From the NCBI RefSeq assembly GCF_014879935.1, contig NZ_JACSRD010000069.1:1-33550 (forward strand): DNA of 33,550 nt, written 5' to 3'. The stretch comes from Prosthecobacter sp. (lineage in GTDB: Bacteria; Verrucomicrobiota; Verrucomicrobiia; Verrucomicrobiales; Verrucomicrobiaceae). The notes under the pieces are model-generated. The model was not told the DNA's origin, ran no database searches, and saw only the letters and a list, made by a program, of their open reading frames with translations. Shown piece after piece: positions 1 to 33,550 of the stretch (its first letter is position 1; each line of letters begins with the position of its first letter). Position numbers and translations under genes: made by a program.

Positions 1-594
1 CTGGAACCCCACATCGATGCCATGACGATGAACATCCACTTCGGCAAGCATCACACCGCCTACATCGCCAAGCTCACCGACGCTCTCAAAGCCGCCAACA
101 TCAGCAAAACCGACACCGTCGAGATCATTTCCGACATCAAATCCCTCCCAGCCGACCAGCAGAGCGCCATCCGCAACAACGGCGGCGGCCACGTCAACCA
201 CACCTGGTTCTGGAAATGGATGGCCCCGGCTGGCAAGAAAGGCCCTGAAGGCAAGCTCGCCGACGCTCTCCAGAGCACCTTCACCAGCATCGACGACTTC
301 AAGAAAGTCTTCAGCGAAGCCGGCACCAAGCGCTTCGGCTCCGGCTGGGCCTGGCTCATCGTCACCCAGGATGGCAAACTCAAAGTCACCTCCACACCGA
401 ACCAGGACAATCCCCTCATGAAAGGCATCGTCGAAGACGCCGACCTCGGCACGCCGATCCTCGGTCTCGATGTGTGGGAGCACGCCTACTACCTCAAATA
501 TCAAAACAAACGCCCCGACTACATCGCCGCCTGGTGGAACGTCGTGAACTGGGACGAGGTGGCGAAGCAGTATGCCGCCGCAGTCAAAGGCTGA
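1..594 (+). CDS. sodA: Superoxide dismutase, Mn/Fe family, Mn-type (5' partial)
   Basis: Converts superoxide to oxygen and hydrogen peroxide. The frame is open from base 1 with LEPHIDA before the first ATG at 22. That block is part of the conserved N-terminus, so the true start lies outside the window; 197 residues are visible. All four metal ligands are recognisable: the His of MNIH, the His of VNHTWFW, and Asp and His of DVWEHAYY. The Gly-Gly-Gly-His block, GSGWAWL and the Gln of NQDNP match the Mn-type rather than the Fe-type; a cambialistic enzyme is not excluded. No signal peptide can be judged because the start is missing. It stands alone before a repeat element on the same strand. Confidence 0.95.
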   Translation: MEPHIDAMTMNIHFGKHHTAYIAKLTDALKAANISKTDTVEIISDIKSLPADQQSAIRNNGGGHVNHTWFWKWMAPAGKKGPEGKLADALQSTFTSIDDFKKVFSEAGTKRFGSGWAWLIVTQDGKLKVTSTPNQDNPLMKGIVEDADLGTPILGLDVWEHAYYLKYQNKRPDYIAAWWNVVNWDEVAKQYAAAVKG

Positions 595-604
595 GACGCG
601 ACCC

Positions 605-744
605 ATGACGAATGAGTAAATCCGGATGACGAAAGAAGCCCGAATGCCAAAATCCGAAACTCTCCGCGTCACATCGCGGGCAGGCGGTCATTGTCATTCG
701 GGCATCGGCCATCATTCGTCATTCGGAAACTCGTCATTCGTCAT
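605..744. repeat. Imperfect inverted repeat built on the GAATGAC heptamer
   Basis: The left arm (605-633, ATGACGAATGA...GGATGACGAA) pairs with the right arm (715-744, TTCGTCATTCGG...CATTCGTCAT). The reverse complement of the right arm matches the left with only small gaps. Both arms are made of the heptamer GAATGAC or its complement GTCATTC. The element fills the gap between the superoxide dismutase stop and the next gene. The same heptamer occurs as three tandem copies at 19578-19598 inside another gene, so this is a dispersed family. Confidence 0.8.
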
Positions 745-783
745 TTCCTGCCCCGCCTTCGGCCAAGCCTCCCCATCTGCGTC

Positions 784-1314
784 ATGACCGGACTCATCGA
801 GGTCAAGCTCACGGAGTTGAGCCAGTTCTTCAACTCCATGGACCCGTCGCCCTTCCACGAGCGCGACCTCGATCACGACGCCGAGCAATTCATCGTCAGC
901 TGGGCCCAGGAGCACTCCAAGCACCACGACTTGAAGCTGGTCGTCCATCTGGCGAAGTGTCCCGCAGACACGCCTGATCCTCAGAAACTCGTCGCCGATT
1001 CCGTCGCCCACTACTTCGAGTATCAGGCCAACATGGCCCTCCGTGAAAGGCGGCGGCTCATGCGCGAAGGACGCGGCGCCCTCCTCATGGGCCTCGCCTT
1101 TCTGGCCCTCTGCGAATTCGCCGCCACCCTGCTCACACCACCCGAAGGAAACTGGCAGACCGTCGTCCGCGAAGGTCTCACCATCATCGGCTGGGTCGCC
1201 ATGTGGAAGCCGCTCGACATCTACCTCTATCGCTGGCGGCCCATCGTCGCCCTGCGCAGACTCTACCAGCGGCTCAGTCGCATGTCCGTCGAAGTCCACT
1301 GTCCCTCCACGTAA
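784..1314 (+). CDS. Conserved hypothetical protein with two C-terminal membrane segments
   Basis: I do not recognise a named family. The 176-residue protein begins MTGLIEVKLTEL. An in-frame ATG at 691 would add 31 residues, but those bases are the GTCATTC repeat (SFVIRKLVIRH), so 784 is the better start. The first half is soluble, with acidic and His-rich stretches (HERDLDHDAEQFIVSWAQEH). A basic run, RERRRLMREGR, precedes a hydrophobic segment at about residues 102-121. A second hydrophobic segment follows at about 134-150, and a basic tail ends the protein. Cytoplasmic N-terminus and membrane anchoring by a helical hairpin are likely. It lies 27 bp before the rhodanese gene and may be cotranscribed with it. 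Confidence 0.75.
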   Translation: MTGLIEVKLTELSQFFNSMDPSPFHERDLDHDAEQFIVSWAQEHSKHHDLKLVVHLAKCPADTPDPQKLVADSVAHYFEYQANMALRERRRLMREGRGALLMGLAFLALCEFAATLLTPPEGNWQTVVREGLTIIGWVAMWKPLDIYLYRWRPIVALRRLYQRLSRMSVEVHCPST

Positions 1315-1341
1315 TCGTTCATACCTCAAACCCAACCCCCC

Positions 1342-1719
1342 ATGAAAACCCTCCTCACCGCCCTCCTGTTCCTCCTTCCAGCCGCCCTTTTCGCCGCTGA
1401 CCCCGTCAAGCACGTCAAAGCCGACGACGCAGCCAAAATCATCGCTGAAGGCAACGTCACCATCGTCGATGTCCGCACGCCGGATGAATTCAAAGACGGT
1501 CACATCAAAGGCGCGAAAAACATCGACATCATGTCGGACGACTTCCAGGCCCAGCTTGCGAAGCTCGACAAAACCAAGCCCACCCTCGTCCACTGCCAGG
1601 CCGGCGGCCGCAGCACCCGTTCCCTGCCCATCTTCCAGAAACTCGGCTTCACCCACCTCATCCACCTCGACGAAGGCTTCGGCGGCTGGGAAGCCGCAGG
1701 CAAGCCAGTGGAGAAGTGA
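1342..1719 (+). CDS. Exported single-domain rhodanese-like protein
   Basis: A 125-residue protein with a clear signal peptide (MKTLLTALLFLLPAALFA, cleavage expected after AFA), so it should act in the periplasm. The rest is one rhodanese domain: VDVRTPDEFKDGHIKGAKNI is the CH2A-type block, and HCQAGGRSTR carries the catalytic Cys followed by the active-site loop. GFGGWEAAGKPV is the usual domain end. Rhodanese domains carry a persulfide on this Cys; the substrate cannot be read from sequence. The stop is 3 bp before the sigma-factor ATG, so the two are probably one transcript. No Shine-Dalgarno sequence precedes its own ATG. Confidence 0.92.
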   Translation: MKTLLTALLFLLPAALFAADPVKHVKADDAAKIIAEGNVTIVDVRTPDEFKDGHIKGAKNIDIMSDDFQAQLAKLDKTKPTLVHCQAGGRSTRSLPIFQKLGFTHLIHLDEGFGGWEAAGKPVEK

Positions 1720-1722
1720 CGT

Positions 1723-2319
1723 ATGGAAAGGGAGTCCCTGTTTCACGCGCACCTGCCGCTGGCGGAAAAGATCGCCGGTGGCTATGCGAACATTCCCGGC
1801 GTGAGCATGGACGATGTGCGGGCGGTGGCACAGGCGGCGCTGCATCGGGCGGCGCAGGCGTTCGATCCGGCACGCGGGGCTTTTGAGCCGTATGCGGCGC
1901 AGGCCATTCGGAATGCGCTGAACTCGCTGCATCAAAAAGAGGCCCGTCATGCCCGGCAGATCGGGCCGGAGGCGGATCTCGCCCTCTCCGCCTTCACCAC
2001 GGCGGGCAGCACCGCGCCCAGCCAGCGGCTGCCGGATGAGTTTCAGGATGTGCTGGCGCAGGTGCGCTCCCAGGAAAGCCGCCGAGTGCTGGAGGCGGTG
2101 CTCGCCACGCTGCCCGAGCGCACGCGGCAGATTCTCGGCCTCGTCGCGGCAGGTCGCAGCTACGCGGAGATTGGTGAAAGCCTCGGCATCTCCAAACAAG
2201 CCGCCCACAAGGCCGCCACATCCGCGATGACCCAAATTCGCGAGCAATTAGCCGCGCAAGGCTTCGGTGGGCTCGATTCGCAGGGATTTCTACGCACCGC
2301 GACACGCCCGCCAGATTGA
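1723..2319 (+). CDS. RNA polymerase sigma-70 family factor
   Basis: A 198-residue regulator. Residues about 10-80 resemble sigma region 2 (DDVRAVAQAALHRAAQAFDPARGAFEPYAAQAIRN is split by family signatures around FDPARG and FEPYA). Residues about 125-175 form region 4, with the helix-turn-helix RSYAEIGESLGISKQAAHK. The region 2 sequence looks like the sigma-B/F/flagellar type rather than a typical ECF factor. GGAG lies upstream of the ATG within the end of the rhodanese gene, supporting this start and translational linkage. No anti-sigma gene follows directly. Its last ~210 bp recur, diverged, at 3573-3788. Confidence 0.85.
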   Translation: MERESLFHAHLPLAEKIAGGYANIPGVSMDDVRAVAQAALHRAAQAFDPARGAFEPYAAQAIRNALNSLHQKEARHARQIGPEADLALSAFTTAGSTAPSQRLPDEFQDVLAQVRSQESRRVLEAVLATLPERTRQILGLVAAGRSYAEIGESLGISKQAAHKAATSAMTQIREQLAAQGFGGLDSQGFLRTATRPPD

Positions 2320-2572
2320 TGAAGCTCATGGCTCCTCATCGGGCTAACGCATGAAATCGAAACGGAATAAAGCATCGCTTGTTTCTCCCTCAGATTCATG
2401 GAGGCCAGCAGATTTGCTTCATTCATAATCTGTGGGCTTCTCTGAATCTGCGGGAAATCATCTGTCCGCTGCCTTGAATCCGATCGTGGGTTTTTGGTGC
2501 CTAAGCCTGGGGTTCCTCAGCACTCTGGTGGATTTCGTCTGGCATCCAGTACTCTGGAGGGTAGCATCCGCC

Positions 2573-2752
2573 ATGAACCAGCCCCACCCCGACACCGACG
2601 ATCTCGAATGGCTGCGTGCCATCCGGCGCAGGCTCACCTCCGGGTTCGGTCACGATCAAAAGCAAATCGGCGATGCTCTCCGGGAACGCGAGAAGAACAT
2701 GGGAGACCGCATCGTGCGTGCTCAGGCGCGTCTTGTTCCGGCCAAGTCATGA
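2573..2752 (+). CDS. Small hypothetical protein (59 aa)
   Basis: Unrecognised. Starts MNQPHPDTDDLEWL behind GGAGGG, about 10 bases upstream. A longer frame from 2432 exists, but its extra residues look like non-coding translation. The protein is charged and helical (DLEWLRAIRRRL, REREKNMGDRIVRAQARL), with no signal peptide or membrane segment. The next small gene begins 18 bp after its stop, so the two are probably cotranscribed. The pairing of two tiny genes resembles a toxin-antitoxin arrangement, but neither product matches a family I know, so no function is assigned. Confidence 0.6.
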   Translation: MNQPHPDTDDLEWLRAIRRRLTSGFGHDQKQIGDALREREKNMGDRIVRAQARLVPAKS

Positions 2753-2770
2753 TCGTCGCCCTCTCCGCCC

Positions 2771-2971
2771 ATGAGACTCACCAAGCCCATCGAAAAAATG
2801 ACCCCTGAGGAAAAAGCGGCGCTCGTGGCCCGCATGAAGGCCGACGGCACCTATGACGACGATTTCGTGGGCTTTCTCGGCAATGTGAATCATCTGCTGT
2901 GGGCCGTGCCTTACCTCGCTCCGCGCCGCCGCAAGCCCGCCGCCCGCAAGCGGGTCAAGGCCACCGCCTGA
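2771..2971 (+). CDS. Small basic-tailed hypothetical protein (66 aa)
   Basis: Unrecognised. The sequence begins MRLTKPIEKMTPEEKAALVAR, continues with an acidic stretch (DGTYDDDF), a hydrophobic aromatic stretch (LLWAVPYLAP) and a strongly basic Arg/Lys/Ala tail (RRRKPAARKRVKATA) that could bind nucleic acid. It follows the 59-residue gene by 18 bp. A 7-bp hairpin lies about 30 bp after its stop. Real-gene status rests on the sensible composition, the start with charged N-terminus, and the tight spacing to its neighbour. Confidence 0.6.
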   Translation: MRLTKPIEKMTPEEKAALVARMKADGTYDDDFVGFLGNVNHLLWAVPYLAPRRRKPAARKRVKATA

Positions 2972-3003
2972 TTGTAGGCTCCGCCGACTCTCCTGAGGCA
3001 AAA

Positions 3004-3020
3004 GCACGGCGCCCGTGCTA
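3004..3020. other. Perfect hairpin before the phosphatase start
   Basis: AGCACGG (3004-3010) and CCGTGCT (3014-3020) form a perfect 7-bp stem with a 3-base loop. There is no T-run, so it is a poor terminator. It sits 9 bases before the ATG at 3030 and would occupy the ribosome-binding position, so it could affect initiation. It also makes the alternative start at 3015 less likely. Confidence 0.5.
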
Positions 3021-3029
3021 TCTCGCCGC

Positions 3030-3560
3030 ATGTTCATCGAATGCCTTCAGCGGGAGCTTGCCGTCTGCCACCATGCGGAGATCGGGGCCTTTCTCGCGGC
3101 TGATCCGGGGCGCTGGCAGGTCATCAGCATCCGCGAGCCCGATCACCCGGAGGCGGTGCTCACTCATGCGCGGAAAGCGCACGCGGTCGTGATTGAGGAT
3201 GTGTTCACGCCGGAGGGCACGCAAGGCCACGGGCCAAAGCCCGCGCACTTGCAGGGCATCCTGCGCTTCGTGGCGCAGAGCGGGCGGGAGCCGCTGGTGT
3301 TTCAATGCTGGGCCGGCCGCTCCCGCAGCACCGCTGTGGCCCTGGCGGTGATCGTGAAGATGCTTGGGGATCAGGGCATCGACGGCCCGGAACTCGTGCG
3401 CCGCGCGGCGGACAGCCTGCTGGCGATCCGCCCCCTCGCCATTCCCAACCGCCTCGTGCTTCGTCTCGGTCTGGAGGAGTTCCTGCCGCATCCCCTCGGC
3501 CAGACGCTCAGCAAGGCCTTGGTCGAGGAGGAGAGAATTCGACGGAACTTCGTGGACTGA
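3030..3560 (+). CDS. Protein tyrosine phosphatase-like protein
   Basis: A 176-residue protein with the Cys-x5-Arg signature of the tyrosine/dual-specificity phosphatase superfamily in QCWAGRSRST at about residues 93-102: Cys nucleophile, Arg five residues later, then Ser. The usual His before Cys is Gln. VISIREP near residue 30 and the Asp-Val-Phe segment (IEDVF) before the P-loop fit the short bacterial members. These proteins remove phosphate from tyrosine or related substrates; the target here is unknown. Start 3030 (MFIECLQREL) is preferred to 3015 because homologues begin with such a strand and because of the hairpin. The frame continues past the TGA into a sigma region-4 copy. Confidence 0.75.
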   Translation: MFIECLQRELAVCHHAEIGAFLAADPGRWQVISIREPDHPEAVLTHARKAHAVVIEDVFTPEGTQGHGPKPAHLQGILRFVAQSGREPLVFQCWAGRSRSTAVALAVIVKMLGDQGIDGPELVRRAADSLLAIRPLAIPNRLVLRLGLEEFLPHPLGQTLSKALVEEERIRRNFVD

Positions 3561-3572
3561 GGCATCTGGCAC

Positions 3573-3788
3573 CTGCAAGCCGCCACGCTGCCCGCCCGCA
3601 CCCGCCAGATTCTCGGGCTCGTTGCCGAAGGTCGTAGCTACGCGGAGATCGGTGAAAGCCTGGGGATCTCCAACCAAGCTGCCCACAAGGCCGCCACCTC
3701 AGCAATGACCCAGCTTCGTGAACAATTGGCCGCGAAAGGCTTCGGGGGAATCGATTCGCAGGGGCTACTGAGAACACACACAGACTAA
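3573..3788 (+). pseudogene. Detached copy of sigma-factor region 4
   Basis: Translates as about 71 residues nearly identical in protein to the last third of the sigma factor at 1723-2319 (LPARTRQILGLVAEGRSYAE, then IGESLGISNQAAHK, ending GGIDSQGLLRTHTD). It has no sigma region 2 and no ATG, GTG or TTG start of its own. It is in the same frame as the upstream phosphatase, separated from it by TGA (3558-3560) and four codons, and is free of stops to TAA at 3786. Many differences from the parent are at third codon positions. It is a fragment left by duplication and rearrangement, or the tail of a readthrough product. Confidence 0.8.
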
Positions 3789-3790
3789 GT

Positions 3791-4459
3791 TCATATATCT
3801 GCCGCATGCTCTTTTATCCAATCAAGGACGCTCATGTCATCATCCCAGTCACATTCAGGAGCGTATTCACGCCGCTTCGCATCATGCCAAGACATCCGCC
3901 GCTCACACTCTTCAAGAGCGGCTTTTGAATAGGGAGGGCCAGCGCATCCATAAGCAAACTGGTGAGCAATCGCTTTCATGGTCTGTGTGGCCGGAGCCTT
4001 GCAGTTGGGCGGTGCTTTAGCTTCGCACGCGTGCCAAAAACATCGATATTCTTCTTCGAAATCGCGAATCGCATGAGCCAACCGGCCTGATGCAATGTAT
4101 GCTTGGGTCAGGTCAATTGGCACAGCCTTCCCGTCTTTTGTGGCTTGTGTTTGTTCATGGAGGTCAATGATGGCATCCAAGAACTTCTTCCCAAATGAGG
4201 CTTCGCCCAACATGACAGCGGCGCTTGCGATAGCCGAGAGCATTTCGGCGGAATCTATGAACTGCTTTTCACTGCATGTCTGAAATGATTTCTCGAGAAA
4301 TCGCAAGGCCGTTGCCCTTGCTTCGGTCTCCCTGCCAACAGCTTTCAGATTGCCGCATTTAGAAGCAAGTTGGGCAGCCATCATTTTAATCACTGTCGGA
4401 CGAAACCGTGGATCCTTTAGCGGGTCCTTTTTTGGTTTTAGAAAATCGAAGAAGCTCAT
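3791..4459 (-). CDS. Hypothetical protein, last gene of the kinase operon
   Basis: Unrecognised 222-residue protein beginning MSFFDFLKPKKDP. It is predicted to be mainly helical, with regular Ala/Leu/Glu helices (ARATALRFLEKSF, SAEMLSAIASAAVMLGEASF) that suggest TPR-like packing. A Cys-rich, aromatic C-terminal part (RCFWHACEAKAPPNCKA, ECERRMSW, PECDWDDD) follows. No signal peptide or membrane helix. It starts 6 bp after the second kinase gene and is AT-richer than the window average, like that kinase. It converges tail-to-tail, within 2 bp, with the sigma region-4 copy. It is probably a partner or substrate of the kinases; that is inferred from position only. Confidence 0.75.
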   Translation of the reverse strand: MSFFDFLKPKKDPLKDPRFRPTVIKMMAAQLASKCGNLKAVGRETEARATALRFLEKSFQTCSEKQFIDSAEMLSAIASAAVMLGEASFGKKFLDAIIDLHEQTQATKDGKAVPIDLTQAYIASGRLAHAIRDFEEEYRCFWHACEAKAPPNCKAPATQTMKAIAHQFAYGCAGPPYSKAALEECERRMSWHDAKRREYAPECDWDDDMSVLDWIKEHAADI

Positions 4460-4465
4460 AAGACA

Positions 4466-5470
4466 TCAGTTTGATTTGAATAGACGGGAGATAAGCGAAC
4501 GAGGGCGCTGAAGCTGATTGAGGCGGTCTATAAGCTCAATGTAACCGCTACCCCGTATTTCAGGGTCGGGATCGATCAAGCGTAGGATGATCTCGGCAAC
4601 CGCCTTCGGAGTTCTTTGCTCATTCAATTGCGTTGCTGCGGCTCTAAAGAAGCGGCCGGAACAAATTTGTTCGACAATGCCTAGTTCTGAAAAGTGGGAG
4701 GGTAGGTGTCCGATCAGCATTTCATAAAAAATGAGCCCAACTGCATACAAATCTGAAGCGATGGATGATCTGGTGCCAGAGACAAAGCGTTCAGGTGCCA
4801 TATAGGCTGCCGTTCCCAAGTTGTTTATGGTCAAAAATTCATCGCTAAACAAGGATGGGATGAGCTTTTCAAGTCTTGCATTTTTGGTCGAAGCCAACCC
4901 CCAATCAGAAATCTTCCAGACATGTTGCCTAACTGGATCATCTTTATGTTTCAACATACGTTTAAAGAGATCGTGTTGGTAAAGAACGTTCGCTGGCTTC
5001 AAATCAAGATGAAGTAGTCCATATTCTTTGAGGGCGTATTGAAGCCCGGCGACCAAATCTCGGATGATAAATATCGCTTCCTGCGTGCTCAATACACTTC
5101 GGTCATCCAGTAAGTTTCTCAATGACCCAACACACCAATCCATAGCTGCAACCCAGCCATCTGAACGAGTGACGAGGATCTCTTTTAGCTGAACAATGTT
5201 GGCATGAGACAGTCCTGCCCAGATCGTCATCTCTCTCTGAAAAGCATTGCGAATCGTTTGATTGTCGTCCGCCGGCAGCACGGCCTTGATCGCCACCGTG
5301 GGAGCGAGAATGTGATGGGGAGGTTCATTTTGATCGCGCATAAGGAAGATGACCAACCCCATGCCGCCGCGGCTGAACCGTCGCACATGATGAAGCACGT
5401 TCCCGATGCGGACTTCATCATTGATTTGAAGTTCGTAGAGAGAATCAACAGAGTAAGACAGCTCGTTCAT
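4466..5470 (-). CDS. Eukaryotic-like Ser/Thr protein kinase
   Basis: A 334-residue cytoplasmic kinase with no membrane segment. The kinase fold runs through about residues 20-315. The glycine loop is FSRGGMGLV, the ATP-anchoring Lys is in TVAIKAVLP, and the catalytic loop is HLDLKPANVL, which keeps the Asp, Lys and Asn but has HLD for HRD. DWG replaces DFG, with the metal-binding Asp present. GTAAYMAPERF is the activation-segment end and SDLYAVGLIFYEML is helix F. It should be active. Its start overlaps the end of the FHA-kinase gene by ATGA, so translation is coupled. A counted sample at 4981-5040 has 24 G/C of 60, against 39 of 60 at 6121-6180, which suggests foreign origin. Confidence 0.92.
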   Translation of the reverse strand: MNELSYSVDSLYELQINDEVRIGNVLHHVRRFSRGGMGLVIFLMRDQNEPPHHILAPTVAIKAVLPADDNQTIRNAFQREMTIWAGLSHANIVQLKEILVTRSDGWVAAMDWCVGSLRNLLDDRSVLSTQEAIFIIRDLVAGLQYALKEYGLLHLDLKPANVLYQHDLFKRMLKHKDDPVRQHVWKISDWGLASTKNARLEKLIPSLFSDEFLTINNLGTAAYMAPERFVSGTRSSIASDLYAVGLIFYEMLIGHLPSHFSELGIVEQICSGRFFRAAATQLNEQRTPKAVAEIILRLIDPDPEIRGSGYIELIDRLNQLQRPRSLISRLFKSN

Positions 5471-6759
5471 TTACAATCTAGTGCTTGCTGAAGAGAGGCG
5501 CAGAGCGACGCGGCTGATAGATGTCTTCCGGATGGCTTAAGCGATAGAGATCGGTTGATTTCGACACACAATGCCGCTGGAAGCGTCTTGTCCCGCTCCT
5601 CAAGCGGGACAACGTCTTCATTCAAGATAACGTCAATCGGATCACGTTTGTCCGTGAATGGATAAGGGAACGCCCCAGTGAACATGAAATAAAAGGTGGC
5701 GGCGATGCTCCAGACATCGGAGGCGGGTTTGAGGTGCTTGAAGTTGATGAGCTGCTCGCGCGGCATGAAGAGCGGGGTGCCGGCGTAGTTGCCCGTGATG
5801 CTGAGGCCGCTGAAGCCGGCCTGCTGGAAGTTTTTGGCGAGGCCGAAGTCGGAGATGCGGGCCACGCCGCGGTCGAGCAGGATGTTCTGCGGCTTCAGAT
5901 CGCGATGCACGATGCCCTGCTGATGCGCGTGGGCCAGACCCTCCAGCGCGGCGAGCATGATGGGCCTGGCGGTTTCGAGAGGCACCTTGCCGCCGTGCTT
6001 CATGATGAAATCCATCAAGCTGCCGCCGTCGCAATACTCCATGATGAAATACGGGATGCCCTCGCAGTGGCCCTGGTCGTAGAGTTTGACGATGTTTGGA
6101 TGGCGGAGCTGCGCGGTGATGGTCATCTCCCGCAGGAACTTCTCCATCTCGACCGGCTTCACGGCGACACGCGGCAGGAGCACCTTGATGGCGACGGGCA
6201 CGCCATCGCTCAAGCGGCGGGCGCGGAAGACGACACCGAAGCCGCCCCGGCCGAGTTCCTTCCCGATTTCATAGCCGGGGATGTCGAGACGCGGTGCCTT
6301 GCCTTTCTTCGCCGCTTTGAGCAGCAGGTCGGCGAGCTGCTGGGGATTCAGCTCGTCGAAGCTGGGCACGGGTGGAGCGGCGGGCACGGCAGCGGCAGGT
6401 GCGGCCTGCTTCACCGCGACCTCCAAGGCGGTGTCGCCCACCTGGATGCGGTCGCCATGCTTCAAGGTGACCTCGGGATAGGCGCGGCGTGCGCCCTCCT
6501 CGGGTGACTCGCCTTCTTTCCGTCCGCCGATCTTGCGGCCGTTGACATAAGTACCGTTGCGGCTGCCGAGATCGCGCACGCAGGCCTGAGGCGGGCAGAC
6601 TTCCAAAATGAAGTGATGGCGGGAGACGAAGCTGTCATCCGGCAGGTGCACATGGCAGTCGGGATGACGGCCGAGGAGGAAGGTGTCGTGCGCGGCGAAG
6701 TCGAAGACCTTGCCCTTGGCGGAGCCTTCGGTGATGCGAAGCTGGATCGAGGCGGACAT
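5467..6759 (-). CDS. FHA domain-Ser/Thr protein kinase fusion
   Basis: A 430-residue protein. Residues about 5-115 form an FHA phosphothreonine-binding domain, with the signature positions LLGRHPDC, FVSRHHF and DLGSRNGTYVNG. An Ala/Pro linker follows (about 117-135), then a kinase domain from about 160. Kinase motifs are GRGGFGVVF, VAIKVLLP, HRDLKPQNIL and ISDFGLA. GTPLFMPREQ replaces the usual GTxxYMAPE, with Arg at the APE position. There is no membrane helix, unlike PknB-type receptors. FHA plus kinase implies binding of autophosphorylated partners. The gene begins 9 bp after the upstream gene and overlaps the second kinase by ATGA. Its last ~170 bp have the AT-richer composition of the downstream genes, the rest does not. 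Confidence 0.93.
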   Translation of the reverse strand: MSASIQLRITEGSAKGKVFDFAAHDTFLLGRHPDCHVHLPDDSFVSRHHFILEVCPPQACVRDLGSRNGTYVNGRKIGGRKEGESPEEGARRAYPEVTLKHGDRIQVGDTALEVAVKQAAPAAAVPAAPPVPSFDELNPQQLADLLLKAAKKGKAPRLDIPGYEIGKELGRGGFGVVFRARRLSDGVPVAIKVLLPRVAVKPVEMEKFLREMTITAQLRHPNIVKLYDQGHCEGIPYFIMEYCDGGSLMDFIMKHGGKVPLETARPIMLAALEGLAHAHQQGIVHRDLKPQNILLDRGVARISDFGLAKNFQQAGFSGLSITGNYAGTPLFMPREQLINFKHLKPASDVWSIAATFYFMFTGAFPYPFTDKRDPIDVILNEDVVPLEERDKTLPAALCVEINRSLSLKPSGRHLSAASLCASLQQALDCK

Positions 6760-6768
6760 GAGACAAAA

Positions 6769-7605
6769 TCAGGCGCATTCTCCGCTGGTGCCGGCGTGGG
6801 AGGCAAGGGCTTTGCGCCGCCCGGCATCGAGACTGGCGAGCGAGGCATCCCGCACGGCCTGGCACCAGGCCTCGAAGGCGGTGCGCTGCGCGGGCGGGGT
6901 GTCACGATGAAGCCGCCAGACCATGTGGCGTGTGTTCAATCTCAGGTAGCGGCGTAATGAGGCGGGCACATGGGTGAAGCTCTCGAAGCTGAGTTCACCT
7001 CGCACTTGGGGAAGCCCGGCCAACCCTGAGGGCCAGACCGGGTGCTGCAAAGCGACTGCCTCAGTCTGCGGCAAGCATTCATGCTCCAGGTGATGCCAGA
7101 GCGGTGCGAAGTCGAAATCGAGCAGCACATCCGACAAAGGCTTTCCTCCGCAGATGGTAAGGCCGCGCACCATGTAGCGCAGACTGCGCTCAAACTGGCC
7201 GCACTGCGCCGCATAGCCTGCGGACGAAAGCCAGAAGTCCTCAAGCCTCGACACCTCGGGGAAATGGAGCCAGTGACGGCAGAACGCGAGGGCCTGAGCC
7301 GATCCATGGTGAGCGTTCACAGTGCGGGCTACTTCTCCAAGCAGCTCGATGCTGAAACAGCGCATGCGGCCCAACGCAGCCTGTCCGATCTCCAAAGCCT
7401 GCTGCGGGTGGTTCAGGGCAAGCAGGATGGCGACCCGACATGAACTGGCCTGCATGTCGAGATAACCGCCCGTCGGCTTGACCTCGGCATACCAGTCGAG
7501 GGCTTTCTGATAGGAGCAGGCTTCCTCAAAGGAGGTGCCGTTTTCAAAGGCGATCTGGTCGTCGTCTTTGACGCGGGAGGTGCGGATGGCGGGGCTGGCA
7601 GGCAT
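6769..7605 (-). CDS. Hypothetical TPR-like protein, first gene of the kinase operon
   Basis: Unrecognised 278-residue protein. Residues about 20-160 consist of paired helices with TPR-like residues (SYQKALDWYAEVKPTGGY, LALNHPQQALEIGQAALG, GYAAQCGQFERSLRYMVRGL), suggesting a scaffold for protein interactions. The C-terminal part, including FESFTHVPASLRRYLRLN, has no match I can name. No signal peptide or transmembrane segment. The FHA-kinase ATG is 9 bp downstream, so the two are cotranscribed and this protein is a likely kinase partner. No Shine-Dalgarno sequence precedes the ATG at 7605; I chose it because the frame before it is short and the next gene upstream is 72 bp away. Confidence 0.75.
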   Translation of the reverse strand: MPASPAIRTSRVKDDDQIAFENGTSFEEACSYQKALDWYAEVKPTGGYLDMQASSCRVAILLALNHPQQALEIGQAALGRMRCFSIELLGEVARTVNAHHGSAQALAFCRHWLHFPEVSRLEDFWLSSAGYAAQCGQFERSLRYMVRGLTICGGKPLSDVLLDFDFAPLWHHLEHECLPQTEAVALQHPVWPSGLAGLPQVRGELSFESFTHVPASLRRYLRLNTRHMVWRLHRDTPPAQRTAFEAWCQAVRDASLASLDAGRRKALASHAGTSGECA

Positions 7606-7677
7606 GGCGGGGAGGTGGTGTTCACAGCCACCTACGGACCGCGTGAAAAATCGTCAACCTACCCGCCTTGGAGCACT

Positions 7678-8475
7678 TTAGCGTTCTTCAGATGCCACTC
7701 TCCGCACCACTTCGGCAGCCAGCATGAAGCCGAACGTGCCGGTGACGAAGGTCGCGGCGCCGAAACCGGCGGCGCAATCGAGGCGCAGGCCGGTTTCCGC
7801 GCCAGTTTCGGGTTCAAGCGAGCAGGAGCCGTCAGCCCACGGATAAACCGGGCGTTCCGTCGAGAAAACGCACGGGATGTCCATCGTCACCGGACGGCCT
7901 TGCTCGCTCTTCGCGAAGCCATGATCGCGCCGCAGTGCCTGGCGCACGCCTTTGAGCAGCGGATCGGCCCCCGCGTGGCCGAGATCGGCGATTCGGATGA
8001 CCGTGGGATCACGCCGGCCACCGGCGGAGCCGGAAGTGATCACGCGCAGGCCACGCGCGTGGCATTTGGCGATGATCAAGGCCTTGATCGACGTGCGATC
8101 GACCGCATCGACGACGAAATCGAAGTCCGGCGTGAGAAGGCGGTCCACGTTCGACTCCGTCAGGAACTCGATCACGCGATTCACCCGGCAGGCAGGATTG
8201 ATCTCGGCCACACGCGAGGCCAGCACATCGACCTTCGACACGCCGATGGTGTGCGCCAGCGCCGGGAGCTGGCGGTTGGTGTTCGTGATGCACACGTCGT
8301 CCATGTCGATCAACGTCAGCCCGCCAATGCCGCTGCGCGCGAGCGCCTCGACCACCCAGGAACCCACACCGCCCACGCCAACGATGGCGACGTGCGCCTT
8401 TTCCAGACGTGGCAGGGCTGCGGCTCCGTAGAGCCGCCCGATGCCGCCGAAACGCTGGAGGTAAGAGTCATCCAT
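7678..8475 (-). CDS. tcdA: tRNA threonylcarbamoyladenosine dehydratase (ThiF/E1-like)
   Basis: A 265-residue ThiF/MoeB/E1-superfamily enzyme that cyclises the t6A base at tRNA position 37 to the hydantoin form using ATP. Residues about 27-50 hold the nucleotide-binding motif VAIVGVGGVGSWVVEALARS. IDMDDVCITNTNRQ at about 56-69 is the adenylation loop typical of TcdA (CsdL), and VVDAVDRTSIK follows. The C-terminal half matches TcdA in LLKGVRQALRRDHG and FSTERPVYPW. It starts with MDDSYLQRFGGIGRLYG, the usual N-terminus of the family. Length is normal. It is transcribed alone, 72 bp before the kinase operon on the same strand. Confidence 0.93.
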   Translation of the reverse strand: MDDSYLQRFGGIGRLYGAAALPRLEKAHVAIVGVGGVGSWVVEALARSGIGGLTLIDMDDVCITNTNRQLPALAHTIGVSKVDVLASRVAEINPACRVNRVIEFLTESNVDRLLTPDFDFVVDAVDRTSIKALIIAKCHARGLRVITSGSAGGRRDPTVIRIADLGHAGADPLLKGVRQALRRDHGFAKSEQGRPVTMDIPCVFSTERPVYPWADGSCSLEPETGAETGLRLDCAAGFGAATFVTGTFGFMLAAEVVRRVASEER

Positions 8476-8518
8476 GCATTCGTTTAGCGTCTGCGCAGCC
8501 GGAGATCAAGGGAGCGAG

Positions 8519-8620
8519 GTTCGGAGTGCCGACGTCGGCGGGAAAGAGACCACCGAAGCATGCGGGCACGTCAACTCTGCTGGTGGTCATGCCTTGCCGC
8601 CTGAAGGCGGAACTCCGAAC
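8519..8620. repeat. Inverted-repeat element with a CCGCCTGAAGGCGG core
   Basis: Perfect 9-bp ends GTTCGGAGT (8519-8527) and ACTCCGAAC (8612-8620) enclose about 100 bp. Near the right end is the palindrome CCGCCTGAAGGCGG (8597-8610). No ORF of credible composition is present. It lies in the tcdA/SMP-30 gap among other repeats, which suggests a small non-autonomous element. Confidence 0.6.
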
Positions 8621-8628
8621 GCCAGCAA

Positions 8629-8669
8629 GGCGCGCCTCGCATATTCACGTGGAGCGAGCAAACACTCTG
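8629..8669 (-). pseudogene. Fragment resembling the 3' end of the SMP-30 gene
   Basis: Read on the minus strand, this gives QSVCSLHVNMRGA. The intact SMP-30 protein about 530 bp to the right ends QSLYSLHVNTRGAHHC. The DNA matches 9197-9236 with a handful of substitutions. No other part of the gene is recognisable nearby, so it looks like a remnant of a partial duplication or an old neighbouring paralogue. Confidence 0.5.
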
Positions 8670-8681
8670 CGGCGGATCGTG

Positions 8682-8750
8682 GCGGCTGACGTGAGCCTGC
8701 CGATGTTTGGAGGAAAACGGACGTTTTCTTCCACGCGGGTTCGTCACAGC
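8682..8750. repeat. REP-like repeat, copy A
   Basis: Begins GCGGCTGACGTGAGCCTGCC and contains the palindrome GAAAACGGACGTTTTC. It aligns along its length with 9123-9185 in the same orientation, with conserved head (GCGGCTGACGTGAG) and core (GGACGTTTTC) and a more variable middle. A dispersed intergenic repeat family is the simplest reading. Confidence 0.65.
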
Positions 8751-8810
8751 TGGGCGGCCGTCGTTGTTGTCTGGGAGCTACGTCGGGTTGTGCCCCCCCG
8801 ATGGATACGA

Positions 8811-9060
8811 AGCGCCAACGGCGCGTGACTCCTCAGCCCAGGATGCAATCCTGGGATCGGTGCCCATCCAAGGCCGATGATGAAAGGCAGCCCTGAAAGG
8901 GCGGCACTCGACACCCTGTGCCCGCTGTCACCTCACATCCGCGACGATCACCCTGAGTCGAGTCCCGCCCTTTCAGGGCTTTACCCCAGTCGAAGCGCAG
9001 TCGTGGGTTGCAAACCCAGGGCTTCGCCCGTGGGCTGAGGAATGCCGCGCCGTTGGCGCT
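8811..9060. repeat. 250-bp palindromic element (MITE-like)
   Basis: The ends are a perfect 15-bp inverted repeat: AGCGCCAACGGCGCG (8811-8825) and its complement at 9046-9060. Inside them a perfect 10-bp pair follows (CCTCAGCCCA at 8831-8840, TGGGCTGAGG at 9031-9040). A longer imperfect pair lies further in: AGCCCTGAAAGGGCGGCACTCGA near 8890 is kept under the limit here as its two halves AGCCCTGAAAGGGCGG and ACTCGA, against its complement ending near 8980. The whole segment can fold into one long hairpin. It has no coding capacity I would accept and no transposase. Confidence 0.8.
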
Positions 9061-9070
9061 GACTTTCTGT

Positions 9071-9099
9071 GCCAGGCCGAGTTTCAAACACGGCCTGGC
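9071..9099. other. Strong hairpin downstream of the SMP-30 gene
   Basis: GCCAGGCCG (9071-9079) and CGGCCTGGC (9091-9099) form a perfect 9-bp stem with an 11-base loop. On the minus strand it lies about 87 bases after the SMP-30 stop, but no T-run follows, so it may stabilise the mRNA end or slow polymerase rather than act as a classical terminator. Confidence 0.5.
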
Positions 9100-9122
9100 G
9101 AACGTTCAGCAACTTGACGGAA

Positions 9123-9185
9123 GCGGCTGACGTGAGTCTGCCGTCTCCCGGTGAAAATGGACGTTTTCCTCTACGCTGGGTCGCG
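9123..9185. repeat. REP-like repeat, copy B
   Basis: Begins GCGGCTGACGTGAGTCTGCC and includes GAAAATGGACGTTTTC. It is the second copy of the element at 8682-8750 and reaches almost to the stop codon of the SMP-30 gene. The core palindrome is less perfect than in copy A. Confidence 0.65.
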
Positions 9186-10214
9186 TCAGCAGTGATGCGC
9201 GCCGCGTGTGTTCACGTGGAGCGAGTAGAGGCTCTGGGAGGCGGTGATGAAGAGGCGGTTCCGCTTCTGGCCGCCGAAGCAGACGTTGCTGGCGGTTTCG
9301 GGCAGCTTGATGAAGCCGATGAGCTTGCCTTCGGGATTGAAGACATGCACGCCGTCGTAGCCGTCGCCAATCCAGCCGGCGCTGGCCCAGAGATTGCCTT
9401 CCACATCGCAGCGGATGCCGTCGGAGTTGCCCTTGGCCTCCGGATCGGAGAGCTGGCCTTTGTTTGTGGCAAACACCTTGCCGTTTTTCACCGTCTTGCC
9501 GTCCACGTCATACACGCGGATGTTTTTCGGGCTGCCGGTATCGACGATGTACACCTTCTTGTAGTCGGGGGAGAAGCAGAGTCCGTTCGGCTTCTCCAAA
9601 TCCTCGGTGATCTTGGTGATCTCGCCGCCGGGGTCGATGCGATAGACGGATTCCTTGAGATGCAGCTCTCCTTTGTTTCCTTCGTAGTCCATCATGCTGC
9701 CGTAGCCGGGATCGGTGAACCAGATGGAGCCGTCCGGATGCACGGCACCGTCATTGGGGGCGTTGAGCGGCTTGCCGTCGAACTTGTCGGCCAGGACGGT
9801 GACCTTGCCGTCGAGTTCGTAGCGCACGACGCGGCGTGTGGCGTGCTCGAAGCTGATCTGGCGGCCTTGCAGGTCGAAGGTGTTGCCGTTGCTGTTGTTG
9901 GCGTTGTTGCGCATGACGCTGACGTGGCCGTCCTCCGGCAGATAGCGCATCTGGGCGTTGTTCGGGATGTCGCTCCACACGAGGTAGTTGCCGGTGCCAT
10001 TCCACGCCGGGCCTTCCGCCCAGAGCATGCCAGTGTGGAGGCGGCGGATGGGCGCGTTCCCCTGAATGAGTTTTTCAAAGGCCGGATCGAGCACGATGAG
10101 GTCCGGGTCGGGATAACGTTCCGGGGTGTTGCCGCTCCAATCGCGGGAGAGGAGCGTCGTGGTGGCGGCGGAAACGGCGAAGCTGGTGAGGAAGGTGCGG
10201 CGGTTGGACTTCAT
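9186..10214 (-). CDS. Tat-exported SMP-30/gluconolactonase family protein
   Basis: A 342-residue beta-propeller hydrolase of the SMP-30/gluconolactonase/LRE family, whose members hydrolyse sugar lactones using a divalent metal. The start at 10214 (MKSNRRTFLTSFAVSAAT) gives a twin-arginine signal peptide; an upstream ATG at 10253 would bury it. Family motifs include WAEGPAWNGTGNYLVWSDI near residue 60 (metal-ligand Glu), LNAPNDGAVHPDGSIWFTDP near 145 (Asn and Asp ligands), EKPNGLCFSPD near 205 and SDGIRCDVEGNLWAS near 260. Export suggests action in the periplasm on sugars oxidised by dehydrogenases such as those at 13.7 and 21.7 kb. It is transcribed alone. A 41-bp fragment like its 3' end lies at 8629-8669. 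Confidence 0.9.
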   Translation of the reverse strand: MKSNRRTFLTSFAVSAATTTLLSRDWSGNTPERYPDPDLIVLDPAFEKLIQGNAPIRRLHTGMLWAEGPAWNGTGNYLVWSDIPNNAQMRYLPEDGHVSVMRNNANNSNGNTFDLQGRQISFEHATRRVVRYELDGKVTVLADKFDGKPLNAPNDGAVHPDGSIWFTDPGYGSMMDYEGNKGELHLKESVYRIDPGGEITKITEDLEKPNGLCFSPDYKKVYIVDTGSPKNIRVYDVDGKTVKNGKVFATNKGQLSDPEAKGNSDGIRCDVEGNLWASAGWIGDGYDGVHVFNPEGKLIGFIKLPETASNVCFGGQKRNRLFITASQSLYSLHVNTRGAHHC

Positions 10215-10283
10215 GACGCCGTGGTTGTAGCGGGAGGGACGCGGGATTGGCAAGAGCGATTGCCTTGGAAACTCACGATCGTC

Positions 10284-11810
10284 TCAATCCAGCGCGGCGT
10301 CGTCATTCACGGCGGTTTCGACGGCATCGACGTTCATCAGCTGCGAGAGGATGCTGCCGGCCCAGCGATAGACATTGTTCCGGGCGACTTTTTCCCGCAT
10401 GGACTTCATGCACCGGGCGCGTTCCTCCGCGTCCATGACCAGAGCCTGATGGATGGCGGCCATGGTCTCATGGATGGAGAAAGGATGAATGGCGAGGGCG
10501 GCGTCGAGCTCGCGTGAGGCACCGGTGAATTTGCTGAGGATGAGGACGCCGTCGTCATCGGTGCGGCTGGCGACGAACTCCTTCGCGACGAGGTTCATCC
10601 CGTCGTGCAGCGAGTTCACGATGAAGAACCGGCACAGGCGGTGCAGGGCCATCATGTCCACCGTGCCATGTTGCTGCTTCAAAAAGAGCACCGGCTGCCA
10701 GCCTTCCCGGCCCCAGCGCCAGTTCAGCTGCTCGATGAGGGCTTCGATCTCATCATCGACGGCCTGATACTCCGGGAGATGCGTGCGGCTGGGTGCGGCG
10801 ATCTGGACAAAGGTGAACTTCCCGTGCCACTCCGGGTGCCTCTCGATGAAGTAATCCAGGGCCCGGAGCCGGTCGGGGATGCCTTTGGTGTAATCCAGCC
10901 GCTCGATGCCGACCCCGAGCAGCCGGTCGCCGAGACGGAGGCGTTTGCGCCATTTTCCCATCGCCGCATCGACTTCGGCGCTGCTGGCGAGGGTTTCATT
11001 CGCCATGAAGTCGATGCTGATGGGAAACGGACGCACGCTGGTGATGTGGCCGCCACGGCTGACGCGCCAGCCTTCACGATCCACCATGGCCTCGAACGAG
11101 CGGTCCACGGTCTCAAAGAAGTTCTGGCAGTGGTTGCGCGTGTGGAAGCCGAGGAGGTCGTTGCCCAGCAGGCCGTCCACAAGCTCCTGCGACCAGGGAC
11201 AGGTGCGGAAAACCTCATGATTCGGCCAGGGGATGTGCCAGAACTGGGCGACGGTGAGATTCGTGCCCCCCATCTCCTTGATCATGCGTGAGAGCAGGCA
11301 GAAATGGTAATCCTGGATGAAAACGACGGCCGGCCCGCTGCCGGCCTCCTCGATGACGGCTTGGGCGAAGATGCGGTTCACTTCCTGATAGGCGTTCCAG
11401 TTGGCAATGCGGAACACGGGGCGGCGAAACACGATGTGGCAGAGCGGCCAGAGGCCTTCGTTGGCAAAGCCGTAATAATAGCCTTCTTCCTGATCGGGCG
11501 TGAGCCAGACGCGACGCAGGGTGTAGCAGGGATTGGCCGGCGGGACAGCGATGCGGTCGTGCTCGTCCACGGTGTCGCGGTCGGCATTGCCCGCACCATG
11601 GGCGATCCACGTGCCCTGACTCGCAGCCAGGATGGGCCGCAGGGCGGTGGCGAGGCCGCCGGTGGTGGAGACGCACTCGAGATCACCGCCTTCGCCATAG
11701 CGATGCAGGTGCGGCTCCCGATTCGACACGACGATAAGTTTCGCGCCGCCGAGACGGCGCTCGATCAGCTCGGCGAGCGATTCCTTGGTCCATGTTCGGC
11801 TGGTGATCAT
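10284..11810 (-). CDS. otsA: Trehalose-6-phosphate synthase-like glycosyltransferase (GT20)
   Basis: A 508-residue GT20 enzyme, expected to transfer glucose from a nucleotide sugar to glucose-6-phosphate. Motifs in order: VVSNREP near residue 28, STTGGLATALRP near 49, HGAGNADRD (TPS enzymes usually have WxGW-type residues here), FIQDYHFCLLSRM near 174, FWHIPWPN near 199, GFHTRNHCQNF, VGIERLDYTKGIPDRL near 299, and SLHDGMNLVAKEFVA near 400. It is slightly longer than E. coli OtsA. Close relatives make glucosylglycerol phosphate, so the acceptor is not certain. It is transcribed divergently from the trehalase gene, with 142 bp between starts. No OtsB-type phosphatase gene or domain is in the window. 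Confidence 0.85.
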   Translation of the reverse strand: MITSRTWTKESLAELIERRLGGAKLIVVSNREPHLHRYGEGGDLECVSTTGGLATALRPILAASQGTWIAHGAGNADRDTVDEHDRIAVPPANPCYTLRRVWLTPDQEEGYYYGFANEGLWPLCHIVFRRPVFRIANWNAYQEVNRIFAQAVIEEAGSGPAVVFIQDYHFCLLSRMIKEMGGTNLTVAQFWHIPWPNHEVFRTCPWSQELVDGLLGNDLLGFHTRNHCQNFFETVDRSFEAMVDREGWRVSRGGHITSVRPFPISIDFMANETLASSAEVDAAMGKWRKRLRLGDRLLGVGIERLDYTKGIPDRLRALDYFIERHPEWHGKFTFVQIAAPSRTHLPEYQAVDDEIEALIEQLNWRWGREGWQPVLFLKQQHGTVDMMALHRLCRFFIVNSLHDGMNLVAKEFVASRTDDDGVLILSKFTGASRELDAALAIHPFSIHETMAAIHQALVMDAEERARCMKSMREKVARNNVYRWAGSILSQLMNVDAVETAVNDDAALD

Positions 11811-11952
11811 GGGGACAATGGGGACAGGCCCGGGTGGCGGAAAAATTCTCCAGCAGAGTTACGTCCGCGATGCCGGGGTGAGCCGTTCTCAATGCAGGAA
11901 GACCGTGTCGCTGACCCGAAAGCGAGCGGCCACCCAACGCCTCCCCGTGAAC

Positions 11953-13536
11953 ATGGACGAACCAGAGTTTCCTTCCACCGGCGAGATCGCCAGGCTCGTC
12001 GATCACATCCAGTCGGAATGGCATCGGCTGAGCCGCGGCCTCCGTCAGGTCACCGAGGCGGTGCAGGATGTGAAACTCGGGCAGGAGACGACTTACTCGT
12101 GCCCGATTTACATCTCCGCGTCGGAGGATCTGCCGCGCGTGCAGCGGATCTTCGAAAAATCACTGGGGAAGGAGGAGATGAAGGCGCTGCGGGTGAAGGT
12201 GCTGCCGCCGGACTACGCACGGATCGAGGAACACGGGCTGCTGTTCCTGCCGGGCCGCTACGTGGTGCCGGGCGGTCGATTCAACGAGATGTATGGCTGG
12301 GACAGCTACTTCATCGCACTGGGTCTGCTGCGTCAGGGACGCGTGCCGATGGCGCGTGCGATCGCCGACCAGTGCCTCTACCAGGTGGCGCACTACGGCA
12401 CCGTGCTCACGGCGAACCGCACGTATTATCTGACGCGGTCGCATCCGCCATTTCTCGGCAGGCTGGTGCTGGCGGTGTATCGCGCCACGGGAGATCTGGC
12501 GTGGCTGAAGCACTCGCTGCCGCTGCTGGAGAAGTTTTATTACTACTGGACGGTGCCGCCGCATCTGGTGCCGGGGCTGAACTTGTCACGCTACTATGAC
12601 TTCGCCCAAGGTCCGGCTCCTGAAGTGGAGCGGGGGGAGGTGGATGAGGACGGCCGGAACCATTATGAGCGTTTGCAGATGAATCTGGCCGCAGGAGGCG
12701 AGTACGTGCAGGACGCGTCGGCTTTCCTCGATCCTGAAACGGGTGCCCTGACACGGCACGCCTATCACGCCGACCGCAGCATGCGGGAATCGGGCTTCGA
12801 TGTGAGCGGGAGGTTCGGTTTCGCCAATCTGGACGTGCTGGACATGCTGCCGATCTGCCTGAACACGCTGCTGTGGCGGCTGGAGGTGGACATTGCGAAG
12901 GTGCGGGCGTTTCTGGACGCGACGAACACGATCGAGGTGTGGCAGACGCGTGCGCACGAGCGTGCGGCGGCGCTCAACGAGCATCTGTGGGACGAGCAAG
13001 CTGGCATGTACTTCGATTACAACGGCCGGGCGGGCCGCAAGACGTCGTATCCGTTTGCAACGACGTTCTGGCCGATGTGGGCCGGGCTGGCGACGCGGGA
13101 ACAGGCGGCGCGCATTGTCTCGAACCTGCCGGATTTCGAGGCGCGGGGCGGTTTGCTGGCGAGTTTGCATCTGAGCGGCTGCCAATGGGACCGGCCCTTC
13201 GGATGGGCGCCGCTGAACTATCTCGCGGTGATGGGATTGCACCGCTACGGCTACCGGCAGGAGGCGCGGCGGATCGCGCGGCGGTTTGTGACGGTGGTGA
13301 CGGACGAATTCACCCGCACCGGGCGGCTGTTTGAGAAGTACGACGTGGAAAACATGACGAGTGACGTGCGCGGGAAGATCCAGTTCGGCTACTGCACGAA
13401 TGAGCCGGGCTTTGGCTGGACGAATGCCTGCACGATGGAGCTGCTGGATTACCTGGGCTGTCTCGGAGACCTCGATGTGGAGCAGACCTTCACCGCACGG
13501 ATCCAACTGCCGCAACGCACCCTGAGCAAGGTTTGA
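11953..13536 (+). CDS. Trehalase, glycoside hydrolase family 37
   Basis: A 527-residue enzyme that should cleave trehalose to two glucoses. Both family signatures are present: PGGRFNEMYGWDSYF near residue 107 and QWDRPFGWAP near 412. The catalytic acid lies in ESGFDVSGRF (usual form SGWDFSSRW). EKYDVENM near 465 matches the conserved C-terminal block containing the second catalytic residue in the usual EKYNV. No signal peptide is evident at the chosen start (MDEPEFPSTGE), so a cytoplasmic enzyme is likely. The longer frame to 11785 overlaps the divergent synthase gene and is unlikely. Head-to-head placement with the synthase links making and breaking of trehalose. Confidence 0.9.
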   Translation: MDEPEFPSTGEIARLVDHIQSEWHRLSRGLRQVTEAVQDVKLGQETTYSCPIYISASEDLPRVQRIFEKSLGKEEMKALRVKVLPPDYARIEEHGLLFLPGRYVVPGGRFNEMYGWDSYFIALGLLRQGRVPMARAIADQCLYQVAHYGTVLTANRTYYLTRSHPPFLGRLVLAVYRATGDLAWLKHSLPLLEKFYYYWTVPPHLVPGLNLSRYYDFAQGPAPEVERGEVDEDGRNHYERLQMNLAAGGEYVQDASAFLDPETGALTRHAYHADRSMRESGFDVSGRFGFANLDVLDMLPICLNTLLWRLEVDIAKVRAFLDATNTIEVWQTRAHERAAALNEHLWDEQAGMYFDYNGRAGRKTSYPFATTFWPMWAGLATREQAARIVSNLPDFEARGGLLASLHLSGCQWDRPFGWAPLNYLAVMGLHRYGYRQEARRIARRFVTVVTDEFTRTGRLFEKYDVENMTSDVRGKIQFGYCTNEPGFGWTNACTMELLDYLGCLGDLDVEQTFTARIQLPQRTLSKV

Positions 13537-13537
13537 G

Positions 13538-13571
13538 CCGAAGCCAGGAAAGAGCCAAATCGCGGCTTCGG
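13538..13571 (+). terminator. Possible weak terminator of the trehalase gene
   Basis: CCGAAGCC (13538-13545) pairs with GGCTTCGG (13564-13571) directly after the trehalase stop. The 18-base loop is long and only ATTTG follows, so termination would be weak. Confidence 0.35.
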
Positions 13572-13632
13572 ATTTGAGTTCATACCAGGCAGCCGGGTTG
13601 CGCCTTGCGGGGACCTGAACGCTGCCGCCCTC

Positions 13633-13669
13633 AAAGAAAAAGCCCCGGCCGCATGACTGCGGCCGGGGC
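13633..13669 (-). terminator. Rho-independent terminator of the epimerase/oxidoreductase operon
   Basis: GCCCCGGCCGCA (13642-13653) and TGCGGCCGGGGC (13658-13669) are perfectly complementary, giving a 12-bp GC-rich stem with a 4-base loop. On the minus strand the stem is followed by TTTTTCTTT. It lies 23 bases after the oxidoreductase stop. Confidence 0.92.
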
Positions 13670-13692
13670 GGATGAGCTTGGGACGTCTGTGA

Positions 13693-15063
13693 TCAGACGA
13701 CGGGAGCGCCGGGGATGTCCTTGCCCGGGATGGCGATGGGATACCAGCCTTCAGCGTCGGGTTTGACGGGCGGCTCGGATTCCGGCGTGATGATGGCGGG
13801 CATGTGCTGCACTTTGGAGTTCAGCACCTCGTCCCACTTGAGTTCCTTGCCGGAGTAGGTGGCCATGCGGCCCATGATGGCGGTCATGGTGCTCTCAGCG
13901 CCGTAGTAGGCGTTGTTGAGCGGCTTGTTCTCACGAATGGCGGCCTGCAGCGTGTCGTGCTCGGTCTGATACGGATCGGGATCGAGACGCTTGGCGGCCT
14001 TGCCCTTGGCTTCGCCGATGTCCTTGCCACCGGGGCGGTACTTCCAGATGGTGTTGCCCTTGTGGTCGTTGGCGTAGCAGCGGCCGCTGTTGTCGAGGTA
14101 GAGCTTGCCCTTGGTGCCGGTGAATTCCTCACGCACGGCGTTGCTGACGCCGGACTGATGGCGGCACTGGCTGTTGACGCGGACGCCGTTCTCATAGGTG
14201 AACTCGACGTAGTGGTGGTCGTAGATCTGGCCGAACTTCTTCTCCACACGCTGCATGCGGCCGCCCATGCCCTGGGCGCTGACCGGATGGCCGCCGATGA
14301 ACCAGTTGGCGACGTCGATGTTGTGGATGTGCTGCTCGTTGATGTGATCGCCGCAAAGCCAGGTGAAGAAGTACCAGTTGTTGATCTGGTACATGAGCTC
14401 GGACTGGTCGGGGCGCTTGTCACGGAACCAGATGCCGCCGCCGTTCCAGTAAACCTGGCCGGAGACGATGTCGCCGATGACGCCCTGTTCCTTGACCTGG
14501 GTGAGGGCTTCCTTGTAGCAGTTCTGATACCGGCGCTGAAGACCGACGACGACCTTGAGGTTCTTTTCGTCGGCGACTTTGGCCATTTCGAGGACCTTGC
14601 GCACGCCGGGGCTGTCCACGGCGACGGGTTTTTCCATGAAGATGTTTTTCCCGGCCTGGACGGCGGCTTCGAAGTGATACGGACGGAAGCCTGGAGGCGT
14701 GGTGAGGATGACGAGATCGCAGCACTCGATGACCTTCTTGTAGGCGTCGGGGCCGGCGAAGATGCGGGAGTCATCGACCTTCACCTTCTCGGGAGCCTTG
14801 TTGCGGAGGTTGCTCAGGGCACCGTCGGCCTTTTCTTTGAAGGCGTCAGCCACGGCATGCAGGGTGACGCCCTGCTGGCTGGTGCTGAGGGCCTGGCTGG
14901 CGGCACCAGTGCCGCGGCCACCGCAGCCGATGAGGCCGACTTTGATTTCATCACTGCCTGCGGCCCAGGCGGATTGTGCGACGGTGAGGGCGCTGGCAGC
15001 GGCAGTGGTGCCGATAAACTGGCGGCGTGTGGACGCGGCCTGTGGGGTGGTCGGTGTGTTCAT
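13693..15063 (-). CDS. Tat-exported Gfo/Idh/MocA family oxidoreductase
   Basis: A 456-residue NAD(P)-dependent oxidoreductase. The N-terminus carries a twin-arginine signal (STRRQFIGTTAAASALTVAQ, cleavage expected after AWA). The Rossmann motif VGLIGCGGRGTGAA follows at about residue 42. FMEKPVAVDSPG near 142 is the EKP motif that holds the catalytic Lys. CGDHINEQHIHNIDVANW near 235 contains the conserved His/Asp pair. Such proteins use tightly bound cofactor to oxidise or rearrange sugars in the periplasm. It follows the epimerase gene by 30 bp on the same strand, so the two form an operon, and the strong terminator at 13633-13669 closes it. The sugar substrate cannot be inferred from sequence alone. 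Confidence 0.92.
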   Translation of the reverse strand: MNTPTTPQAASTRRQFIGTTAAASALTVAQSAWAAGSDEIKVGLIGCGGRGTGAASQALSTSQQGVTLHAVADAFKEKADGALSNLRNKAPEKVKVDDSRIFAGPDAYKKVIECCDLVILTTPPGFRPYHFEAAVQAGKNIFMEKPVAVDSPGVRKVLEMAKVADEKNLKVVVGLQRRYQNCYKEALTQVKEQGVIGDIVSGQVYWNGGGIWFRDKRPDQSELMYQINNWYFFTWLCGDHINEQHIHNIDVANWFIGGHPVSAQGMGGRMQRVEKKFGQIYDHHYVEFTYENGVRVNSQCRHQSGVSNAVREEFTGTKGKLYLDNSGRCYANDHKGNTIWKYRPGGKDIGEAKGKAAKRLDPDPYQTEHDTLQAAIRENKPLNNAYYGAESTMTAIMGRMATYSGKELKWDEVLNSKVQHMPAIITPESEPPVKPDAEGWYPIAIPGKDIPGAPVV

Positions 15064-15093
15064 GGGATGAATGGGTTCGGTTTGGGGCTGGAA

Positions 15094-15945
15094 TCAGGCG
15101 AGAGCGTTTTTGATGAGGGCGAAGCCTTCGGTATAAACTTGCTCGGTGCTCGGGAAGAAGTCGCGCCAGACGCGTGTGGCAGCGGCGAGGTCTGGAAGGG
15201 CGCTGCCGAAGGCCTCGATGGTCATCCAGCCGTCGTAGCCGATCTTTTTGAGGTGCTGGATCTGCTCGACGATGTTGATGTGACCACGACCGGGGGTGCC
15301 GCGATCATTTTCAGAAATGTGCACGTGGTTCAGCTTGCCGGAGGCGAAAACGGTGTCGATGGCGGCCATCGGGTTCTTTTCCTCGATGTTCGCGTGGAAG
15401 GTGTCGTACATGGTGCCGAAGTTCGGATGATCGACACGCTTCACGTAAGCGGCCGCCTGTTCCATCGTGTTCAGCAGGTGGGACTCGAAGCGGTTCAGGG
15501 CTTCGATCGCGCACTTCACGCCCGCGTCCTGCGCCACGGGAGCGATGGCACGATGAACTTCAGCGGCGTTGCTGAGCTCGGTTTCCGTCGGGAAGGCACC
15601 GGTGAACTGGCCGAGAACCTGGTAGTAAGGGCCGCACAGCGTCTGCACGCCGGCATTGTGGGCGCATTCGAGGACGCGCTTGAGGTGATCGATGGCCCCC
15701 TGGCGGTTCGCGGCGACCGGACTGATGGCATTGTGAGCCTCGTCAGGAAGGACCGTGACTGCGGTGCATTGCAGGCCGTTGTCTTTCAGCACCTGGCCGA
15801 TGCCTTTGAAGTGCGCTGGATTGCTGACATCAAAAATCGGCAGCTCGACACCGTCGTATCCGGTCTGCTTGAGCTTTTCGATGACAGGATAGTTCGCCTC
15901 GGTGACGTGGCCGGTGTAAAGCAGGAGATTGAAGCCGATTTTCAT
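15094..15945 (-). CDS. Sugar 3-epimerase/isomerase-like TIM-barrel protein
   Basis: A 283-residue AP-endonuclease-2/xylose-isomerase-like TIM barrel, closest by motif to the D-tagatose/D-psicose 3-epimerases. Expected metal ligands are visible: Glu in IEALNRFESHLLNT (about residue 147), Asp in MYDTFHANIEE (about 180), His in HVHISENDRG (about 207) and Glu in MTIEAFGS (about 243). No signal peptide, so cytoplasmic. It begins the operon with the exported oxidoreductase at 13693 and could process the keto-sugar entering the cell. Annotations as hydroxypyruvate isomerase would also fit the fold. The start MKIGFNLLLYTGHV is the usual first beta strand of this family. Confidence 0.85.
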   Translation of the reverse strand: MKIGFNLLLYTGHVTEANYPVIEKLKQTGYDGVELPIFDVSNPAHFKGIGQVLKDNGLQCTAVTVLPDEAHNAISPVAANRQGAIDHLKRVLECAHNAGVQTLCGPYYQVLGQFTGAFPTETELSNAAEVHRAIAPVAQDAGVKCAIEALNRFESHLLNTMEQAAAYVKRVDHPNFGTMYDTFHANIEEKNPMAAIDTVFASGKLNHVHISENDRGTPGRGHINIVEQIQHLKKIGYDGWMTIEAFGSALPDLAAATRVWRDFFPSTEQVYTEGFALIKNALA

Positions 15946-16171
15946 GTGTGGGGCACGAAGCTAGGGAATGGCGGACGAATTGGCAAGGTCTGTGTCGCAA
16001 GATTTGCCGGGCGGGCAGAACGACCGCAGGCGGCCGTGTGTTTCAATGCCGGGGTCATTCGCAAACGGGGCATGGACATGGCAAAATTGGCATTGAAAAG
16101 AGGACGCGGGATTTCATTAGTGCGGCGGTCTCTTTCCATGCTGGTTCGCAGGCCGGAACACCCTCAGCAAC

Positions 16172-16663
16172 ATGACCGCCCACCGCTTCATTGCACTGCC
16201 CGCCCTCTGTCTTTTTCTGGCCGCCTGCGAGAACATGAAAAGTTCCGGCGGTGGGAACGCCTACGCGTCGAACTACGGCAATGACGGGCACTACAACCCG
16301 TATCCCGGCCAGACTGGCTACGCGTCGTCATCCACGCCGTCCTACCAGAAGCCGCCGATGCCGGCCGAACCCGAGCCGCCTGCGGACCCGTATGCCTTCA
16401 GCGCTCCGAAGAAGACCACCCCCAGCAGCACGACCTCAAGCACGCCAAAGAAGACGACGGCCTCGTCCAGTTCCGCAAAGAAAAAGTCGAGTTCCTCGAA
16501 ATCCACCGCCAAGAAGTCGTCCGGCTCCCGCTACACCGTGGGCAAAGGGGACACCCTTTATGGCATCGCGCGGAAGAAGGGCACCACCGTGGCGAAACTC
16601 AAAGCTGCCAACGGTTTGAGCGGCGATCTGATCCGCCCGGGACAGTCTTTGAAAGTCCCCTGA
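16172..16663 (+). CDS. LysM-domain lipoprotein
   Basis: A 163-residue protein. Residues 1-19 form a lipoprotein signal ending in the lipobox LAAC, so Cys19 should be lipidated. A Tyr/Gly/Asn/Pro-rich stretch follows. Then comes a low-complexity Ser/Thr/Lys linker (about residues 80-117) made of repeated KKTT and SSSS units. A single C-terminal LysM domain ends the protein (YTVGKGDTLYGIARKKGTTV near 120, then LKAANGLSGDLIRPGQSLKVP in two parts), which binds peptidoglycan glycan. It probably tethers the outer or inner membrane to the wall. It stands alone, followed by a probable terminator. Confidence 0.92.
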   Translation: MTAHRFIALPALCLFLAACENMKSSGGGNAYASNYGNDGHYNPYPGQTGYASSSTPSYQKPPMPAEPEPPADPYAFSAPKKTTPSSTTSSTPKKTTASSSSAKKKSSSSKSTAKKSSGSRYTVGKGDTLYGIARKKGTTVAKLKAANGLSGDLIRPGQSLKVP

Positions 16664-16681
16664 TCAGCCGCCTCGAACTTT

Positions 16682-16714
16682 TCCGGGTCAAAGCTGGTCC
16701 CGGATCGAATTTTT
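16682..16714 (+). terminator. Probable Rho-independent terminator after the LysM gene
   Basis: TCCGGG (16682-16687) pairs with CCCGGA (16699-16704), with an 11-base loop, followed by TCGAATTTTT. The stem is short, so efficiency may be moderate. It separates the LysM gene from the ECF operon starting at 16752. Confidence 0.5.
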
Positions 16715-16751
16715 GCCCGCCGGGTCCGTCAATCTTCCGCCCTTCACATCC

Positions 16752-17363
16752 ATGCCTGCCTCAGCCGCGACTGACCCTGGCGAAGTCTCTGACATCGACT
16801 TGGTCAAACGCAGCCAAGCTGGCGACACGCGGGCCTTCGACACGCTGGTGACGAAGTATCGCGGGAGGATTTACGCCATGACCTACCATTTGATCCAGAA
16901 CGAGACGGAAGCCTGGGACCTCGCGCAGGAGGCCTTCATCAAGGCCTGGCGGGCGCTGCCCAACTTCAAGCTGGACGCGGCTTTCTACACCTGGCTCTAT
17001 CGCATCGCCCACAACGTGACCTACGACTGGCTGCGGAAGAAGAAGATCCAGGGCGATGGCGAGTTTGATGATGAGCGGACGGAGCACCGTGCCGCCGTCG
17101 GGGCGGAAACAGCGCCCCGAGGGGACGCCGCCCCGGACACGGCCCTGCGAAACGCCGAGGTCGGCCAGCGCATCCAGGCGGCCATCGCCCGCCTCTCTCC
17201 AGAACACCGGCAGGTGATCGTGCTCAGGGAGGTGGAAGGGCTGGCCTATGAGGAAATCGCCGCGATGGTACCGTGTTCGCTGGGCACGGTGATGTCACGC
17301 CTGTTTTACGCACGCAAAAAACTTCAAGAACTGCTCAAGGACGTTTATGAAACCACCCTCTGA
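16752..17363 (+). CDS. ECF-family RNA polymerase sigma factor (RpoE-like)
   Basis: A 203-residue ECF sigma factor. Region 2 covers about residues 25-95 (FDTLVTKYRGRIYAMTYHLI, EAWDLAQEAFIKAW, FYTWLYRIAHNVTYDWLRKK). A variable acidic/Ala linker follows, then region 4 at about 145-195 (LSPEHRQVIVLREVEGLAYE, GTVMSRLFYARKKLQELL). It should direct polymerase to stress promoters. The start at 16752 (MPASAATDPGEVSD) fits the family; the ATG-like start at 16713 overlaps the T-run of the terminator. The anti-sigma gene begins 17 bp before its stop, so they are translated in a coupled way. Confidence 0.95.
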   Translation: MPASAATDPGEVSDIDLVKRSQAGDTRAFDTLVTKYRGRIYAMTYHLIQNETEAWDLAQEAFIKAWRALPNFKLDAAFYTWLYRIAHNVTYDWLRKKKIQGDGEFDDERTEHRAAVGAETAPRGDAAPDTALRNAEVGQRIQAAIARLSPEHRQVIVLREVEGLAYEEIAAMVPCSLGTVMSRLFYARKKLQELLKDVYETTL

Positions 17364-17994
17364 AAACCACGAACTGATCCGCTGGCTTGATGGCGAGATG
17401 AACGCCGCCGAACGGGCCGCGTTTGAGGCGCAACTCGCCCAGGACCCGGCGCTGAACCGGGAAGCGCTCGAAATGCAGGCCCTGAGCGAGGGCATCCGCG
17501 CTCATCTGCCCAAGGAAATGGTTGTTCCATACGGCGACTTCTTCAATTCACAGATCCAGGTGCGCCTCGCCCAAATGGAGGTCGAAGAGGGCGCGCGTTC
17601 ATCGCGGTTCTCAGCGAGCACGGTCTGGCAGTGGCTCCGCCAGCCTTGGTTTGCCGTCGCAGGAGCGGCAGCGATCGCTGTGATCAGCTTTTTGACCCTG
17701 GCACGTGATGGCCACCAGGCCGACAGCCAGATTCTGAGCTCTTACACCCCCAGTGCCCAGGTGCAGGCCCGGACTTTTCATGACAGCGACGCCCAGGCGA
17801 CGGTTCTGATGCTTGATGGCCTCGATGCGGTCCCGGCTGATCGCAAGGTGTCGGGTCTGAATGTGCACCACAGCCAGACCGAGACAGAAATCGCCGCCAC
17901 ATCCCTGTATGATGCGTCCGGTTCCCGGTTGCTGACCATTTCCCGGGACAGCGGCGGAAATCCCTTCTTCTGGCAAACCTCTCCACGCGGATGA
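17347..17994 (+). CDS. Membrane-anchored anti-sigma factor
   Basis: A 215-residue protein that should hold the upstream ECF sigma factor inactive. The N-terminal cytosolic part (ELIRWLDGEMNAAERAAFEA, residues about 8-40) matches the anti-sigma domain that begins many such proteins. It lacks the zinc-binding HxxxCxxC motif. One transmembrane helix lies at about residues 97-116 (WFAVAGAAAIAVISFLTLA), followed by about 100 periplasmic residues. It overlaps the sigma gene by 17 bp and the next gene by 4 bp (ATGA). The signal sensed is unknown. Confidence 0.88.
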   Translation: MKPPSENHELIRWLDGEMNAAERAAFEAQLAQDPALNREALEMQALSEGIRAHLPKEMVVPYGDFFNSQIQVRLAQMEVEEGARSSRFSASTVWQWLRQPWFAVAGAAAIAVISFLTLARDGHQADSQILSSYTPSAQVQARTFHDSDAQATVLMLDGLDAVPADRKVSGLNVHHSQTETEIAATSLYDASGSRLLTISRDSGGNPFFWQTSPRG

Positions 17995-18497
17995 AGTGGC
18001 CTCATCCAGTCCTTTTCTCGCTGGTGATTTGCCCCTGGGTGATCGCGCAGGATGCCGCGCCCTCTGGTGCCGGGACGCTGCCCGTGGCGAAGCCTGCCAC
18101 CGAAGGAAAGGTGTGGGGGGCGCTCATCTTTGCCACCGATGACGCAGCCCAACTGACCGGTTCACAGGAAAAGCCTCCCGCGAGCCTGCCCAAGCTCAAC
18201 GAGCGGCTGTCCAAGGTGTTCTCGTTCAAACACTTTGAAATCCTTGGGCAGCACCAGCAGGACATTTTCCGCGAGTATGAGTCCTGGGTCGTCCCGTCTC
18301 GGGATCTCTTTTTGAAGATCGACTCGAAAGGCCCGGCTGACCAGGGAGGGGTGAACCTGCACCTCCAGGTCTGGCGCGAACAGCAGGTGCTGGTGAAAAG
18401 TGAGGCGGTGCTGCGTCCAGGCAGCCCGCTGTTTATCGGCGGCCCGAAGTGGAAAAATGGCCGCCTGATTTTTGTGCTGTCGCTGGAGCAAAAATAA
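17991..18497 (+). CDS. Exported hypothetical protein, third gene of the ECF operon
   Basis: Unrecognised 168-residue protein with a signal peptide (MKWPHPVLFSLVICPWVIAQ, cleavage near AQ-DA). The mature part has alternating beta-strand-like segments (KHFEILGQHQQDIF, DLFLKIDSK, VNLHLQVWREQQVLVKSEA, LFIGGPKWKNGRLIFVLSL). No Cys residues remain after the signal. ATGA overlap with the anti-sigma gene makes it a third member of the same coupled unit, so a role in sensing or shaping the periplasmic signal is plausible, but only by position. Confidence 0.8.
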   Translation: MKWPHPVLFSLVICPWVIAQDAAPSGAGTLPVAKPATEGKVWGALIFATDDAAQLTGSQEKPPASLPKLNERLSKVFSFKHFEILGQHQQDIFREYESWVVPSRDLFLKIDSKGPADQGGVNLHLQVWREQQVLVKSEAVLRPGSPLFIGGPKWKNGRLIFVLSLEQK

Positions 18498-18550
18498 CAG
18501 TCGCTGGCTCGTGGGAGCAGGCGTGTCTCACATGACCGTCTTGCGACCGT

Positions 18551-18799
18551 TCATTCGTCCACACCAGCGGCGTCCAGGGTGCGCATCATGGCGTCCATGA
18601 ACTCCTGGGCGGCGTCGATCGGGAGAATGATCGTGTCGCGTCGGCCTCGCACGTCCTCGGTGATCTTGATGAACTTGCCACGGTCGTTCTCCTTGAGATC
18701 AAGGAAGAAGATCTTCCGCTCGGTGACGATCTTTTCGGAATGCAGCGGCGGATTGGGCGGGCGCCGTTCACCACCATCATCAAATTCTGTGTTCCTCAT
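18551..18799 (-). CDS. PUR (Pur-alpha-like) DNA/RNA-binding domain protein
   Basis: An 82-residue protein. From about residue 24 it forms one PUR repeat: SEKIVTERKIFFLDLKEND, GKFIKITEDVRGRRDTIILP, and a final helix AAQEFMDAMMRTLDAAG. PUR-domain proteins bind single-stranded nucleic acid; short one-repeat versions occur in Bacteroidetes, spirochetes and other bacteria and dimerise. The start at 18799 (MRNTEFDDGGERR) is fixed by GGAGG about 10 bases upstream on the minus strand; the longer frame to 18889 would overlap the cyclase stop. It is the last gene of the cyclase transcript, 86 bp downstream. Confidence 0.82.
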   Translation of the reverse strand: MRNTEFDDGGERRPPNPPLHSEKIVTERKIFFLDLKENDRGKFIKITEDVRGRRDTIILPIDAAQEFMDAMMRTLDAAGVDE

Positions 18800-18885
18800 T
18801 GCCGGTAACCTCCACTGCCTGACGAGTCGCTGTGCTGTTGTTTCGGGTAATTTCGAGGCCGATTCTAGAAATCGCGCCCCGGTTG

Positions 18886-20673
18886 TCAATGCTTCTCACT
18901 GACGAGCACCTTCCGTGCCGCCTGGAAGGCCCCAAGTGACCAGATGACGGGATAGAGCTGCTCGTGATACCACAGGCGTGCAAAGTAGAGGCCGATGGGG
19001 GCGGAAGGGAAACGCGTGCCGTGGCTCGTGGCGTCAAAAAGCCACTGAGTCGCCTGTTGAATGCGGACGAGGGCGTCCGCGCTCCTGTCCTGGCAGAGGG
19101 CCTGAACGGCAACGGCGGTTTCTTCGATGCTGGAGGGCGAATCGGCGTCGCCACCGTAGGAACCGTCGGCTTTTTGGGCGGAACGCAGGTAATCGAGGCC
19201 GGATTGGATGAGCCAGTCGGCCAAAGTGGCAAGATGGGTGTTTCCGGCGAGGTGATTGATGACCTGGGCCGTGCCATAGACAGGATTCGATTCGTCGGCC
19301 GTGTGTTCGTTGCCGAACCAGAGCGGGATCCATGAGCCGTCTTCACGCTGGGAGGCTTCCAAATACGCCAACGCCCGTCCGGTGGCGGTGACGATGCGTT
19401 TTTGCACAGGCGCAGGCAGGTCATCGTGCCAAGTCCACCAGGCGAGGAGCGCGTGCGCGGTGATTTCGGGCGTGCTGCGATCAAACGGCAGGGCACCCCA
19501 GCCGCGACAGAAGGTGGGAATGCCACCGTCGCGATTTTGCAGGTCGAGCAGCCAGGTGATGCCGGGGAGGCAATGGCGAATGACGAATGACGAATGACGA
19601 AGGTCCGCGTCGTGAGCCGCCAGTGTTTTGAGGGCGACGAGAGCACTGGAGGTGTCGTCAGCATCGGGCACGCCGCCGGGAAGATCGGTCCAGGCCCAGC
19701 CGCCGGGCGCGGCGTTGGTGAAGGGGTGGATTTCGCGGTATTGCTGGGAAAGCAGCGACGAGCGAAGAGCGGAGGGCGAAGAGACGGAACCATCCAATGC
19801 GCGAATGGACAAAGTCGTGCCCCAAGTCGCCAAATTGGTGTCGATGGGCCAGCTTCCGTCTTCGCGCATGGATTTGACGAGGAAATCGACGGCCAGCGGG
19901 ATGCAGGGATGGTCGAGTTGATTCGCTCCGGCGAGAGCCATGGTGACGAAGCTGGTGAGCGGGGTGGCTTCGAGGTAACCGCCGCTGCCTGGCTGCAAGG
20001 TTTGCAGCATGGGGCGGATGCGGGGCCAGGCGAGGGCACGAATCCAGCGCAGCGGGTTCCACCAGGCGGGCGGCGCGTGATGAAAGCGCGCATGACCGAT
20101 GGCGATCAAGGCTGGCAGGGCATAACTGACGACGGGCAGGCCGATGGCACCAAACCAAGTGCGCGGCAGAGCAGCGAGCTCAAAAGGCAGTGGGATCACG
20201 TGGCGCCAGCCGTCTTTGCCCAAGGTGCCGCAAAGCGTGCAGAGCATGAGGATCGGCACGGAAAAGGTCTTGTCCTTCCCATAGCGGGCGATGACGGCCC
20301 TGGCGATGGCTTTGGACTCCAGCGAGCCGACGTGAGAAATGATCCACGAGTCGGCTTTTTCGATGGCGGACGAGGGCGCCCGCACTCCCAAATGCAACGC
20401 ACTCCAGCAGAGCAATGTGGTGGAGAGATTGCTCTTGCTGAGGGTGGTGTCGCCCCAGCCGCCATCGGTGTTTTGGTTATCGCACAGCCACTGCGTGCCC
20501 TTTTGAAGGAGCACGGCGTGTTTTTCGCGATCGACGAGCGTCAGCGCCACGATGGCGGTGGCCGTGGAAAGGGCGCTGCTGCTGAGATGGCCCTCCCAAT
20601 GACCGTTTGGCGTGCGCAGCGAGTCAAGATGAGCCTGCGTGCTGGAGATGGCGCGGTCGAGGGCGTCCATCAT
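18886..20673 (-). CDS. Squalene-hopene-cyclase-like class II terpene cyclase
   Basis: A 595-residue alpha-alpha-barrel protein of the squalene/oxidosqualene cyclase family, somewhat shorter than typical hopene cyclases. QW-type repeats recur (TDGGWGD near 75, REDGSWP near 282, NRDGGIP near 387, REDGSWIP near 455, KADGSYGG near 520). The protonating motif DADDTSSAL near residue 350 corresponds to DxDDTA of class II cyclases. WAWTDLPGGVPDADDT matches the surrounding hopene-cyclase block. The substrate may be squalene or another polyprenoid; no hpn genes are nearby. Residues near 372-378 (RHSSFVIRH) are encoded by three tandem GAATGAC repeats inserted in frame. It follows an unknown gene by 11 bp. 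Confidence 0.82.
   Translation of the reverse strand: MMDALDRAISSTQAHLDSLRTPNGHWEGHLSSSALSTATAIVALTLVDREKHAVLLQKGTQWLCDNQNTDGGWGDTTLSKSNLSTTLLCWSALHLGVRAPSSAIEKADSWIISHVGSLESKAIARAVIARYGKDKTFSVPILMLCTLCGTLGKDGWRHVIPLPFELAALPRTWFGAIGLPVVSYALPALIAIGHARFHHAPPAWWNPLRWIRALAWPRIRPMLQTLQPGSGGYLEATPLTSFVTMALAGANQLDHPCIPLAVDFLVKSMREDGSWPIDTNLATWGTTLSIRALDGSVSSPSALRSSLLSQQYREIHPFTNAAPGGWAWTDLPGGVPDADDTSSALVALKTLAAHDADLRHSSFVIRHCLPGITWLLDLQNRDGGIPTFCRGWGALPFDRSTPEITAHALLAWWTWHDDLPAPVQKRIVTATGRALAYLEASQREDGSWIPLWFGNEHTADESNPVYGTAQVINHLAGNTHLATLADWLIQSGLDYLRSAQKADGSYGGDADSPSSIEETAVAVQALCQDRSADALVRIQQATQWLFDATSHGTRFPSAPIGLYFARLWYHEQLYPVIWSLGAFQAARKVLVSEKH
19578..19600. repeat. Three tandem GAATGAC heptamers inside the cyclase gene
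   Basis: Three perfect copies of GAATGAC (19578-19598) followed by GA. On the cyclase strand they encode part of RHSSFVIRH. The inserted length of 21 bases keeps the frame. The same heptamer forms the arms of the inverted repeat at 605-744. Confidence 0.9.
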
Positions 20674-20684
20674 GACACGGGCGC

Positions 20685-21185
20685 TCAGGCGGCGAGTTTC
20701 AGCTCAGGACGGGCTTCGATGGCCTTCGTGATCGAGGCCCAGCCGCCGGGGCGCTGTTCCTGGAACATGTAAAGGTAGAGTGCGGCATGGCTGGCGGGGT
20801 AAGCCGCGAGCAGGGCTGAGACAGCGGCCTCGGCCTTGTCGTCGTCGATGACTTCAGGCAGCTCGGTGACCTCACCTTTGCCATCGTGGGCGATCTGCGC
20901 GGCATCAAGGAAGGTAATGAGCATCTGCGGCTGGCCTTTGAGCAGCCAGATCTGGAAGATCTGCGCGGTGACCTCCTCGTTCGACTTGGTGGCGAGCTGT
21001 TCCAGCAGCCACTCGGCCTGTTTGACGCGGGATTTCTCCAAAACGAAGGTCGGACGCAGACGACGGGCGGAGGCGAGCGATTCGACGACGGCCTTGTAGG
21101 CGGCGCGTTGATCGTTCTGCATGTAGGTCATGATCTGCAGACGCAGTTCCGGGCCGATCGCTTTGAGAAGTTGGTTGGGGCGCAT
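20685..21185 (-). CDS. Hypothetical helical protein upstream of the cyclase
   Basis: Unrecognised 166-residue protein. It starts MRPNQLLKAIGPELRLQIMT and appears all-helical, with repeated 30-residue helical pairs (DQRAAYKAVVESLASARRL, SRVKQAEWLLEQLATKSNEE, GQPQMLITFLDAAQIAHDG, KAEAAVSALLAAYPASHAAL), perhaps a TPR-like solenoid. No signal peptide or membrane span. The cyclase gene starts 11 bp downstream, so they share a transcript. Its association with the cyclase may reflect a role in membrane lipid handling, but nothing in the sequence shows it. Confidence 0.75.
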   Translation of the reverse strand: MRPNQLLKAIGPELRLQIMTYMQNDQRAAYKAVVESLASARRLRPTFVLEKSRVKQAEWLLEQLATKSNEEVTAQIFQIWLLKGQPQMLITFLDAAQIAHDGKGEVTELPEVIDDDKAEAAVSALLAAYPASHAALYLYMFQEQRPGGWASITKAIEARPELKLAA

Positions 21186-21282
21186 CTGAATGGGGGAAAA
21201 CGGGCCGCTCTGCTAGCATCGCGACACTGGAGCCGCAACCGTTTTGGCCGTGTGGTGCCCAAAGACATCGATGGAACGGTCC

Positions 21283-21642
21283 TCACAGGATGCGGATCGT
21301 GAGCGGAAAGCGATAGATCGTGCCGTCAGCGGCTTTGACGATGCCGATGATGGTCAAGACGACCGAGGCGACAGCCACGGCGACCAGCAGCGGGATGCCG
21401 ATGAGGATGGCGGTGAGCAGGGCGGAGAGGAGGCCGTAAATGCAGTAGCTGATCTGGAAGTTCAGCAGTTCGCGGCCTTGCTGGTCGAGGTAGCGGCTTT
21501 GGTCCTTCTTCATCAGCCAGACGACGAGCGGACCGATGATGGGGAATCCGATCAGGCACAACACGTGCATGACGATGCCGAGCAGTTTTTCGTCCGGGCT
21601 GGAGGCACCGGACAGCGTGGGTGGAGGTGTGGGCGTTTCCAT
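21283..21642 (-). CDS. DUF4870-like small membrane protein
   Basis: A 119-residue membrane protein with the layout of the DUF4870/Tic20-like family. After a Pro-rich N-terminus and DEKLLGIVMH, there are hydrophobic segments at about residues 22-44 (IVMHVLCLIGFPIIGPLVVWL), then the family block RYLDQQGRELLNFQISYCIY, then long hydrophobic segments from about 68 to 102. KKDQSRYLDQQGRELLNFQ is diagnostic for the family. Function of the family is unknown. It is separated from the oxidoreductase upstream on the same strand by a terminator. Confidence 0.85.
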   Translation of the reverse strand: METPTPPPTLSGASSPDEKLLGIVMHVLCLIGFPIIGPLVVWLMKKDQSRYLDQQGRELLNFQISYCIYGLLSALLTAILIGIPLLVAVAVASVVLTIIGIVKAADGTIYRFPLTIRIL

Positions 21643-21677
21643 GGCGGGCCGAGACTAACAGAATGAACCTGCGGTGA

Positions 21678-21712
21678 AAATACAAACGCGGAGCCAGTTT
21701 CCCGGCTCCGCG
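21678..21712 (-). terminator. Probable terminator of the oxidoreductase gene at 21745
   Basis: CGCGGAGCC (21687-21695) and GGCTCCGCG (21704-21712) form a perfect 9-bp stem with an 8-base loop. On the minus strand it begins 33 bases after the stop and is followed by TTTGTATTTT. Confidence 0.8.
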
Positions 21713-21744
21713 TGAGGTGACACCATCGCACAATGGTTCTGCGA

Positions 21745-23292
21745 TCAGCCGATCTTCGGCAGCTCGAAACCGGCGGCGTATTCGTCCTGGGCCAGCTTGT
21801 TGGCTTCCTCGGCGAACTCACCGACGAATTTCTCGCTGGCGGGGTCGAATTCGAGCCAGGGGCCGGCGCTGATCTTCTCGGCACCGAGGTCGATCTTGTT
21901 GGCTTCGAGGTTGGCGACGAAGTCCGCGAAGGTCTCCTGGCCGGCCTTGTCGTTGGCCAGGCGCTCCTTGATCTCGTCCACGCTCAACTGCTTGCCGAGG
22001 CGGTAGGAGACATTGCCCAACTGGGCCAGCGCCGCGGCGTGGTAGCCGTGGGCGACGTGGAGGTTGCTGTTGATGATCTTGCCGGCGCGGACGGACTCGA
22101 TGAAGTTCTTCATGTGGTCGGCGCCGTCGTCGAAGTTGTCGAACTTCGTCAGCGTGTTGCCGTCGTTGTCGTAGGCCTTGGCCTCGGCGACGAAACCGCC
22201 TTCGCAATGGACGACGTTGCCGATACGAGGAGCAGCGGTCTTGCCATTGATGCGGAAGACGGGCTCCAGGCCCTTCGTCCAGTTCATGTCCTTCATCGGC
22301 AGGCCGCGGTTGTCGAACAGCAGCGGAGCGCCTTCAGCCCACTGGTAGAACGCGAGCTGGTTGTTCGCGGTCTGGCCGTCGTCCTGATAGCCCCAGCGGC
22401 CGCCGAAGCTCATGACGCGTTTGGGCAGCATGTCCGGATTGCCCAGCGCCCAGCGGGCGACGTCGAGCTGATGCGGCCCCTGGTTGCCGATGTCGCCGTT
22501 GCCATAGGCCCACTGCCAGTGCCAGTCATAGTGGAACTGCTCGCGCTGCATGGGAGCCACCGGACGCGGGGCGGACCAGAGCTTGTAATCGACATTGATG
22601 ATCTGCGGCTTGCCGCCGGTGTCGCGGAATTCTCCGGCGATGCGGCCGTTGGCGTCCGGCTGGGTCGGGGCGGCGACTTTGCCGATGCTCTTGCGGGCCT
22701 TGAAGTTGATGCCGCGGGAAAGCTGCACCTTGCCGATGTTGCCGGCCTTCACCCAGTCCATGGCGGCCTGCCAGCCGGGGGAGGAGCGGCGCTGCATGCC
22801 GTGCTGGACCACGAGGCCCTGCTTTTCAGCAACGGCGGCGGCTTCCACGAGCTTGCGGCCTTCCCACATGTTGTGGCAGACGGGCTTCTCGACGTAAACG
22901 TGCTTGCCATTCGCGATGCCGGTCATGGCGATCAGCGTGTGGCTGTGGTTCGGCGTGGCGATGGTGATCGCGTCGATCTCCTTGTCCGCGCAGCACTCAC
23001 GGAAGTCCTTGTACTGCTTCACGGTGATGTTCTTCTTCGCCAGGGCGGCGACATGCTTCGCCATCACCTTGTCATCGACATCGCACAGGGCGACGAGACG
23101 CACGCCCTTGATGCCGAGCAGGCTGCCGATGTGACCGGAGCCACGGCCGTTGAAGCCGATGACGGCGACTCGAACGTCAGCGTTCGCGCCGAGCGGAGCG
23201 GCAAAGGACGGGAGGGCGGCGATGCCGGCAGCGCCGGCGACAGTGCCGCGGATGAAGGTGCGGCGGGTGGTTTGGTTCTGGTTTGTTTGCAT
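21745..23292 (-). CDS. Tat-exported Gfo/Idh/MocA family oxidoreductase
   Basis: A 515-residue protein and the second of its family here. The chosen start at 23292 (MQTNQNQTTRRTFIRGTVAG) puts the twin-arginine signal at the N-terminus; a longer frame to 23379 runs through a hairpin and is rejected. VAVIGFNGRGSGHIGSLLG is the Rossmann motif (slightly varied GxGxxG), VYVEKPVCHNMWEGRK near residue 140 has the EKP catalytic Lys, and GNQGPHQLDVARWALGNPD near 265 carries the His/Asp active-site pair. It is longer than the copy at 13693, with an extra C-terminal domain (about residues 440-515). Expected to act on sugars in the periplasm. Transcribed alone between two terminators. Confidence 0.92.
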   Translation of the reverse strand: MQTNQNQTTRRTFIRGTVAGAAGIAALPSFAAPLGANADVRVAVIGFNGRGSGHIGSLLGIKGVRLVALCDVDDKVMAKHVAALAKKNITVKQYKDFRECCADKEIDAITIATPNHSHTLIAMTGIANGKHVYVEKPVCHNMWEGRKLVEAAAVAEKQGLVVQHGMQRRSSPGWQAAMDWVKAGNIGKVQLSRGINFKARKSIGKVAAPTQPDANGRIAGEFRDTGGKPQIINVDYKLWSAPRPVAPMQREQFHYDWHWQWAYGNGDIGNQGPHQLDVARWALGNPDMLPKRVMSFGGRWGYQDDGQTANNQLAFYQWAEGAPLLFDNRGLPMKDMNWTKGLEPVFRINGKTAAPRIGNVVHCEGGFVAEAKAYDNDGNTLTKFDNFDDGADHMKNFIESVRAGKIINSNLHVAHGYHAAALAQLGNVSYRLGKQLSVDEIKERLANDKAGQETFADFVANLEANKIDLGAEKISAGPWLEFDPASEKFVGEFAEEANKLAQDEYAAGFELPKIG

Positions 23293-23315
23293 GGGATGAA
23301 CAGGGTGAAGGGGCG

Positions 23316-23342
23316 AAAAAGCCGCGTCCCACGGGACGCGGC
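23316..23342 (-). terminator. Rho-independent terminator of the coiled-coil gene
   Basis: GCCGCGTCC (23321-23329) pairs with GGACGCGGC (23334-23342), with loop CACG, and on the minus strand the stem is followed by TTTTTCG. It lies 92 bases after the stop of the gene at 23434 and 24 bases before the next ATG, so it could also attenuate the downstream gene. Confidence 0.8.
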
Positions 23343-23433
23343 CACGTAATTTCACAAGCCTAGCCAAAACGCCCGGCAAAAGACAACCTTTCCTTTGAAC
23401 CGGTGGCGGAAGCCGGATTTCAAGCCGTTGGGG

Positions 23434-24294
23434 TCACGGTTGCGGCTTCGGAGCGGGCAGCGGTGCGGCCTCGGGCTCGAAATCGAGCACGTCCTGGTGG
23501 GTGCGCAGGGCCTTGCGGGCCTTGTCGAAGAAGGAGGAGAGGTCCTCGGCGTTCATCTGCTGCTTGTCGTCGATGTAGGCGTGCAGCTTCTGAATCTGCG
23601 CGTCGGCGTCGAGGTTCACGGAGGCCATGGACTTCTGGGCGGAGGAATAGACGGAGGTGAACTTCCCCTGCGCCTGCTCGAAGGCCTCCTTCGCGCCCTC
23701 CTGGCGGGCGTATTCCTTCTCCTGCTCACGGAATTCCTTGCTGAAGATGCGCTTGAAGAAGCCACCCTTCGGTTTTTCGATCTGCTTGTTCGCCTGGGCT
23801 TCGAAGTAGTTCGCCAGCTCCTGGAACTCCTGCATCGGCTTCTGATACTGCTTCTTCAGATAGCCCAGCCCGGTGGTGATGATGGTCAGTTTCTCGACTT
23901 CGGCCTTCGACAGCGTCTGTCCGGCCTTCACCTTGTCCTCCAGCAGATTGATGTACTGGATGGTCATCTTGTTGCCTTCGAAGATGTTCTCAAACTCCTT
24001 CGCCGCCGTTGCCAGGCGCTGGCGCTCGCCTTTGCGCAGCTCGTCGATTTTCTTCTCGTGCTCGTCGTTGAGCGCGGTGATCGTCTTCTGATGCTGCGCG
24101 GCCTGCGCGTCCAGCGTGCGCTGGAATTCGGACTCCTTCGCCTTCAAGGCCTCGTCATGCTCGACCTTGACCTGCTCCAGCGCGGCACGGGCGTCCTGGA
24201 GATCGGAGCGTGATTGGAAAAGGAACCAGCCCAACACCCCGGAGGCGAGGAAGCTGAGCACCAGCAAAGCGGTGATGTTTTTGATCGCAGTCAT
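23434..24294 (-). CDS. Membrane-anchored coiled-coil protein
   Basis: Unrecognised 286-residue protein. The start at 24294 gives MTAIKNITALLVLSFLASGVLG, an N-terminal transmembrane anchor at residues about 7-25. It is followed by a long coiled coil (about 30-100: RSDLQDARAALEQVKVEHDE, then HEKKIDELRKGERQRLATAA). A more globular helical part follows (YINLLEDKVKAGQTLSKAEV, FQELANYFEAQANKQIEKPK), then a basic stretch GGFFKRIFSKEFREQEKEY, and a Pro/Ala tail. The body is probably periplasmic or cytosolic depending on anchor orientation. It has its own terminator and is divergent from the MFS gene. Function unknown. Confidence 0.8.
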   Translation of the reverse strand: MTAIKNITALLVLSFLASGVLGWFLFQSRSDLQDARAALEQVKVEHDEALKAKESEFQRTLDAQAAQHQKTITALNDEHEKKIDELRKGERQRLATAAKEFENIFEGNKMTIQYINLLEDKVKAGQTLSKAEVEKLTIITTGLGYLKKQYQKPMQEFQELANYFEAQANKQIEKPKGGFFKRIFSKEFREQEKEYARQEGAKEAFEQAQGKFTSVYSSAQKSMASVNLDADAQIQKLHAYIDDKQQMNAEDLSSFFDKARKALRTHQDVLDFEPEAAPLPAPKPQP

Positions 24295-24446
24295 GACGAG
24301 GAAACGATTGTGAGGTGGAGTTTGCGCGCAATCGCATTCAATGCGCCTTTTTGGGCACGCAGGATGAGGGCCATGCACGCCCCGCATGCGTTCAGCAAGC
24401 TGGAATCCTGTTAGGGCTGGTGAAATTCCTGCGTCTTGTCTTTCCG

Positions 24447-25745
24447 ATGTCCTCTCCCGCCCGCCCCACCGCCGTCCGCCATCAGATCCTCGCCACGGCG
24501 ACGATGGTGGCCTTCCTGATGTATCTGGACCGCATCTGCCTGGCGAACATCCTGAGTTCTGACTCCTTCCAGAAGAACATCCATCTCGATCAGGGCCAGA
24601 TCGACGGCATCAAAGGCGCCTTCTTCTGGGCCTATGCGCTGTTTCAGGTGCCCGCCGGCTGGTTGAGCGATCGTTTCGGTGCCCGCATGCTGATCACGAT
24701 CTACATCGCGGCATGGTCGCTGTTCACCGCGGCGACGAGCTTCGCCCTGGGCTTCTGGACCTTGTTCGCCGCCCGCATGCTGTGCGGGCTGGCCGAGGCG
24801 GGCTATTATCCCGCCAGCAGCGGCTTGATGACGCGCTGGGCGCACATCGAGGCGCGTGGGTTTGCCAGCAGCGTGATCTCGTGGGGCGGGCGTGTCGGCG
24901 GTGCTGTGGCGCCGGGGCTCACCGCCTTCGTCATTCTGCAGTCCGGTGACTGGCGCTGGGCCGGCTGGCTTTATGGGGTGATCGGCATCCTGGTGGCCGC
25001 ATGCTACTGGGCCGTCTTTCGCGAGCATCCCCGCCTTCATCCGCGCTGCAATGATGAAGAGATCGGCCTGCTGGCCGAAGGCCGTGGCGATTTCCAGCCC
25101 GTGAAGGACCCGCCCAAACGCTTCCCATTCCTCGCCGCCTGCCGCAGCGGCAACCTGTGGCTGGCCAACGGCGTGCAGTTCTTCACGAACATCGGCTGGG
25201 CCTTCCTGATCCTCTCCCTGCCTGACTACCTGAAAAAAGTGAAGCATCTGGACGATGGCCTCACGGGCCTGGTCACGACAGGGGCGCTCACCATCGGCAT
25301 CCTGGCGCTGCCCATCGGCGGCTTGATGACCGACTACATCTCGAAGCGCCACGGCAAGCGTCTCGGACGCGTGCTGCCCATGTCACTGACGAAGTTTGGC
25401 GCGGCAGCGCTCTATCTGCTCGCTCTGCGCATGGATTCGGCGTGGGGCATGGGCATCGCCTTCGGTGCAGTCACGTTCTTCGCCGATCTCGGCCTGCCGG
25501 CGATGTGGACGTTCATGCAGGACATCAGTGGCAGGCATCAGGCGCAGCTTTTCGGCTGGGGAAACATGTGGGGGAACTTCGGCGCGGCCATCCTCCCCCT
25601 CATCTTCACCAAGACGCTCCTGCTTTTCGACACGAACCACGATTTCCACGAGGGCGTCTGGCTCTGCGCGGCGGCGTTCGTGCTCGCAGGGGTCTTTGCG
25701 TTGTTTGTCAACGCAGAAAAACCCGTGACGCAGGAGAGCGCGTAA
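24447..25745 (+). CDS. MFS transporter, anion:cation symporter (ACS)-like
   Basis: A 432-residue inner-membrane carrier with about 12 hydrophobic segments. After MSSPARPTAVRHQILATATM, TM1 contains FLMYLDRICLANI, the typical ACS start. The MFS motif between TM2 and TM3 is GWLSDRFGAR. TM4-5 has ARMLCGLAEAGYYPASSGLM, diagnostic for the ACS family, which moves organic anions such as hexuronates, galactonate or phthalate with protons. The central loop (REHPRLHPRCNDEEIGLL) matches ACS proteins. The equivalent second-half motif is LMTDYISKRHGKR. Substrate unknown; sugar acids would fit the window's exported oxidoreductases and lactonase. Start 24447 chosen because upstream frame residues look non-coding. 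Confidence 0.92.
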   Translation: MSSPARPTAVRHQILATATMVAFLMYLDRICLANILSSDSFQKNIHLDQGQIDGIKGAFFWAYALFQVPAGWLSDRFGARMLITIYIAAWSLFTAATSFALGFWTLFAARMLCGLAEAGYYPASSGLMTRWAHIEARGFASSVISWGGRVGGAVAPGLTAFVILQSGDWRWAGWLYGVIGILVAACYWAVFREHPRLHPRCNDEEIGLLAEGRGDFQPVKDPPKRFPFLAACRSGNLWLANGVQFFTNIGWAFLILSLPDYLKKVKHLDDGLTGLVTTGALTIGILALPIGGLMTDYISKRHGKRLGRVLPMSLTKFGAAALYLLALRMDSAWGMGIAFGAVTFFADLGLPAMWTFMQDISGRHQAQLFGWGNMWGNFGAAILPLIFTKTLLLFDTNHDFHEGVWLCAAAFVLAGVFALFVNAEKPVTQESA

Positions 25746-25795
25746 GCGCTGCTCGTTGCATCACGGGTCGGGAAACCAATCAGGAGGAAAGGGGC

Positions 25796-26209
25796 TTACC
25801 AGCCGCCTTCTTCGCCGCCGCCGTCGCGGTTGCCGCGGTCACGACGCTCGAAGCGTTTGCCACCGCCGCCGCCACCACCGTAGCCGCCGCGATCACCGCC
25901 GCCGCCACCACCGTAACCACCACGGCCGCCGCCGCCACCACCAAAGCCACCCGGGCGTTCCTCACGCGGACGGGCTTCATTGATGGCCAGTTTGCGTCCC
26001 TGGAATTCCTGGCCGTTGAGGCCATTGATCGCAGCCGTCATCGCCTCGGGCGAATCCATGGTCACGAAGGCGAAACCGCGCGGGCGGCCGCTCTCGCGGT
26101 CCATCGGCAGGAAGACTTCGGTGACGCCACCGAATTGAGAAAACAGCTCACGGACGTCTTGTTCCTGAGCGGCGAAGGGCAGATTGCCCACGTACATCTT
26201 GGTATTCAT
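25796..26209 (-). CDS. Glycine-rich RNA-binding protein (single RRM)
   Basis: A 137-residue RNA-binding protein. Residues about 3-80 form one RRM: RNP2 is MYVGNLPF and RNP1 is RGFAFVTM, both with the aromatic RNA-contacting residues, and a final strand ends [11 protein letters not shown]. The rest is a Gly/Arg tail of [10 protein letters not shown]-type units ending EEGGW. The layout is that of the cyanobacterial Rbp proteins and plant GRPs, which act as RNA chaperones, often in the cold. Start 26209 ([10 protein letters not shown]) is standard for this family. The 5' region on the minus strand is about 180 bp without a gene, long enough for a regulated leader. It converges with the MFS gene, 50 bp apart. 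Confidence 0.93.
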
Positions 26210-26366
26210 ATCGTTGTTTGGGTGCGGCTTCCAGAAACAGAGCAAAACCCATGAACACCAACGCTTGAATCACCTGATGAACAACTGAGCCTTACCCTTA
26301 ACAGGTGACCTGAAACGCTCTATCGCAGCAATCCTGCCAAAGGCAAACGAATCTTTCGGGCAGAAA

Positions 26367-26397
26367 TGACGCCTGTCACAGGGGCGTCAGTCTTTTT
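26367..26397. terminator. Hairpin at the end of the Spy/CpxP-like gene
   Basis: TGACGCC (26367-26373) and GGCGTCA (26383-26389) form a 7-bp stem overlapping the minus-strand stop codon (26387-26389). On the plus strand it is followed by TCTTTTTT (Lys codons of the minus-strand gene); on the minus strand only by TTT. Which strand it serves is unclear. Confidence 0.35.
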
Positions 26398-27232
26398 TCA
26401 ACCTGCCTTCCACATAGGTCAGGATGCGGCCGACTTTCTCGGCGTCCTGAGCTGCTTTGGCCTCCTCGAAGGCCTCCTTCGCCTGAAGCAGCTCACGCAG
26501 CAGCGGGAGGTTGATGATCTCCTGTCCGGCGGTTTGCAGGGTTTCGTAGCGCTGCCGCAGTGTCTCCAAATCGGTGTCACCCGGCTCGAACTTTGAAAAA
26601 TCCACCGCCTCAGGCTCGGCTTCGAGCTCTTTGAAGTGCGAATCCTTGATCAGTTGATCCAGCGCGGCGTCCGCCTGGGCCAGCTCGCCGCTCTTGATCA
26701 ACTGCTCGATTTCGCCGCCACGCGCTTTCATCGCCTCCGTGGTCGGAATCCCAAGGCCTTCCACCGCCGCGCGCAATTGGTTCGCCTTGTCGTTCAGCTT
26801 CGCTTCGAGGTCCCCACGCGTCGCGACGCCTGGTGGATTGAGCCTCCTGGCTTTCTGCAGTTGTTCCGGCGTCAACACGTCCCGAACGCCCACCAGTGTG
26901 CGGAGCTGCAACTGCTTCACCGCCGCCTCGGCACTTAACAGCTTCGTCAGTTGGGCGCTCGCGGCATCCGCGCTGGATGTGGTGTCCTGCAGCAACCGGT
27001 TGAGCGCCTTTTGCTCCTCTTTGACTGTCTTTTCGAGCGGTTCGGCCTGTTTCCGCGCTTCATCGAGTTGTGAACTCAACCGCTCCTGCTGGTCGGCGGT
27101 GAGCTGGAGTTTGTCACTGACCGCGGCGATCATGTCGGGATGCAACAGGCCGGTTTTCAGCCATTCATCCACGCTCGCAGCGTGAAGAAAGGCCGGGCAA
27201 AGCAAAACAAGGAGACAGGCGATGGATTTCAT
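26387..27232 (-). CDS. Spy/CpxP-like periplasmic protein, third gene of ECF operon
   Basis: A 281-residue exported protein with signal peptide MKSIACLLVLLCPAFLHAAS. The region at about residues 40-130 is a Spy/CpxP/CnrR-type helical domain: LTADQQERLSSQLDEARKQA carries the LTxxQ-like motif, and a second copy appears as LTPEQLQKARRLNPPG. Periplasmic members bind metals or unfolded proteins and are linked to envelope stress. The second half (about 150-275) is more helical repeats with no family I know. The ATG overlaps the anti-sigma gene by ATGA, making it part of an ECF stress module. Longer than typical CpxP because of the extra half. Confidence 0.82.
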   Translation of the reverse strand: MKSIACLLVLLCPAFLHAASVDEWLKTGLLHPDMIAAVSDKLQLTADQQERLSSQLDEARKQAEPLEKTVKEEQKALNRLLQDTTSSADAASAQLTKLLSAEAAVKQLQLRTLVGVRDVLTPEQLQKARRLNPPGVATRGDLEAKLNDKANQLRAAVEGLGIPTTEAMKARGGEIEQLIKSGELAQADAALDQLIKDSHFKELEAEPEAVDFSKFEPGDTDLETLRQRYETLQTAGQEIINLPLLRELLQAKEAFEEAKAAQDAEKVGRILTYVEGRLKKD

Positions 27233-27576
27233 GGGAGGTGCAGGTTGAGGTGGGTTGGCAGAAGAAAATCCGAGGGAGCCTCGAAGGCAGGGAAAGCCGG
27301 GTCCAGCCCCGCAAACAACTCTCCGTCACGTGAATCAAACAGCGGCGGCAGATTGCTCAGGCTTGGCTCGGCTCCGGGCCGGTGACTGATCAACAAGGCC
27401 GCAAGCGCGACACATGCCGTGGCCAGCGAAAGCGGAACCCAGCGCCAGGATGCGCCGCGAGGACGCCTGACCGGCGCGTGCAGCAGTTCCGCACGCCAAG
27501 CCGGGGCGTTTTCCTGATCGCAACGCCGCTGTCTGGCGAAACGGTCGCGCAGGTCGTCTTCGGGATCGTCAATCAT
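27229..27576 (-). CDS. Small membrane protein, probable anti-sigma factor
   Basis: A 115-residue protein. A charged N-terminal segment (DDPEDDLRDRFARQRRCDQE) precedes one transmembrane helix at about residues 45-63 (WVPLSLATACVALAALLIS without the interrupted Arg), then a short periplasmic tail. No HxxxCxxC zinc motif. It overlaps the ECF sigma gene by 8 bp and the Spy/CpxP-like gene by 4 bp, which is the classical order sigma, anti-sigma, periplasmic regulator. The role as anti-sigma factor rests on this position and topology; no family signature is evident. Confidence 0.65.
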   Translation of the reverse strand: MIDDPEDDLRDRFARQRRCDQENAPAWRAELLHAPVRRPRGASWRWVPLSLATACVALAALLISHRPGAEPSLSNLPPLFDSRDGELFAGLDPAFPAFEAPSDFLLPTHLNLHLP

Positions 27577-28081
27577 GGCTCAAACCGGGTTGTAGCAACG
27601 TGCGCAGGCGCGCCTTGCCGCGTTCGTAGTGCTGGCGTGCGGAACCCACGCCGATCTTCATCACCTGCGCCGCTTCGTTGATGGTCAGATCCTGGTAAAA
27701 CACCAGATGCAGCACCTCCGCCTGGCGCGCGGGAAGCTGGCCCAGGCAGCGCCGCAGCTCCTCGTGGCGCTCTTTCACCTCCACGGCGCGTGACGGCGCG
27801 GGATGAGGTTCCTCGATGAAAAACGCGAGCAGCTTTCCCACGAGCGACTCGCGATAGCGCTGCCGACGGTGCTCCTCCATCGCGGTGAGACGGATCACGC
27901 CGAACCACCAGGTTTTGAAACTCGAACCGCCGTCGTGCCGCGCCTTCTCCTGCGCGAGTTTGAGGTACGCGTTCTGCAACACATCCTCCCCCCTCGCCTG
28001 GTCGCCCCCGCAGCAATGCAGCGCCCAGCCGAAAGCGTCGGGATGCAGGGTTTCGAGCTGGTCGGCGATGTCGCGCTCCAT
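27569..28081 (-). CDS. ECF-family RNA polymerase sigma factor
   Basis: A 170-residue ECF sigma factor. Region 2 at about residues 10-75 includes GGDQARGEDVLQNAYLKLAQ and SFKTWWFGVIRLTAMEEHR. Region 4 at about 110-160 includes LPARQAEVLHLVFYQDLTIN and the helix-turn-helix EAAQVMKIGVGSARQHYERG. It heads a coupled operon with the small membrane protein and the Spy/CpxP-like gene. Together these resemble envelope-stress modules in which the periplasmic protein senses and the anti-sigma relays. The start MERDIADQLETLH is the first in-frame ATG with family-like sequence. Confidence 0.9.
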   Translation of the reverse strand: MERDIADQLETLHPDAFGWALHCCGGDQARGEDVLQNAYLKLAQEKARHDGGSSFKTWWFGVIRLTAMEEHRRQRYRESLVGKLLAFFIEEPHPAPSRAVEVKERHEELRRCLGQLPARQAEVLHLVFYQDLTINEAAQVMKIGVGSARQHYERGKARLRTLLQPGLSHD

Positions 28082-28180
28082 TCATTTCCCGCTGAGTGAC
28101 GCGGTAGGGCCGCATGTATGACACGCGTGGCGGAAAAAACATCACCCGTCACCCCGCGCCAGGCCCTGTGGAGCGCAGCC

Positions 28181-29055
28181 TCACTTCGCCAGCGCCTTGG
28201 CAGCCGCCTTTTGAAACGCTTCGCGCACCGGGCTGGCGTCGCTGTTCGGGAAGTTCGCGCGCTGCACGATCAGCACGTAGATGACGTCCTTCTTCGGATC
28301 GATCCACGCCTGCGTGGCCCACGCACCGCCGTGACCGAAGGTGCCCGCGGACAGCATTTCCGCGAGACCGGCATGCGGTTCCTTCAAAACGCATGCGCCG
28401 ATGCCCCAGCCGTAGTTCGCGCCGTGATTGCCGAATTCCGCCCGCTGGAAAAAGCCGCACGGCAGATCGCCAGTGTGCACGGAGGACAGCGTTTTCACCG
28501 CCTCGGGGCTGAGGATGCGTTTTCCATCCAGCGTGCCGCCATTAATGAGCATGCGGCAGAAGCGCGTGTAGTCCTTCGCACAGGAATACAGGCCGCCATT
28601 GCCCTGCGGCGGCCGTCCGCGCTTGCCGAAGTCGCCACGCGGCGGCACGGCTTCGAGTTTGCCCGTCTCCTTGTTCTTCGCATAACCCGTGGCCACCTGC
28701 GCCCACTGCGCATCCGTGGGATAAAAGGTCGTGTTCGACATGCCGAGCGGTTCAAACAGCCGCTTCTGCAAAAACGCGTCAAAAGTCATGCCGCTGATCA
28801 CTTCGACGATGCGCGCCGCCGTGTTGATGCCGGACTGGCAGTACTTCCATTGCGTGCCCGGCTCGAACTGCATCGGCGTCGCCAGCCAGATGGGCACCAT
28901 GTCGGCCAGCGTGTGCGCTTCGTCAGCCTTCGGCCCCTTCGCCTCGCCAAGGCCCGAGGTGTGCGTGAGCACCTGCGTGACCGTGAGATTCGCCGGCTTG
29001 CCGGAAGGCGTCTTCAGCGCGGCGAACTCGGGAATGAACTTCGACACCGGATCCG
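28181..29055 (-). pseudogene. Serine beta-lactamase/esterase family gene, 5'-truncated
   Basis: Beta-lactamase class C/esterase EstB family, read from DPVSKFIPEFAALKT to ..AFQKAAAKALAK. Conserved parts present are VLTHTSGLG, YCQSGINTAARIVEVISG (Tyr of the YxN-type motif), LQKRLFEPLGMSNTTF, and FGHGGAWATQAWIDP (HGG third motif). The first ~80-100 residues of the family, with the SxxK nucleophile and any signal peptide, are missing. Upstream of DPVSKF the frame reads only a few unrelated codons and then TGA. A product from the ATG at 29047 would lack the active-site Ser, so it cannot be catalytic. Homology stops at about 29055, where a plus-strand fragment begins. Confidence 0.82.
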
Positions 29056-29100
29056 GACAACGGCCACAACGTCACCGTTTGGGCGGAATCATCCTCCCTG

Positions 29101-29454
29101 GTGGCCCAAATGACGTTCTACGGGCTGGACACCACTGCGGCCAAACTCCACAGCATCACGAACACCGTCTCCCCCGGAGCGGATTTCCTGGCCGCCGCGG
29201 AAAAAGCCGTCACCGCTGCCTACAAGGGCAAACAACCCGCCAAGAATGCCCGCTTCCTCCGCCTGCATGACGTCCAGATCGCGGTCCGTGGTCCCGAGAC
29301 CGTGCTCCTCGTCGGCATAGCTGTCTGGTCGCAGTTCGGTGACGAGGGCTTCGACGGTCTCGTCACCTTCACTGTAACCCCCGGCGATGGTGGCTCCCCC
29401 CCGACTCTGGCCGTGAAAAGCACCGAGTTCTTCGCCAAGGCCAGTGTGAACTAA
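29101..29454 (+). CDS. Hypothetical protein, possibly 5'-truncated
   Basis: Unrecognised. The frame is open from 29038 and reads DPDNGHNVTVWAESSSLVAQ before MTFYGLDTTAAKLHS; starts at GTG 29101 or ATG 29110. The protein has beta-strand-like segments (NARFLRLHDVQIAVRGPETV, LVGIAVWSQFGDEGFDGLVT, FTVTPGD) and no signal peptide or membrane span at these starts. Coding-like sequence runs upstream of both starts, to the breakpoint with the truncated beta-lactamase-family gene near 29050. This suggests its own 5' end is missing. No Shine-Dalgarno is seen. Confidence 0.5.
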   Translation: MAQMTFYGLDTTAAKLHSITNTVSPGADFLAAAEKAVTAAYKGKQPAKNARFLRLHDVQIAVRGPETVLLVGIAVWSQFGDEGFDGLVTFTVTPGDGGSPPTLAVKSTEFFAKASVN

Positions 29455-29596
29455 CGAACTTGGCAACGGGTTCACCAGGGGCATGAGGAAGGTTTTCGTC
29501 TCTTTAGACAGCGTGCAGGCATGGCCGCCGTCCTCCCGCATGCACCAGCGTCTGCCTCACACCTTCCTCAGCACAAAACTCCGACATCACAATGCC

Positions 29597-30253
29597 ATGA
29601 TGAAACCTTTGCCCCTCGCCCTTACCGTCTCCTCCCTGCTTGGCGTGCTCACCCTGTTTGCCGCAGAAACGGACACCGGCCTGCCGGTGCTCGGGGAGGC
29701 GACACGCATCAAAAGCAACCAGAGCGGGCACCGGGAGCGCGGTTTTGGCGACATCGCCTACCACTTCATCGTCGGCGACAGCGGCCAGATTTACGAGGGC
29801 CGCCGCACCACGCTGGCCCCGGCATCCAACACCTACTACCTCAGTCCCGAGGAGTTGAAGACGCAGGTCGCCTCCATCCACGAGGGCAAGATCCAGGTCG
29901 CCTCTGCTTTTCGTGCCAAGGCACGCGAACGCATTCCCGGTCACACGAAAGGGCATCTCACCGTGTCCTTCCTTTGCGGCGGCCGGGTGCGGAATGGCGA
30001 ACTGGTGGACCATCCTGAACTGCTGGAGCCGGCGGCCATGCAACGAGCCGCCGTGCTGGTGGCCGAGCTGCTGGTGAAGCATGGCTTGCAACCAAAAGAC
30101 ATCCGCGCCCACCGCGAGCTGGCGGAGACGAACTGCCCGAACGACGCCATCTACCGCTGGCTGCGCGGCAAGACCATGAGCCAGGATGGCCGGGGCGAGG
30201 GCATGAAGCTCATCGAGGCGGAGTTTGAGCGTCTGAAAAACGCCACGCGCTAA
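29597..30253 (+). CDS. Exported PGRP/N-acetylmuramoyl-L-alanine amidase-like protein
   Basis: A 218-residue protein with a signal peptide (MMKPLPLALTVSSLLGVLTL, then FAAE). The body resembles amidase_2/PGRP domains: GFGDIAYHFIVGDSGQIYEGR near residue 50 is the WxDIGYHFLI-type block with the conserved Tyr, and RAHRELAETNCPNDAIYRWL near 180 holds the second His and the Cys zinc ligand. The family's first zinc ligand, in the (V/I)IHHT block some 30 residues before GYHF, is not present, because the signal peptide is followed almost directly by this region. The protein may therefore bind peptidoglycan without cutting it, or the N-terminal block has been deleted. Start at 29597 or 29600 cannot be separated. 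Confidence 0.75.
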   Translation: MMKPLPLALTVSSLLGVLTLFAAETDTGLPVLGEATRIKSNQSGHRERGFGDIAYHFIVGDSGQIYEGRRTTLAPASNTYYLSPEELKTQVASIHEGKIQVASAFRAKARERIPGHTKGHLTVSFLCGGRVRNGELVDHPELLEPAAMQRAAVLVAELLVKHGLQPKDIRAHRELAETNCPNDAIYRWLRGKTMSQDGRGEGMKLIEAEFERLKNATR

Positions 30254-30274
30254 GCCGATTCGATAAGATTTTGG

Positions 30275-30520
30275 TCATGGCGCAGATTGCCGCCTCTCCG
30301 CCACCATCAACCGCGCAAACGGCCCGTCATTTACATGGTCCCACCTGCCACCGTTCAAGTCGGCGACCTGGATGCCCCATTCGTTGCCCTTGCCGCCGAC
30401 GTTTTTGCTCATGCCGTCGGTGACCATGAGGGTGCCGTCTGGACTCACGGAAGGGCTTGGTGGTCGTCTTGCCAGTGGGGGGCATCCCAGAGTTCGAGAT
30501 CGCGATAAAGGGCCGGGGTT
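30275..30520 (-). pseudogene. Fragment of an unidentified gene
   Basis: On the minus strand one frame reads TPALYRDLELWDAPHWQDD then HQALP and a stop; the next frame continues VSPDGTLMVTDGMSK, NVGGKGNEWGIQVADLNGG and RWDHVNDGPFAR. The two pieces look like one protein broken by a frameshift. SPDGTLMVTDG resembles a beta-propeller blade, but I cannot name the family. Both ends are missing: it abuts the relic antitoxin at about 30525 and ends near the PGRP-like gene. Confidence 0.5.
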
Positions 30521-30529
30521 CCAATGGCA

Positions 30530-30684
30530 GTCCAGCAGCGATTCGAACACATGGGATGCCCGACGGCCATCAACGGTCTTCATCGCAGCTTCCAAGGGCC
30601 GATCCAGGCTCTGGAAGTGACCGTTGGCGACTTGCTCGCGGAGCAAGGCTTCGACCGGGGAGGGGTGGTCTGGGTGGCCGTCAT
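30530..30684 (-). pseudogene. Relic antitoxin gene, copy of the one at 32421-32633
   Basis: Minus-strand translation REQVANGHFQSLDRPLEAAM, then KTVDGRRASHVFESLLD, matches the intact antitoxin (REQVANGHFPSMDRALEAAV, KTVFGRRASHALESLLD). The start region MTAT is kept but is joined to the rest through a frameshift (extra C/T-rich bases near 30662). The last third is missing, replaced at 30525 by an unrelated gene fragment. No toxin gene follows. Confidence 0.8.
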
Positions 30685-30800
30685 GAGACCATCGTCTTCC
30701 TTCGCCTGCGCCGGGCAGGCTCCAACAGCCCGCCTTCCTCGTGCGCCCGGCTATGAAAATGCAAGGGCAGCCCTTTCGTCAGACAGTTGCAGCCTGACGT
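30647..30800. repeat. Antitoxin-promoter repeat, copy 1
   Basis: Shares the antitoxin start and its upstream region with copies at 32601-32696 and 33226-33370. Common landmarks on the plus strand are GGCTTCGACCGGGG, GGTGGCCGTCAT, CTTCGCCTG or a variant, CCGGGCAGGCTCCAAC and TCAGACAGTTGCA. The last is followed by CTGAC, giving an inverted GTCAG...CTGAC pair that could be an operator. Confidence 0.75.
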
Positions 30801-30808
30801 CATTTCTG

Positions 30809-31171
30809 TCAGAGGCCCTTGGCGTTCTGCTTGATGCCCTTCTGATGTTCGTAGCCATGGAGGTTCTCGAGGGCAGCGCGCATTCCGGCCGCCTGCTCCT
30901 TCCCACCAAGCCTTTCCGCCTTGTTGATCAGTGCATCCACCTGCTTGGAGTAGTCGGCGATGTCATTCTGGACACCGCGCATTTGATTGAAGATGACACC
31001 TTTGACGTCTTCGTTCTGCACACCATTTTTCAGTTCGGCCTGATAGTTCGCCTTGACCTCCTGTTTGGCGATGATGTTCTTCTTCAATTCATCAAACTGA
31101 TTCATGAGCTCCTGGATCTTGGGTCCATTCTTCTGAAACACAGCTTTGAGGGCGTCTTTGACTGAGGGCAT
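30809..31171 (-). CDS. Small coiled-coil hypothetical protein
   Basis: Unrecognised 120-residue protein starting MPSVKDALKAVFQKNGPKIQ. It is almost entirely helical and highly charged (LMNQFDELKKNIIAKQEVKA, QMRGVQNDIADYSKQVDALI, NKAERLGGKEQAAGMRAALE), with heptad-like spacing suggesting a coiled coil. There is no signal peptide, membrane span or Cys. The longer frame to 31231 is rejected because its extra residues are repeat-like and Pro/Thr-rich. It is an intact gene among relics. Its leader contains GTGAC...GTCAC at about 31223-31242, a possible regulatory palindrome. Confidence 0.7.
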   Translation of the reverse strand: MPSVKDALKAVFQKNGPKIQELMNQFDELKKNIIAKQEVKANYQAELKNGVQNEDVKGVIFNQMRGVQNDIADYSKQVDALINKAERLGGKEQAAGMRAALENLHGYEHQKGIKQNAKGL

Positions 31172-31334
31172 GGTGGTGGTGTGGGTTAAGGTTCCACGTG
31201 GAGTTAGACGCTTTGGATCACCCTGTGACACATTTTGGCGTCACCTCCTGTCAGCGGTCCAGGGCGGAGCAGCCATCCAGGCGGTTGGATAATGAGATCG
31301 GGTTGATTGCGGTCGCTGGATTCGTTCGTGGGTG

Positions 31335-31796
31335 TTAGCGAGGAAGACCTGCTGCGTTTGGTGGCGCTGCTGCAAAAGCAGCCGGCGCGTCACTGATCTG
31401 GGCGTCCCCCGGAGCCACGGAGGGAGCCCTCCGAGCGAGGGTTTTCGGGGTTTTGGAAGCTTGGGGGCCGGAGAACGGGCCAAATTCGTGGATGGGTGGT
31501 GCGGTGACGGACTCCCGGTGGGAAACGGTTCCCAGAGAGTTCTCCCCAGCGCCCATAAGCCACATTCTGGCCCATCTGAGAGGAGGCCCTCCGTCGCGCT
31601 CCAGCCGGACAAAGAGCGGATCGGTGTCCACTCCCCCGCGCTTGAGCAGGAACGCGGCCTCGGTTAGAAAAGCCTTGCAGGTGGGCATCGGCGGCTTCAG
31701 CCGTTTCCACTGCTCCGCCACCCACTCGTGGTGCTCCAGACCGGCGGCGAGGAAGGAGACCAGCGGCCCGATGCCCAGCAGCACCGTCTGCCTCAC
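31335..31796 (-). pseudogene. Damaged PIN-domain toxin
   Basis: The first ~70 residues resemble a VapC-like PIN toxin: VLLGIGPLVSFLAAGLEHHE, then PPMPTCKAFLTEAAFLLK and LFVRLERDG. The catalytic Asp expected in the DTGPLVA-type block is lost (GIGPLVS). After LERDG (about 31605) PIN homology ends; the C-terminal half, which supplies further acidic residues, is replaced by Pro/Arg-rich sequence that does not look like protein. It starts with GTG overlapping the antitoxin stop (GTGA at 31793-31796), so the original coupling to the RHH antitoxin is intact. Confidence 0.75.
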
Positions 31797-32038
31797 CGGC
31801 CAAAGCCCTCCATGTATTTGGAATGCGTCGCCAGATCCTTCGGCAGCTTCTTGCGGACAGACCCTGCCAAATCACGCGCTAGATCGTAGCAGGAGGTCGC
31901 ACAGGCCGATTTCGCCAGCTCCAGCTCACGTTCCAGCGCCGCGCGGACCACCGCCGACTTCGTCAGACGCCGCGCACGGCTTTCCTGTTCCAACCGGAGC
32001 AGCAGCGATTCGGGGAGTTTGAGGGAAAAAGTGCTCAT
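31793..32038 (-). CDS. Ribbon-helix-helix antitoxin
   Basis: An 81-residue protein. MSTFSLKLPESLLLRLEQES and RRLTKSAVVRAALERELE form a ribbon-helix-helix DNA-binding domain (beta strand with alternating residues, then two helices) typical of CopG/VapB-like antitoxins. The C-terminal half (SCYDLARDLAGSVRKKLPKD, then THSKYMEGFGR) should wrap the toxin. The ATG at 32038 is preferred to 32119, whose extra residues overlap the ParE-like gene end. Its partner is the damaged PIN gene downstream. An antitoxin kept after loss of its toxin may still repress its promoter or neutralise related toxins. Confidence 0.85.
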   Translation of the reverse strand: MSTFSLKLPESLLLRLEQESRARRLTKSAVVRAALERELELAKSACATSCYDLARDLAGSVRKKLPKDLATHSKYMEGFGR

Positions 32039-32115
32039 GAGTGGCGCATGGAAATACAAGCCATGCTCGGCGGCAATACCCAATCTGGTCCGCGTGCGAC
32101 CGTTGCAGCCCGATG

Positions 32116-32424
32116 TCACTCGAACAACGGCGGAAGGTTCCTCGCGCCGTGGAGGATGCGCAGGACTTCGACTTCATCAGCCAGTTCGCGATAAAAGAGC
32201 AGGTAGTTGGGATACTGCGCTGCGGGCAGAAAGCGGATGCCTGCGAAGCGAGGCGCGCTGAATCGCGGACGCACACCCAGATCTGGCTGATCACCCAGCG
32301 CTTCGGCCGTGTCGAGAAGATCACGGCGCACATCCTCGGCGGCCACAGCGTTGTCTTGTGAGATGTAGTTCACGATCTCTTCCAAGTCATCCACCGCCAC
32401 CGGGTTGAAGACGACCGGCTTCAT
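32116..32424 (-). CDS. parE: ParE/RelE-superfamily toxin
   Basis: A 102-residue toxin. VVFNPVAVDDLEEIVNYISQ matches the ParE N-terminus, followed by the helix TAEALGDQPDLGVRP. RFAGIRFLPAAQYPNYLLFY and VEVLRILHGARNLPPLFE contain the conserved Arg, Tyr and the RILHGARNL ending typical of ParE. ParE toxins poison DNA gyrase; some relatives cut mRNA. Starts at 32424 with ATGA overlap to the antitoxin, the standard order. The longer frame to 32706 runs through the antitoxin and is rejected. Length and motifs are intact, so it is likely functional. Confidence 0.9.
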   Translation of the reverse strand: MKPVVFNPVAVDDLEEIVNYISQDNAVAAEDVRRDLLDTAEALGDQPDLGVRPRFSAPRFAGIRFLPAAQYPNYLLFYRELADEVEVLRILHGARNLPPLFE

Positions 32425-32633
32425 GCTGTTTTCTGGCGCAGTTGCGAGAGGGGGACGCGTTTGCCAGGATGCGAAAGCGCCTCGTCCAGCAGCGATTCGA
32501 GCGCGTGAGAGGCTCGACGGCCAAACACGGTCTTCACTGCGGCTTCTAAAGCCCGATCCATGCTCGGGAAGTGACCGTTGGCGACTTGCTCGCGCAGCAA
32601 GGCTTCGACCGGGGCAGTAAGGGTGGCAGTCAT
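32421..32633 (-). CDS. parD: ParD-like antitoxin
   Basis: A 70-residue antitoxin for the ParE-like toxin, overlapping it by ATGA. MTATLTAPVEALLREQVANG, then HFPSMDRALEAAVKTVF, is a short RHH-like DNA-binding start. The C-terminal helix and tail (RRASHALESLLDEALSHPGK, RVPLSQLRQK) should cover the toxin. The segment from this gene's first codons through its promoter is present twice more nearby, as relics at 30530-30684 and 33166-33258. Confidence 0.85.
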   Translation of the reverse strand: MTATLTAPVEALLREQVANGHFPSMDRALEAAVKTVFGRRASHALESLLDEALSHPGKRVPLSQLRQKTA

Positions 32634-32696
32634 CGGACCATCGTATTCCTTCGCCCACGCCGGGCAAGCTCCAACTGCCCGGCTTCCTCGTGCTTG
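32601..32696. repeat. Antitoxin-promoter repeat, copy 2 (with intact operon)
   Basis: Covers the first codons and upstream region of the intact ParD-like gene: GGCTTCGACCGGGGCAGT, ending near GGCTTCCTCGTGC. It aligns with copies at 30647-30800 and 33226-33370, including ATTCCTTCGCC and CCGGGCAAGCTCCAAC. It should contain the ParDE promoter and operator. Confidence 0.75.
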
Positions 32697-32712
32697 GCGA
32701 TGACAACCGAGA

Positions 32713-32970
32713 TCACAAAAGGACGATGTCGAGGATTCTCAACTCATGCACCGGACCGTCCGCCCAATAGGTGAGCAGGTAGTCCTCGACCCGCAGGTTC
32801 TCCAAATGTCGGCCTGTGCTGTCCGCGGTTTGGTAGTCTCCTAAGCGGCCAGGGTTGTCCGCCAGTTGATGGATGATCTTGGCGAGTCGCTGCTGTCGCT
32901 TGCGGGAAAGGGAGCCGAACAGCTCCCACGCTCTCGCGGACAAAACAGGCTCGTAGGATTTCGCCGCCAT
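32713..32970 (-). CDS. RelE/ParE-like toxin
   Basis: An 85-residue toxin of the RelE/ParE superfamily. YEPVLSARAWELFGSLSRKR is the N-terminal strand and helix, with RQQRLAKIIHQLADNPGRLG as the second helix (a RelE-type phrase). RHLENLRVEDYLLTYWADGP and VHELRILDIVLL are the beta sheet. The catalytic residues of RelE are not obvious, so its activity is uncertain. The ATG at 32970 follows the antitoxin stop by one base; an upstream start at 33021 would overlap the antitoxin. Confidence 0.82.
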   Translation of the reverse strand: MAAKSYEPVLSARAWELFGSLSRKRQQRLAKIIHQLADNPGRLGDYQTADSTGRHLENLRVEDYLLTYWADGPVHELRILDIVLL

Positions 32971-32971
32971 G

Positions 32972-33169
32972 TCAGCGTGCGGCGGCTGGTTTGCGGGGCA
33001 GCCGGAACTTCTTGCCGGCATCCATCTCGGCCATCCGGCGCGTCATCTCCTTCTGCCAGGCCGGCGTCTGCTGTTTCAAGCGGTGCAGATACGCGCTGAT
33101 CTCCTGCCGCTCCCTTTCCGTGATCTGGGAGAGCTGCTGTTTGAGTTGAAGCATGGCGATGGCGCTCAT
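32972..33169 (-). CDS. Antitoxin of the second RelE/ParE-like pair
   Basis: A 65-residue helical protein (MLQLKQQLSQITERERQEIS, AYLHRLKQQTPAWQKEMTRR, MAEMDAGKKFRLPRK) of the kind encoded before RelE/ParE-like toxins in several phyla. It ends one base before the toxin ATG. Starts at 33169 or at an internal ATG at 33154 (MLQLKQQ) are both possible. The 33169 ATG overlaps the stop of a 30-codon leader ORF made from a relic of the other antitoxin, so its translation may now be coupled to that leader. No DNA-binding fold is evident. Confidence 0.78.
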   Translation of the reverse strand: MSAIAMLQLKQQLSQITERERQEISAYLHRLKQQTPAWQKEMTRRMAEMDAGKKFRLPRKPAAAR

Positions 33170-33258
33170 GTCGGTAGTTTGGAGGAGTCAAAAGCCTTTG
33201 CAACACCCGATGCGGCCCGGAGCACGGCTTCGACCGGGGCGGTCAGGGTGGCCGTCAT
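33166..33258 (-). pseudogene. Relic ParD start acting as a 30-codon leader ORF
   Basis: Reads MTATLTAPVEAVLRAAS then GVAKAFDSSKLPT and TGA. The first 14 residues match the ParD-like antitoxin (MTATLTAPVEALLR) nearly exactly; the rest is unrelated. Its stop overlaps the start of the second antitoxin (ATGA at 33166-33169). It carries the repeat's promoter segment upstream, so it may drive the second operon. Confidence 0.75.
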
Positions 33259-33370
33259 GGGACCCTCGGATGCCTTCGCCTGCTCCGGGCAAGCTCCAAC
33301 GGCACGGGCTCCTCTTATGCCTGACAAAGACAAGAGAGGGGCCGCCACTTTGTCAGACAGTTGCACACTG
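33226..33370. repeat. Antitoxin-promoter repeat, copy 3
   Basis: Third copy of the segment, including GGCTTCGACCGGGGCGGT, GGGTGGCCGTCATGG, CTCCGGGCAAGCTCCAAC and GTCAGACAGTTGCAC followed by ACTGAC. With copy 1 it shares the GTCAG...CTGAC inverted pair at its left end relative to the minus strand's upstream side. It lies in front of the second toxin-antitoxin pair. Confidence 0.75.
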
Positions 33371-33374
33371 ACCC

Positions 33375-33407
33375 CATTTTACACCATTTTACATTTTACC
33401 ATTTTAC
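33375..33407. repeat. Four CATTTTAC repeats
   Basis: Copies at 33375-33382, 33385-33392, 33392-33399 and 33400-33407, spaced 7 to 10 bases apart. They form an AT-rich island just upstream, on the minus strand, of promoter repeat copy 3. It could be a promoter UP-like region or a protein-binding array. Confidence 0.7.
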
Positions 33408-33494
33408 GACACGAGAATTCTGGCCTTGGCCCGTTACGCAGCGACAGTTCTTCAAAACAGCGCAAACAGGCATGGTTTCAACTTAGGCAGTGTT

Positions 33495-33550
33495 TTAAAA
33501 CCTCTTGAGCGGCTGCATCCAATCGATGACAGCGGCGAAAGCGAGCAGTG
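33495..33550 (-). CDS. Possible C-terminal end of a protein (partial)
   Basis: At the window edge a minus-strand frame reads LLAFAAVIDWMQPLKRF and TAA. The hydrophobic stretch with a basic end looks like a membrane-protein terminus, but 17 residues are too few to identify. Confidence 0.3.
   Translation of the reverse strand, partial: LLAFAAVIDWMQPLKRF

Follow-up and report, generated by a model that had tools for sequence, protein, structure and literature searches.

The window, by which we mean the whole 33,550-nucleotide stretch of a Prosthecobacter sp. contig analysed here, carries near its end two toxin-antitoxin (TA) pairs, one behind the other. All genes, modules and promoter elements of the window located below are on the reverse strand. 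The upstream pair, here called TA2, consists of an antitoxin of 65 aa (33169-32972) and a toxin of 85 aa (32970-32713). It is preceded by a leader ORF of 30 codons (33258-33166), whose translation is MTATLTAPVEAVLRAASGVAKAFDSSKLPT, followed by the stop codon TGA. This TGA (33168-33166) overlaps the ATG of the TA2 antitoxin (33169-33167), as the first-pass annotation of this DNA had described. The downstream pair (32633-32116) includes a ParE toxin of 102 aa (32424-32116), which lies well above the Pfam cut-off (PF05016, E = 3.4e-15, 56.8 bits against a cut-off of 23), and an antitoxin of 70 aa (32633-32421). The latter has no Pfam match, and TIGR02606 aligns along its length (residues 1-63) with 14.1 bits, below the cut-off of 46.2. 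Thus, we call it ParD-like because of its position and this weak match. A further parD-type module is found at 30740-30639, in which a 5-bp insertion behind the start shifts the frame of parD.

Proteins and distribution of TA2

TA2 resembles RelBE-type pairs (PF09720/TIGR02574) in having the antitoxin first and the toxin second, and in the predicted RelE-like fold of its toxin. However, the antitoxin shows a weak likeness that stays under both family cut-offs (17.3 bits against 23.3 for PF09720, and 16 bits against 31.9 for TIGR02574), and the toxin matches no TA family in Pfam or NCBIfam. Pfam likewise gave no TA family for any of the 7 members of the toxin alignment, and NCBIfam gave the toxin no match. 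When this alignment was searched against the sequences of solved structures, there were four matches only (E = 0.097-0.11), none of them a TA protein. The fold was predicted from an AlphaFold2 model (mean pLDDT 84), whose best PDB match was 9g12_A, an entry for M. tuberculosis RelBE1 (E = 2.5e-5, TM = 0.74), and many more RelE-type entries were matched as well.

Close orthologs of the TA2 toxin (53-69% identical) were found in seven other genomes out of 142 searched, and the leader was absent from all seven. The start codon of the antitoxin was unchanged across 10 aligned homologues. In GTDB, we found 7 loci, 6 in Verrucomicrobiaceae (one of them Brevifollis gellanilyticus) and one weak match in Thiorhodococcus. 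In addition, five genomes have a homologue of the TA2 antitoxin (L137, L138, L139, L140, and L141) that has no TA2 toxin and stands directly before an ApbA/PanE-like (ketopantoate reductase) gene; the frame of this gene appears broken in L139.

Origin of the leader ORF

The first-pass annotation had read the leader ORF as starting like ParD (MTATLTAPVEA) and diverging afterwards, and both observations were borne out. Residues 1-11 are identical to the first 11 of the ParD-like protein encoded at 32633-32421. In the DNA, the likeness takes in about 60 bp ahead of the ATG as well as about 14 codons, and it stops at 33218. We refer to this stretch (33320-33218) as the parD relic. A 181-base query, searched against the own genome (7.7 Mb), recovered four parD-type modules with E values from 5e-90 to 3e-20: the relic itself, C24:82361-82463 (93%, E = 3.1e-38), the intact module at 32689-32593 (84%, E = 6.9e-23), and the frameshifted one at 30740-30639 (80%, E = 3.3e-20). 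The fifth-best match was far behind, with E = 0.014. Among 56 genomes searched, the closest match outside the own genome was G028:C64:106374-106463 (96% over 90 bp). The likeness is well above chance, and the start of the leader ORF is genuinely copied from the 5′ end of a parD gene. The relic derives from a gene like that of the neighbouring type II pair, which has a clear ParE and a ParD-like antitoxin; unlike a ParDE pair, it retains only about 14 codons with upstream DNA, and the place of its −10 is changed. A tandem duplication of the neighbouring parDE is disfavoured as the source, since the C24 copy (93%) and the orphan copy of G028 (96%) are closer to the relic than the neighbour is (84%).

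The remaining part of the leader (33231-33169) is not parD but the own upstream DNA of TA2, and the ORF is a chimera of the two. This was seen from genome G015, which has a broken TA2 antitoxin with matching 62 bp upstream (173 bp at 87%) and no parD module in front of the shared 62 bp. The 99-bp block before these 62 bp has no significant likeness to the parD module in local alignment, where its score was reached by 268 of 1000 shuffles; in global alignment the result was borderline (40/1000), and the block may hold a faint trace of parD. The parD homology ends at 33218 and the TA2-upstream homology begins at 33231, so that the two overlap by 14 bp (33231-33218), which is the likely recombination joint. 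On the right side, the window is homologous to the parDE modules in both G015 and G028 from 32706 onward, six bases past the toxin stop codon, and in both of these genomes an orphan parD copy is followed by parDE without TA2 in between. Because of these homology limits and this layout, we consider that in the window TA2 with about 60 bp of upstream DNA replaces the 3′ end of an orphan parD and the spacer behind it. The two homologies and their ends are seen by sequence comparison, and the direction of the event is inferred.

When 142 genomes (including the own) were searched for the antitoxin together with the 62 bp before it, the whole upstream part aligned only in the own genome and G015, and the chimera was found in no relative. 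Conservation of the leader in relatives, by which we would recognize a regulatory upstream ORF (uORF) of a TA operon, was thus not seen. Meanwhile, parD and TA2 families are both present in six genomes (parD searched in 56). The two are no more than about 3 kb apart in four of these (G000, G005, G015, and G018) and on separate contigs in G006 and G028, and rearrangement between them seems recurrent. In G018 (L065, G018:C1:550248-550751), a parD remnant lacks a start codon where one would be expected and continues in frame into the TA2 antitoxin, and the TA2 toxin there is cut down to residues 59-84.

A putative promoter at the antitoxin ATG

A mechanical sigma-70 scan gave 0 sites in 32000-33550 on either strand; therefore, orthologs were compared instead. 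In front of the TA2 antitoxin, we found the putative promoter TTGCAA-16-CAAACT. The putative −35 (33203-33198) lies at −34 from the ATG, inside the leader ORF, and the putative −10 (33181-33176) keeps A at the second and T at the sixth position, with 3 of 6 consensus bases. The −10 ends six bases before the ATG, so the predicted transcript start lies beside the antitoxin ATG. To describe this geometry, we used a rule that asks for TTG between −33 and −37, 16-18 bases of spacer, and, at about −12, a hexamer with A second and T sixth; the rule was set post hoc from the TA2 sequences and then applied unaltered to the other sets.

Under this post hoc rule, 7 of 8 TA2 orthologous pairs, the window included, have kept a −35/−10 geometry from which transcription would begin at the antitoxin ATG. 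By chance, shuffled versions of each ortholog sequence reached it in 0 to 4% of cases. The sole failing ortholog is L043, whose antitoxin frame diverges as after a frameshift. Counted by hand, the hexamer keeps 3 consensus bases in L041 and 2 in L044. In addition, the TA2 remnant of G015 keeps the TTG and has lost the −10, and by eye no such promoter site was seen in the sequence upstream of the G018 fusion. Five of the seven relatives matched the DNA query of antitoxin plus 62 bp, with alignments that start at or within 17 bases of the ATG; thus, the sequence further upstream is not common to these five.

The ATGA overlap is nothing unusual. ATGA stands at the antitoxin start in 8/8 TA2 orthologs, seven of which lack this leader. 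From the joint to the TGA in the window, one of the three frames is open, and the same frame upstream of ATGA is open for 9 to 59 codons in the seven other orthologs. Nothing in these sequences points to selection for translational coupling at the overlap.

Promoter position of the parD modules

All four intact close parD copies (window, G028, G015, and G007) have TTGCCC-16-TACGAT before the ATG, which in the window is the putative promoter of the intact parDE (32667-32640). The leader copy retains the −35-like TTGCCC (33292-33287) but has TCCGAG (33270-33265) where the intact copies have the putative −10 TACGAT. The same TCCGAG is found in C24, in the orphan copy of G028, and in two copies of G015. 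These five copies probably share one ancestor, so the change may be one event. In the frameshifted copy at 30.7 kb, it is the TTG that is gone. None of the six leader-type and frameshifted modules follows the rule.

How widely the geometry holds

Beyond TA2, the geometry was seen at 6 of 7 distant parD genes. For this set, 16 starts were scored out of 25 parD matches; L078, one of the seven counted, has an internal stop, L075 shows the geometry but stands outside the seven with ATA as its aligned start, and L076, L080, L082, L083, L086, L088, L089, and L090 (fragments or doubtful starts) were left unscored. Among distant RelE-like loci, the geometry was found at 18 of 22 antitoxin starts, from 25 loci examined; several ATGs were tried at some loci and some loci are related, L057, L062, and L067 had no candidate start and were left out, and L038 lies outside the set. 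The share was lower at the ParE loci of the genus (10/30), where ATG starts only and antitoxins of 45-110 aa were considered, with 56 starts tried; some of the failing loci may have a wrong start. Since only 10 of these 30 show the geometry, we rejected the notion of leaderless transcripts for all TA operons of the genus. Furthermore, none of the five solitary TA2-antitoxin homologues next to a reductase-like gene has it, and four of the five have TTG at −34 or −35. As background, the geometry occurred at 12 of 1104 ATGs in the window, at 216 of 15145 ATGs in the fetched loci (overlapping loci counted repeatedly), and at 3 of 30 long ORFs that do not overlap one another and served as candidate genes.

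Interpretation

We propose that the leader is probably a recombination scar within an island of TA genes, and that TA2 brought along its own compact promoter and is read from a leaderless or near-leaderless mRNA. A self-contained RelE-type TA2, together with about 60 bp that belong upstream of it, would have replaced the 3′ part of an orphan parD and the spacer to the next parD module, with the left joint placed in the 14-bp microhomology. As the conservation among orthologs suggests, TA2 would be transcribed from TTGCAA-16-CAAACT inside the leader ORF, with a start at or a few bases from the antitoxin ATG, and ribosomes would enter there and not by way of the parD relic. The promoter position of the relic, without the key −10 bases, would probably be silent. 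In short, TA2 seems to carry its own promoter against its first codon, and the relic seems to be a passive scar and not a control element. Several points count against this reading: the post hoc origin of the rule, the weak −10 (3/6), the empty sigma-70 scan, the TAAAAT hexamers described below, the ParE loci (10/30), the solitary homologues (0/5), and the G018 fusion.

The first-pass annotation had proposed that TA2 captured the promoter and ribosome loading of the ParD type, which would put it under foreign control; on this reading, TA2 would no longer control itself and would rely on the parD relic for both. Its interpretation stands in part: there is a parD relic before a different TA pair, and the capture of promoter and ribosome loading found no support. 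The relic module does lie directly before TA2, intact parD modules probably hold a promoter at that distance, and G018 shows a second, independent joint of parD and TA2. However, TCCGAG stands at the −10 place of the relic, and the promoter said to be captured thus looks dead. In addition, about the last 17 codons of the leader are DNA of TA2 itself, present in G015 without parD, and the putative TA2 promoter (33203-33176) is still present in the window, on that side of the joint which comes from TA2. The first-pass annotation had also suggested seeking relatives where the pair has its own promoter. These were sought, and the putative geometry is shared by 7/8 orthologs, the window included; the seven orthologs other than the window have no such leader. 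It had further named a transcription start within 33166-33258 as the result that would speak against capture, and the start predicted beside 33169 lies in that interval. We therefore regard dependence on the relic as highly improbable. Even less credible is a capture of the operator alone, in which the relic would retain a ParD binding site and the ParD of the neighbouring parDE would repress or tune the transcription of TA2. By eye, a 7-bp inverted repeat (GCCGGGC/GCCCGGC) covers the −35 in several parD modules, but both of its arms are altered in the leader copy, with 5 of 7 pairs left; the putative site would also be about 90 bp upstream of the TA2 promoter, and binding of ParD there is hypothetical.

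A dual control deserves more weight, and we still think it unlikely. Here TA2 would have its own promoter and, in addition, a second transcript from the AT-rich stretch upstream would run through the relic; the leader would be translated and would feed ribosomes to the antitoxin via the ATGA overlap, raising the ratio of antitoxin to toxin. The leader is an open frame that reaches into the antitoxin start, and four TAAAAT hexamers at 33406-33376 could be the start of such a longer transcript, the best of them scoring 8/12 and paired, over a spacing of 15, with a poor −35. Nevertheless, the ATGA is ancestral to the TA2 start and was not made for the leader, and the leader is known from one sequence, the chimera having been found in no relative among the 142 genomes searched.

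The compact promoter of TA2 may reflect a more general rule. We put forward, with chances that we judge slightly short of even, that many type II TA operons of Verrucomicrobiaceae, from at least two antitoxin families, are leaderless and hold their whole promoter within about 37 bp before the antitoxin ATG, and that such a unit could land anywhere, even in another TA gene, and keep its own control. A leaderless reading of TA2 is biologically ordinary, and its spread across TA families of the lineage is the more interesting lead. Should many TA operons of this family share the geometry, it would be easier to understand how a TA pair survives a move to a foreign site. Furthermore, the proposed regulatory hijack would be replaced by a simpler rule with a sharp prediction, namely that the TA2 mRNA begins at the antitoxin ATG.

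Support also comes from outside the lineage. Of the 37 M. tuberculosis TA pairs to which a primary start site was assigned, 32 are leaderless (PMC3898074), and in Akkermansia muciniphila, which also belongs to Verrucomicrobiota, 10% of the mapped start sites are at gene starts (PMC4782308). TA2 is like the TA operons of M. tuberculosis in that the transcript start, mapped there and predicted here, is at the antitoxin start codon. For TA2, what is seen is a promoter geometry, in another phylum. If the proposal is true, the link between TA systems and leaderless mRNA known from M. tuberculosis recurs in a distant phylum. In a literature search by titles and the beginnings of abstracts, with subscription journals largely outside its scope, none of the matches listed concerned leaderless TA operons in Verrucomicrobiota. 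Meanwhile, a regulatory uORF has been reported in front of the TopAI-YjhQ TA operon of E. coli (PMC12121999). As here, a short ORF precedes a TA operon; whereas that ORF reportedly regulates its operon, the leader of TA2 is a chimera, found in one genome only, that contains the promoter geometry of the pair.

Other rearranged TA loci

Some further parD-type loci were noticed. On contig C24 of G000 (L031:4424-5799), a truncated parD-type module (about 37 ParD residues) lies directly upstream of a Y1_Tnp (IS200-like) transposase ORF, and GCAACTGTCTGACAAA flanks the parD piece on both sides. This sequence was rejected as a genome-wide repeat: with no mismatches allowed, it has 3 exact sites only in the genome, each adjoining a parD-type module. 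In the window, the gene after a CopG-like antitoxin (31796-31335, no Pfam match) starts like a PIN-domain toxin of G015 (L126:3629-4048) and then diverges, and the DNA homology to G015 stops at 31592. In the G015 locus itself (L126:2400-4412), parD occurs three times over about 2 kb around parDE and a CopG-PIN pair; two of these copies are orphans with the TCCGAG variant, one of which is frameshifted near the start. In G007 (L127:1588-2469), the parE after an intact parD is cut short and is followed by a ParD-ParE pair on the opposite strand (PF03693, PF05016), which is a second case of one TA pair lodged within another.
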